A DNA stretch of 47,134 bases from Clostridiaceae bacterium (lineage in GTDB: Bacteria > Bacillota > Clostridia > Peptostreptococcales > Tindalliaceae). The stretch lies in the NCBI GenBank assembly GCA_011390155.1, contig JAABSW010000020.1, forward strand, positions 1 through 47,134, in the 5' to 3' direction. The position numbers and the translations under genes were made by a program. The notes beneath the pieces were generated by a model. That model worked only from the letters and a program-made list of their open reading frames with translations, was not told where the DNA came from and did not search any database. Shown here piece by piece: positions 1 through 47,134 of this stretch. Position 1 is the stretch's first letter, and the number at the start of each line of letters is the position of its first letter.

Positions 1-754
1 TGGCAATGTCTGTGCGGTGATCACGCTGCGCTTCAGGAATTAGTTCCTCAACCACAACATAAATCATGGCGCCGGCGGCAAAGGCCAGGGCATAAGGCAG
101 CACCGGTCGTGCATAAATCACGGCTGCCGCCCCAATAACTCCGGAAATAGGCTCCACAACCCCGGATGCCTGTCCATAAACAAAAGCTTTGGTGCGGGTG
201 AAGCCTTCCCGTCGCAAAGGGATGGAAACTGCAGCCCCTTCGGGAAAATTCTGCAGACCAATGCCCAGGGCCAGTGCAACTGCCCCTGCCAGACTGGCTG
301 AAGGAAGGCCATAGGCAACAGCTCCAAAAGCGACGCCAACCGCTAATCCTTCGGGAATATTGTGAAGTGTGATGGCCAATACCAAAAGAACACTGCGCTG
401 CCAACTGGTTTTAATGCCTTCGGCTTCAGACTGTTCAAACCCAAGGTGTAAATGAGGAAGCAGGTTGTCCACCAACAATAAAAAAGCACCCCCAGCAAGA
501 AAACCGATGGCCACCGGCCTCCAAGAGGATAACCCCATTTCTTCTGCCATTTCAATGGCAGGGGCCAGCAGTGACCAGAAACTGGCAGCAATCATGACCC
601 CTGCTGCAAAACCCAGCATACCGTCTAATACAATTTGATTGATTTTTTTAAAGAAAAAAACAAGGGATGCCCCCAGGGCTGTTACTCCCCAGGTGAACAA
701 CGTCCCTATCAAAGCTTGCTGCACTGGTTCAAACTGACCAATCCATTCCATCAT
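1..754 (-). CDS. ZIP-family metal transporter, 3' end outside the window
   Basis: An open frame on the minus strand runs off the left edge with no stop (about 251 codons seen, against about 270 for bacterial GufA/ZupT-type ZIPs). ZIP proteins move divalent metals such as zinc, iron or manganese across the cytoplasmic membrane. The two metal-binding helix motifs of the family are visible as [10 protein letters not shown] and QNFPEGAA, and a later helix carries VVEELIPE. The protein is hydrophobic throughout, with a short acidic loop (EQSEAEG) between helices 3 and 4. The start is ATG ATG at 754/751, preceded by AAGGGG about 10 bases upstream. The family is sure; the substrate is not. Confidence 0.9.
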
Positions 755-782
755 GATTTCGTAGCCCCTTCCATCATTCACC

Positions 783-804
783 CTGTCTTTTTCTTTAAAG
801 ACAG
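783..804 (-). other. Perfect hairpin in the ZIP gene leader
   Basis: An 8-bp perfect inverted repeat (CTGTCTTT / AAAGACAG, 6-base loop) lies about 30 bases upstream of the ZIP start codon. It could be a 5' UTR hairpin or a protein site. The sequence alone does not decide. Confidence 0.3.
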
Positions 805-913
805 CCACATTGTCTTACATTAAGGTATATTCCCTTACTTTTTCCCTCTCAATCATTATCTCAAACTACCTGCAATCATCCATACCCACTGTCAAGGAAT
901 GCATTTGTTTCAT

Positions 914-2089
914 TTATTTCAACAAATGTTCCCTGCCCCACTGAATGCCAATGGCCCCCAGGGGCGCTGTGACCACAATGGCCAGTACCGCCAGGGCCAA
1001 TATTTCTTCGCCATAAATGGCCCCTGCTGCCAGGGGCAGCGCACCTGTGGCGGCCTGTACTGTGGCTTTGGGAATATAGGCAATGACACAAAAGAGTTTT
1101 TCTTTTAGAGAATAATGTCTTCCACTGATGGAAAGCAACACCCCTATGCTTCGGGCTGTCAGCCCTGCTGTAATAAGCAGCAACCCCCACCATCCTGTTT
1201 CCAGGGCCAGGCTGAAGTTCACTGCTGCCCCCACCATGACAAACAGCAGGATTTCTGCCAGTACCCATACCTTTGATAATTTGTCTGCCAGGGCTTTTGC
1301 CACCTGGGGCTTTCGCTCCAAAATTAAAAACCCTGTAAACATAACCCCTAAAAGTGCTGCCACAGGCATGATTCCCTGCAGTGCTTCTTCCATGGCTGTC
1401 AACACAATGCCTGCTCCCACCAGCATCATGGCCTTTTTTGTGTGGCGAATGTCGTAACTATCAAATATTTTGAGTAACACAATAGCGGCAATGCCACCCA
1501 ACACCAGGCCTGTCACAATGGAGATGGGTACCGAGGCCGCCTGCCACAACAGGTTTACTGAAGCACCTCCAAAAATGCCAATAAATGCAGAGAGAAAAGT
1601 GATGGCAATGACATCATCCAGGGAAGCTCCCGCCAGGATCAGGGTGGGGATCCGCTGGTTGATCCCCTCTTTGTCTTCCATCAACGACAACATGGATGGC
1701 ACGATGACCGCCGGCGAAACAGCCGCCACGATAAAGCCCAGCATGCCAGCCTCCAGGAAGGGGTAATTTAGACAGGTCATGGCCAAAAAGGTGATCAGGG
1801 AGCCTTCCAGTACGCAGGGCAGCACACTGATTTTAATGGCCTCTGGACCTACTTTGTTCAGGTTATCCCGGCTGATGCCCAGGCCTGCCCTGAAAAGAAT
1901 GATGATGAGGGCCATTTTTCGCAAATCAGCGGAAATGGCCAGGGTGGTTTCATCAATCTGGTTTAGACCAAAGGGCCCTAAAATCATACCCAGCAGCAAA
2001 AGGCCCAACAATCCGGGAAGGTTGAATTTTACAAACATCTTGTGGAACAACAACCCTAATAAGGTGATGATTGCCATGCTCAGCGCCAT
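914..2089 (-). CDS. Cation:proton antiporter (PF00999 type) under a fluoride riboswitch
   Basis: 391-aa polytopic membrane protein of the sodium/hydrogen exchanger superfamily. It has about 12 hydrophobic segments, an N-terminal GLLLLGMILGPFG typical of the family, and an Asp-Asp pair in LAGASLDDVIAI, matching the paired acidic residues of the ion site in electrogenic members. The start chosen is ATG at 2089, with AGGAG seven bases upstream. The frame stays open to 2182, but that part overlaps the riboswitch expression platform. The leader carries a convincing fluoride aptamer (2190-2240). Antiporters of this superfamily are among the gene classes known behind such riboswitches, so a role in fluoride tolerance or the accompanying ion balance is inferred. 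The ions carried cannot be read from sequence. Confidence 0.88.
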   Translation of the reverse strand: MALSMAIITLLGLLFHKMFVKFNLPGLLGLLLLGMILGPFGLNQIDETTLAISADLRKMALIIILFRAGLGISRDNLNKVGPEAIKISVLPCVLEGSLITFLAMTCLNYPFLEAGMLGFIVAAVSPAVIVPSMLSLMEDKEGINQRIPTLILAGASLDDVIAITFLSAFIGIFGGASVNLLWQAASVPISIVTGLVLGGIAAIVLLKIFDSYDIRHTKKAMMLVGAGIVLTAMEEALQGIMPVAALLGVMFTGFLILERKPQVAKALADKLSKVWVLAEILLFVMVGAAVNFSLALETGWWGLLLITAGLTARSIGVLLSISGRHYSLKEKLFCVIAYIPKATVQAATGALPLAAGAIYGEEILALAVLAIVVTAPLGAIGIQWGREHLLK

Positions 2090-2157
2090 GTGTATTCTCC
2101 TGTCTTTCATCGTATCATTTGAAATACGGGATATAAATGCAAAAACAAAAATCCTGC

Positions 2158-2182
2158 AAAAACCCATGGGTTTTTCACCCAT
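2158..2182 (-). terminator. Candidate expression platform of the fluoride riboswitch
   Basis: Read on the minus strand, ATGGGT-GAAAA-ACCCAT forms a 6-bp hairpin followed by GGG and five U. The overlapping segment 2158-2175 is a perfect palindrome (A5 CCC ATGGG T5). Both sit between the aptamer and the antiporter start, where a regulated terminator would be. The exact competing structures are not resolved here. Confidence 0.5.
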
Positions 2183-2189
2183 CGGCTCT

Positions 2190-2240
2190 CACAGGAGTCA
2201 TCATCTGCAATAGCAGCAGTAAGGCGAACCCCATCGCCTA
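2190..2240 (-). promoter_or_regulatory. Fluoride riboswitch (crcB motif) aptamer
   Basis: On the minus strand the leader starts with GGCGATGG, GGTTCGCC, continues through a CTGC/GCAG hairpin and ends with ATGATGACTCCT. This is the order and near-exact sequence of crcB-motif RNAs: GGCGAUGG.GUUCGCC, a small hairpin, then GAUG.CUCC. The pseudoknot pairing GGGGT with ACTCC is possible with one G-U pair. It lies about 100 bases upstream of the antiporter ATG in the same orientation. Fluoride binding normally turns such genes on. Confidence 0.85.
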
Positions 2241-2358
2241 TAAACATAATTCATTGTGACGAATGTATCACACTTTTCTTATTTCGGCAATAGAATTTTA
2301 ATTTGCTGCACCGCTCATCGGCCTTTCTTATACGCGTTGTTTGTTCTGGGGCTTGTTA

Positions 2359-3219
2359 CTAATCCTTGACTTGTGTTTTCTGACTGATCAATCCATCAAT
2401 CAGTTGCTGGACTTTCTCCATATGATCCTCCTGATAATGTAATGTCAGTGGTTTCTGACCTTCTAACTGAATGGTCAGTTCACCCCACCCGTCATTGGAC
2501 GGGGCCAGCTCAATGGTATTGATTTTCATCAATGGAATATGCGTCCAGATACCGCTGTATTTTTGTGTGGCAGATTTTTTTCGTTGCGCCGTTTCCTTGA
2601 TCATCAACAGTTCTTCTTCCGTTAACACCAGTAAATGGGGTTCAGTTTCCCTGTCTGTTGTTCTTTTCCAGAAAGAAAGTTTTACTTCTGGCTGGTATGC
2701 ACATGCCAACACACGTTGTCCGGGGAGTAACCGCATTTTTCCATAATTGTAAAATTTGAGGTTCAGTTCCTTCAGGTCGTCCAATTCCTGGTCTTTTACC
2801 GGTTGATCCGTTGACAGTAACCCCAGGGTATGGCGGCGAACCTCATCCAACACCGGTTCAAACAGTTCATCCAGTACCGTGTTAAAGTCAATGATTTCGC
2901 AATGAAACCGACCATTTGTTTTGCCGCAGATTTTCAGCCATGAATCCAGCAGGGTTGAACCCATTTGAACCAACTGAATTTCTTCCATGTTAAAGATATT
3001 GGCATGCACCTCATCATCTTTCTGTTTCAGCACAACTACTTTCTTATCCATCAACATTAATACGGCATCATTGTACTTACGGCTGGGGGCATACACCACA
3101 TAAGCACTGGAAAAATCGCCCTGGATTAACTCTGCAACCAGTTGCTGAAAATGCTCAGGTAGTTGGGTTAATGTTGACACTTTTTCTGCCCAAAATTTGG
3201 TTGTTTGTGTGGTTGACAT
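2359..3219 (-). CDS. Uncharacterised 286-aa soluble protein
   Basis: I do not recognise a family. The protein has no signal peptide or membrane segment and looks cytoplasmic. It mixes beta strands with polar helices. Two stretches resemble small beta-barrel or PH-like folds: the N-terminal part (AVLMLMDKKVVVLKQ, then an ElQLVQMG strand) and the C-terminal part (TIELAPSNDGWGELTIQLEG, ending in a helix with KVQQLIDGL). A central segment LLPGQRVLACAYQPE precedes another strand-rich block with HLLVLTEEELLMI. The start is ATG at 3219, ten bases after AAGGAG. An in-frame GTG at 3228 is too close to that site. It is a single gene between the antiporter and MFS genes, all on the minus strand. Confidence 0.8.
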   Translation of the reverse strand: MSTTQTTKFWAEKVSTLTQLPEHFQQLVAELIQGDFSSAYVVYAPSRKYNDAVLMLMDKKVVVLKQKDDEVHANIFNMEEIQLVQMGSTLLDSWLKICGKTNGRFHCEIIDFNTVLDELFEPVLDEVRRHTLGLLSTDQPVKDQELDDLKELNLKFYNYGKMRLLPGQRVLACAYQPEVKLSFWKRTTDRETEPHLLVLTEEELLMIKETAQRKKSATQKYSGIWTHIPLMKINTIELAPSNDGWGELTIQLEGQKPLTLHYQEDHMEKVQQLIDGLISQKTQVKD

Positions 3220-3351
3220 CAAAATCACGCTCCTTCGTTCATTGCTCTTATTGTTATCTTACCCTTCTGACAGTAAACTAGACATAAACATGCCAGTGAT
3301 TCTTCTGAATTCACCGGCTTTTCATTGTCTATTGTCTTGTGTTGATTTATC

Positions 3352-4719
3352 TCAATCTTCACTTTTCACCGGTGATGGTGAAGTGATGGCCGCAAGAAAT
3401 GCCAGGGCGGGAAACAACAACATGACTGTTAAAATGAACTGGTAGCTGCCAAAAGTGTCAAAGGCAAACCCGAAGGGCAAGGGCCCCAGGGCTGATCCGA
3501 TGACCATGGAGGTCATTCCCATACCCCTGATGCTGCCCAGGTAACGTCGTCCAAAGTTGTTGGGCCACCATACTCCTGTACTGACGGAATCCACACCGGT
3601 GAATAACCCATGTATCACGGCATACACTATAAGCAAGAGCCGGGAAGGGCTGTAGAGCACCATGATCATGGCAGCGGCCAGAAATAAGAAGTTAAAGGCT
3701 TTGATGCGGTGAACGGGAAAGTGGTCGCAAAGCCACCCCGCCAGAAAAGTGACGGGAAGCTGTACGGCAGCAGTGATACTGAGGATCAGGGCGGCGAAGG
3801 TGGAATCAAACCCTTTTTCACCGATAATGGACACAATGTGAAAGGTGATGCCGGTATTGATCATGGAAGGCACCATCATGCAAAAGATCATCATCCAAAA
3901 AACCCTTGATTTCATGGCCTCGGCAGGGGTCCAGTCTTCCTCCAGGGGAAGAGATTTCTCTGGTTCAGCGGGTATCTCTGTGACCAATGTTTCTGTAGCA
4001 TTTGCTGTTTCAGCCGCCTTGTTCTTCAGTGCGGAAGATATTGAGTGTTTCTCCTTTTCCTCAGTACTCGCTTCATAGCCCATACGTCCGTCCGGTGCCA
4101 TCCCAATGTCTTCCGGTCGGTTTCGAATACAAAGCCATCCGATAGGCGCCATTAGTGCCGTCAATAAGAAAGCCCAGAAGCGCCAGGCGAAACCGGGGCC
4201 ATAGGAAAGAATCAAACGATTACTGATGAGAGGGATAAAAGTGGACCCTGCAACGCCTCCCAGTGCCACCAGGCTCAGGGCAATGCCCCGCTTCTTAATA
4301 AACCATTGAGGTACCAGGGTGTTAGCTGCAAGCGTCATTGAACCCTGGCCCAAGAGCCTGATCATGAAAAAACCTATTATCAGCATCCAGGGGGCAGACA
4401 TAAAGCTCATCCACAGGCAGGCCGCTGCCAGCAGAGAGGCAATCACCGGCGTCATCACCCGATGGCCCTTTTTATCAATCCATCTTCCTGAAATCGGCAT
4501 CATAAACCCTGCTGCCAGGGTGGCCATGGAGTAGAATCCGGAAACTGCCGAACGGCTCCATCCCTCGGACTCGATATAGGAGTTGATGAAAATGGACACA
4601 TTAAAGGTTTGCCCCGGGCCTGAAAAAAACAGGATCAGAGCACTGATGCCCACCACCATCCAGCTGTAACCCGGGAAAGCCAGCCGGCTTTGTTTGTGTT
4701 TTGTCTGTTGATTGTTCAT
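3352..4719 (-). CDS. Major facilitator superfamily transporter
   Basis: 455-aa membrane protein with two blocks of about six helices joined by a long hydrophilic loop (about residues 195-260, rich in Glu, Lys and Ala). This is the MFS layout. The cytoplasmic loop after helix 2 reads GRWIDKKGHR, matching the family G-x-x-x-D-x-x-G-x-R/K motif. The equivalent loop in the second half is GWLCDHFPVHRIK. The overall pattern resembles bacterial monocarboxylate/oxalate-formate-type MFS proteins, but the substrate is unknown. The start ATG at 4719 follows AGAGGCG. The purine-rich leader (4720-4800 as transcribed) holds no recognisable regulatory element. Confidence 0.85.
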   Translation of the reverse strand: MNNQQTKHKQSRLAFPGYSWMVVGISALILFFSGPGQTFNVSIFINSYIESEGWSRSAVSGFYSMATLAAGFMMPISGRWIDKKGHRVMTPVIASLLAAACLWMSFMSAPWMLIIGFFMIRLLGQGSMTLAANTLVPQWFIKKRGIALSLVALGGVAGSTFIPLISNRLILSYGPGFAWRFWAFLLTALMAPIGWLCIRNRPEDIGMAPDGRMGYEASTEEKEKHSISSALKNKAAETANATETLVTEIPAEPEKSLPLEEDWTPAEAMKSRVFWMMIFCMMVPSMINTGITFHIVSIIGEKGFDSTFAALILSITAAVQLPVTFLAGWLCDHFPVHRIKAFNFLFLAAAMIMVLYSPSRLLLIVYAVIHGLFTGVDSVSTGVWWPNNFGRRYLGSIRGMGMTSMVIGSALGPLPFGFAFDTFGSYQFILTVMLLFPALAFLAAITSPSPVKSED

Positions 4720-4826
4720 GCTATCGCCTCTATCTTTTATCTCTTTTTATCTTCGTTTCCATTGCCTCTATTTTTCATTTCCATATTTTCTTTTCAAAAT
4801 CACTTGTTTAGCTGTTATCTCATTGG

Positions 4827-5510
4827 CTAATCCATACTGTGGTCGTCTCCGGCTGTGTAATCACGCAGTGCAAAAGTAGTGTAACGTTCATGGTTGCTGT
4901 GAATTACCCTTAGCCCCACCTGACCGGCGATGTATTCCATGGTTTTAGGGGTGTAAAAGGATATGTGGCTCTTGTCCCTAATGTAATGCCAGTTTAAGAA
5001 ATGAGCGGCATCCCGGTGATGAAACAAGGTCATCACTGCTAAAATGCCATCCGGTTCCAGTAAGTTTCTTAACACTTTGAAGGTTGGCATGGGGTTCCGC
5101 AGGTGTTCCACCACTTCCGTTGAGGTTACCAGGTCATACTTTTTCCCAATATGAGGTTTTTCCGGAGCATAGAACAAGTCATGAATGTCCATTTCATAAT
5201 TATGGTCACGTTCCAGAATTTGGGCCAAAACCGGTGAAGGACCGCTTCCGAAATCAAAACCCTTCTTTTTCTCATTGGTATGGGGAAACACAGCGTCGTT
5301 CAAAAACCGGTAGAAAAAGGCCACATACCGGGGGTCGTCAATGGAGTTGTTGTGGTTGTTGTAGATTTTCAGCTCTTCTTCAGGTGTCACAATAAACTGT
5401 TCATCCTTAGAAATAAAATCGCATTCCTGGCACCAGTAGTAATCCACCATCATTTTAGGGTGGTGGATCTTTATGGTTTTGCCATCACACAAAACACACT
5501 TCTTCTCCAT
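4827..5510 (-). CDS. Class I SAM-dependent methyltransferase with N-terminal zinc ribbon
   Basis: 227-aa soluble protein. Four cysteines (C5, C8, C27, C30 in the pattern CxxC...CxxC) form a probable zinc ribbon. They are followed by a Rossmann methyltransferase: motif I GFDFGSGPS near residues 85-92, an acidic strand end at MDIHDLF, and DLVTSTEVVEHL (motif IV region with the EVVEH signature of UbiE/COQ5-like enzymes). The methyl acceptor is unknown. I place the start at ATG 5510, with GATGAGGTG just upstream. An in-frame GTG lies at 5516. The gene follows helD on the same strand with 45 bases between them, so cotranscription is likely. Confidence 0.85.
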   Translation of the reverse strand: MEKKCVLCDGKTIKIHHPKMMVDYYWCQECDFISKDEQFIVTPEEELKIYNNHNNSIDDPRYVAFFYRFLNDAVFPHTNEKKKGFDFGSGPSPVLAQILERDHNYEMDIHDLFYAPEKPHIGKKYDLVTSTEVVEHLRNPMPTFKVLRNLLEPDGILAVMTLFHHRDAAHFLNWHYIRDKSHISFYTPKTMEYIAGQVGLRVIHSNHERYTTFALRDYTAGDDHSMD

Positions 5511-5555
5511 AAGCACCTCATCTCCAACGAATACATCACATTATAAACAGGATTC

Positions 5556-7835
5556 TTAACCCTTGTAGGGCATGGTACCTTCCACGGATATTACTGCCAA
5601 CCGGTGCAGGGCCCTTGTCATGGCCACGTATAATAGTTTCGCATCCAGTTCGTCAATGGCAAACCCATCTTTTGCGGCGGCCACGATGACAGCGTCAAAC
5701 TCCAGCCCTTTTGCCAGATGAGAGGGCACCACCACAATCTGGTGATCAAAGTGTATGGTTTTTTCGTCAATCAGGGCAACATCCCACTGGGTGTGTTTCG
5801 TCAACTTTTTGTGCAGCTGCTGTGCTTCTTCCTGGGTTTTACTGATCACTGCCACAGTGGTATAATCTTCATCTTTCAGAGAGCCTATTTGTTTGTCAAT
5901 GGCTTCAATCAACTGTTTTTCATTTTCAACTGTCTTCATCACCGGCTTTTGCCCGTGGCGTACCACAGGTTTTGCCATAATCAAGTGGTCAAGGGGCGAC
6001 TGCTCCAGTATGGCGTTGGCCAGGTTCATGATTTCGATGGTGGTTCGGTAACTTTGCTCCAGGGTCAGGTAATTGGCTTCAGTACTAAACACCTGATGCT
6101 GCAGGTATTCCCAGTTTTCGATGGAACGGTACATGTGAATGCCCTGGGACAGATCACCCAAAATGGTGAATCGGTCGGTGTTCAGAATTTCCCTCAACAC
6201 TGTAAACTGAAAATCACTGAAATCCTGGGCTTCGTCAATGACCGCATACTTGATGTCCAGGTCTTCATCTACCCCAAAGAGCTGGTGTTTCAGGTAAACA
6301 AGGGCAGCCAGGTCTTCCACTTCCACCTTGTTGATGGAGAACAGCTTTCGCCCTTCTTCCACCAAATAACGGGCAATGTCTGCCTCTTCTGGAGCAGCAC
6401 CGTAGCCCATAATGTCAGGATTGGTGAGCATTGTTTTGTAAAAACCCAATAAATTATCCTTAGGCACCTTATCAATGTAGTGTTTGGCGGCGTTTTTGAC
6501 GCCTTTTTTGATGGCAGCCAGCTTGTCGTCCCGCTGGTTCATCAATCTTACCAGTTTATCCGTACGGGCATCGGAAGGTTCTTCCCTGCCACGAATCCGG
6601 TCAAGTTTCTGGTCGTAGTCTCTTTCCACTTTTTCCAATATTTTCTTTGAAGCGCTTTTAACGGCTTTGGCCAACACCTGTTTTAAACGGTCGATGCGTT
6701 TGTACACCGGCAGGTAGGCATAATCTACGTGCACCAGGTTACATATTTCATCACTGGGCAGCAGCACTTCACCTTCAATGGCAAAATCTTCCTCCGGCAA
6801 CAAATCCATTTTTATTCTGTGAATGTAGTGATCCAAGATTCGCTTCATGGCCATGGAATTTTTATAGGCAGCGCCACGGCTGATCAGCTGTTTTTCTAAT
6901 GCCTGACCAGCGTGTTCATTCTTCTTCACCAAAAGTTTAAGTTTTTCATTAGTGTCTGTCAGCTTCAACTTTTTGCCAATCACTTCCAGCATTAAATCGA
7001 TATAAGTCGTCTGTTTAACCCGTTCGGCACCCAGTTCGGGCAGCACCCCGGAAATATAATCTAAAAAGAGGTTGTTGGGGGCAATGATCATGAAGTCTTC
7101 CGGCATAAAGGTGTCAGAGTAAGTGTAGATGAGATAAGCAATACGGTGCAAGGCAATGGTGGTTTTTCCACTGCCGGCCACTCCCTGCACAATGAGAGGT
7201 TTTTCAATGTCGGCACGTATGATGGTGTTTTGTTCTTCCTGTATGGTGGCCACAATGTCCTTCAGTTTTTCTCCGGCATGGTGCTCCAGGGAGGCTTGCA
7301 GAAAGGTATCTGAGGTTGATATGTCAACGTCCATGTAATCCACCAATGCGCCTTCTTCGATGGTGTACTGTCTTTTTTTATACAAATCAATTTCATATTC
7401 AATTCCGGTGGCTTCATAAGTGGTTTTACCCAGCCTACCGTCATAATACACACTGGCAATGGGGGCTCTCCAATCCACCACCATGGGAGTGTCCATGGTT
7501 TCGTCAAAGAGAGAGACTTTGCCAATGTAGAATTTTTCCACTTGCTCTTTGTCCTGCTGCTTCAGGTCCATGCGGGCAAAGTAGGGTTTTTGACGGGATT
7601 TCATCAGCAGTCCAAAATTCTTTTCCATTTCATCTAACATTTTAGAATTAAGCATGATGCTGGAGTAACTCAAACTGCTGTCCAAAAAATCCAGGTGGAT
7701 ATAGGCGTCCTTAATTTCTTCCCTGCACTTTTCGCTTTTTCCCAGCAATGTGACAATGGTTCTTTCCAGGTATTCCTTGGTATCTTCCAAACGCTGGTTT
7801 TCAGCGTTATATTCCGGATGCTTCACAATTGACAT
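5556..7835 (-). CDS. helD: HelD-like superfamily 1 helicase, RNA polymerase recycling factor
   Basis: 759 aa. HelD removes stalled RNA polymerase from DNA or RNA in Gram-positive bacteria using ATP. The N-terminal coiled coil (about residues 10-100) and the following MVVDWRAPIASVYY block are typical of HelD. Walker A GVAGSGKT lies at residues 218-225 and is followed by ALHRIAYLIY. Walker B is IDEAQDF. Motif III is LGDLSQGI, motif IV LEQSYRTT, and the C-terminal helicase motifs SHLAKGLEFDAVIV and YVAMTRALHRL are all present. The length fits the family. The start ATG at 7835 follows GGAGG. Two good promoters precede it (7895-7922 and 7934-7962). It is the first gene of a probable operon with the methyltransferase. 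Confidence 0.93.
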   Translation of the reverse strand: MSIVKHPEYNAENQRLEDTKEYLERTIVTLLGKSEKCREEIKDAYIHLDFLDSSLSYSSIMLNSKMLDEMEKNFGLLMKSRQKPYFARMDLKQQDKEQVEKFYIGKVSLFDETMDTPMVVDWRAPIASVYYDGRLGKTTYEATGIEYEIDLYKKRQYTIEEGALVDYMDVDISTSDTFLQASLEHHAGEKLKDIVATIQEEQNTIIRADIEKPLIVQGVAGSGKTTIALHRIAYLIYTYSDTFMPEDFMIIAPNNLFLDYISGVLPELGAERVKQTTYIDLMLEVIGKKLKLTDTNEKLKLLVKKNEHAGQALEKQLISRGAAYKNSMAMKRILDHYIHRIKMDLLPEEDFAIEGEVLLPSDEICNLVHVDYAYLPVYKRIDRLKQVLAKAVKSASKKILEKVERDYDQKLDRIRGREEPSDARTDKLVRLMNQRDDKLAAIKKGVKNAAKHYIDKVPKDNLLGFYKTMLTNPDIMGYGAAPEEADIARYLVEEGRKLFSINKVEVEDLAALVYLKHQLFGVDEDLDIKYAVIDEAQDFSDFQFTVLREILNTDRFTILGDLSQGIHMYRSIENWEYLQHQVFSTEANYLTLEQSYRTTIEIMNLANAILEQSPLDHLIMAKPVVRHGQKPVMKTVENEKQLIEAIDKQIGSLKDEDYTTVAVISKTQEEAQQLHKKLTKHTQWDVALIDEKTIHFDHQIVVVPSHLAKGLEFDAVIVAAAKDGFAIDELDAKLLYVAMTRALHRLAVISVEGTMPYKG

Positions 7836-7894
7836 AAATCCAATTCCTCCAGTGGTGGTTCAGGGCGAATGAGCATGGCTTCAAACCCTATCAT

Positions 7895-7922
7895 ATTATA
7901 ACAAGGGGCATTGTTTTGTCAA
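7895..7922 (-). promoter_or_regulatory. Proximal sigma-A promoter of helD
   Basis: On the minus strand: TTGACA, 16-bp spacer, TATAAT, with TG one base before the -10 (extended -10). Both hexamers match the consensus exactly. It lies about 60 bases upstream of the helD start. Confidence 0.8.
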
Positions 7923-7933
7923 ATCAACTATAG

Positions 7934-7962
7934 ATCATATGTTTTAAGCCAATATCTGTCAA
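7934..7962 (-). promoter_or_regulatory. Distal sigma-A-like promoter of helD
   Basis: On the minus strand: TTGACA, 17-bp spacer, TATGAT. It lies directly upstream of the proximal promoter and points the same way. Its -35 box is one of three phased TGTCA repeats. Confidence 0.6.
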
Positions 7963-7981
7963 TGTTTGTCATTTTTTGTCA
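7957..7981. repeat. Three TGTCA boxes at exact 10-bp spacing
   Basis: TGTCA occurs at 7957-7961, 7967-7971 and 7977-7981, each start 10 bases after the last and separated by T-rich spacers. The boxes therefore lie on one face of the helix. The first overlaps the -35 box of the distal helD promoter. Protein-binding direct repeats are possible. Chance in AT-rich DNA is the alternative. Confidence 0.5.
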
Positions 7982-7996
7982 TTTTTAATGTTTTAG

Positions 7997-8025
7997 TTGA
8001 TTTTACCATTGAAATAGGTTATTAT
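7997..8025 (+). promoter_or_regulatory. Promoter of the 8.03-kb structured RNA
   Basis: TTGATT, 17-bp spacer, TATTAT on the plus strand. This would place transcription start at about 8031-8033, directly before the structured segment. It diverges from the helD promoters. Confidence 0.55.
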
Positions 8026-8030
8026 TATAT

Positions 8031-8166
8031 GGCTGGCAATTCGAAAACCGCACAATGATATAATTAGTTGTGCTGACCCGTTTCGAGGCGTCGCTTTTGA
8101 CTTGAACACTTATAGAACGGTTCCGTCAACGTGAATCCTCCTGCTTTTTTGCCAGGGGTTTTTTTT
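8031..8166 (+). ncRNA. Unidentified structured leader RNA or small RNA
   Basis: Between a plausible promoter and a terminator lies about 135 bases with no credible open frame but with nested pairing. Helix 1 pairs TCGAAAAC (8041-8048) with GTTTCGA (8080-8086) and, inside it, GCACAA (8050-8055) with TTGTGC (8068-8073). Helix 2 pairs TTGAC and GAAC (8097-8107) with GTTC and GTCAA (8120-8129). A terminator hairpin with eight U ends it. The next gene starts 56 bases after the U-run with its own AGGAGG. It could be a riboswitch or attenuator for the 8222-9196 genes, or a free small RNA. It does not match a riboswitch class that I know. Confidence 0.5.
8138..8166 (+). terminator. Intrinsic terminator ending the structured RNA
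   Basis: The stem CTCCTG / CAGGGG (6 bp, one U-G pair, possible extra C-G closing pair) with a U-rich loop is followed by eight consecutive T. It lies upstream of, not after, a coding gene, so it is either an attenuator or the end of a small RNA. Confidence 0.6.
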
Positions 8167-8221
8167 ATGCAATTTCCCCATATTCAAATCCAATTCGCGC
8201 ATTTAAAACAAGGAGGGTTAT

Positions 8222-8446
8222 ATGGTTTCGTACAAAATCAGATCCCAGGTTGACACAAACATTCAGAATGAAACGCTGAACAAAATGTTGGAAGGCATGG
8301 CTGACCACATAAAGGCTTTAAAGAATGGAAAGGAGTTTATGATTATAGATGAGAATCTTAAACTATCCCTCACATTCAAAAAGAGCGACCTTGAGCTTAT
8401 TTTGTTGAAGGTTCAGCCTTCCACAAGTGTTAGTCTATCAAAATAG
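8222..8446 (+). CDS. Small uncharacterised protein, 74 aa
   Basis: The ATG at 8222 has an ideal site (AAGGAGGG, about 5 bases upstream), so the gene is very likely expressed. The product is soluble, Lys/Leu-rich and mostly helical in its first half (ETLNKMLEGMADHIKALKNG). It then has two or three short strands (EFMIIDENLKLSLTFKKSDLELILLKV, described here only as a strand-rich tail). I recognise no family. It opens a plus-strand trio with the genes at 8494 and 8819, downstream of the structured RNA. Confidence 0.7.
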   Translation: MVSYKIRSQVDTNIQNETLNKMLEGMADHIKALKNGKEFMIIDENLKLSLTFKKSDLELILLKVQPSTSVSLSK

Positions 8447-8493
8447 ACTGGTTTTATTGATTTGCAAATTCATACGATAGGATGGTGGACTTA

Positions 8494-8778
8494 TTGAAAG
8501 CAGGCAAATTGTATCATCACTGGCGGTATGGACCCGTAAAAGTTATTAATGTTGACGGTGACTACATCGAACTGGAGATCATCGAAGCGGACGGCATCAT
8601 TATGTTACCCAATGATCCATGGAATAACGTAATTAGAAAAGACACCACAAAAAAATTCCAGGTTAAATCTGTTAAAGAGTGGCTGCATACAAATATAGAC
8701 GCATTAAAAGAAAACCCTACTCCAAACTATATTGACTACGACCAGTATAAAAAACTTCTACACACTCATTACCGCTAA
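8494..8778 (+). CDS. Small uncharacterised protein, about 94 aa
   Basis: The N-terminal segment GKLYHHWRYGPVKVI-NVDGDYIELE has the strand pattern of small SH3-like or CarD/UvrD-tudor barrels that begin with a G-x-x-V-x-H-x-x-(Y/F)-G motif. This is only a resemblance. The rest is polar, with FQVKSVKEWL and a Tyr-rich tail (YIDYDQYKKLL). Start choice: an ATG at 8482 has no spaced ribosome site (GATAGG abuts it), whereas TTG at 8494 follows AGGATGGTGG at normal spacing. I prefer TTG, as in the next gene. It lies 47 bases after the preceding stop and 40 before the next start, consistent with one transcript. Confidence 0.65.
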   Translation: MKAGKLYHHWRYGPVKVINVDGDYIELEIIEADGIIMLPNDPWNNVIRKDTTKKFQVKSVKEWLHTNIDALKENPTPNYIDYDQYKKLLHTHYR

Positions 8779-8818
8779 AATAAAAACTTGATGTGTAACA
8801 TCACAAAGGAGCATTTTA

Positions 8819-9196
8819 TTGAAAAAAAGTACAAACAAACAATCCAACACAAACATCATATTATCGGGTGTTGGATTAGGAAATAATCATGTAACTGGAA
8901 GAGTTCGAAAAATCACATACAACTCAGAAACTTGGACTACGTTTCAAGAAGGCGACATATTGGTGACAGATTCGACCAACATCACTATGATCCCCTTGAT
9001 GGAAAAAGCTGGCGCCATTGTTGTGGTTGACGGCGGGCTTACCAGCCACGCTGCTATCGTCGGTCTGAATTTAGGGAAAGCCACCATTATCAGTGCCGCT
9101 GATGCTCTTAAATATCTGCGCAATGGAGACCTTGTGCGCGTGGAGGCTTCCACCGGTAACGTTTGTTCAACGCTTGGCAGTCCATTGGCTTCGTAA
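8819..9196 (+). CDS. Free-standing PEP-utilising enzyme mobile (phosphohistidine) domain
   Basis: 125 aa starting at TTG, eight to nine bases after AAAGGAG. The sequence matches the swivelling domain of PEP synthase, pyruvate phosphate dikinase and rifampicin phosphotransferase: a G-x-G-x-x-x-x-x-x-G-R opening, EGDILVTDSTNITMIPLMEKAG, and the catalytic block DGGLTSHAAIVG with the phospho-accepting His, followed by GKATII and GDLVRVEAS-TG. In known enzymes this domain carries phosphate between an ATP-grasp domain and a PEP or substrate domain. Neither partner is encoded in this window. It may act as a phosphocarrier or with partners elsewhere. Last gene of the 8222-9196 trio. Confidence 0.82.
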   Translation: MKKSTNKQSNTNIILSGVGLGNNHVTGRVRKITYNSETWTTFQEGDILVTDSTNITMIPLMEKAGAIVVVDGGLTSHAAIVGLNLGKATIISAADALKYLRNGDLVRVEASTGNVCSTLGSPLAS

Positions 9197-9266
9197 CCTG
9201 CAACAAAGCGATTCCCTTTTCCTCTCCCCCTTTTTATGGCATTCGCCATAATTACATCGTAAACGT

Positions 9267-9295
9267 TTGCATTTCGTTAAATATTGCGTTACTAT
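9267..9295 (+). promoter_or_regulatory. Promoter of the nitrilase-family gene
   Basis: TTGCAT, 17-bp spacer, TACTAT, about 45 bases upstream of the ATG at 9339. This suggests the amidohydrolase can be transcribed separately from the trio upstream. Confidence 0.5.
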
Positions 9296-9338
9296 GAAGT
9301 TAGACCGTTATTCGCAAATTGAAAAAGGAGGTTATATT

Positions 9339-10226
9339 ATGAGCCGAATTATTCGTTGTGGGCTAACGCAAACCCATCATGACGTCGATGGCAATGAGCC
9401 TTTAGAAAAGCATAAAAAATCTGCCATTGATAAACACCTGAAACTGATTGAAGAAGCGGCTGCAAAGGATGTTAAAATTCTTTGTTTCCAGGAAATCTTC
9501 AATGGACCCTATTTCTGTTCCGAACAGGACACAAGGTGGTATGACATGGCTGAACCCGTTCCTGAAGGTCCCACGATTAAACTGATGCAGGAACAGGCAA
9601 AAAAACATAAAATGGTACTAGTGGTGCCTGTCTATGAAGAGGCGCTTACCGGTGTCTATTTCAACACGGCTGCTGTTATTGACGCTGACGGTACTTATCT
9701 TGGAAAATACCGTAAAACCCATATTCCCCATGTAAACGCCAAGGATGGGTATGGTTTCTTTGAGAAATTCTATTTTAAGCCCGGTGTTAACAATCCAAAA
9801 TGGCCTGTGTTTGAAACTGCCTATGCTAAAATTGGTATTTTCATTTGCTACGACCGCCATTTTCCGGAGTGTGCCCGCATGCTCGGCTTAAAGGGTGCAG
9901 AAATATTGTTCAATCCTTCTGCTACCGTAGCAGGTACATCTGAATATTTATGGAAACTGGAACAACCGGCACAGGCGGTGGCCAACGGTTTATTCATTGG
10001 CGCCAACAATCGCATCGGCCTCGAAGCCCCCTGGAACATGGGAGAATTCTACGGCCAGAGTTATTTTGTAGATCCTAAGGGCCAAATGGTGGCCGAAGGT
10101 ACCCGTGACAAAGAAGGCGTTGTCATCGGTGACCTGGACCTTGATTTGATCAAAGAAATCCGTAACAAATGGCAGTTTTACAGAGACCGCCGTCCATCGG
10201 AATATACCATAGATGATGTGGAATAG
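9339..10226 (+). CDS. Nitrilase-superfamily amidohydrolase, beta-ureidopropionase-like
   Basis: 295 aa, cytoplasmic. The catalytic Glu-Lys-Cys triad is visible: E52 in CFQEIF, K126 in YRKTHIP, and C170 in FICYDRHFPE. The close of the fold (GANNRIG, GQSYFVDPKG) matches the branch that hydrolyses N-carbamoyl-beta-alanine or N-carbamoylputrescine to the amine, CO2 and ammonia. Beta-ureidopropionase (pyrimidine catabolism) is my first guess. No dihydropyrimidinase or polyamine gene is nearby to confirm it. The start ATG at 9339 follows AAGGAGG. The upstream in-frame ATG at 9294 has no site. The gene has its own promoter and a strong terminator. Confidence 0.88.
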   Translation: MSRIIRCGLTQTHHDVDGNEPLEKHKKSAIDKHLKLIEEAAAKDVKILCFQEIFNGPYFCSEQDTRWYDMAEPVPEGPTIKLMQEQAKKHKMVLVVPVYEEALTGVYFNTAAVIDADGTYLGKYRKTHIPHVNAKDGYGFFEKFYFKPGVNNPKWPVFETAYAKIGIFICYDRHFPECARMLGLKGAEILFNPSATVAGTSEYLWKLEQPAQAVANGLFIGANNRIGLEAPWNMGEFYGQSYFVDPKGQMVAEGTRDKEGVVIGDLDLDLIKEIRNKWQFYRDRRPSEYTIDDVE

Positions 10227-10278
10227 ACTAATGGATCAAATGACAGGTTAGTTCATACAAGTTAACTCATAAACAATA

Positions 10279-10316
10279 CCCCTTGAATTTCCAACTTTGG
10301 ATTCAAGGGGTTTTTT
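10279..10316 (+). terminator. Strong intrinsic terminator after the amidohydrolase
   Basis: A perfect 10-bp stem (CCCCTTGAAT / ATTCAAGGGG), 12-base loop and six T. It lies between convergent genes and may also serve the minus-strand gene ending at 10321. Confidence 0.92.
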
Positions 10317-10320
10317 GCGA

Positions 10321-11661
10321 TTAATCTGCCTGAATTTCACTGATTTTATCAGTCAGTAACACCTGTATCTGTTGGTCATTCAAATTTTGGTCCACGGACA
10401 AGCTGATGATAGTAAGACCGTCTCTCATCAGTAATGTGCCTCCCTGAGAGACGTCTCGGAAACCGTCCATAGGACCTTCTCGTGTAAAAAAGATTGGTAT
10501 GGCATAGACAGCTTCATCGTATTCCGGAAAATGATCTGTGGCGGAAATAAACTGATAATTGAACTTTTCCATTTCCTGTTGATGAAGTGTGTACAGATAA
10601 ACTGCTATTTTTTCGGAGCGGGTTTTCACCACTTCCGTATTTACCGCAATTTCACCACTTAGGCTCTCATGATAACGATAATACTCCGGCACCAGCACAC
10701 TGCGGGAAGAGCGGTATGACTGGTAATCGGAGGTTTTGTCCGGCGCCAGGTCTTCTACAGTCAGGGTGACCTGCCCCTGGGGTAACGCTTCTTTATGATT
10801 GTCCATCATGCGGTTCATGGTAAAAAAGGATGTGGCTGATACAACCGCCACCACCACTACAATAACTGCCAGTGTTTTCTGAACACCGTCCCAGTTTTTG
10901 CCGACAAAGTACTTGCGCAGGAAAAAACCTACACTCATGGCGGCGACCACTGGCAGCATGCTAAAGAGCAGTTGACGTCCTGAATCCACATAATCAATGG
11001 CAATGGACCCCACCATGGAAATGATGACGCCACCTGCAATGAAATAAGCAGTTATATTGAGAAATCGATTAAATCCAGCAGGGTACTCATGATAATTATC
11101 CAGTGATAAACCTCTGCTTTCGTGGAATAAGAAGAGGGCATTGGCCGAAAGTCTGGCAGCAAAAAAGAGCATTAACAAAGGCATCCAGAACATGAAGGAG
11201 AGACTCAGGTTACGATAGAACATGTTATGATTCAGGGGAAAGAGCCGGTAGACATTGAAGAGGTTCAAGGTCAGCAGCACGACGAAACTGAAAGTTTCCA
11301 GCTGAATATGGGAGTGTATGTTTCCCACCTGGAATTCTCTTCTTAGGGCTGCCCCTTCTTCTTTTTCAGATCGATAGAAGACCTGCAGGTTATGTTTGGA
11401 AGATGCCAGCTGCCACCCGTTCTCTTCTTCCTGTGAGATGTAGACAGCACTTTTTGTTTTGTCGAAGCTTTCAAAAGACCTGGCTTCCGGATACACCGCC
11501 ACAGCAAAGGTCAGTTCTGCCGGTTCGATGCGTTTATAAACGGCGATGCCACCCCATATTTTGGAGATGAGCCAGCCTTTCTGCGCCATGGCTTCAAAAT
11601 GCTGTTCCATCCGGGGCCATTCAGTGATGTTCATGGTGAACAATTGTATTTTTGTGTTCAT
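10321..11661 (-). CDS. DUF2812-domain membrane protein
   Basis: 446 aa. The N-terminal 100 residues match the DUF2812 pattern: a short FTMNITEWPRMEQHFEAMAQKG opening (shown in part; helix ending in G-W-L), then KIWGGIAVYKRIEP and strands ending in AVAVYPEA. Four to five membrane helices follow (roughly residues 120-305), then a soluble C-terminal domain of about 130 residues. DUF2812 proteins are often beside PadR-type repressors, and none is seen here. Function is unknown. The ATG at 11661 follows AAAGGAGAG. It may end at the terminator at 10279-10316. Confidence 0.8.
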   Translation of the reverse strand: MNTKIQLFTMNITEWPRMEQHFEAMAQKGWLISKIWGGIAVYKRIEPAELTFAVAVYPEARSFESFDKTKSAVYISQEEENGWQLASSKHNLQVFYRSEKEEGAALRREFQVGNIHSHIQLETFSFVVLLTLNLFNVYRLFPLNHNMFYRNLSLSFMFWMPLLMLFFAARLSANALFLFHESRGLSLDNYHEYPAGFNRFLNITAYFIAGGVIISMVGSIAIDYVDSGRQLLFSMLPVVAAMSVGFFLRKYFVGKNWDGVQKTLAVIVVVVAVVSATSFFTMNRMMDNHKEALPQGQVTLTVEDLAPDKTSDYQSYRSSRSVLVPEYYRYHESLSGEIAVNTEVVKTRSEKIAVYLYTLHQQEMEKFNYQFISATDHFPEYDEAVYAIPIFFTREGPMDGFRDVSQGGTLLMRDGLTIISLSVDQNLNDQQIQVLLTDKISEIQAD

Positions 11662-11750
11662 ATGCCTCTCCTTTGTTGTTCATTATGAGTATATCATTCG
11701 TCTAGCTTGACTATATCGCTATCCATTCATCAAATTGTGGTTTCATCTAA

Positions 11751-12101
11751 TTACCGGCGAAAATCATATAGCCCGTAGGGAACATTTATTGCTATGCCAT
11801 TTACGCGTACCAGATTTTCTTCCACCCACTCAATCTCGGCAGTTTCTTCCCGGTAATTCCAATAGATGGTTTGATGTCTGGCCTTGGTATTGTTAAAGTG
11901 CAGTTCTCCCCGAACGGCATAAGAGACAGTGGCATGGGGGTTCACCAGGTAAGCCTTCACGGTGTAGGTACCCTGGGGCGATCTTTCTTCAGAAATCAAC
12001 TCACCATTCGATAAACGTTCCACATCAAAGGCCAGCCAATAGATGGCAGTGAACAAGACCATTATTATGACAATCATTGTACCGATAATCTTCTTGATCA
12101 T
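11751..12101 (-). CDS. DUF5412-like exported protein
   Basis: 116 aa with an N-terminal membrane anchor or signal segment (IIGTMIVIIMVLFTAIYWLAF) and no lipobox. The extracellular part carries the DUF5412 pattern: ISEERSPQGTYTVKAYLVN, then YAVRGELHFNN, IYWNYREETAEIEW and VRVNGIAINVPYG. Function is unknown. The start ATG at 12101 follows AGGAG. It begins 18 bases after the stop of the 50-aa membrane peptide gene on the same strand, so both may share a transcript. Confidence 0.8.
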   Translation of the reverse strand: MIKKIIGTMIVIIMVLFTAIYWLAFDVERLSNGELISEERSPQGTYTVKAYLVNPHATVSYAVRGELHFNNTKARHQTIYWNYREETAEIEWVEENLVRVNGIAINVPYGLYDFRR

Positions 12102-12119
12102 GTCTTCAGCTCCTGTTTA

Positions 12120-12272
12120 CTATTCCACTATCTTTCGGTCTAAAGACTTCTCTTCCACCACTTCTCTCACAGCGTTTTTGACCGCCAATTTAATAATAAA
12201 ATACATGACGGCTAGAGGAATTAACATGAAAAATGGAAATAAAATTAGATTCATAAAATTAAAGCCTACCAT
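12120..12272 (-). CDS. Small membrane peptide, 50 aa
   Basis: The ATG at 12272 is preceded by AAAGGAGG at ideal spacing. The longer open frame up to 12458 would need an upstream start without a site and would run into the mms operon terminator. The peptide has one long hydrophobic helix (NLILFPFFMLIPLAVMYFII) followed by a charged tail (KLAVKNAVREVVEEKSLDRK). It resembles small single-helix membrane proteins found beside DUF5412 genes in Firmicutes, but I cannot assign a family firmly. Confidence 0.7.
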   Translation of the reverse strand: MVGFNFMNLILFPFFMLIPLAVMYFIIKLAVKNAVREVVEEKSLDRKIVE

Positions 12273-12292
12273 GGTTTTGACCTCCTTTATTG

Positions 12293-12309
12293 TACAGATT
12301 GTGTCTGTA
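12293..12309. promoter_or_regulatory. Small dyad upstream of the 50-aa peptide gene
   Basis: TACAGA - 5 bases - TCTGTA, a perfect 6-bp dyad. It overlaps a TACAAT sequence (minus strand) that could serve as a -10 box just upstream of the ribosome site. Possible operator; weak evidence. Confidence 0.3.
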
Positions 12310-12385
12310 TTTGCATGACTTTTGATACAGAACACCCTATTAATCACTACGGTCATACCCAATAAAGGTTTCATAAACAAGACAT

Positions 12386-12435
12386 AAAAACCAGCCCGCC
12401 TGCCATAACAAGATGAAATGACTGGACGGGCTGGT
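12386..12435 (-). terminator. Terminator of the sugar ABC operon
   Basis: On the minus strand, a 9-bp G+C-rich stem (ACCAGCCCG / CGGGCTGGT) with a long loop is followed by five T. It lies 28 bases after the permease stop codon. Confidence 0.85.
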
Positions 12436-12463
12436 TGAAGAATCCTGTTTATTTTCACTTATA

Positions 12464-13636
12464 TTATTTTCTGTTTCGCGTCATGACGTCAAAGATTACT
12501 GCAATGACTAAAATAGCGCCACGAATCATGTACTGTCCGCTACTTCCGATACCCATCAGGTTCATGCCGCTGACCAGGGAGGCCATGACCAGTGCGCCTA
12601 TGACGGAACCAGTGACTTTACCAACGCCTCCGGCTGCTGAAACACCGCCAACATAGGCCGCTGCAATAGCGTCAAGCTCAAAGAGCGTACCGGCTGTGGT
12701 TGTGGCTGACTGGAGCCGAGATGTGTACAAAATACCTGACAGTGCTGCCAACATGCTCATGGAGGCAAACACAAAATAGGTGATCTTCTTTACATTAATG
12801 CCGGAGAGTGCTGCCGCTTCCGGGTTTCCTCCCACAGCGTAAATGTACCGGCCAAGGACTGTTTTAGTGGTCATAAAATGGTACAAAGCCACTGTCACCA
12901 GTACAATGACCACAGTCCATGACAAACCGTTATACATGGAGAGAATACGTGTCACATAGGCAATGAGAAAAGAGATGAATGCCAGTTTTGCAATAAAAAT
13001 AGGCATGGACATAATTTCGAAGTTATACTTAATTTTTGTGTTTCTGGCCCTGAATTCCATCACAACAAACAAAACGATACTGACGGCACCCACCAGTAGT
13101 GTAATTAAATGATAACCCGGCAAAATATTAATATCTGGAATAAAGCCGTTACCAATGGCGTTAAAGGAAGCATTTGGTACAATGATGGTCCCTGTTCTGT
13201 TGGTGGCCTGCAGTAACGCACCCCTGAAAACCATCATGCCGGCAAGGCCCACGACGAAGGCGGGTATGTTTAAGTTTGCCACAAGAAAACCGTTGAACAG
13301 CCCCACCAGACTTCCCATGATCAGCACCATGGGGATCACCAGCCAGACGGGAAGGTTATACTGTGTCAGCAGGATGGCTGCAATAGCCCCCAGAAAACCT
13401 GCCAGAAATCCCACAGACAGGTCGATGTGCCGTATGACAATGACCAATGTCATGCCGACGGCCAACACCGCAATGTACCCCATGGAGTTAATCAGGTTAC
13501 TGATGTTCCGGGGCGACATAAACACACCGTTTGTCAGCACCGAAAACGTGAGCATAATGATGAAAAGGGCAATAAACATGCCGTATGCCCGGACGTTCTT
13601 CTTTAAGATGGTTTTGAGTTCAGTCATTAGATTCAT
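12464..13636 (-). CDS. Sugar ABC transporter permease, MmsB/GguB/XylH type
   Basis: 390-aa inner-membrane protein with about 10-11 hydrophobic segments. Family signatures are seen: NLINSMGYIAVLAVGMTLVI, DLSVGFLAGFLGA (the DLSVG loop of the ribose/xylose/multi-sugar permeases), LNIPAFVVGLAGMMVFRG, and the EAA-like stretch YAVGGNPEAAALSGINV. The unusually long middle part and the GTLFELDAIAAAYVGGVSAAGGVG block fit the GguB/MmsB branch rather than RbsC. The start ATG at 13636 is six bases after AGGAGG. It lies 24 bases after the ATPase stop and is followed by a strong terminator. Confidence 0.9.
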   Translation of the reverse strand: MNLMTELKTILKKNVRAYGMFIALFIIMLTFSVLTNGVFMSPRNISNLINSMGYIAVLAVGMTLVIVIRHIDLSVGFLAGFLGAIAAILLTQYNLPVWLVIPMVLIMGSLVGLFNGFLVANLNIPAFVVGLAGMMVFRGALLQATNRTGTIIVPNASFNAIGNGFIPDINILPGYHLITLLVGAVSIVLFVVMEFRARNTKIKYNFEIMSMPIFIAKLAFISFLIAYVTRILSMYNGLSWTVVIVLVTVALYHFMTTKTVLGRYIYAVGGNPEAAALSGINVKKITYFVFASMSMLAALSGILYTSRLQSATTTAGTLFELDAIAAAYVGGVSAAGGVGKVTGSVIGALVMASLVSGMNLMGIGSSGQYMIRGAILVIAVIFDVMTRNRK

Positions 13637-13660
13637 ATTCATCCTCCTACCAGAAGAGTT

Positions 13661-15229
13661 TTACGATACTGTTGCCATTTCCATAATCTTATCTTGTGTC
13701 GCATCTGCGGCATCCATTTCTCCGGTGATCTGACCTTCAGACATTACGTAGATGCGGTCACTCATGCCCATTACCTCCGGCAGTTCAGATGAAATCATAA
13801 TAATACTCATGCCCTGTTCTATCAGTTTATTGATAATGGTGTAAATTTCGAATTTGGCACCTACGTCAATGCCACGGGTTGGTTCATCCAGGATGAGTAC
13901 CTTTGGCTCTGTAAACAACCATTTACCAACTGAGACTTTCTGTTGATTACCTCCGCTGAGATTACCAATAATCTGTTGGATGGACGGTGTTTTGATGGTC
14001 AGTGAATCTTTATAATGGGTGGCAACGGTTATTTCCTTGTTTTCGTTGACCACGCCCCGATTGCTGAGTGCCTTCAGATTAGCCAGGGATATATTGTTTT
14101 TCACATCCTGGATGAGAATGAGGCCTTCCCTTTTACGGTCCTCTGTCACATAGGCCAGCCCCGCCTTGATGGCATCACCTGAATGGTTAAAGTTTACCGG
14201 TTTACCCTCCATGTATATTTCTCCGCTGATGCTATAATCGCGGGGATTTCCAAAAATACTGTAGGCCAGTTCTGTACGGCCAGCGCCAATAAGCCCTGCC
14301 ACACCCACTACTTCACCCTTACGGACATTAAGGTTAATGTTTTTCAATATGTCCCGCCCGCTGACGTGGTCATGGGCGTTCAGGTTTTTAATTTCCAGGG
14401 CTACCTCCCCCATGTCTTTCCTTGCTCTTTTGGGAAAAATATCATTGATGGCTCGTCCCACCATGTTTTTAATCAGTGCCTGTTCAGTGACTTCTCCTTT
14501 TGCTGCGTCAAGAGAACAAATGGTCTGCCCATCTCTCAGCACCGTCACGGTGTCTGCAATGTTAATGACTTCCCGTAACTTGTGGGAGATCATGATGGAG
14601 GTAATACCTTCTGTTTTCAGTTCCTTTAAAAGTTCCATCAGGTTTTCTGAATCGTCGTCGTTCAGTGCCGCTGTTGGCTCATCTAATATCAATAAATCAA
14701 TGTTTTTGCTGAAGGCTTTGGCAATTTCCACCAACTGCTGTTTTCCCACACCCAGTTCTTTGATAGGGGTTTCCGGGTTAACCTTCAGTCGCACCCGTTC
14801 CAATAATTCCTTTGATTTTACAATGGTCTCATTCCAGTCGATTAAGCCTCTTTTCTGGATCTCATGCCCAAGAAAAATGTTCTCGTACACCGTTAATTCA
14901 GGAATCAGTGCCAGTTCCTGGTAAATAATGGCAATGCCCGCTTTTTCGCTGTCCTGAATACCTTGATAGGACTGCACCTCTCCGTTCAATACAATATCAC
15001 CCGTATAGCTTCCAGAAGGCCACACGCCGGACAACACCTTCATCAGGGTGGATTTTCCCGCCCCGTTTTCACCCACCAAACAGTGAATTTCACCGCGTTT
15101 CACCTTGAAATTCACATTGTCCAAGGCTTTAACGCCGGGAAACTCTTTGGTAATCTCTTTCATTTCCAGAATATAATCTGTTGTTGTCTCTTCTTGTATT
15201 GTCTCTAAATGTTGGGATTGTTTATCCAT
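13661..15229 (-). CDS. Sugar ABC transporter ATPase, MmsA/GguA type (two ABC domains)
   Basis: 522 aa with tandem ATP-binding domains, as in RbsA, XylG and GguA. Domain 1: Walker A GENGAGKS (about residues 53-60), signature region LGVGKQQLVEIAKA, Walker B LLILDEPTAAL. Domain 2: the degenerate Walker A GLIGAGRTELAYSIFG, signature LSGGNQQKVSVGKWL and Walker B VLILDEPTRGIDVGAK, both canonical for this family. It powers uptake of pentoses or other monosaccharides delivered by the binding protein(s). The start ATG at 15229 fits GGGGTGA seven bases upstream better than the in-frame GTG at 15235. An intercistronic hairpin separates it from the upstream binding-protein gene. Confidence 0.93.
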   Translation of the reverse strand: MDKQSQHLETIQEETTTDYILEMKEITKEFPGVKALDNVNFKVKRGEIHCLVGENGAGKSTLMKVLSGVWPSGSYTGDIVLNGEVQSYQGIQDSEKAGIAIIYQELALIPELTVYENIFLGHEIQKRGLIDWNETIVKSKELLERVRLKVNPETPIKELGVGKQQLVEIAKAFSKNIDLLILDEPTAALNDDDSENLMELLKELKTEGITSIMISHKLREVINIADTVTVLRDGQTICSLDAAKGEVTEQALIKNMVGRAINDIFPKRARKDMGEVALEIKNLNAHDHVSGRDILKNINLNVRKGEVVGVAGLIGAGRTELAYSIFGNPRDYSISGEIYMEGKPVNFNHSGDAIKAGLAYVTEDRKREGLILIQDVKNNISLANLKALSNRGVVNENKEITVATHYKDSLTIKTPSIQQIIGNLSGGNQQKVSVGKWLFTEPKVLILDEPTRGIDVGAKFEIYTIINKLIEQGMSIIMISSELPEVMGMSDRIYVMSEGQITGEMDAADATQDKIMEMATVS

Positions 15230-15288
15230 TTGCACTCACCCCTGCAGTTTGTTTCTACCACTTTTAGCTTCATATTAACACAAATTTA

Positions 15289-15325
15289 AGTGAATAGTGA
15301 AAGCTTATTGCCTTCACTATTCACT
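15289..15325 (-). other. Intercistronic hairpin between binding protein and ATPase genes
   Basis: A perfect 13-bp inverted repeat (AGTGAATAGTGAA / TTCACTATTCACT, 11-base loop) lies in the 174-base gap. In transcript orientation no U-run follows it. It therefore looks like an mRNA-stabilising or partial-termination hairpin, which lets a binding protein be made in excess of the membrane components. On the plus strand it is followed by six T. Confidence 0.7.
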
Positions 15326-15403
15326 CTTTTTTGACCATCAATTTTCAACGGTTACTGCAAACTAAGGGCTCATTGTTAAGTCGGTTGAGACTTACTTAGC
15401 TTA

Positions 15404-16516
15404 TTACTCCAGACCGGTAAATTCAGATGCTTCGTAATAACCTGAATCGATCAGGGCTGCCTGAACATTGTCCTGGTCTACCACAATAACTTCTGTCTGT
15501 TTTGCAGGAACGTCTGTAGCACCATTGTTATAGGAGCCGGTGGTCTCGGGAGTATTGCCGTCCAACACAGCCAGGGCCATGTCGATGGAATCTTTTACCA
15601 AAGACCTGACATCCTTAAACACGGTCATAGATTGTGTGCCGTCAATGATGTACTGTACAGAAGCTTTTTCAGCGTCCTGACCAGTGATCACGTAGCTGGA
15701 AACATCGCCGTCCGTTGCAAAGGTATCAGCAATTGATCGGGCTGTGCCATCATTGGGTGCCAAAATGAAAACATCGCCTTTGTCAGCAGCGCCTGCAGAT
15801 GTCAGATGAGATTCAGCTTTGTTCTTGGCTTCGTTGAAATCCCAGTTGGTGGTAACCTGGTTGATGATTCTGCCCATTTCATCACGGGTTAATTCTGCTT
15901 TGTCTTGTAAATTGACAGCTTCAGAAGAATTTTTAATCACGAAAGTGCCGTCTGCAATTTTAGGCTGCAACACGTTCCAGGCCCCTTCAAAGAACAGGAA
16001 GGCATTGTTGTCAGATGCAGCGCCTGCATAGAGGTAAAGTGGGTTTCCAGTACCTGAAGCATTGTCAACCAGGTATTGTCCCTGGGCAGCGCCAACAGCG
16101 ATGGAGTCGAAGGTAACATAATAATCGACCGCTTCGGTGCCTGTGATCAGACGGTCATAGGAAATAACAGTAACTCCTTCTGCCTTTGCAGCTTCAGCAG
16201 CAGCAGCGGCAGCGTCTCCATCATGGGGGGTGATGATCAGTACTTCAATACCTTTCGTCAGCAGAGATTCCACGTTGGTTAATTCGGTGGCTGATGATCC
16301 TTGGCTGAAAAGAATTTCCACGGAATAGTCGGAGTCTTCCAATGCTTCATTAAACCTGGTTTCGTCCTGTACCCATCGAGGCTCATCTCTGGTGGGAAGT
16401 ACAATACCAATCTCCGGTCCTGCACTTTCTTCTTCAGCGGGTGAACAACCGGACAATAAGGTGATCCCCATTAGGAAAACGACTACAACGGCAACTATTT
16501 TTCTGTTTTTAAACAT
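15404..16516 (-). CDS. Sugar-binding lipoprotein, ChvE/MmsE type
   Basis: 370 aa. The signal peptide ends in a lipobox LLSGC (Cys 24). The periplasmic-binding-protein type 1 fold follows, with IGIVLPTRDEPRWVQDETRF (the RW and sugar-contact region), LIITPHDGDAAAAA, VISYDRLITGT, and the ChvE-like ILAPNDGTARSIADTFATDG and VITGQDAEKASVQYI. It delivers monosaccharides (xylose, arabinose, glucose or galactose in relatives) to the MmsA/MmsB transporter encoded downstream. The ATG at 16516 follows GGGAGG by about ten bases. The upstream gap (16517-16823) holds the terminator of the preceding gene and presumably a promoter that I could not fix. Confidence 0.92.
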   Translation of the reverse strand: MFKNRKIVAVVVVFLMGITLLSGCSPAEEESAGPEIGIVLPTRDEPRWVQDETRFNEALEDSDYSVEILFSQGSSATELTNVESLLTKGIEVLIITPHDGDAAAAAAEAAKAEGVTVISYDRLITGTEAVDYYVTFDSIAVGAAQGQYLVDNASGTGNPLYLYAGAASDNNAFLFFEGAWNVLQPKIADGTFVIKNSSEAVNLQDKAELTRDEMGRIINQVTTNWDFNEAKNKAESHLTSAGAADKGDVFILAPNDGTARSIADTFATDGDVSSYVITGQDAEKASVQYIIDGTQSMTVFKDVRSLVKDSIDMALAVLDGNTPETTGSYNNGATDVPAKQTEVIVVDQDNVQAALIDSGYYEASEFTGLE

Positions 16517-16750
16517 TTTTTGTATTCCTCCCTTTTCTACTCAATCAAAAATTGTCAGACCTTTTCTTCGGTAACTAACTACTTCACATTACCTGTGTCA
16601 GATCTTTTTCCTTTCTTACCTCCCTTTGTCAAATACTCTTTAGAATCATGTTACACTTCCACTTTACATGTTCTTAACAAGTTTTTCACTTCATAAGTTT
16701 AACCAATATTCAGTTAAATCATTCTATTTCCAGGATATTGCTTCAACAAC

Positions 16751-16799
16751 AACAAAAACACGTAAAATTTTAATGATAAATTTTTTACGTGTTTTTGTT
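16751..16799 (-). terminator. Long terminator hairpin after the second binding-protein gene
   Basis: A perfect 17-bp inverted repeat (16751-16767 with 16783-16799, core ACACGTAAAA) lies 25 bases after the stop at 16824. The strand ends are T-rich in the transcript. It separates the sensor/regulator transcript from the transporter genes. It makes up about a sixth of the 307-bp gap, and the rest is AT-rich with no clear motif. Confidence 0.8.
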
Positions 16800-16823
16800 T
16801 TGTAAGGTTATTTTTAAGTTCCT

Positions 16824-17879
16824 TTAAGGTTGAACATTTAAGTACACATCTTCTTTTCGGTGAAAACCGCTGTCGATGATCATTTCATCCATGTTGCTCT
16901 TGTCAATCACTGTAACAGGAAGTTTAACGTATGGCACCTCATAGAGACCGTTGTGAATGGTATCCTCAACGTCGATGGTTTCATCGGCGTATAATTTCAG
17001 AGCAATGTCTGCTGCTGTGGCAGCGAGAACGTTAATTGGTTTATACACCGTTGCCAGCTGTGTATCCTCCACAATGCGCTGACAAGCTGATATTTCAGCA
17101 TCCTGGCTCACCACCATCACTTTTCCTGCCAGCTGCCATTTGGCAAGCACTTCAATGGCACCCATGGCCAGCACATCATTGGCAGCTATGATCCCATCCA
17201 GTTCTCCACCAGCCGATAAATATGACTCCACCGCTTCACGGGCGTATTGTTCCCGCCATTCCAGTGCCCACACTTCATCGACGATGGTTATTTTTCCCTC
17301 TCGTCCCGGGAGTTCCAGTGCCCGGTAGATTCCTTCCTGAATCATGGTGGAATTGTAATCTTTCGGATCTCCGTTGATAAGCAGCAGGTTAGGGTTCTCC
17401 TTCTCCGTTGCTTCAAGTAAGCGATCTGTCATGCCAAAGCCGATGTACTGGTTGTCAAAGGAGACATAGGCGTCCACGGGAGCATTGAACACCAGTCGGT
17501 CGTAGGAGAGAATCCGGACACCCTCTTTCGCCGCCTCTTCAAGCACTGCAGCAAGAGAATAGGCATCGTTGGGCACCACGATGATTACATCAACCTTTTG
17601 CTCGATGAGTTCCCGAATCTGGGCTTGCTGCTTTTGCGGGTCTTCATTGGCAATTTGCACAAAGACTTCCGCGCCTGCTTCGTTCAACTGCGCCACTAAC
17701 ATTTCCAGGTCCCGTTGCCAACGTTCCACCACAAAAGTATCAAAAGAAATACCTATCTTTGGGACATCTGAAATCTCATCTTCTTGTGTGCAGCCTGCCA
17801 ACAATAAAACCATCAATGACGTCATGACCAATAATAACAAGCATTTTCCGCTTTTTTTCAACAGGTTTGTCTTAATCAT
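16824..17879 (-). CDS. Second sugar-binding lipoprotein, XylF-like
   Basis: 351 aa with lipobox LLAGC (Cys 30). Fold features of the xylose/ribose-binding family are seen: IGISFDTFVVERWQRDLEML, QKVDVIIVVPNDAYSL, VRILSYDRLVFNAPVDAYVSFDN, GIIAANDVLAMGAIEVL and VVSQDAEISACQRI. It is distinct from the ChvE-like protein (for example SYDRL is shared, but the C-terminal half differs). The ATG at 17879 overlaps the stop of the response regulator gene (ATGA), so it is translationally coupled to the two-component genes rather than to the ABC genes. It may serve signalling or be an alternative substrate receptor. Confidence 0.88.
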   Translation of the reverse strand: MIKTNLLKKSGKCLLLLVMTSLMVLLLAGCTQEDEISDVPKIGISFDTFVVERWQRDLEMLVAQLNEAGAEVFVQIANEDPQKQQAQIRELIEQKVDVIIVVPNDAYSLAAVLEEAAKEGVRILSYDRLVFNAPVDAYVSFDNQYIGFGMTDRLLEATEKENPNLLLINGDPKDYNSTMIQEGIYRALELPGREGKITIVDEVWALEWREQYAREAVESYLSAGGELDGIIAANDVLAMGAIEVLAKWQLAGKVMVVSQDAEISACQRIVEDTQLATVYKPINVLAATAADIALKLYADETIDVEDTIHNGLYEVPYVKLPVTVIDKSNMDEMIIDSGFHRKEDVYLNVQP

Positions 17880-19420
17880 TGTCTCATCCTCTGGTAATCT
17901 TTTGGCGTCATGCCCTCATACTTTTTAAACGCCCGGATAAAGTAATTGGTATCATTATAACCCACTGTTTCCCCTGTTTCCCTTATACTTTGGTCTGTTT
18001 TTTTCAAAAGTTGTTTTGCTTTTTCCATCCTCAGTTCAATCACGTATTCCTTAAAGGTGGTGCCCGTATCTTCCTTAAAGATTTTTGACAGATACGGTGC
18101 ACTCACATTCAACAATTCTGCTGTCTTCTCCAGGGTTATTTCCTCAACGAATGATTTTTGAATCACTTTAATGGCTTGGTAGGTCAACTCATTGTAGTTG
18201 GACCCACCCATTTTTTCATGAATGGCAAACCATTCTTTAATAATTCTTTCAAAGCTGTTGAGTTTCAACATGGGTGATTTATGCAGCAGGTCAGTGAGAT
18301 AATGACGTTCGCCGGTGAGCTTTGGATCGAATGATTGTGCAATGTTGACCAAAAGTTCCACCAGCACTGCTTCAGCCAATTCAGTGTCATGGTTGGTGCC
18401 CAGCATATCCAGGTACAGCCCTTCAAACTGCTTTAACGCCTGGGTAAAATGCCTGGATCGGTTTAGAAATGCATCATAAACAGCTTTCTTACCTTCAAGA
18501 AAATCAATCATGGACACATCATTACGTTGCAGTTTGTCAAACCGTTCCACCGGGCCATGGCCCAGTTTAATGGTTGTCATGGCCTCCACGTATGACTCTG
18601 CAATGTTTTCAATTCGTTTAATACCACCGATGCCAATACGGATTTTCAGTCCGAATTTTTGTAGTACCTGGTCGATCCACAACTGGGCATCAAAGGTTTG
18701 AATCCCTTCTTTCCCTTCACAGTAAATCATCACCCTGTTAAGGTAAGGACTGGAGACAATGGCATCATAACGTCGCTTCACATCCATTTTTAGCACTTCC
18801 GCACACTTAGAAACTTTATGGTTGATCCGGTTCAGTTCCTCTGAGTTAGACTTAGACGAATAATTAGTGAAGTCAACCACTGCAAAATGGCCGTTACATA
18901 TGGACATCTCTAAAATGGTTCGGTAGTGATTGATGTATTTCATATGGTTTCTGCCCAGGAGTATGGAATTGAAAAAGTTATTTTCCACCAGTCCGATGGA
19001 GTGATAAAACCGCTCAATGTTACCCAGTTCCTGTATTCTGCTGGCTTCGTCTTCCCGGACTTTCACCATCACTTGCTGCAGTGTCTCAATCATCTTCGAT
19101 TTACCAATGGGTTTTAACAGATAGTCTTCCACGTGAAAGCGCACCGCATCCTTGGCAAACTCAAACTGATCATGGGCTGTGACAATGATAATTTTCACAT
19201 GACTGTCAATTTTTCGAATGCGTTCAATCAGGTCAATGCCTGAGATCCCCGGCATTTTAATGTCCGTCATCACAATCTGTGGTCGAAACTGTTCGAAGCG
19301 GGTCAGCGCTTCCCGGCCATTATAGGCTATCTGCAGTTCCACGTCGGGAAAATGCTGTCTGATAATGTGTGTGACTGCTTCCATCACAATTTGTTCGTCG
19401 TCAACCACCATAACTCTCAT
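17876..19420 (-). CDS. Response regulator, YesN/AraC type
   Basis: 514 aa. The N-terminal receiver has the acidic pair in MVVDDEQ, phospho-acceptor D53 in MTDIKMPG, Thr in IVTAHD and Lys in LLKPIG. A middle region of about 250 residues is followed by an AraC-type double helix-turn-helix at the C terminus (ITLEKTAELLNVSAPYLSKIF, then GYNDTNYFIRAFKKYEGMTPKDY). It is expected to activate the sugar transport genes when phosphorylated by the kinase encoded upstream. Its first 20 bases overlap the end of the kinase gene, and its stop overlaps the next gene start. Confidence 0.93.
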   Translation of the reverse strand: MRVMVVDDEQIVMEAVTHIIRQHFPDVELQIAYNGREALTRFEQFRPQIVMTDIKMPGISGIDLIERIRKIDSHVKIIIVTAHDQFEFAKDAVRFHVEDYLLKPIGKSKMIETLQQVMVKVREDEASRIQELGNIERFYHSIGLVENNFFNSILLGRNHMKYINHYRTILEMSICNGHFAVVDFTNYSSKSNSEELNRINHKVSKCAEVLKMDVKRRYDAIVSSPYLNRVMIYCEGKEGIQTFDAQLWIDQVLQKFGLKIRIGIGGIKRIENIAESYVEAMTTIKLGHGPVERFDKLQRNDVSMIDFLEGKKAVYDAFLNRSRHFTQALKQFEGLYLDMLGTNHDTELAEAVLVELLVNIAQSFDPKLTGERHYLTDLLHKSPMLKLNSFERIIKEWFAIHEKMGGSNYNELTYQAIKVIQKSFVEEITLEKTAELLNVSAPYLSKIFKEDTGTTFKEYVIELRMEKAKQLLKKTDQSIRETGETVGYNDTNYFIRAFKKYEGMTPKDYQRMRQ

Positions 19421-20897
19421 TTTTCGTCACCTCCAATGGCAGTACAATACGCACCCGTGTGTAGCGGTGCCACTCGCTGTCAAAACTCAGTTTGCCTCCC
19501 AGGTTCTTTAAACGCTCATACACATTGTCCAGCCCCAGGCCGGTGGTATGACTTTCTGTCGCACCTGATTTTCTAAAATCTTTCTGATTCAACCTTTTCA
19601 GGGTTTCCGGCGGAATTCCCTGGCCGTTGTCTTCCACTTCAATCATGGCCATTCCTTCAACTTCATAAGCTTTGATCTGCAACCGTCTGTTGGATAAACG
19701 ATTGGCAAAGCCATGAATAATGCCGTTTTCGATGACAGGTTGCAAAATAAGCGGCGGCATGACAACGGATTCCAGGTGGGGGGCTATGTCAAACTGAAAG
19801 GAAATGCCGTCACCATAGCGCACCTTCATCAACTGTGCATAGTGGCGTACACTCCTTATTTCGTCTCTCAGTGTGACCCGGTTATTTTGTGGTTGAATAT
19901 TGTAGCGAAATAAATTGGACAAATTCTCCAAAAACACGTTTGTACGCTCTGCGTTTTCGATCATCGCCAGCTGCATACCGGCATTAAGGGTGTTGAACAG
20001 AAAATGGGGGTTGATTTGAGATTGAAGTGCCTTCAGCTCCGCTTCATTCAATAAATTTCTGATTTTCAGCCTTTCAATTTCCGAATCCCGTAATCGGTTT
20101 TCTGTCTCCACTTTATCTTCCAACTCACTGATGTACATTTTAATGTTGCCTGTCATGGTATCAAAGGCCTTTTCCAACTGTTCTGCTTCGCGAAAACCAT
20201 GGGCGCTCTTGGCAAATCCGTCATACTGCCCTTGAGAAATGGCATTGGCCCGGTCACTGAGAACCATGATGGGGCGTGTCACCTCCGTTGAAAAAGAAAG
20301 GACAAAAAGGACGCCCAGTGCGATGAGCAGGCCTGTGATGAGGATGAGTCCAATCTGGATACGCTGCACCCTTTCAGACAACAGTTTGTGTTGTTCCAGG
20401 TTCCAATCATAGTCCAGGGTGAGCACTTCATCCACCTTACGATTAATGAGTTCACGTATGACTGTGAGTTCACTGAAGGAGTCAAGGTATCGTTCAATGT
20501 TGCGGATTCGTTTATACCCAACGGCTTCTTCTCCGTGATGCAGGTAACCGTTCAGCATACTGGAAATGTTGGTCATTTGCAACAACATGGGGTTTTCATT
20601 GGCGCCGTGATCCAGCCATGACTGGTAGTTCAGGATGGCCTGGCGTGTGTCCATGTACGCCACAAAACTGTCAGAATCTTTGGTGGCAAGGTAATTGTCC
20701 ACATGCTGCTCATAAGCGTCCAAGGTGTCTTTCATCTGGTGCAGGGACACACTGGTTTCAAACATTTGTTCAATGGCTGTGTTCACTTTGCTGGCCGCAT
20801 AGAAAGTATAGAAAAAACCAGCCAGATAGCTTAACAGTATTACCAGCACAAAGACAAATACTTTGCGTTTCAGGGTTTTATGAATCAACCAATTCAT
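19401..20897 (-). CDS. Sensor histidine kinase, YesM/LytS type
   Basis: 498 aa. Membrane helix 1 (about residues 10-28) and helix 2 (about 170-195, IGLILITGLLIALGVLFVL) enclose an extracellular helical domain of about 140 residues. Next come a HAMP segment (VLSDRANAISQGQYDG), a coiled coil, the His_kinase motif QINPHFLFNTLN with the phospho-His, and an HATPase domain (ENGIIHG, DNGQGIP, GLGLDNVYERL). The start ATG at 20897 is eight bases after AAGGAG; the GTG at 20906 is less good. It lies 12 bases after the stop of the anchored sugar-binding protein, which probably supplies the signal. Confidence 0.93.
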   Translation of the reverse strand: MNWLIHKTLKRKVFVFVLVILLSYLAGFFYTFYAASKVNTAIEQMFETSVSLHQMKDTLDAYEQHVDNYLATKDSDSFVAYMDTRQAILNYQSWLDHGANENPMLLQMTNISSMLNGYLHHGEEAVGYKRIRNIERYLDSFSELTVIRELINRKVDEVLTLDYDWNLEQHKLLSERVQRIQIGLILITGLLIALGVLFVLSFSTEVTRPIMVLSDRANAISQGQYDGFAKSAHGFREAEQLEKAFDTMTGNIKMYISELEDKVETENRLRDSEIERLKIRNLLNEAELKALQSQINPHFLFNTLNAGMQLAMIENAERTNVFLENLSNLFRYNIQPQNNRVTLRDEIRSVRHYAQLMKVRYGDGISFQFDIAPHLESVVMPPLILQPVIENGIIHGFANRLSNRRLQIKAYEVEGMAMIEVEDNGQGIPPETLKRLNQKDFRKSGATESHTTGLGLDNVYERLKNLGGKLSFDSEWHRYTRVRIVLPLEVTKNESYGG

Positions 20898-20909
20898 GGC
20901 CAGCACTCC

Positions 20910-21848
20910 TTACCATGTTGTAATGACATCAAAGGGTACATTGACATAAGAAGATATCCAAAAGCCATTAATGATTGTCTCTATGCTTTTAATGGCTATT
21001 TGGGCAATGGCGTAATGGTCTTCTGCCACAAGGCCGTAAATCATTTCCTGCTGCAGGTAGTTGGCCATTTCCTCTTCCGTTCCCCTTGCCAACACCGCCA
21101 CACTTCCCACTGCGTTCCGGTCAACCAGCACACGAATGGCCCGGTGCACATCCGTGGGGTCAGAACAAATCAGCGCCCCAATTGGTTGCTCACTGCTAAG
21201 AAGGTCATCGGTGATCAGTTCTGCCCGTCTTTCGCCAGTGGAATATTCCGCTGTTACATGCACCTGGTTTTCAACCTGGTTCAATGTTTCATAAATGCCT
21301 GACACAAAATGGCTGCGTAAGGCTGATTGTTCCTCTGCCATCTCACTTCCCAGAAGCAAGGCCACGTTACCTTCCTCACCCAAGGCCTCCAGTACCAATT
21401 GTCCCATGGCTTTTCCCTGTTGGTAGCCATTGGTGCCGATGTACACATCCCTTGTGGTCTCCGGTGCGTCGTTGCCAATTAACACAACGACCATACCTTC
21501 TGCCTTAAGTAATTCAATGTCTGAACTGTGAAAAATATGGTTATTCAAACGGATAATAACGCCGTCCACACCAATTAACCTGACTTGTCTGAACACATCT
21601 GCTGCATTGTCCTCAGATACAAACATCAGTTCTGCCACCAGCGACTGTTCCTGGGAAGCTTCAATGATGCCTCTTTTAAAAGATTCCGGCGCACTGTCAT
21701 CTATCAGCACAGCCAGGTGTATATCACGCACAATGGCTTCAGGACCATCCGCCAGGTTAATCTGCTGAATGTCACTGATCATCACAACACCCAAAACTAC
21801 CAATATGGACAATAATATCAGTTCCAGTATTTTGACCCAGTTTTTCAT
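20910..21848 (-). CDS. Membrane-anchored sugar-binding sensor protein (XylFII-like)
   Basis: 312 aa. One N-terminal membrane helix (ILELILLSILVVLGVVMI) without a lipobox Cys anchors a type 1 periplasmic-binding fold: IHLAVLIDDSAPESFKRGI, VDGVIIRLNN, VVLIGNDAPETTRDVYIGTNGYQQGKAM (given in part), ALICSDPTDVHRAIRVL. It sits first in the operon before the kinase and regulator. This is the arrangement of the clostridial XylFII-LytS-YesN three-component system, where the anchored protein senses sugar for the kinase. The start ATG at 21848 follows TTGGAG; the open frame extends upstream but without a site. Promoter at 21906-21934. Confidence 0.85.
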   Translation of the reverse strand: MKNWVKILELILLSILVVLGVVMISDIQQINLADGPEAIVRDIHLAVLIDDSAPESFKRGIIEASQEQSLVAELMFVSEDNAADVFRQVRLIGVDGVIIRLNNHIFHSSDIELLKAEGMVVVLIGNDAPETTRDVYIGTNGYQQGKAMGQLVLEALGEEGNVALLLGSEMAEEQSALRSHFVSGIYETLNQVENQVHVTAEYSTGERRAELITDDLLSSEQPIGALICSDPTDVHRAIRVLVDRNAVGSVAVLARGTEEEMANYLQQEMIYGLVAEDHYAIAQIAIKSIETIINGFWISSYVNVPFDVITTW

Positions 21849-21905
21849 ATTCCATTTCTCCAATACAACGCATTTTTTTATTTCGGCAAAACTTTTCCCG
21901 CCCCT

Positions 21906-21934
21906 ATTATATCCCTCTCCCACCCATTCTGCAA
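21906..21934 (-). promoter_or_regulatory. Promoter of the sugar-sensing operon
   Basis: On the minus strand: TTGCAG, 17-bp spacer, TATAAT, about 58 bases upstream of the ATG at 21848. Confidence 0.7.
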
Positions 21935-22067
21935 TTCAATGTGAACAGCATCCATGTTTCACAATCCTATTTCAGGGTAATTTTTTAATGATGTTTATCC
22001 GATGACTACCACCGCTAAGAGTCCTGTTTATATGTAATACCTGTTTATATTAGAAAGGGGTCTTTTT

Positions 22068-23105
22068 ATGATTCAAACAGCAATTATTGGTTACGGCTTG
22101 TCTGGACAAATCTTTCATGGTGCATTACTGGAAACCATGCCCGACTTTAACCTGCATACTGTGGTGACAACCGATCCTGAAAAAGCTGCTCTGGTAAAAC
22201 AGCAGCATCCCCAATCCGCAGTTGTCCCAAACCCTGACACAGTTTTTGCAAACAGTGAGATTGACCTGGTGATCGTTTCAACACCCAATACCCAGCATCA
22301 TCCCCTTGCAAAGAAAGCATTGATTTCAGGAAAAAATGTCATTGTTGAAAAGCCTTTTACCGTCACAGCTGAAGAAGCACAGGACCTCATTGATACCGCT
22401 GCAAAAACCGGTTTAATGCTGACAGTTTATCACAACCGACGGTACGACAGTGATTTCTTGACCCTGAAACGAATCATAGACCAAGAAGAACTGGGGGAAC
22501 TTCGTCTTTTTGAATCAGCCTACGACCGTTTTCGCCCAGAGGTGAACACAGGTGCCTGGCGGGAAAAATCATTGCCGGGTTCAGGCATTTTGTATGACCT
22601 GGGCGCTCACCTGATAGACCAAACCCTTTCCCTCTTTGGCCTTCCCATCAGTTTGTATGCAGATGTCAGGTCACTCAGGGGCGGCAGTGTGGACGACCAT
22701 TTTAACATCATCATGGATTACCCCGGCATGAAGGCTTTCCTCACTTCCCGACCACTGGTGAAAGAACCCCTGCCACGGTTTGCCGTGCATGGTTCCAAAG
22801 GGTCTTTTGTGAAATATGGCCTGGATGTGCAGGAGGCTGATCTGAAAGCAGGAAAAAGACGCAGGGATGACACCTGGGGAACAGAACCGGAAAGCCAGTG
22901 GGGTGTGCTGAACACCATCAACCAACGAAGGATTGTGCCCAGTCTGTCTGGCGATTACCATGCCTTCTATCAGGCAGTACATGCCCATCTCACACAGGGT
23001 GCACCACTGCCCATCACTGCCAAGGATGGTAAAAATGTAATCCAGATCATCGAACTGGCGTTAACCAGCAGTAAAAACGGTTGTTGTGTACCAATTAACA
23101 GCTAA
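22068..23105 (+). CDS. Gfo/Idh/MocA-family oxidoreductase
   Basis: 345 aa, soluble. The N-terminal Rossmann fold reads AIIGYGLSGQIFHG. The family E-K-P motif is at VIVEKPFTVTAEEA, and the second domain has the catalytic-site region GSGILYDLGAHLIDQTL with the conserved Asp-x-x-x-His. These NAD(P)-dependent enzymes oxidise or reduce sugars and inositols. The closest pattern is the YvaA/YdgJ-like branch. Substrate is unknown, though the sugar locus lies next door in divergent orientation. The ATG at 22068 follows AAAGGGG. The next gene starts 41 bases after its stop. Confidence 0.9.
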   Translation: MIQTAIIGYGLSGQIFHGALLETMPDFNLHTVVTTDPEKAALVKQQHPQSAVVPNPDTVFANSEIDLVIVSTPNTQHHPLAKKALISGKNVIVEKPFTVTAEEAQDLIDTAAKTGLMLTVYHNRRYDSDFLTLKRIIDQEELGELRLFESAYDRFRPEVNTGAWREKSLPGSGILYDLGAHLIDQTLSLFGLPISLYADVRSLRGGSVDDHFNIIMDYPGMKAFLTSRPLVKEPLPRFAVHGSKGSFVKYGLDVQEADLKAGKRRRDDTWGTEPESQWGVLNTINQRRIVPSLSGDYHAFYQAVHAHLTQGAPLPITAKDGKNVIQIIELALTSSKNGCCVPINS

Positions 23106-23146
23106 GGCATTTGAAAAAGTATATACATTTCGAAAGGATGATTTAT

Positions 23147-23626
23147 ATGGCGTTTGCCCTGTCAAAAATGCAATTGGAAAGCAGTGCCTTCGGAGCTGGC
23201 GGGAAAATTCCCGCAATACACACTGGTGAAGGGAAGGACCTATCACCGGCATTACACTGGAGCAATGTGCCTGACGGCACAAAATCCTTCGCCCTGGTGT
23301 GCCATGACCCTGATGCACCACTGGTGGAAAATGGTCAGTATGGCTTTGTGCACTGGGTGCTTTACAACATTCCAGGGGATGTCACAGAACTGCCTGAAGG
23401 GGAGGACAACTACACCTTGGGCGTTCACAGCCGAGACGAATCCGGTTACATGGGCCCCATGCCGCCCCAGGGCCATGGCGTTCACCAGTACTATTTCCTG
23501 CTGTTTGCCCTTGACGAACAGTTGAGCTTACCTGCCGGTCTGACTCTTTGGCAGCTGCTGGAAAAAATCGAACCTCATTTGCTGGGCACCAACCGGCTTG
23601 TGGGCACTTATGAACGGCCTCTGTAA
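23147..23626 (+). CDS. YbhB/YbcL-family protein (PEBP fold)
   Basis: 159 aa. The phosphatidylethanolamine-binding-protein fold is recognised by CHDPDAPL (ligand-site Asp-Pro-Asp-Ala-Pro), the GFVHWVLYNIP strand, MGPMPPQGHGVHQYYF (the GPxPPxGxHxY-type motif) and the C-terminal LVGTYER. Bacterial members are cytoplasmic and of unclear function. The start ATG at 23147 follows AAAGGATG; a TTG-led extension to 23111 lacks a site. It is probably cotranscribed with the oxidoreductase and followed by a strong terminator. Confidence 0.9.
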   Translation: MAFALSKMQLESSAFGAGGKIPAIHTGEGKDLSPALHWSNVPDGTKSFALVCHDPDAPLVENGQYGFVHWVLYNIPGDVTELPEGEDNYTLGVHSRDESGYMGPMPPQGHGVHQYYFLLFALDEQLSLPAGLTLWQLLEKIEPHLLGTNRLVGTYERPL

Positions 23627-23638
23627 ACAGGATTTAAA

Positions 23639-23685
23639 AAACAAACTGTCTCAGCCAGCAAAGGCTGTGACAGTTTGTTTTTGTT
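23639..23685 (+). terminator. Strong terminator after the PEBP-like gene
   Basis: The stem AAACAAACTGTC / GACAGTTTGTTT (12 bp), continued by an inner CAGCC / GGCTG stem, is followed by a T-rich tract. It lies between convergent genes. Confidence 0.9.
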
Positions 23686-23704
23686 GTTTTTGGTTTTGAT
23701 TCAT

Positions 23705-24574
23705 TTAGTTTTGGTTCATTATCTTTTGATTCAATGTGACCATGACCAATTCAGGACGGTTATGCACCCTCAATGGAAAAATGCTGTTTCCCAAACCACG
23801 GCTCACGTACATGGTGGTCGTTCCCTGGTGGTAATCACCCTGGGTATATTCAGGGAAAAAACCCTGGTTTGGTGCAAAAAGACTGCCGACCAGTGGCAGG
23901 CGAATTTGCCCTCCGTGGGCATGACCGGAAAAGACCAGGTTCACCCGACTTTCTGCATAAAGAGAAAACAGGTCTGGCCTGTGGGCAAGTAACACTTTAT
24001 ATCCATCAAGCTTCTGCCAGGCATCAAGCTGATGGGTGATTTTTGAAACATCCCATCTTTCCCGGTAATCTGACACCAGAAAGGCCGGATCCCTAAGACC
24101 CAGCAGGTGAAGGGTATCCCCATTTTGCTCCAACATCACCTCGCTGTTATCCAGTACAATGACGCCTGCTTCCTGCAAGGCGCTACGTATTTCTTCATAA
24201 CGGCCGGACCAGGCTTCATGGTTTCCCGGCACATAATAAACAGGCGCCCGCGCAACGGCACCCTCTACAAAAGTCATGGCTTTTTCCAGGTTATACCTTC
24301 GACGGTCAATCAAGTCTCCCGTAATGAGGATCACATCCGGGGCAAGCAATTCAATGCTGTTTAACAGTATCTCCTGGTTCTTCCCAAAAGATTTATTGTG
24401 CAGGTCAGATACCTGGAGCATGGAGAAGCCACTGAACCCTGCCGGTATTTTGAGATCGCTGTGATCATAACGTGTGACAGTTAACCCGTTGTTTTGCCAG
24501 TAGAAGTAACCTGATAAGGCCACCGCCACAATGAGTATTGCCAACAGTGTCTTACTTCCCATGGTTTTTCTCAT
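23705..24574 (-). CDS. Membrane-anchored metallophosphoesterase, YkuE-like
   Basis: 289 aa. One N-terminal membrane helix (LLAILIVAVALSGYFYW) places the enzyme outside the cytoplasm. The calcineurin-like two-metal site is complete: QVSDLHN, TGDLIDRR, PGNHEAW, AHRPD and SGHAHGGQ. Relatives are UDP-2,3-diacylglucosamine-hydrolase-like or lipid/phosphoester hydrolases; the actual substrate is unknown. The start ATG at 24574 follows GAAGAGGTG. It is divergent from the VanZ-like gene. Confidence 0.88.
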   Translation of the reverse strand: MRKTMGSKTLLAILIVAVALSGYFYWQNNGLTVTRYDHSDLKIPAGFSGFSMLQVSDLHNKSFGKNQEILLNSIELLAPDVILITGDLIDRRRYNLEKAMTFVEGAVARAPVYYVPGNHEAWSGRYEEIRSALQEAGVIVLDNSEVMLEQNGDTLHLLGLRDPAFLVSDYRERWDVSKITHQLDAWQKLDGYKVLLAHRPDLFSLYAESRVNLVFSGHAHGGQIRLPLVGSLFAPNQGFFPEYTQGDYHQGTTTMYVSRGLGNSIFPLRVHNRPELVMVTLNQKIMNQN

Positions 24575-24647
24575 GTCACACCTCTTCCGTTGGTGATTGA
24601 TGTTTTTTATGCGTATAATCATTCAGACTTTGTCTTGGTACATTATA

Positions 24648-24656
24648 TGCTATAAT
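24648..24656 (+). promoter_or_regulatory. Extended -10 promoter of the VanZ-like gene
   Basis: TGC-TATAAT at 24648-24656. No good -35 box is present, as is usual for extended -10 promoters. It lies about 38 bases upstream of the ATG at 24694. Confidence 0.5.
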
Positions 24657-24693
24657 GAATACACTTTCAAAATATATCAGAAAAGGTGATTTC

Positions 24694-25257
24694 ATGCGTA
24701 AAACAGCCTGGTTTGTTGTGCTTGGTTTAATTGCTTTTTTATATGCCGTCTCCTCCATACCCGGGTTACGGGTATTGCCGGTACTGCGACAATTATTTTA
24801 TGTTGGTGCCGGGTTTGATGCATTTTATGCCTGGTTGGCCCAATGGATTGCAACCAAAATTCCACTGAATTTCAGCGAACTGGCCTATATGGACCAGGTA
24901 ATGCAGGATTTTCTGGCGTACGTCCGTGAAAACCCGGTTGTCATTGAATTTTTTCTTCGTAAACTGGCTCATGTCTTTGTGTTTTTTATCATCACCCTTG
25001 CTCTTTTTTTCCTGCTGTATCAATACATTCACAATGCAGCACTGGCATTGATTTTTTCCTTTATTGGTGGTTTTGTGCTTGCGGCACTAGACGAGTTCCG
25101 CCAGTCTTTTGTCCCAGACAGGGTGGCCAGCACTGTGGATGTTTTTGTTGACATGATCGGCGTCAGCCTGGCTGTGATCCTCATCATCTTTTCCCTTATC
25201 ATCACCAGTAGTGGAAGGCAACGTTATTTTCAAAAGCAGTCAGCTAAAAAGGATTAA
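24694..25257 (+). CDS. VanZ-like membrane protein
   Basis: 187 aa with four hydrophobic segments. The VanZ motifs are RKLAHVFVFFI in helix 2 and ALDEFRQSFVPDRVASTVDVFVDMIG, the conserved block before the last helix. VanZ was named from a teicoplanin-resistance cluster; most relatives have no proven function. The start ATG at 24694 follows AAAAGGTG. The open frame upstream begins inside the promoter, which argues against the longer form. Confidence 0.88.
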   Translation: MRKTAWFVVLGLIAFLYAVSSIPGLRVLPVLRQLFYVGAGFDAFYAWLAQWIATKIPLNFSELAYMDQVMQDFLAYVRENPVVIEFFLRKLAHVFVFFIITLALFFLLYQYIHNAALALIFSFIGGFVLAALDEFRQSFVPDRVASTVDVFVDMIGVSLAVILIIFSLIITSSGRQRYFQKQSAKKD

Positions 25258-25373
25258 TTCCTTCGCTGATCAAGTCAGATGAACACTTCTCCATGGCTGA
25301 TGCAGTGTTCTTTTCATTGTTCATCTTTCATACTCTCCTTTACTCACAACACACCCATCGACTATCTTTATTC

Positions 25374-25865
25374 CTATCGTTTCAAAAGACGTTCCATCAC
25401 ATCCAACATCATAGTTGCTGCCTTGTTTAAGTCGTCCTTGTCTTTCTTGGGCAGTTGGTTCAAATAGGCTTCAAATCTTTCTACCAGCTGATCATCAGCC
25501 AACCGAAAGAGATCATACCCCTTCTCGCTTAACCGCAGCACCACCCGGCGACGGTCATCAGGGTCTGTGAGGCGGCTCACAATCCCCTGTTCCACCATGC
25601 TGTTAATCATCACCGACAAGCTGGAGGGGGAAATCACCAAAGACTGGGCCAGTTCCTTCAGACTCCGGTCCGGCTCCATGTTCAACTCAAACATCACCAG
25701 AAACCGTTCGGCTGTGATCCCCATCAGGGATTCAACTTCCGGAAGCCACAGCAGCAAGGTTCTTTTCGTAAACAGGCTTACATCGTTAATCAATGTATTA
25801 ATACGTCGGGCGTCTGCTTTTGTCCCCATATAAGTTTTTCCTTGATCAAACTTTTTGTTATCCAT
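25374..25865 (-). CDS. MarR-family transcriptional regulator
   Basis: 163 aa. The winged-helix core is recognised by GITAERFLVMFELN, LKELAQSLVISPSSLSVMINSMVEQGIV (recognition helix, given in part) and the wing DPDDRRRVVLRLSEKG, with dimerisation helices at both ends. The ATG at 25865 follows AAAAGGAG. A consensus promoter with an inverted repeat over the start site lies just upstream, suggesting self-repression. No divergent target gene is adjacent. It is a soluble DNA-binding dimer; the effector is unknown. Confidence 0.92.
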   Translation of the reverse strand: MDNKKFDQGKTYMGTKADARRINTLINDVSLFTKRTLLLWLPEVESLMGITAERFLVMFELNMEPDRSLKELAQSLVISPSSLSVMINSMVEQGIVSRLTDPDDRRRVVLRLSEKGYDLFRLADDQLVERFEAYLNQLPKKDKDDLNKAATMMLDVMERLLKR

Positions 25866-25913
25866 ATATTATCGCTCCTTTTCGTATTCGATTCATGATA
25901 CGACAGCACATGG

Positions 25914-25986
25914 TAGTTGCAAAATAATCACTCCGATATTTGTTTGAATATGCAACTATTTTAATGCTTAACATTTCGTTTGTCAA
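25914..25986 (-). promoter_or_regulatory. MarR gene promoter with inverted-repeat operator
   Basis: On the minus strand: TTGACA (25981-25986), 17-bp spacer, TAAAAT (25958-25963). Directly downstream, TAGTTGCA (25951-25958) and its inverted copy (25914-25921) flank 29 bases over the expected start and early transcript. This is a plausible autoregulation site for the MarR protein. Confidence 0.6.
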
Positions 25987-26074
25987 CTTTTTTTATACCA
26001 TTAATACTGTACTGACTTCTAGCATTCCCAGTTCTTCTATCTTCAGGTGTGAAATTATTTTAAATAAATTTCAT

Positions 26075-26113
26075 AAAAAAAGCACCTCTCACACAAATGA
26101 AAAGGTGTCTTTT
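26075..26113 (-). terminator. Terminator after the CDF exporter gene
   Basis: On the minus strand: AAAAG-A-CACCT pairs with AGGTGCTTTT (one bulge), followed by further T. It lies 17 bases after the stop at 26130. Confidence 0.8.
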
Positions 26114-26129
26114 ATAGTTCATCCATCGA

Positions 26130-27290
26130 TTATTTAACAGAATTGATCACAATCTGGTAGTTGTCACAGTTGGTCTCCACCCTGTTGCTGATGAGCTTTC
26201 TTATTTCCTCAATTTGATTAAAATCAGCTTTTTCCAGCAACTCCAGCTCTACTGATACCATCGTCTTATGTTCTGCCTCGGCTACCCTGACTACTCTTAC
26301 CCTGACACCAGTTTCTTTCTGAGGCAGGCAGGCCATCACTTTGGCCGTCACAGCTTTAATTTTTGCTTCATCCGTTGAAACAGGATCGATGTGTACCGTT
26401 AGCTCAATGCCCATGTCACTTTTCACCTGTTTTTCCAATTGATCAATAGAGGTATGGGCGTCAACGATGTTGGTGTTGTCCGGCATTTCTGCGTGAATGG
26501 AGCCCACCACTCTGCCCGGTCCGTATTCGTGAATCTCCAGGTCATGGGCTTTTATCACATATTCTCCTGCGTTGATGATTTCATATATTTCATCCACCAC
26601 CTGATCTTCGGGCGCCCTGCCCAGCAACATGTTGGCCGTATCCCTTGCCACGTCAAAGCCGGAATACATGATCAACAGGGCAATGATGAGGCCCATGGCA
26701 CCATCGACGGGAAAATCAATGTACTGGCTCAGCACCATTGACAATACCACCAGAGAGGTGGCCGCAGTGTCACTAAGGCTGTCATAAGCGGCTGCCTTAT
26801 TAATGCTTGAATTGATGGTTTTAGCGATGTATCGGTTGTAAGCAAACATCCAGAGTTTTAACAAAATTGACAACACCAGCAAGGCCACAACCACCAGGTT
26901 GAAATAGACCGTTTCAGGGTTCATCAACCGATCAAAAGACTTTCGTAGTAATTGAAACCCCACCACAAAAATGATGGCAGCCACTACCAAAGAACCGATG
27001 TATTCAAATCTTCCGTGGCCATGGGGGTGGGTTCCGTCGGGGGGTTTGTTGGACATCTTGGCACTAAAAATGGAAATGACGGAAGAACTTATGTCAGTCA
27101 TGTTATTGAAAGCATCTGATATGACGGCGATACTGTTGATGAACAGGCCAATGGCCAGCTTCACAGCGAAAAGCAGCAAATTGCACAGGATACCAATATA
27201 ACCCGAAAGGGAGATGTATTGCTCTCTTACCCGGGGGTTTTTTATGTCTTCACTGTTTACTATTTGTTTTTTAATAATGAGTTTGATCAA
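26130..27290 (-). CDS. Cation diffusion facilitator, probable manganese exporter
   Basis: 386 aa with six membrane helices, then a long cytoplasmic part with two successive CDF C-terminal dimer-like domains (about residues 215-295 and 300-386). The metal-site residues are N62-x-x-x-D66 in helix 2 (DAFNNMTD) and D170-x-x-x-D174 in helix 5 (YDSLSD). The D-x-x-x-D pair, instead of H-x-x-x-D, is typical of manganese-type CDF proteins. The HPHGHGRFEY loop is also present. The start is TTG at 27290, nine bases after AGGAG. It exports metal in exchange for protons. A palindrome lies just upstream at 27314-27327. The family is sure; the metal is inferred. Confidence 0.9.
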   Translation of the reverse strand: MIKLIIKKQIVNSEDIKNPRVREQYISLSGYIGILCNLLLFAVKLAIGLFINSIAVISDAFNNMTDISSSVISIFSAKMSNKPPDGTHPHGHGRFEYIGSLVVAAIIFVVGFQLLRKSFDRLMNPETVYFNLVVVALLVLSILLKLWMFAYNRYIAKTINSSINKAAAYDSLSDTAATSLVVLSMVLSQYIDFPVDGAMGLIIALLIMYSGFDVARDTANMLLGRAPEDQVVDEIYEIINAGEYVIKAHDLEIHEYGPGRVVGSIHAEMPDNTNIVDAHTSIDQLEKQVKSDMGIELTVHIDPVSTDEAKIKAVTAKVMACLPQKETGVRVRVVRVAEAEHKTMVSVELELLEKADFNQIEEIRKLISNRVETNCDNYQIVINSVK

Positions 27291-27313
27291 TGCACTCAGC
27301 TCCTGCTTTCATA

Positions 27314-27327
27314 TACTTCCGGAAGTA
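27314..27327. promoter_or_regulatory. 14-bp perfect palindrome upstream of the CDF gene
   Basis: TACTTCCGGAAGTA lies in the 49-base gap between the patatin-like gene and the CDF start (both minus strand). It could be an operator for metal-dependent control or a small mRNA hairpin. Confidence 0.4.
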
Positions 27328-27339
27328 ACCGTGTCCTGT

Positions 27340-28236
27340 TTATTTCCTTTCGAGAAAGGCTTTCCATGTAAGAATATCCCGCTTACCATGTTCATACCCC
27401 AGTCGATAACTCTCTTTTAGTTTCTGGTAGTCTTTTTCCATATTTGACACCGTCATCATATTTGGGTAAACGAGAAATGCCTTACCTTCACGCTCCAGTT
27501 CTTCCAATTCTTCCAGGGTATCATTGTATAACTTGTAACGGTTCAGCATGGCTTCCGCCACCAGGGGATACTTTCGGTAAAAGGCCTTCACCAGCCTCGG
27601 GTGCTTCACCGGTTGTTTCCGGTATCCTTTGGGACGGGTGAGCACCACAAAAAACTTTTTAAACCCATCCTCTTTGGCAATGTCCAGGGCCACACCACCG
27701 CCAAGACCGCCATCCACATACACAGCGTCTTTAAAGTGAGCTGGCGGCATAAAAATGGGCAGGGATGAGGATGCCCGGACGATTTTCATTAAATCCTGCA
27801 AGGTTTGAATGTCATCCCGTGAAAAATATTTCATTTGACCTGTTTTCATATGAAAGGCGCCAATGCGCAGTTTGGCCGGATTGGCTTTGAAGGCCTTAAA
27901 ATTAAAAGGCAGGGCCGCATCCGGGTAGGGTGTCTGTTCGTAAATATACTCTGCCCGAAAATATCCCTCTCCCTTGAGAAAGGATCCCCATCCACCGAAT
28001 TTAGGGTCTTTCACCACATCTACAAAAGATCGCTTGGCTCGTTGAGTGTCACGGGTTAGGTAGTTAACACTGCAACTTGCACCCGCCGAGATGCCTGCCA
28101 CATAGTCAAAATACAGCTGGTGTTCAAGCAAATTATTCAAAAGACCAGCCGAATAGCTAGCCCTCATGCCACCGCCTTCGAAAATCAGGGCTGTGTTTTT
28201 TATGTTGTTTTCAAACAAAGCGCCATGGATTGTCAT
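27340..28236 (-). CDS. Patatin-like phospholipase
   Basis: 298 aa, no signal peptide. The Ser-Asp dyad of the family is visible: oxyanion GGGMR near residue 21, nucleophile in GISAGAS, and the Asp in VDGGLGGG. The long C-terminal half (KYPLVAEAMLNRYKLYNDTLEELEELEREGK region) matches the YjjU/RssA-like bacterial patatin branch. It is expected to hydrolyse acyl esters in the cytoplasm; the substrate is unknown. The ATG at 28236 follows GGAGATG. The CDF gene lies 49 bases downstream on the same strand, possibly cotranscribed. Confidence 0.9.
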   Translation of the reverse strand: MTIHGALFENNIKNTALIFEGGGMRASYSAGLLNNLLEHQLYFDYVAGISAGASCSVNYLTRDTQRAKRSFVDVVKDPKFGGWGSFLKGEGYFRAEYIYEQTPYPDAALPFNFKAFKANPAKLRIGAFHMKTGQMKYFSRDDIQTLQDLMKIVRASSSLPIFMPPAHFKDAVYVDGGLGGGVALDIAKEDGFKKFFVVLTRPKGYRKQPVKHPRLVKAFYRKYPLVAEAMLNRYKLYNDTLEELEELEREGKAFLVYPNMMTVSNMEKDYQKLKESYRLGYEHGKRDILTWKAFLERK

Positions 28237-28544
28237 GATGTCATCTCCAAATCAAGATTCTAATGAATTTTTATACCCATAAATACACAGATAAACACTA
28301 TATTATTGATCTTACTCATTCTTTCTCGCATTTTTCTTATGTAATGCGGATATATCCATTCTACAATTTTTCAGCAGTTGTTTTGATTTCTAAAGGTTTT
28401 CTTAAATTTTTATTAAATTTTTTAATTGTTCAATCATTCACTATGCAAATTCGATTGTTTGTGCCATAATAGCCCAAAGAGATGTCATGGATAATATAAC
28501 ATAGTTTGTGTGCTGCGCCTTAGCCAACACATATAAATAGTACA
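28237..28544. other. AT-rich intergenic stretch without a gene
   Basis: No open frame with a ribosome site is visible. It should hold the patatin promoter, which I could not fix. One spaced inverted repeat, GTTTGTGT (28504-28511) with ACACAAAC (28542-28549), lies at its right end beside the terminator of the receiver gene. Otherwise nothing is recognised. Confidence 0.4.
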
Positions 28545-28581
28545 CAAACACAACAAAACCACCCCAATGCTACGGGTGGTT
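28545..28581 (-). terminator. Terminator after the receiver-domain gene
   Basis: On the minus strand: AACCACCC / GGGTGGTT (8 bp, 9-base loop), then TTGTTGTGTTTG. It lies 23 bases after the stop at 28605. Confidence 0.8.
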
Positions 28582-28604
28582 AAAGCAGGGCTACGTTAAT
28601 ACCT

Positions 28605-29066
28605 TCAAGAAACAGGATCAGTGGAATGCATGAATATAAGGTTTGTATTTGAGCCTCCAATAGACTCTTCAACTAATTTTAATAGTTTTTCTATGTCGAA
28701 AGGTTTCATAATGACATCAACAATTCCCTGGGCCTGGCACATTTTTTTAATATCAGGGTGTATGGCTGTGCAGGTGGCTAAGACGGGAATTGAAGAAATA
28801 TGCTGATTGGACAATGAGCGAATGGTTCTGACAAGTTCCAGATCATCCTTGAGGGGTGCACAGATATTAATGATAAGCAGGTCATATCTCTCATTGTGTG
28901 TGGTAAGTCGATTCAATACTTCACTGGCATTGTTGACAACATCAGCCTCATAACCATTCTTCATTAACACTCTCTTCAATAAAAACTGGTTGGTTTTGTC
29001 TTCTTCATAAGCTAGTATACGACGGCTTGAGACCCTTTTTTTATAATTGAAATTATCGTGCTGCAC
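28605..29066 (-). CDS. Degenerate stand-alone receiver-domain protein
   Basis: 153 aa with a single response-regulator receiver fold and no output domain. Aligning YDLLIINICAP with the usual Y-D-L-x-x-x-D-x-x-M-P puts Asn at residue 67 where the phospho-acceptor Asp should be; the usual M-P is A-P. The acidic cluster (AYEEDKTN), the Thr (LATCTA) and the Lys (IMKPF) are kept. Such pseudo-receivers can act as phosphorylation-independent adaptors. The start is GTG at 29066, eight bases after AAGGAG. It is divergent from a LuxR-type response regulator gene and near a c-di-GMP-controlled kinase gene. Confidence 0.85.
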   Translation of the reverse strand: MQHDNFNYKKRVSSRRILAYEEDKTNQFLLKRVLMKNGYEADVVNNASEVLNRLTTHNERYDLLIINICAPLKDDLELVRTIRSLSNQHISSIPVLATCTAIHPDIKKMCQAQGIVDVIMKPFDIEKLLKLVEESIGGSNTNLIFMHSTDPVS

Positions 29067-29298
29067 AGGATCGTCTCCTTAACATTTCAATATTCAACCT
29101 GACATGGAAGTATGAGGAATAATGCCTTTTTATGATTATAACAGATAGTTGCTATTTCACAAAATATATTTGTCTTTCTGGGGATGACTTTTGGTCACTA
29201 TTTTGAATGTTCCTACAAATTCTCTATCACAAACTCACGAAACAAATATCCTCATGGTACAATGGACCTACCATTTGACAATGAAAGGAGCACTTATC

Positions 29299-29985
29299 TT
29301 GGATAAACTACGTCTACTCATTGTTGAAGACGACCCGCTAATGTTGGAAAGCCTGCGCCTGGTTATTGAACACCAGGATGATATGGCAGTCTTGGGTACA
29401 GCAGCGAACGGACAGGAAGCTTTGACCTTCCTGAATGACTCATGTCCTGATTTGGTATTGCTTGACCTGAAAATGCCCGTCATGGATGGCATCACGTTGA
29501 TCCGTGAAATCAGGAAAATGGATAAGACTCTTCCCATTCTGGTGCTGACCACATATTTGGATGATGATCACATCATCGATGCCCTGTCCTATGGTGCCAA
29601 CGGTTATCTGATTAAAGGCCTTGATAACCAGCAATTGTTACGAAGCATCCGCGAAGCCGCAGAAAATCATTTTATTTTACCCTGGGAGGTTGCTTCACGC
29701 ATTATTCAAAAAACCGTTAACCATGGATTAAACGTGCCCCACAGAAACCTCCTGGAATATTTTGATCAAAATGATGCCTATTCTCCTAAAGAACAGGAAA
29801 TCATCACTCACATGTTTAACCGCCTGACCAACAAAGAAATCGCTGACAAAATGTTTCTTTCCGAAGGAACAGTAAAAAACAGTATCACCAGTATTTATAA
29901 AAAGCTATCCGTGCGCAAACGCAGCGAAGCCATTAAAAGAATTCAAATACTCATTAACTCCGAGAGCTTTAATGATCAGTCATAA
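29299..29985 (+). CDS. LuxR/NarL-type response regulator
   Basis: 228 aa. The receiver has IVEDDP, phospho-acceptor D56 in VLLDLKMPVMDG, Thr in LVLTTY and Lys in YLIKGL. The C-terminal LuxR helix-turn-helix reads YSPKEQEIITHMFNRL, then NKEIADKMFLSEGTVKNSI. The start is TTG at 29299, with AAAGGAG seven to eight bases upstream. The frame is open back to 29191, but no other start has a site. No HisKA_3 kinase, the usual partner of this class, is adjacent. The nearest kinase is the c-di-GMP-regulated one downstream. Confidence 0.92.
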   Translation: MDKLRLLIVEDDPLMLESLRLVIEHQDDMAVLGTAANGQEALTFLNDSCPDLVLLDLKMPVMDGITLIREIRKMDKTLPILVLTTYLDDDHIIDALSYGANGYLIKGLDNQQLLRSIREAAENHFILPWEVASRIIQKTVNHGLNVPHRNLLEYFDQNDAYSPKEQEIITHMFNRLTNKEIADKMFLSEGTVKNSITSIYKKLSVRKRSEAIKRIQILINSESFNDQS

Positions 29986-30195
29986 TTATGAATACTGCAT
30001 AATGGTTTCATCTTGTTTTCTACAATGTTCTATGTACAAACCTCTTTTAAAAATTTTCTCTTTCAATGCTATACCGCTTTGAAGTATCACATTGAAACAA
30101 TAGCACTTTTTGACTTATTTTAACTAATTTCTATCAAGAGCTATACAAACATTCTTAAGTATGCCATACTAATAGGTATATTGGATAACCAGTTT

Positions 30196-30272
30196 AAGGG
30201 CAAACCTTTCGAAAGACAGGGACGCAAAGCCATGGACCTACGCAGCATACGCTGTAAGGCAGCCGGTTGCAC
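30196..30272 (+). promoter_or_regulatory. Class I c-di-GMP riboswitch (GEMM-I) aptamer
   Basis: The diagnostic elements occur in order: GGGCAAACC, TCGAAAGA (GAAA tetraloop cap), GGGACGCAAAGCCA, an ACGCAGC/GCTGT hairpin, then AAGGCAGCCGGTTGC closing helix P1 with GCAAACC. It is followed after about 10 bases by a terminator-like hairpin and then the kinase ATG. It makes up most of the 334-base gap after 29985; the part before 30190 is AT-rich with no motif I can fix. Confidence 0.93.
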
Positions 30273-30282
30273 TGATTGCAAG

Positions 30283-30317
30283 CCCTTTTCTGCTGATCGT
30301 TGCGAGAGGGGTATTTT
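30283..30317 (+). terminator. Expression platform: terminator stem holding the kinase ribosome site
   Basis: CCCTTTTC (30283-30290) pairs with GAGAGGGG (30304-30311) in 8 bp including G-U pairs, then TATTTTTT runs straight into the ATG at 30320. GAGAGGGG is also the only ribosome binding site. A rival pairing of GGTTGC (aptamer 3' strand) with GCAAGCC (30278-30284) would break the base of this stem. If the aptamer and terminator form together, c-di-GMP would switch the gene off. Confidence 0.7.
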
Positions 30318-30319
30318 TT

Positions 30320-31939
30320 ATGGAAGATTTGAAATTGCAGGAAGAGTTTAAGAAACTAAAAACAGAAATCAAAAAATTACAGTCTCAGTTGGATGTGTAT
30401 GAAACTTTTTATGAGCAACCCGATGAAATGGACGAAAAGTGGCGCTATCGTTATCTTTTCATGACCATGGCCCAAGGTGTCATCTACCAGGACCAGTCGG
30501 GTGCTATCATATCTGCCAATCCCTCTGCCTTGAACATTTTAGGCATCTCCCTTCATCACATACTGGGCAAATCTCCCAAAGAAGAAGGTTGGGTAGCCAT
30601 TGACGAACTAGGCAACACCATTCCCATTGAATTTCAACCTGCCATGCAGTGCCTTGCCACAGGAAGACAGGTTGGCCCTTTCACCATGGGGGTTTTAAAT
30701 CATGTTAAACACGATTATGTCTGGATCAACGTTACCTCTATACCTCTGTTCCGAAAAGGTGAAAACGTACCTTATCAGGTATATACTTCCTTCGAAGACA
30801 TCACAGAACACAAAAAACTGACCACTCAATTCCAGCTGCTTTTCAATGAAATGCTTGACGGATTCATCGTCTTTGAAGTGATTCTGGATGAACAACAGAA
30901 ACCTGAGGATTTCAGATTTTTGGCTGTTAACAATGCCTTTGAAAAGATAACTGGGATGAAGGCAGAACAGGTTATAGGACACCCTCTTACGAAACTTATT
31001 CCTGACCTGGAACCCATTTGGATTCAGTTATATGGAAAAGTACTTGCCAACGGTAAGCCCCTTCAATTCAGACAATATACCTCCGTTTTTCAAAAAACCC
31101 TTGAAGTTAAGGCTTTTACGGCAGAGCCGGGCAAGCTGGCTGTTATGTTCAGTGATGTCTCACATTTGGTTGAAGTGGAAAACAAACTATGTGAAGAAAA
31201 AACACGTGCTGAAGCTGCTAACCGTGTTAAGTCGCAATTTCTAGCCAACATGAACCATGAACTTCGCACACCTCTCAATGGACTGATGGGGATGCACCAG
31301 CTCTTAAAGCTAACCCCTTTGGACGAGGAACAATCTGGCTATGTAAGAGATGCTCTCTCCTGCTGTCAATCACTGACCCATATAGTTGACGAGATTCTCA
31401 CTTATTCCAAGTTGGAAAAAGGACCCGACGAACTGGTTGAAACCCACTTTCAGCCATGCGGTCTACTCAGTGAAATTGTCAGGCTTCATTTACCTGCAGC
31501 TAAATCAAAGGGCTTGATCCTACGACATTCCACCGACAAAGATCTTCCGCCTTATATTTTCGGTGACCGTTACAAAATAAAACAGGTGTTGATGCTGCTG
31601 ACAGGCAACGCCATAAAGTTTACACCTGAAGGGGAAGTGCATCTTTCGGTGTCTGTCTCCAGAAAACTGACTGATGGAAGTCTTGAGCTAAAGTTTTCAG
31701 TGCAGGACACCGGCATTGGCATCCCTTCCGATAAACTGGACACCATCTTTGACCGATTTATACAGGCAGACGATTCTCACACCCGCAAATATGGCGGATT
31801 GGGGTTGGGTCTAACCGCTGCCAGAGAAGTGTCCCGAAAACTCAATGGACGCCTGATGGTGGAGAGTATTGAGCACAAGGGTTCATGCTTCAGCTTCGTT
31901 TGCATTCTGAAAGACAAAGACATAGATATTGCCGGATAG
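30320..31939 (+). CDS. Soluble PAS-domain sensor histidine kinase under c-di-GMP control
   Basis: 539 aa without membrane segments. A short N-terminal coiled coil is followed by PAS 1 (about residues 42-165, ending TSFEDITEHKKL) and PAS 2 (about 168-285). Next comes HisKA with H313 in ANMNHELRTPLNG, and an HATPase domain (N box LTGNAIKFTPEG, DTGIGIP, GGLGLGLTAAREV). There is no receiver or output domain, so phosphate must go to a separate regulator; the LuxR-type regulator upstream is one candidate. The start ATG at 30320 lies just after the riboswitch terminator stem. The signal bound by the PAS domains is unknown. Confidence 0.92.
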   Translation: MEDLKLQEEFKKLKTEIKKLQSQLDVYETFYEQPDEMDEKWRYRYLFMTMAQGVIYQDQSGAIISANPSALNILGISLHHILGKSPKEEGWVAIDELGNTIPIEFQPAMQCLATGRQVGPFTMGVLNHVKHDYVWINVTSIPLFRKGENVPYQVYTSFEDITEHKKLTTQFQLLFNEMLDGFIVFEVILDEQQKPEDFRFLAVNNAFEKITGMKAEQVIGHPLTKLIPDLEPIWIQLYGKVLANGKPLQFRQYTSVFQKTLEVKAFTAEPGKLAVMFSDVSHLVEVENKLCEEKTRAEAANRVKSQFLANMNHELRTPLNGLMGMHQLLKLTPLDEEQSGYVRDALSCCQSLTHIVDEILTYSKLEKGPDELVETHFQPCGLLSEIVRLHLPAAKSKGLILRHSTDKDLPPYIFGDRYKIKQVLMLLTGNAIKFTPEGEVHLSVSVSRKLTDGSLELKFSVQDTGIGIPSDKLDTIFDRFIQADDSHTRKYGGLGLGLTAAREVSRKLNGRLMVESIEHKGSCFSFVCILKDKDIDIAG

Positions 31940-32050
31940 GCCTCAATAGTTACACACATGATCAGAAGGAAACTACTGTCATCTCATCACGGATATGGAA
32001 ATTGAGGTTCAGGTCTTATCCAATTGATGGAGACGTCTATAAACAAAATA

Positions 32051-32094
32051 ACTCCCGCATAAGTACTTTGCTGTACTAAGAGCGGGAGTATTTT
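32051..32094 (+). terminator. Terminator between convergent kinase and DUF1801 genes
   Basis: The stem ACTCCCGC / GCGGGAGT (8 bp) with an inner AGTAC / GTACT stem is followed by TATTTT. It probably works in both directions. Confidence 0.85.
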
Positions 32095-32461
32095 AACGCC
32101 AATATTTGGTCATATCTTTCTTCTCTTCAATGTTATATTCCACAATACGATCCAGCAGATCATAATCCACTTCATCAGTCCATTTTATTCTGAATAGATT
32201 CTGTGTATGAGTGTATCCAGCCTTTAGAATTTCCTGTTCAAAATGATTTATGACTGCCGCTTCTGGCGCTGCAGCAATGTTGTTCTTGGCAAGACTGAAA
32301 CCGATGATAAAGGTGCCATGATCACTAAACATAGGATTATGCCACTTAATCTCTTCTTTTAGTTGTGGATACTTTCTCCTGATATGCATCAATATATTTT
32401 CCATTTTCTCTCGTTTTTCCGGGTCATCGATGGTGTTCAAAAAGTCATTAAAATCTTGCAT
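32093..32461 (-). CDS. DUF1801 (YdhG-like) protein
   Basis: 122 aa, soluble. Family pattern: helix with IDDPEKREKMENILMHIRRKYP, then EEIKWHNPMFSDHGTFIIGFSLAKNNIAAAP (shown as two parts in the protein), ending with a helix LLDRIVEYNIEEKKD. Relatives include the Bacillus iron-chaperone-like proteins of the frataxin-like fold, but a function here is not proven. The ATG at 32461 follows AAAGGAGAG. It stands alone, convergent to the kinase gene. Confidence 0.8.
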   Translation of the reverse strand: MQDFNDFLNTIDDPEKREKMENILMHIRRKYPQLKEEIKWHNPMFSDHGTFIIGFSLAKNNIAAAPEAAVINHFEQEILKAGYTHTQNLFRIKWTDEVDYDLLDRIVEYNIEEKKDMTKYWR

Positions 32462-32605
32462 TCCTAATCTCTCCTTTGCTTGGAATTCTGTCTCTGTTTA
32501 TATTCGTACCATTTATACCCACTGGCATTCATCATTATCTAAGCTTATTCTTGCTTTGCCCTTGTTATCTCTTAGGTCAGTGTTATTCTCTCTTCAATAA
32601 ATATA

Positions 32606-32634
32606 TTGTTTTTCGATAAATTATGTATTAGAAT
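32606..32634 (+). promoter_or_regulatory. Promoter upstream of the 173-aa membrane protein
   Basis: TTGTTT, 17-bp spacer, TAGAAT. It would give a leader of about 70 bases before the TTG start at 32714. Confidence 0.5.
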
Positions 32635-32713
32635 TCTTTTTAGTAGTGTAAGCTTAGTAGGTAGTATCATGCCAGTATTATTGTGCATCTTGGAAAATCA
32701 GGAGGGATTCGCC

Positions 32714-33235
32714 TTGCAGAACAATACAATAACTGCCACTTTGGTAAGATGCGCCCTGACAGTGGGTTTAATCGTGGTGTTTTTTACGATTTTTAAGGGG
32801 TTTGCCAATTTACTTAATGCCTTCTTGGTGCCTATGACAATTTACATGGGACTGAAAGACGCCAACAAAGCACAGTCTTTTACACTTTTTAGCGCAGTTG
32901 TCATTGCCGGCTTGCTCTTATTCAGTGTGCAAACTTTTTTTATCCTGTTGTACTTTACCATGGCATTGTTGCTGAAAAAATTAATGCAAAATAGTGCTTC
33001 TGCCATTATGGCTGGTCTGGCAATCACCCTACTGGCCGCTGCCGGTATGTTTGTGGCCATACGGCTAACAGACATAGTATTTTTGACACGTATGCATACC
33101 TTTTACATGGCCATGGTAAAGGGTACTGAACTGTATTATGGGCTCATGTTGCTGGTTGAAGGGCTGGTGATTGGATTTGGTCTGGCCTTTGGGGCTAAAG
33201 CTATTGAACGACGGATGCCAAGTGCAAATTATTAA
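32714..33235 (+). CDS. Uncharacterised five-helix membrane protein
   Basis: 173 aa from a TTG start eight bases after AGGAGGG. The longer in-frame start at 32606 coincides with the -35 box of the promoter and has no ribosome site. About five hydrophobic segments are seen (for example TVGLIVVFFTIFKGFANLL, FSAVVIAGLLLFSVQTFFILL and AGLAITLLAAAGMFVAI), with a short basic tail AKAIERRMP. I recognise no family. It is convergent with the panE-like gene. Confidence 0.7.
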   Translation: MQNNTITATLVRCALTVGLIVVFFTIFKGFANLLNAFLVPMTIYMGLKDANKAQSFTLFSAVVIAGLLLFSVQTFFILLYFTMALLLKKLMQNSASAIMAGLAITLLAAAGMFVAIRLTDIVFLTRMHTFYMAMVKGTELYYGLMLLVEGLVIGFGLAFGAKAIERRMPSANY

Positions 33236-33261
33236 GTCGTTTGAATGGTTCCATGATGTCC

Positions 33262-34203
33262 TTACTGTTTATGCCCGTAAACACTTTCGGTTATGGCTGT
33301 GCTGATACCAAATTCTTTCCCCAATCGAATGATGGCTCCACCGATGAGATCGCCTTCGTCTTTTCCCTTACCACTTTCAACATCTCGTTGGTAGGAAGTT
33401 TTGGTTTCGTAGGGGTAAAAACTGGCATTGCTGAGGTATGTTTCAATGAGACTGTCTTTAACAGGTATGCCTTTGGCTTTTGCCAAGGCAACCACTTCTT
33501 CCATAATGCCCTTAATTAATCCCTTCAATGATTCATCTTCCATTACTGCCCCAAAGGTTTTGCCTGAATAAGCTGTGACCAGGGCAAAGGGTGCAAACAT
33601 AATGTATTTTTCCCAGATGGTTGTTAAAGCCTCTTCTTCCCATCTGAAGGGAATTTTTGAAAAGGTTAGCAGTTGATGCAGCGCAGTTGGATCATACTCT
33701 TTCTGCTGCGGGTCTTTTCCCATAACCAGCATGGTTGTGCCGCCCTTATGATGCACCACTCCCGGTTCTGTGATGGAGGAGGTGACAAATATGCATGAAG
33801 GAAGAACAATACCTGTCATTATTCTAGATTTGATTCTCTCGTAAATATCCACTCCGTTTAAGGGAGCTATGATCACTGTGCTGTCATCCGCTATTTGACG
33901 TATGTTTTCCAGTGCCTCTTCCAGGTCATACCCCTTTACGCAGAGAAAGATGTAATCCATTACAGGAAGATCCCTTACATGTTCTGTCGCTTTTGTGGGA
34001 TAACAGACCACTTTATCACTCAATGGCGTGATCAGTGTGAGGCCCTTTTCTTTTACGGAAGCCAGGTGTTTTCCTCTGGCTACAAAATATACTTCATGAT
34101 GTGCTTGGTTGGCCTGGGTTGAATTATGGGCAAGCATACCTCCCAAGTAACCCCCCACGCCGCCAAGGCCATACACACATACTTTCTTAACATTATTATC
34201 CAT
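33262..34203 (-). CDS. Ketopantoate reductase family protein (PanE/ApbA-like)
   Basis: 313 aa. The N-terminal NADP-binding motif reads VYGLGGVGGYLGG. The middle domain has FLCVKGYDLEEAL and IIAPLNGVDIYERI (the conserved N-G-V-D). The C-terminal helical domain has WEKYIMFAPFALVTAYSG and SYQRDVESGKGKDEGDLIGG (given in part), where family members keep S-x-x-x-D-x-x-x-G-R. PanE reduces 2-ketopantoate to pantoate in the pantothenate pathway. Its place beside coaBC and coaX supports that role, although many paralogues in this family act on other 2-keto acids. The ATG at 34203 follows GGGGGA. Confidence 0.85.
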   Translation of the reverse strand: MDNNVKKVCVYGLGGVGGYLGGMLAHNSTQANQAHHEVYFVARGKHLASVKEKGLTLITPLSDKVVCYPTKATEHVRDLPVMDYIFLCVKGYDLEEALENIRQIADDSTVIIAPLNGVDIYERIKSRIMTGIVLPSCIFVTSSITEPGVVHHKGGTTMLVMGKDPQQKEYDPTALHQLLTFSKIPFRWEEEALTTIWEKYIMFAPFALVTAYSGKTFGAVMEDESLKGLIKGIMEEVVALAKAKGIPVKDSLIETYLSNASFYPYETKTSYQRDVESGKGKDEGDLIGGAIIRLGKEFGISTAITESVYGHKQ

Positions 34204-34270
34204 TTAAATTCCCCCAAACAATCCTAATATCCAGCAATTATATTTTCCCATGGATCATTTGATTCGTCAA

Positions 34271-34299
34271 TGGAAAGTCATGCCCCTGGAAAGTCATGC
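34271..34299. repeat. 13-bp direct repeat between panE-like and coaBC genes
   Basis: TGGAAAGTCATGC occurs at 34271-34283 and again at 34287-34299 (16-base period) in the 215-base divergent promoter region. A regulator site is possible; a local duplication is equally likely. Confidence 0.45.
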
Positions 34300-34418
34300 T
34301 CCTTGATTAAGAACGGCTTCGTCTCGAAAAATTTCACCAGGTTTATTTTTTCAAATATTGTGGTACCATGAACATATACATTAACACACCAATAAGTTAC
34401 CCAAAGGAGGATGAACCC

Positions 34419-35615
34419 ATGTTAACAGGAAAAACGGTGCTGCTGGGGGTTTCCGGTTGTATCGCTGCCTATAAAGCGGCCGCATTGGCTTCTCTCATTG
34501 TGAAACAAAACGCCAACCTGCAGGTGGTGATGACAAAAAACGGTACAGAATTTGTTTCACCCCTCACCTTTGAAGCCTTGTCTGAAAACAAGGTGGCGGT
34601 GGACACCTTCGACCGAAATTTTCAATACAGCACAGAACACATTGCCCTTGCAAAACAGGCAGACTTAGTGATGATCGCACCGGCTACGGCCAATGTGATT
34701 GCCAAGCTGGCCAATGGTATGGCCGACGATATGCTTACCACCACGGTGTTGGCCTGCCGCTGCAAGAAACTGATTGCTCCGGCCATGAACACGGCTATGT
34801 ACGAAAATCAGGTGACCCAGAACAACCTACAGCGGCTCAGAGACTACGGCTGGGAAATCATCAACCCCGGATCTGGACGGCTGGCCTGCGGTGATGTGGG
34901 GGCGGGGAAAATGGCGGAACCGGACATGTTGATGGAAGCCATTTTACAGGAAGTGGCTTATGAAAAGGACATGGCGGGTCTTAAAGTGTTGGTAACTGCT
35001 GGCCCCACCATGGAAGCCATTGACCCGGTGCGCTTCATTTCCAACCACTCTTCCGGCAAAATGGGCTACGCAGTGGCCCGGGCGGCTGCACGACGGGGTG
35101 CCCAGGTGACCTTGGTGACAGGTAAAACGTCCCTGCCTCGGCCATCCTACATGGACATTCTGGAAGTGACTTCTGCCCAGGAGATGTTTGAATCGGTTAC
35201 TGCCCGGATGGATTCCCAGGATGTGATTATCAAAGCCGCAGCCGTGGCAGATTACAAGCCAACCCATAAAGGTACAGAAAAGATAAAAAAACAGGAAGAT
35301 CAGGAAACCATGACCATGGAACTAACACGTACACGGGATATATTGAAACACCTGGGGGAACACCGGAAGGAAGGCCAGTTCATCTGCGGTTTTTCCATGG
35401 AAACGGAAAACCTTTTGGAAAACTCTCGGAAGAAACTGGTGTCCAAGAAGGTGAATATGATTGCCTGCAACAGCCTGAAAGATACCGGCTCAGGCTTTGC
35501 CGGGGATACCAATCAGTTGACACTTATCACTTCGGGAGAAGAAATCACACTGCCGTTGATGGATAAAGAAAAAGCGGCCCATGAATTGCTAAGTGCAATC
35601 CTGGCCCGCAAATAG
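34419..35615 (+). CDS. coaBC: Bifunctional CoaBC (phosphopantothenoylcysteine synthase/decarboxylase)
   Basis: 398 aa. The CoaC part (about residues 1-185) is a flavoprotein with GVSGCIAAYKA, the catalytic His in STEHIALAKQAD, IAPATANVIAKLANG, and PAMNTAMY. The CoaB part (about 190-398) has VTAGPTMEAIDPVRFISNHSSGKMG (in two pieces) and AAAVADYKP. It couples 4-phosphopantothenate to Cys and decarboxylates it to 4-phosphopantetheine, the third and fourth steps of CoA synthesis. The start ATG at 34419 follows AAAGGAGGATG; the upstream ATG at 34368 has no site. It is convergent with coaX. Confidence 0.95.
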   Translation: MLTGKTVLLGVSGCIAAYKAAALASLIVKQNANLQVVMTKNGTEFVSPLTFEALSENKVAVDTFDRNFQYSTEHIALAKQADLVMIAPATANVIAKLANGMADDMLTTTVLACRCKKLIAPAMNTAMYENQVTQNNLQRLRDYGWEIINPGSGRLACGDVGAGKMAEPDMLMEAILQEVAYEKDMAGLKVLVTAGPTMEAIDPVRFISNHSSGKMGYAVARAAARRGAQVTLVTGKTSLPRPSYMDILEVTSAQEMFESVTARMDSQDVIIKAAAVADYKPTHKGTEKIKKQEDQETMTMELTRTRDILKHLGEHRKEGQFICGFSMETENLLENSRKKLVSKKVNMIACNSLKDTGSGFAGDTNQLTLITSGEEITLPLMDKEKAAHELLSAILARK

Positions 35616-35625
35616 AAGTCAGTGG

Positions 35626-35657
35626 AAAGGCCGGCTACTGCCGGTCTTTGTTTTTTT
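35626..35657 (+). terminator. Terminator after coaBC, overlapping the coaX 3' end
   Basis: AAAGGCCGGC / GCCGGTCTTT (10 bp with one G-T, 4-base loop) is followed by GTTTTTTT. The stem includes the last codons of coaX on the other strand. Confidence 0.85.
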
Positions 35658-36408
35658 CGTATAGAATCTGCAGCCCCAGAATCATCAGATCTTTGTCGTA
35701 AATCATCTTGCGTCGGCAGTGGGGCACGATGTCGCCAATAAGGCCTCCGGTGGCAATGACGGTGGGGGGGGTGCCCAGCTCTTCTTCCAGTCGGTCCACC
35801 AGGCCGTCCAGCATGGCAGCGGTGCCGTAAACGGCCCCTGCTTTCATGCAGTTGATGGTGTTGGTACCAATAAGCTGCTCCGGCTCGTCCAGGCTGATTC
35901 GTGGAAGTTGTGAAGTGCGGGTGGAAAGCGCGTCAACAGACAGGCGCAGTCCGGGCATGATCATGCCCCCACGGTATACTCCTTCTTCATCAATGACAGA
36001 CACAGTGGTGGCGGTGCCCATGTCGAATATGATGATGGGTTTTGGGTATTTGGCAATGGCCGCCACGGCGTCCACCACCAGGTCGGTGCCCAGGGTGTTG
36101 GGGGCATCCACGGCCACTTTCAGCCCTGTGTCCAGGTCAAGGGTGACAATTAGTGCCGTTTTCCCTGTTACCAATTCCACTGCCAATTTCAACACTTTTT
36201 TCAGTTCTGGCACGACAGATGAAATAATGCTGCCGTGAATGACTTTCGGTGATACGTTGTGAAGCTGGAACAGGTTCATGAGCATGATGGCGTATTCATC
36301 CTCTGTTTTGTCTTTAACTGTTGCAAAGCGTGCACTGAAACGTATTTCCTCTTCATCAACACAGCCGATGACTATGTTGGTATTCCCCACATCAATGGCT
36401 AGTAACAT
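35635..36408 (-). CDS. coaX: Type III pantothenate kinase
   Basis: 257 aa. ATP phosphate-binding motif MLLAIDVGNTNIVIG with the essential Asp 6, the pantothenate-site region GTDLVVDAVAA, FDMGTATTVSVID, and the late ATGGLIGDI block place it in the ASKHA-fold CoaX family. This family phosphorylates pantothenate, is not inhibited by CoA, and needs a monovalent cation. The ATG at 36408 follows TTAGGAG; an in-frame start at 36432 has no site. With coaBC and the panE-like gene it forms a small pantothenate/CoA neighbourhood, although the three genes are on alternating strands. Confidence 0.95.
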   Translation of the reverse strand: MLLAIDVGNTNIVIGCVDEEEIRFSARFATVKDKTEDEYAIMLMNLFQLHNVSPKVIHGSIISSVVPELKKVLKLAVELVTGKTALIVTLDLDTGLKVAVDAPNTLGTDLVVDAVAAIAKYPKPIIIFDMGTATTVSVIDEEGVYRGGMIMPGLRLSVDALSTRTSQLPRISLDEPEQLIGTNTINCMKAGAVYGTAAMLDGLVDRLEEELGTPPTVIATGGLIGDIVPHCRRKMIYDKDLMILGLQILYEKNKDRQ

Positions 36409-36556
36409 TGTGACACTCCTAACTATTCCCACAGGTGGTTAGTGTACCGAACTTTAATAATCGAGTTCGTTTCTCAATTGTTCTGTTCATCTTATTATAG
36501 AAAATTGATCCTTCAATTGCAACTAAGCCATCAAAAATAACCCAAAGAAAATTTGG

Positions 36557-37867
36557 TTACGCATTATCAACAGGAAAAAATAGGGAGGGCCGTATGATTT
36601 CTTCTCTTTCATGTTCCAGTATTTTTAGGTCATAACCGGTGAGCAAAGCTGGGTCAATCTTTCCCCATACATAATCAAGAAAATTTATGACCACCGAACG
36701 GTTTTCACTGGAAGCCTTTTCCATGACGAACCGCAGGGCTTTCAATATGGAGATCATCACCGAAACATCACTTTTGCCATAATGGACAAGCTGGTAGAAA
36801 GTAAAGTAAATTTCTTTCTCAAAATCAATAATTTCAATATAAATAGCAGCTGTTTTCTCTTCGCTTTCCCTGGCCAGATAGCCTTTTTCCAAATCTGCCA
36901 GTTTACTTAAAAGCACTCCCAGTATCCTCAGACAATTATTGGCTGTGTTGGGGTCGTTAATGCCTGGAGAAATGGCCCGCAGGGCAGTCTCCACAATTTT
37001 TTGGATGGAAAAATTAAAATCCTGAAGCTCAGTCTTTTTCTTGCCGATGGTGACGCATTTTAACAAATTTACAATCTGGGTTTCTTCCAGTTCAATTTTT
37101 TCCTCCAGGTGAATGGAAAAAATTTGGCTGGTGTCAGTGACAAACTGTCCTGTGATTTTTTCCAACACGATAACGCCTGATAATTTTTCTGCAACCTTCA
37201 TCATGGCGTCATGGTCCACATACTGAATGTAGCCACTTTCACGGCTTATTACCTGTATGGTAAAGGTTTGTTTCGGCGAATGATTAAGGGGGAGGATGGT
37301 GCCCCTTTCCAATAAATTCTTGTATTCTTCAATTTTTGACAGGGCTTCCGTGTAAAGCCTGTCAATCAGATTGTGGGTTTGGATAAAGGACCCCACGTGG
37401 TGAACGTACCTGATGAAGCGGACCAGGCAAAGGGCCATGTAAAAGATGGCCAGGGTGGCTGCCACCACCAGTTCACCCTCCAGTCTTTGCTTCATAAAAA
37501 ACAGACTCACAATGGCGTAAACAAATCCGCCGATGAAAGTGCCCATGGTTTTCATGGTATTTTTATCTGATAAAAAATTTTCAACGGTACGGGGTGAGAA
37601 CTGGGATGAATACATGGTGAGCACCACCATGGTGGTTGAAAAGGTGAAGGTGGTCATGGTAAGCAGTGAAGTGGCTAAGATTCCCAAAATGGTTTTTGAA
37701 AGACCTACACTGGTGAATAAAAATTCCGGCAACACATTACTCAGTGAAACCCACTGCCTTGTGTCCAGGAGTACTACCAGTACAGCACCAATCAATGACA
37801 GAATGGAATAAACAGCAGGGTACACCCACACACTTTTGCTAATGAAATATTTTATTTTCCAAAACAT
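36557..37867 (-). CDS. DUF2254 membrane protein
   Basis: 436 aa. Four membrane helices fill the first 150 residues. The family hallmark TMTTFTFSTTMVVLTMYSSQFSPR (in pieces TFTFSTTMVVL and SSQFSPRTVENFL) is clear. A large cytoplasmic domain follows with GYIQYVDHD and AISPGINDPNTA, both conserved in DUF2254. Function is unknown; the layout suggests a channel or mechanosensing protein. The start ATG at 37867 is ten bases after AAAGGA; an in-frame GTG lies at 37876. It is followed on the same strand by no gene until coaX, 148 bases away. Confidence 0.88.
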   Translation of the reverse strand: MFWKIKYFISKSVWVYPAVYSILSLIGAVLVVLLDTRQWVSLSNVLPEFLFTSVGLSKTILGILATSLLTMTTFTFSTTMVVLTMYSSQFSPRTVENFLSDKNTMKTMGTFIGGFVYAIVSLFFMKQRLEGELVVAATLAIFYMALCLVRFIRYVHHVGSFIQTHNLIDRLYTEALSKIEEYKNLLERGTILPLNHSPKQTFTIQVISRESGYIQYVDHDAMMKVAEKLSGVIVLEKITGQFVTDTSQIFSIHLEEKIELEETQIVNLLKCVTIGKKKTELQDFNFSIQKIVETALRAISPGINDPNTANNCLRILGVLLSKLADLEKGYLARESEEKTAAIYIEIIDFEKEIYFTFYQLVHYGKSDVSVMISILKALRFVMEKASSENRSVVINFLDYVWGKIDPALLTGYDLKILEHEREEIIRPSLFFPVDNA

Positions 37868-37880
37868 GACACGCACTTCC

Positions 37881-37916
37881 TTTAAAAGAAGAAACCACCG
37901 ACAACCAATCGGTGGT
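37881..37916 (-). terminator. Terminator after the CsbD-like gene
   Basis: On the minus strand: ACCACCGA / TCGGTGGT (8 bp, 7-base loop) followed by TTCTTCTTTT. It lies 8 bases after the CsbD-like stop and just before the DUF2254 start, so the two genes are probably separate transcripts or only partly coupled. Confidence 0.85.
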
Positions 37917-37924
37917 CTCTACGT

Positions 37925-38089
37925 TTATTTTTTAATCGTGTTAATCTTCTCTTTCATCGAAGCGGCCATGCCCTGGGCTTTACCCTTAAGTTCCATCTTT
38001 TTATTACCAGTCATTTTCCCAGTTTTTTCTTTAACAGCGCCTTCCATTTTGTCTTTTTTAATCCCCAGCGTTTTTTTAATATCACTCAT
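37925..38089 (-). CDS. CsbD-like stress protein
   Basis: 54 aa, very Lys- and Met-rich and fully helical. KDKMEGAVKEKTGKMTGNKKMELKGKAQG (KxEGxxKExxGKxxGNxxxxxxGK pattern) is the CsbD signature of four short helices. CsbD proteins are general-stress proteins of unknown mechanism. The start ATG at 38089 follows GGGAGG. It is a monocistronic gene with its own terminator. Upstream (38132-38408) I see AT-rich DNA but no promoter that I can assign with confidence. Confidence 0.85.
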   Translation of the reverse strand: MSDIKKTLGIKKDKMEGAVKEKTGKMTGNKKMELKGKAQGMAASMKEKINTIKK

Positions 38090-38408
38090 TTCCAAACCTC
38101 CCTTGTGATTCTTTTTCAAGTTAATGATCACTGCAAATTACATCATTTCCAGAATATAACAGGCTTCTTCTAATCTGCAAATTTTTATAACCTCCGTTAG
38201 TATCAAATTACCCAAATAGAGGCTAAATTAATCAAGATTAGACAGCATATGACTCATTGGGTGACTTAGACCTCAACTTATTTCCATAATAACCAAGCAA
38301 TAGCAACAAAATTATCCAAAACCTATACCTTATGTGTAGGTTCAATTTTCTTTTTACGTGGTACAATGAATAAAATCATTTTACAAAACAAACCATAAGG
38401 AGGCTTTC

Positions 38409-40703
38409 ATGAAAAAATATGTTGAAATTGGAATTATTTCTTTGTTGATCCTGGTACTACTCCTAATGTCAGGCTGTGGAACAACAGAATCTGGTGGGGT
38501 GATTTCCTGGAATAACACCAGTAGTGTCAGTGAAGAAATGGTAATGCTTACCGGAGATGCACCCATTGTATTGGGCAGCCTGGATACCCATGGCATTGAA
38601 GTGAATGTTCCAGCCAATGCCTTTGAAGTACCTACGGAAGTGGCCCTTATGCCCCTTGAAGAGGAGGTTGAAGTTGATTCTTCTGTCTTCAAACCAGCTG
38701 GTGGTTTGTATCGTTTTGAAATTAGAGGTGATCAGCCTCGTTCAGACGTTCCCTTGGAAATCACAATTAAGGTAGACGAAAAAATACTGCAAAAGGCGCA
38801 GGAAACGGAAGGATTTCGGGCTGTGCATTACACCAATGAATACGGTTGGACTTACGTAAAACCCCTTGCAATTGATTTGACTGCCCACACACTGACCTTC
38901 GAAACCTACCACAACAACTGGTGGGGGGCTGCGGAACTTTCCGAGGATGAACGAACTACACTACAAATTAACGACATCAGTCGAAGACAATGGATTACCT
39001 CCCAAATTGATGGTGAAATGGAAGCACTAACCAAAGAAATTGTTGACGAAATGTTAATTGGCGCCTTTGATCAACACAACACAGACATTGCCACCATGAT
39101 TGCCAAAGAGGTTACCCAGGAAATTATTAACGACTTGACTCTGACCATTACCTCCGACAGTGGCTCTGAAACAAAAGTGGGAGTAGGCACCAGTATTGGC
39201 ATGATGGACAATGTGTTGAACGGTGATTATGCTGCACTGAGCACCACCATTGCAATGGAAACAGGAAAAGCCCTCAGCAAACGTTTGTCAAACGAAAGCC
39301 TGGGAGAGGAGTTGGGAACCGGATTAAAACACGCAGGAGTCGTTGCACAAAGCCTAGGCGCCATCTCTGAAGGTGATTTTATTGGTGCCAGTAAACATAT
39401 ATCTGAGTTTGTTATTGGTGAGTCTAAGGTTTTAAAAGCCGGTCAACTGGCAGTAAAAGTGGTGGATAAAAAGATTTCCAACTGGCGTGACACCGAGATT
39501 GAAAAGGCCTATCAAATATACCTGAACGGGACTGAAAGCTGGTTACCCTGGGGTTATAACGTAGAGGCCGGCGACTTTGAAAGCCTCTTTACCCAGATGC
39601 GGGGTGTTGCCCACAAAGTACAGGCTGATGCACTGGAACGATATGCTTTTCAACGAGACATTCACGTGGATGACATTCCAGCAGACGTGGCCAACGACAT
39701 TCGAAACCAGGCCTCGAAAGACCTGGAGGAACAGTTTGAATTGCGAAAACAGCAGGAATCAGAAATTGAAAAGCTGCGGAAAAACAATGAATACGTCATG
39801 GAACGAATCAAAGATTGGAAACTGATGGACAGGGGCCGAAGTTATTTTCCCGATGACTATCCTGTGGAGCTCCAGATTGAACGGATCTTCGGTCAAATTA
39901 ACAAGGTAATGCACGACACCAGCCGCAACAATGTGATTTATGACATGAGCTACCCCTTTGAATTACAAGAAGATCAGGTTGAACTGGAGCAAATTTTGGA
40001 CGCCATCTTCACCCGGTACACCGATGGTGAAGAAGCTTATTGGGAACGTTTAAAAGAATTGGGGTTAATCGAAGACAGAGAACGCTACGTTGATCGTTTT
40101 GCCTTTCAACCTGATGTTGAACTAACCGATGGCAATGGCCTTGTCAATGTCCTTATGGAAAGCAACATTTTACCCTTTAACGATGCCCTTCGTTCTTTAG
40201 GTACCATTACGGTAGATCAAAACGACCAGTTTTCTGCCAGTGGGAGTCACAGCAAATCCCTCGATTTTACAGCCAGTAATGGGGAGCAGTTTAACTGGTC
40301 ATTTGAAGTGGACAACATCACCCTTGAAGGCCAGTTCATGGACAATGACATAAACGAAAAAGTTCATGGCACTGGACGTTTTTCTGCCAATTACACCGCT
40401 GTCCTTACAAGTCACTATGAAGGAGAAATTTTAGGTGAATCTTTTACCACAAACAGAGAATTTGTGTTTCACACTACCCTTTCCGGCACCATGGATATTA
40501 AATCAAGCGGCGCCTTCAAAGACAAGCTCTTTGTTACCATGGAAGCTGAATCAAATGCCACTTCGGGTTCATTAACCACCCGAAGAACCAGCTCCAGGGG
40601 TGATGTAAGCGAAACCACAGACAGCAACTATCCCGTTAGTGCCTACATTCCAAAGACAATGGGAAGTTATGACGAAACTCATCAATTTATGATTCTAAGG
40701 TAA
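38409..40703 (+). CDS. Large uncharacterised lipoprotein, 764 aa
   Basis: I do not recognise a family over most of its length. The signal peptide ends in lipobox LMSGC (Cys 23), so it is anchored outside the cell. Residues about 50-180 are strand-rich; GIEVNVPANAFEVPTEVALMPLE and PLEITIKVDEKIL resemble ZU5/Ig-like surface modules that start with a 'v.vp.gal....' strand. Residues about 190-360 are helical with Gly/Ala- and Ser-rich patches. About 430-480 is a charged coiled coil (DLEEQFELRKQQESEIEKL). About 610-740 is a second strand-rich domain with many Ser/Thr. The ATG at 38409 follows AAGGAGG. It is a single gene. Confidence 0.85.
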   Translation: MKKYVEIGIISLLILVLLLMSGCGTTESGGVISWNNTSSVSEEMVMLTGDAPIVLGSLDTHGIEVNVPANAFEVPTEVALMPLEEEVEVDSSVFKPAGGLYRFEIRGDQPRSDVPLEITIKVDEKILQKAQETEGFRAVHYTNEYGWTYVKPLAIDLTAHTLTFETYHNNWWGAAELSEDERTTLQINDISRRQWITSQIDGEMEALTKEIVDEMLIGAFDQHNTDIATMIAKEVTQEIINDLTLTITSDSGSETKVGVGTSIGMMDNVLNGDYAALSTTIAMETGKALSKRLSNESLGEELGTGLKHAGVVAQSLGAISEGDFIGASKHISEFVIGESKVLKAGQLAVKVVDKKISNWRDTEIEKAYQIYLNGTESWLPWGYNVEAGDFESLFTQMRGVAHKVQADALERYAFQRDIHVDDIPADVANDIRNQASKDLEEQFELRKQQESEIEKLRKNNEYVMERIKDWKLMDRGRSYFPDDYPVELQIERIFGQINKVMHDTSRNNVIYDMSYPFELQEDQVELEQILDAIFTRYTDGEEAYWERLKELGLIEDRERYVDRFAFQPDVELTDGNGLVNVLMESNILPFNDALRSLGTITVDQNDQFSASGSHSKSLDFTASNGEQFNWSFEVDNITLEGQFMDNDINEKVHGTGRFSANYTAVLTSHYEGEILGESFTTNREFVFHTTLSGTMDIKSSGAFKDKLFVTMEAESNATSGSLTTRRTSSRGDVSETTDSNYPVSAYIPKTMGSYDETHQFMILR

Positions 40704-40749
40704 TACCAATCAAAGGATCAGCTGAAACAATCGAAATATTATCATTAAC

Positions 40750-40784
40750 ATAACCCGGATCTCACTACCTGAGGTCCGGGTTAT
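40750..40784 (+). terminator. Hairpin between the lipoprotein and trpA genes
   Basis: ATAACCCGGA / TCCGGGTTAT (10-bp perfect stem, 15-base loop) lies between convergent genes. The flanking T-run is weak on both strands, so it may end either transcript. Confidence 0.65.
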
Positions 40785-40818
40785 AACTTTGCCTTTCAGA
40801 AGCCTGTTCCTTCCGCTA

Positions 40819-41670
40819 TTACTGGTCAAGGGCATCTCTCAAGCTTTGAATAAAGTTCATGGCAGGGGTGATCCCACTACCTGCGTTGATGCCTGCTTCC
40901 AGCTTTTCAACCAAGGCGCTGCCCACAATGAAGCCATCGGCCAGATGGCGAATATCTTTCACCATTTCCGGGGAGGAAATGCCAAACCCCAAAGCAGTGG
41001 GGCAGGCACTGTACCGGGTGACTGTTGCCATAAAGGGTTCCAAGTCCGTTGCCAGATCGGTCAAATGCTTTCTCACACCGGTGACCCCCAGGGCGGCTAT
41101 GCAATAGACAAACCCCTGGGCGTTGCTGACGATGTTCTTAATCCGCTGTTGAGAAGTGGGTGCCACCAGCCGAATTTCTGTGAGAGGCAGGGGGGACAGG
41201 GGTTTGCCGTTATAATGGCGGGCTTCCTGGGGAAGATCAGGGATCACGATGCCATCCAGCCCTGCTTCTGCTGCTTCCCGGCCAAAGGCTTCCCAACCGT
41301 ATTGCAGGATGGTGTTCACATACACCAGTCCTACCAGGGGCAACTGGGTCTGTACTCTCGCCCGTCGAATGAGTTCCAGGTATGCTGTGGGGGTCATGCC
41401 TGCAGCAAGGGCTCGTTGGGCAGCCCGTTGGAGCACAGGGCCGTCAGCCAAAGGGTCAGAGTAGGGCATGCCCAGCTCTATGATGTTGGCCCCAGCTTTT
41501 TCCAGTCCGGCAATGATGGCCAGGGTGGTTTCTTCATCGGGGTCACCCGCGGTGACAAAAGGGATGAGTGCTTTGCGGCCCTCTTTTTTAAGGGATGAAA
41601 AGCATTGGGAAATTCGGTTGTCGATGACGTCTGTCACTGGGCTTTGATTCAGTAGATTGGCTTTTTCCAT
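40819..41670 (-). CDS. trpA: Tryptophan synthase alpha subunit
   Basis: 283 aa TIM barrel that splits indole-3-glycerol phosphate to indole, which passes to TrpB. Catalytic Glu in [15 protein letters not shown] with the Asp of the same region, [12 protein letters not shown] at the first strand, and [13 protein letters not shown] and GFIVGSALV at the phosphate site are seen. The first 16 residues (MEKANLL...TDVI) precede the usual start of the family. The ATG at 41670 has a good AAAGGAGAG site inside the trpB coding region. Last gene of the trp operon. Confidence 0.95.
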
Positions 41671-42871
41671 GGGTAAGCTCTCCTTTCATACTGTTCATAA
41701 TGGTGTCCATGTCTTTGTCTCCCCGACCGGAGAGATTGACCACCATTATGTTGCTTTGCGGCAGAGTAGGTGCAAGTTTGGCAGCATAGGCCAAAGCATG
41801 AGCGCTTTCCAGGGCGGGGATAATACCTTCTTTTTCTGACAACAATCGGAAAGCTTTCACCGCTTCATCGTCTGTCACAGCTTCGTAGACCACACGGCCA
41901 GTACTGGCTAGGTGAGCATGTTCCGGACCTATGCCCGGGTAATCAAGGCCTGCGGATATGGAATGGACGGGCAGAATGCCCCCCACGTCATCCTGCATGA
42001 GCCGAGTCAACATGCCATGGATTACTCCCACACTCCCACCGTTGATGGCAGCAGCATGGTAAGGTGTTGACAATCCAAAACCGGCAGCTTCCACCCCGAT
42101 GAGCTCCACAGATGTATCCTGTAAAAATGGGTGAAAGATACCCATGGCATTGCTGCCACCTCCTACACAGGCAATGACCACGTCCGGCAGCCGTTTTTCA
42201 CGGTTGAGTATCTGAACCCGTGTTTCTTCACCAATGACCTTCTGAAATTCCCGTACCAGGGAAGGGTAGGGGTGTGGCCCCACCACTGATCCAATGATGT
42301 AAAAGGTATCTTCCACCCGGGCAACCCAGGAGCGTATTGCTTCGCTGGTGGCATCCTTCAGGGTACCGGTACCGGAGGTGACACTTGTGACGGTAGCCCC
42401 TAACAGTTTCATTTTGGACACGTTCACGGCTTGGCGCCTTATGTCTTCTTCTCCCATGAACACCTGGCAGCTAAGGCCCATTTTGGCACAGATGGTGGCC
42501 GTTGCCACACCATGTTGCCCCGCACCGGTTTCAGCGATGATGTGCTTCTTTCCCATACGCTGGGCCAGCAGGGCCTGACCAATCACATTGTTAATTTTAT
42601 GAGACCCGGTGTGGTTCAGGTCTTCCCGTTTCAGAAAAATCCGTGCACCTCCCAGGTGTCGTGCCAGGTTTTCCGCTTCGTAAAGGGGGGTTTCTCTTCC
42701 GGCATAATGGACCAGCAAATAACGGTAATCTTCCATAAAAAGCGGATCAGCCAAGGCTTCCACTGCTGCTTCTTCCAGCTTTTCCAGAGCGTTCATCAGT
42801 GTTTCTGGTACATAACGGCCACCAAATTCTCCATAATATTCGGTGATGGGTGATGACAATTTACTCGACAT
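41588..42871 (-). CDS. trpB: Tryptophan synthase beta subunit with C-terminal extension
   Basis: 427 aa, about 29 residues longer than usual TrpB. It joins indole and serine using PLP. The Schiff-base Lys 92 is in [30 protein letters not shown] and the late [11 protein letters not shown] are all intact. The family-typical end is near residue 398. The extra tail ([15 protein letters not shown]... ending MLFIP) is read through the first 83 bases of trpA in another frame. The ATG at 42871 overlaps the last 11 bases of trpF. Type 1 (TrpB1) by length and its pairing with TrpA. Confidence 0.95.
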
Positions 42872-43511
42872 GATATTCCCTCACTTTCTTAATAAAATTG
42901 GTGATCAGCAAAGGGTCTTTCACCCCGTTGGTTTCAACACCACTGCTCACATCCACCACAGCAGGGGACACTTGTTGTAATGCCTGGTGAATGTTTCCGG
43001 GTGTAAGACCGCCTGCCAGAATCAGTGGCCCGCTTCCGGTCCGGATGAACGGGTCATCTGCCAGCCAGTGCCAGGGAAACACTGTGCCCGTGCCCCCGGC
43101 GCCGGCAACACCAGCCGTGTCCACCAGGTAACCATCCACCTGATATACCGAAAGTTTCATCAGGTCATCCTTTGTTGACAGAGGAAAGGCTTTCCATACC
43201 TTGTACCCTTCACGGCGCAGCCTGTGACACAGGTCAGGGCTTTCCTGACCATGAAGCTGTAATATATCCAGGTTTCCCTTTTCGGCCAGTTTTCGCAGTG
43301 TATTCTCTTCTTCATTCATAAACACCCCCACTTTGATGATAGAAGGCGGAAGTTCCCGGCCCATTGCAGCGACTGCTTCAGGACTGACTTGGCGTTTGCT
43401 GGGGGCGAAGACAAACCCCACATATTCCGGTTGTTCCTGAAGAAGAACGGGTAGTGTTTCCATGCGCTGAATGCCGCAAATTTTAACGGCTGCTTTTCTT
43501 TTATGTTTCAT
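42861..43511 (-). CDS. trpF: Phosphoribosylanthranilate isomerase
   Basis: 216 aa TIM barrel. The active-site Cys is in VKICGIQ, followed by [25 protein letters not shown], the catalytic-Asp strand DGYLVDTAG and the phosphate site [10 protein letters not shown], ending [11 protein letters not shown]. It isomerises N-(5-phosphoribosyl)anthranilate. The ATG at 43511 follows GAGGAGGG, two bases after the trpC stop. It is separate from trpC, not fused as in enterics. Confidence 0.95.
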
Positions 43512-43513
43512 GA

Positions 43514-44311
43514 TTAGCCCTCTCCTCTCAGTGTCCGGATAACTGCACCTGGATCCTTGGCGGTTACCAGGCTTTCACCCACCAATATTCCCTTCACCCC
43601 AATGGCCTCCAGTTTTTTAACCTGGTCCCGGGAGCGTACACCACTTTCGCTGATCACAGCCAGTTCAGAAGGCACCTTAGGCGCCAGAATAAACGTGGTG
43701 TTAAGGGAAACCTGAAAGTCTTTCAGGTTTCTGTTATTAATGCCGAGGTAATGCCTGGCCGGGTCCAGGGGCAGCCTTAAGACCCGATACAGTTCCTCCT
43801 GGTTATGCACTTCCAGCAAGCACTGAAGATTCATCTGAGTGGCAGTGTGGTGAAGCAAGGCCAGTTGGCTGTCTGAGAGTGCCGCGGCGATAAGCAACAC
43901 TATGTCTGCACCAAGGGCGGCGGTTTCAACCACCTGGTAGGGGGTAAGGATAAAATCTTTTCGCAGCACCGGACATGTAACAGCACCCAGCACCTGTGTC
44001 AGGTCATCATCGCTTCCACCAAAACCTGTGGGCTCTGTCAACACCGATATAGCTGCTGCACCTGCTGACTGGTACTCCTGGGCCAGCAACGCTGGATTGA
44101 TCTCCGGTGCCAGTGAACCCTTTGAAGGCGATGAACGCTTGATTTCCGCGATCACTGCCATGCTATTGTTGTGCTGCATGATCTCTACCAATGAGGTTTT
44201 GCTGTCTTTTGGGCTGACACTTCCCAAGGTTGCCAACAGCTTGTCAATGGGTTTTTGTTTTTCCCGCTCAGCCACCCTCAGGCGGGTGGCTTCCAGCAGA
44301 CGGCTTAGCAT
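43514..44311 (-). CDS. trpC: Indole-3-glycerol phosphate synthase
   Basis: 265 aa TIM barrel that closes the indole ring. The catalytic Lys is in AEIKRSSPSKG; SVLTEPTGFGGS, LRKDFILTPYQV with the second Lys, GINNRNLKDF and ISESGVRSRDQV with the Glu/Ser are all in place. The ATG at 44311 follows GAAGGCG and overlaps trpD by 7 bases, so the genes are translationally coupled. Confidence 0.95.
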   Translation of the reverse strand: MLSRLLEATRLRVAEREKQKPIDKLLATLGSVSPKDSKTSLVEIMQHNNSMAVIAEIKRSSPSKGSLAPEINPALLAQEYQSAGAAAISVLTEPTGFGGSDDDLTQVLGAVTCPVLRKDFILTPYQVVETAALGADIVLLIAAALSDSQLALLHHTATQMNLQCLLEVHNQEELYRVLRLPLDPARHYLGINNRNLKDFQVSLNTTFILAPKVPSELAVISESGVRSRDQVKKLEAIGVKGILVGESLVTAKDPGAVIRTLRGEG

Positions 44312-45408
44312 GTCATCGCCTTCTCTGCCAAGTGCTGCTGATCTACTGTGCCAGCAGCCAGTTGTTGCAGTTTTTCCATTGCCCTTCCGTCACGAATCGC
44401 CCTTTGGGCTTTTTCCACACCTTCTATCAGCGAAGCGGCCTTGCCTGCCACGTAAATGACTGCTCCGGCGTTAAGGGCCACAAGGTCTTGGGCGGCAGGT
44501 CGTTTTCCCTGGAAAACTTCACGAATGATCAAAGCATTCTCCTGGGCATCGCCGCCGGCAATGTCGGCTGCCTGGCTCCGAGGCAACCCCAAGTCTTCCG
44601 GCTGAAGGGTGTAGCGCAGGATGGCACCGTTTTTCAGTTCACAGATGTGACTGGTGCCAGTGGTAGTGAGTTCATCCAGCCCATCCTCACCGCACACCAC
44701 CAGTGCACGGTGAAGGCCCAATGCTCTAAGTGCTTCGGCCATGGGCTGCAACAGTTCTTTGGAAAACACTCCCACCACTTGATAGTCGGGTTCCCCCGGA
44801 TTGGCTAATGGCCCCAGCACATTGAAAATGGTGCGAAATCCCAGGCTCTTTCGTACCGGTGCAGCGTATTTCATGCTTTGGTGATAATCTGGCGCAAAGA
44901 GAAAGGCCATGCCTAACTGATTTACCGACCGGGCGGCATCGTGGGGCCGTTGGTGAATGTCGATGTTGAGGGCCTCCAGCACATCAGCGCTGCCACAACG
45001 GCTGGAAACAGAACGATTTCCGTGTTTCAGAATTCGCACACCGGCAGCCGCTGCAACAATGGCAGCTGCTGTAGAGACATTGAAGGTGCGGCCTCCATCA
45101 CCGCCAGTGCCACATGTGTCAACACAGCTGCCACAGGAAACTGGCACCTGCCGGGCATGATGACGCATCACGACAGCTGCTGCCACCAGTTCTTCCATGG
45201 TTTCACCCTTCATGCTGAGGGCGGTAAGAAAGGCGGCCATTTCCACTTCTGTGGCTGCACCAGTCATGATCATTTCCATGGCACCGGTCATTTCCTTCTG
45301 GGTCAGAGATTTGCCGGACATAACACGGCGGATGTATTGTTTCATGGTAGCTTGTTGATTAATGACAATGCGTTCCTTTAGTTCATGGGCAGTGGTTTGA
45401 TCAGGCAT
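44305..45408 (-). CDS. trpD: Anthranilate phosphoribosyltransferase
   Basis: 367 aa. It transfers phosphoribose from PRPP to anthranilate. The Gly-rich PRPP loop is CGTGGDGGRTFNVSTAAA. KHGNRSVSSRCGSADVLEALN and FLFAPDYHQSMKYAAPVRKSLGFRTIFNVLGPLANP (named here by its parts) are the anthranilate and Mg sites. The start ATG at 45408 follows AAAGGAGAG and overlaps the trpG end by 8 bases. About 20 residues precede the usual N terminus, and ATG at 45345 (MKQYIRRVM) is an alternative. Confidence 0.94.
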   Translation of the reverse strand: MPDQTTAHELKERIVINQQATMKQYIRRVMSGKSLTQKEMTGAMEMIMTGAATEVEMAAFLTALSMKGETMEELVAAAVVMRHHARQVPVSCGSCVDTCGTGGDGGRTFNVSTAAAIVAAAAGVRILKHGNRSVSSRCGSADVLEALNIDIHQRPHDAARSVNQLGMAFLFAPDYHQSMKYAAPVRKSLGFRTIFNVLGPLANPGEPDYQVVGVFSKELLQPMAEALRALGLHRALVVCGEDGLDELTTTGTSHICELKNGAILRYTLQPEDLGLPRSQAADIAGGDAQENALIIREVFQGKRPAAQDLVALNAGAVIYVAGKAASLIEGVEKAQRAIRDGRAMEKLQQLAAGTVDQQHLAEKAMTC

Positions 45409-45982
45409 GAGATTCTCTCCTTTCGTTGATAAAGAGGCGCAGCATGGCTTTGCCGTGTTCAGAAGCGATGGACTCGGGGTGAAATTGAAGACCGTGCACC
45501 GGATAATCCCGGTGCTGTACCCCCATGATTTCCCCATTTTCGGCATATGCAGTCACCTGCAATACATCTGGTATCTGTTCCGTGTCTGCCACCAGGGAAT
45601 GGTACCGGGCAGCAGTAAATGGATTGGGAAGATCTTGGAACAAGCCCAGTTGCTGATGACGAATCAAAGAAGTTTTTCCATGAACCCGGTGGGTTGCGTG
45701 AACGATACGCCCTCCAAAGGCTTCACAGATGGCTTGGTGTCCCAGACAAATGCCCAGGGTAGGTATGGTAGGACCAAGACAGCGGATGGCTTCCAGTGAT
45801 ATGCCGGCGCTTTTGGGAAAGCCAGGGCCCGGTGATATGATCAGGTGACTTGGTTTCATGGCTGCCAGTTCTTCCACGGTAAGAGCATCGTTGCGGATAA
45901 CCCTGATCTGTGGGTTGATTTCTCCCAGGTATTGGTACAGGTTATAGGTGAAAGAGTCGTAGTTGTCAATGAGAATCATCAT
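45401..45982 (-). CDS. trpG: Anthranilate synthase glutaminase subunit
   Basis: 193 aa class I glutamine amidotransferase: ILIDNYDSFTYN, oxyanion PGPGFP, nucleophile C79 in LGICLGHQAI, and the His-Glu pair in FHPESI. It gives ammonia to TrpE for anthranilate formation; the same family can serve PabA in folate synthesis. Its ATG overlaps the trpE stop (ATGA) and follows AGGAGG by seven bases. Confidence 0.94.
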   Translation of the reverse strand: MMILIDNYDSFTYNLYQYLGEINPQIRVIRNDALTVEELAAMKPSHLIISPGPGFPKSAGISLEAIRCLGPTIPTLGICLGHQAICEAFGGRIVHATHRVHGKTSLIRHQQLGLFQDLPNPFTAARYHSLVADTEQIPDVLQVTAYAENGEIMGVQHRDYPVHGLQFHPESIASEHGKAMLRLFINERRESHA

Positions 45983-47134
45983 GATGCCACCTCCTTTACT
46001 GGTACTTGAAGCACTTCTAACATGCCAGACGCTTTCCGGACACTTTCCTCATACTCAGCCTGGGGGTTTGAATCTTCCACGATGCCTGCCCCAGCCTGCA
46101 CATAGGCTTTGTCTCCGGTGAACACCACATTGCGGATGGTGATACAAGTGTCCATGCAGCCGTTGTAGCTGAAGTAGCCCACTGCGCCGCCATAAGGTCC
46201 CCGTCGCCTGGTTTCCAGCTCATCAATGATTTCCATGGCACGGATTTTGGGAGCGCCGGATAGTGTACCCGCCGGTAGGCAGGCAGTAAGGGCATCGAAG
46301 TTCGTTTGCCCTTCTGCCAATTCTCCCTGAACCTGACTGACCAGGTGCATCACATGGGAAAATTTTTTTACAATCATGTATGGGTTCACGGTGACACTGC
46401 CAAAACGAGACACACGCCCCACGTCATTTCTGGCCAGGTCCACCAGCATCAGGTGTTCTGCCCGTTCCTTTTCATCGGCCAACATGTCATCGGCGTAAGC
46501 TTCGTCTTCTGCCTCGTTTGCCCCACGTGGTCGTGTACCGGCAATGGGGCAGGTTTCCACTCGTCCACGGTTTACCTTCACCAGCATCTCAGGAGAAGCT
46601 CCCACCAGCTGGTACGTATCGAAATCCAAATAAAATAAATATGGGGAAGGGTTCAGGTTTCTAAGTGCCCGGTAGGTGTCAAAAGGATCCGGCGCCGGGT
46701 GTACCTGAAAACGCTGGGATAACACCACCTGAAAAATATCGCCATCGCGAATGTATTCTTTGGCAGTTCTCACTTTTTCACAAAAACTTTCCTCTGTTTC
46801 TGTACTGGTGAGGTGAGGTGGTATCCCCTTGTCAATGGATGCCTGAGGTCTGGTCTTTATGTTGGCAGGTTGGTTTACTGCCGCCTCCAGGGCAGCCAGC
46901 TTTTTCATCCCTTTGGTATAAGAAGTTGGCAGGCTTACTCCTCCTGTTTCCCTGGTGTCTACGCTTACCATGAGCACAATGGTTTGCCGGGCATGATCGT
47001 AGGCGACCACTTCATCCACCAGCATTAAACAGGCATCCGGCAGCTGAAGATCGTCCAGGGTGGTGTCCGGCAAACTTTCAATTTGACGCACCAGATCATA
47101 GGACAGGGTACCAACAGCTCCACCGGTAAAGTCC
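45979..47134 (-). CDS. trpE: Anthranilate synthase component I, 5' end outside the window
   Basis: At least 385 codons read from the right edge. The frame continues past 47091 (GGAVGTLSYDLVRQIE at the edge matches TrpE), so the GTG at 47091 is not the start, and about 100 N-terminal residues are missing. The chorismate-binding core is complete: SPEMLVKVNRG, PIAGTRPRG, DLARNDVGRVSRFGSV, KIRAMEIIDELE, GAVGYFSYNGCMDTCITIR and QAGAGIVEDSNPQAEYEE. It makes anthranilate from chorismate and is normally feedback-inhibited by tryptophan; the inhibitor motif lies outside the window. First gene seen of trpEGDCFBA. Confidence 0.95.
   Translation of the reverse strand, partial: DFTGGAVGTLSYDLVRQIESLPDTTLDDLQLPDACLMLVDEVVAYDHARQTIVLMVSVDTRETGGVSLPTSYTKGMKKLAALEAAVNQPANIKTRPQASIDKGIPPHLTSTETEESFCEKVRTAKEYIRDGDIFQVVLSQRFQVHPAPDPFDTYRALRNLNPSPYLFYLDFDTYQLVGASPEMLVKVNRGRVETCPIAGTRPRGANEAEDEAYADDMLADEKERAEHLMLVDLARNDVGRVSRFGSVTVNPYMIVKKFSHVMHLVSQVQGELAEGQTNFDALTACLPAGTLSGAPKIRAMEIIDELETRRRGPYGGAVGYFSYNGCMDTCITIRNVVFTGDKAYVQAGAGIVEDSNPQAEYEESVRKASGMLEVLQVPVKEVAS

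Follow-up and report, generated by a model that had tools for sequence, protein, structure and literature searches.

The window analysed here comprises 47,134 nucleotides of a contig (GenBank JAABSW010000020.1) from a Clostridiaceae bacterium of the family Tindalliaceae, whose 2.7 Mb genome, in 125 contigs, carries seven c-di-GMP-I aptamers. Only two Rfam families reach their gathering scores in the window, namely the c-di-GMP-I aptamer under study and a fluoride riboswitch (positions 2185-2247, minus strand; 44.7 bits against a gathering score of 34). The latter precedes the ORF at 914-2182 on the same strand, the product of which looks by eye like a cation:proton antiporter. The c-di-GMP-I aptamer is followed by a terminator-like hairpin that contains the ribosome site of a histidine kinase gene, and the coordinates of these features are collected in Table 1.

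Table 1. Features of the c-di-GMP-I aptamer-kinase locus (positions in the window)
Feature	Position	Strand	Basis
c-di-GMP-I riboswitch aptamer	30189..30274	+	RF01051, 68.7 bits, E 1.7e-11, gathering score 35
5' ligand-pocket strand AAGGGC, predicted antiterminator arm	30196..30201	+	folding
C92-equivalent, ligand-pairing cytosine	30270..30270	+	covariance model alignment position
Terminator 5' arm GCCCUUUUC, anti-SD (complementary to ribosome site)	30282..30290	+	folding
Ribosome site GAGAGGGG within terminator 3' arm	30304..30311	+	sequence, folding
U-rich tract TATTTTTT, ends at start codon	30312..30319	+	sequence, folding
Soluble PAS-PAS-HisKA-HATPase_c histidine kinase, 539 aa	30320..31939	+	Pfam, motifs
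NarL/LuxR-type response regulator	29299..29985	+	Response_reg + GerE (Pfam)
Stand-alone receiver-domain protein	28605..29066	-	Response_reg only (Pfam)

The assignment to the c-di-GMP-I class, made in an earlier note from the sequence alone, is borne out by the RF01051 covariance model: the score lies above the gathering score, the alignment spans model positions 1-87 of 87, and 19 of the 21 modelled pairs are standard base pairs. The same note called the aptamer near-consensus, which is fair, but the aptamer is not exceptional, ranking 18th among the 40 matches listed for its family (seven genomes). On the basis of the covariance model alignment, we take the 5' pocket strand to hold the equivalents of A18, G19, G20, G21 and C22 of the Vc2 aptamer, and we likewise assume the Vc2 numbering of the other pocket bases. 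With this numbering, the contact bases of the c-di-GMP type are present in the alignment (G20 as G30199, A47 as A30226 and C92 as C30270), as is the pocket base C46. The predicted ligand is thus c-di-GMP; it is only predicted because G20 is described as a selectivity factor rather than as a hard filter in GEMM-I aptamers (PMC9262584).

The earlier note had also proposed an eight-pair terminator stem that holds the ribosome site in its 3' arm and is followed by a U-run touching the ATG, and folding bears this out. The stem consists of eight pairs (30283-30290 with 30304-30311, two of them G-U) plus G30282-U30312, and the hairpin from 30282 to 30312 has a predicted energy of -15.2 kcal/mol, which was equalled by 8 of 200 shuffled sequences. 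Seven of the eight positions in the U-rich tract directly before the ATG are T. Taken as a whole, the 142-nt leader shows no unusual stability (z -0.39; 69 of 200 shuffled versions fold as well). A simple terminator scan reported no terminator in the leader; the likely cause is its loop limit of 8, since 13 bases lie within the uninterrupted stem. In a transcript ending at 30360, GAGAGGGG is paired with a probability of 0.99-1.0. The ATG begins 7-8 nt from the stem end (30311/30312), and platforms with a ribosome binding site in the terminator are a published category, the dual class, assigned when the hairpin lies within 10 nt of the start codon (Barrick and Breaker 2007, PMC2258182). One hairpin can probably stop both transcription and translation. 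A promoter search of the leader gave a single match, at 30092-30121, against a chance expectation of 1.4 for the region.

The downstream gene, whose ATG stands beside the U-run, was correctly described as encoding a soluble histidine kinase. Pfam reports HisKA (E 1.7e-19) and HATPase_c (E 2.9e-22) domains, and the H, N, G1, F and G2 boxes are found as NHELRTP, GNAIKFT, DTGIGIP, FDRF and GGLGLGL. The highest 19-residue mean hydropathy is 1.46, against a usual transmembrane level of about 1.6, so there is no transmembrane-like stretch. In NCBIfam the protein scores best against hybrid kinases such as TorS and BarA, always below their cut-offs, and a search of the genome contigs with the whole kinase found no relative. 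Between the kinase gene and a convergent ORF (32093-32461), an inverted repeat seen by eye, ACTCCCGC...GCGGGAGT (32051-32089), is probably a shared terminator.

The response regulator gene just upstream of the aptamer, whose best NCBIfam matches are MadR and NarL (below cut-offs), had been proposed as the phosphotransfer partner of the kinase. This partnership is unsupported. NarL-type regulators usually partner HisKA_3 kinases and this kinase is of the HisKA type, which leaves adjacency as the sole evidence. Both genes are missing at the syntenic place in the one sister genome that was found with the locus.

Predicted competing pairings in the leader

The earlier note pointed out that GGUUGC of the aptamer can pair with GCAAGCC at the base of the terminator. 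This alternative pairing, which uses the aptamer's 3' strand, does exist (-5.8 kcal/mol, 30262-30286), but it is weak and does not exclude the terminator: the UUGCA:UGCAA core, five pairs long, can form alongside the eight-pair stem. The probability of the C30270-G30278 pair, which takes up C92, runs from 0.05 to 0.90 depending on the energy set. A stronger competitor emerged from folding the ligand-free transcript before the 3' arm of the terminator is made: GCCCUU (30282-30287) pairs with the AAGGGC pocket strand. Pairing of 30282-30286 with 30197-30201 has a probability of 0.96-1.0, and that of 30287 with 30196 one of 0.73-0.93; averaged over all six pairs, the value stays within 0.73-0.99 when four energy sets, five 5' ends and three temperatures are tried. 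The pocket strand resembles the ribosome site, and one pyrimidine strand can therefore pair with either.

The direction of control is suggested by the cost of these pairings. In a transcript ending at 30312, hairpin formation gains 10.8 kcal/mol when the aptamer is held in its native fold and 4.8 kcal/mol when it is unconstrained; because the native aptamer favours the terminator, an OFF switch is predicted. Note that these calculations treat secondary structure alone and ignore tertiary contacts, Mg and pseudoknots. At equilibrium the terminator still wins without ligand, by 4.7-5.6 kcal/mol in transcripts ending at 30312-30320 and by 7.6 kcal/mol in a transcript ending at 30335, and switching would therefore have to be kinetic, occurring as polymerase passes the U-run.

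Our preferred reading, in which we place slightly better than even confidence, is that high c-di-GMP turns the soluble kinase off through control of which strand captures the pyrimidine strand. Without ligand, GCCCUU would be held by the aptamer's 5' pocket strand, perhaps aided by a UGC:GCA pairing that takes up C92, and polymerase would clear the U-run before the hairpin forms. When c-di-GMP is bound, G20 and C92 would be occupied and the pyrimidine strand left free to pair with the ribosome site, which would form the terminator. In transcripts that escape termination, the ribosome site would still be closed by the hairpin. The parts and their positions are those of Table 1, and we infer from folding both the competition between them and its direction.

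c-di-GMP-I loci in the family and the order

The c-di-GMP-I class is present in all seven family genomes searched (40 matches listed) and in 102 of 148 genomes drawn from the order. Our close survey covered 127 loci, made up of 37 of the 40 family matches, which leaves out two tandem copies and one match below the cut-off, and 90 of the best matches listed for the order, a choice that favours high scores. The 37 include two truncated aptamers (L044 and L045). First downstream genes were assigned by script, and some may be wrong. A first gene with a similar kinase core follows 3 of the 127 aptamers (the window, G005:C64 and G134:C109), a count that covered about 1.4-1.5 kb downstream and would miss kinases with long sensor regions. 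Loci that place a kinase directly under a c-di-GMP-I switch are thus uncommon in this set, though the window's is not the only one.

Tandem c-di-GMP-I aptamers occur at G000:C36:40514-40734 (minus strand) and also at G006:C31 and G005:C62. Their second aptamer is associated with a ribosome site that lies in a strand able to pair upstream of the aptamer and is followed by a U-run and an ATG, such that the second aptamer could lie wholly inside a terminator stem. At the loci of the two truncated aptamers (G003:C2:66407 and G004:C3:368742), the second tandem aptamer is broken by a long AGAAAGAAAAGTATTTCTC-like repeat run.

We call a locus dual when a strong hairpin ends no more than 12 nt from the start. 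Nine of the 127 loci are of this kind; two of the nine (L147 and L149) have masked first genes, and a third (L138) has a doubtful TTG start. At L007, in the window genome, and at L043, the ribosome site stands just before the U-run in a strand able to pair upstream of the aptamer.

A chimera control placed foreign platforms behind the window aptamer, using the 75 of 109 other hairpin loci whose hairpin is unmasked, wholly downstream and within 120 nt. Three of the 75 chimeras give an equally large gap difference, a result that is only suggestive support for competition by the pocket strand. When 110 hairpin loci are ranked by the strength of the duplex between the 5' core and the hairpin arm, the window comes second; the strongest is at L001 in the same genome, before a gene with an HD-GYP-type HDIG motif. 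When the window arm is matched against the 109 other cores, three pair better and eight tie. Over the 110 loci together, complementarity between 5' core and arm shows no enrichment (mean mid-rank 0.514, a value that 39% of 2000 permutations match or exceed), and capture by the 5' strand is not a general rule in the order.

In a folding test of 83 assessed loci, the arm was captured by the aptamer's 5' strand in 11. Such capture was seen at four of seven assessable dual loci versus 7 of 74 assessable others (Fisher 0.0055, tested after the pattern had been seen), and three of those four dual loci (L047, L050 and L112) share one platform. A pattern search for homologues of this shared platform returned only the same three, in 3 of 393 genomes, and the reversed pattern, used as a control, returned none. 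No orthologue of the window locus with an intact platform was found. Our literature search, which was shallow, did not find the 5'-strand arrangement described, and we do not claim that it is absent from the literature.

These surveys bear on the first alternative, that the same OFF switch operates with the GGUUGC:GCAAGCC hairpin as its antiterminator. As a general rule, arms match the 3' strand of the aptamer: complementarity over the 110 loci is enriched beyond every one of 2000 permutations, and the 3' strand captured the arm in 30 of the 83 assessed loci against the 11 with 5' capture. In the window itself, the default model gives the C30270-G30278 pair a probability of 0.66 at 37 C and one other energy set gives 0.87-0.90, yet the value falls to 0.05-0.07 with the Turner 1999 set, and the low stability of the hairpin and the coexistence of its core with the terminator also speak against it. 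We regard this alternative as unlikely, while giving it more weight than any of the readings considered below.

The sister-genome locus

The sister genome (G001), which is identical over the 3086 nt compared to JAGXHW010000016.1 (MAG Clostridiaceae bacterium isolate LH_M71), has a neighbourhood syntenic with the window and carries an aptamer at G001:C30:6178-6263 (L164 6178-6263; L040). The two aptamers are 88% identical over 94 nt, with no BLAST match into the adjoining upstream sequence. Directly 3' of the sister aptamer lies a piece that matches the kinase gene from 31850 onward (42 nt, 86%), the frame of which reads RLMVESVEHMGSCF... and stops after 24 residues. We conclude from this remnant that the kinase gene was once present and was then deleted, and that aptamer and kinase were therefore already linked before the two species diverged. 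No orthologue of the kinase or of the regulator was seen in G001, which is 75% complete; the best matches are 51% (core only) and 34% identical. The genes in 27318-30190 of the window, encoding a patatin-like lipase, the lone receiver protein and the NarL regulator, are missing at the syntenic place in G001, having been either inserted in the window or lost in the sister.

This conservation weighs against a second alternative, that the hairpin forms regardless of ligand and acts as a near-constitutive attenuator with little response to c-di-GMP. In the ligand-free fold the terminator is indeed ahead, the margin being about 5 kcal/mol or more, and there is a precedent in the Bacillus thuringiensis c-di-GMP-I riboswitch Bc1, which binds c-di-GMP yet shows no expression response (PMC11218506). 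However, the aptamer is conserved and the sequence just upstream is not, so selection probably acted on the aptamer at least for as long as the sister kept its kinase. We consider this reading rather improbable, somewhat more so than an antiterminator formed by the 3' strand.

The window and sister aptamers differ at 11 positions, which include three pocket bases: G30198A (G19), G30199A (G20) and C30270U (C92). To the G20/C92 count alone we added 54 further loci, for a total of 181, and these held no second aptamer with A20 and U92. The double change occurs in 1 of 181 aptamers, the sister only (1 of 179 without the two truncated ones), U at position 92 occurs in two (2 of 179), and C92 is present in 177 of 179; position 92 was located as the fifth letter counted back from the match end, a rule that the two truncated aptamers break. 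A20 with C92 is found in 31 of 181 aptamers (29 of 179) and, within the window's genus, in G001 and G002 and in none of the seven aptamers of the window genome.

The aptamer in the G20A/C92U structure 3MUV is presumably Vc2. In a c-di-GMP-I aptamer of known structure, the G20A/C92U double mutation gives c-di-AMP binding (3MUV; PMC7288161, PMC9049102), and the mutant binds c-di-GMP less well, with a KD of 4900 nM (PMC9049102). For the sister's A20/U92 pocket, decay once the gene was gone is the plainer reading; less plainly, the pocket may have drifted toward c-di-AMP. The differences at G19 and G20, whose pairing partner would have been the strand now lost, fit the pocket-strand model.

Relation to known systems

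One close parallel is Cd1 of Clostridioides difficile, an OFF switch whose antiterminator uses up the ligand-pairing C (PMC9262584). It is like the window in its aptamer fold, its pocket bases, its OFF logic, which in the window is predicted, and an antiterminator that takes the ligand-pairing C. The Cd1 antiterminator is formed by strands T, A and H, whereas the stronger predicted pairing in the window joins T with the 5' strand P; the antiterminator of pilM is given as P + A in the same source. The dual platforms of Barrick and Breaker 2007 share the hairpin arrangement with the window, but the term 'GEMM' does not appear in the main text of that paper (PMC2258182), and the ligand of the window aptamer would be a second messenger. 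Bc1 affects both transcription and translation (PMC11218506) through two terminators that exert incoherent dual control, whereas the single hairpin of the window would act coherently.

Control by translation alone, with the U-run incidental, would account for the closed ribosome site (0.99-1.0) and for the lack of a hit in the simple terminator scan. It is very unlikely in our estimation, given seven T in eight positions after an eight-pair stem of -15.2 kcal/mol in a group where termination seems to be the habit, a terminator-like hairpin standing further upstream of the gene start in 99 of the 127 surveyed loci.

A c-di-GMP riboswitch, Cdi-2-2, precedes the C. difficile cmrRST operon, which like the window locus is a signalling operon that contains a kinase (PMC6837544). 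It is of class II, as its name implies (PMC6200980), and regulates positively, whereas the window aptamer is of class I with a predicted OFF response; cmrRST has two regulators and a kinase in one operon, and in the window the kinase gene lies directly downstream of the riboswitch. The ON behaviour of the cmrRST riboswitch, together with the existence of a GEMM-I ON platform, pilM (PMC9262584), makes it conceivable that c-di-GMP raises kinase expression in the window, but this is the least probable of the readings, as aptamer and terminator arms do not overlap and holding the aptamer in its native form shifts the balance toward the terminator by about 6 kcal/mol relative to the free fold.

It is a fair inference that c-di-GMP sets the amount of the kinase, as the earlier note held, and such a link is not new in kind (compare cmrRST, PMC6837544). 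The parts of the window locus are of known kinds, and the predicted competition between pocket and ribosome site appears to be an unusual variant. A bolder generalization, which we view as a long shot, would make the pocket strand a mimic of the ribosome site, with one pyrimidine strand choosing between the pocket (on) and the ribosome site (off), would have this design used at least twice in the order, and would make the freed pocket of the sister a natural A20/U92 GEMM-I aptamer of the c-di-AMP type.

If the preferred OFF-switch reading is true, a single, very compact hairpin would let a second messenger determine how much of a two-component kinase is made. The design would be a testable one, namely a terminator that contains the ribosome binding site and whose pyrimidine strand is controlled by a pocket strand resembling that site. 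The orphaned sister aptamer would offer a natural case for examining whether the pockets of GEMM-I aptamers drift toward other cyclic dinucleotides after their gene is lost.
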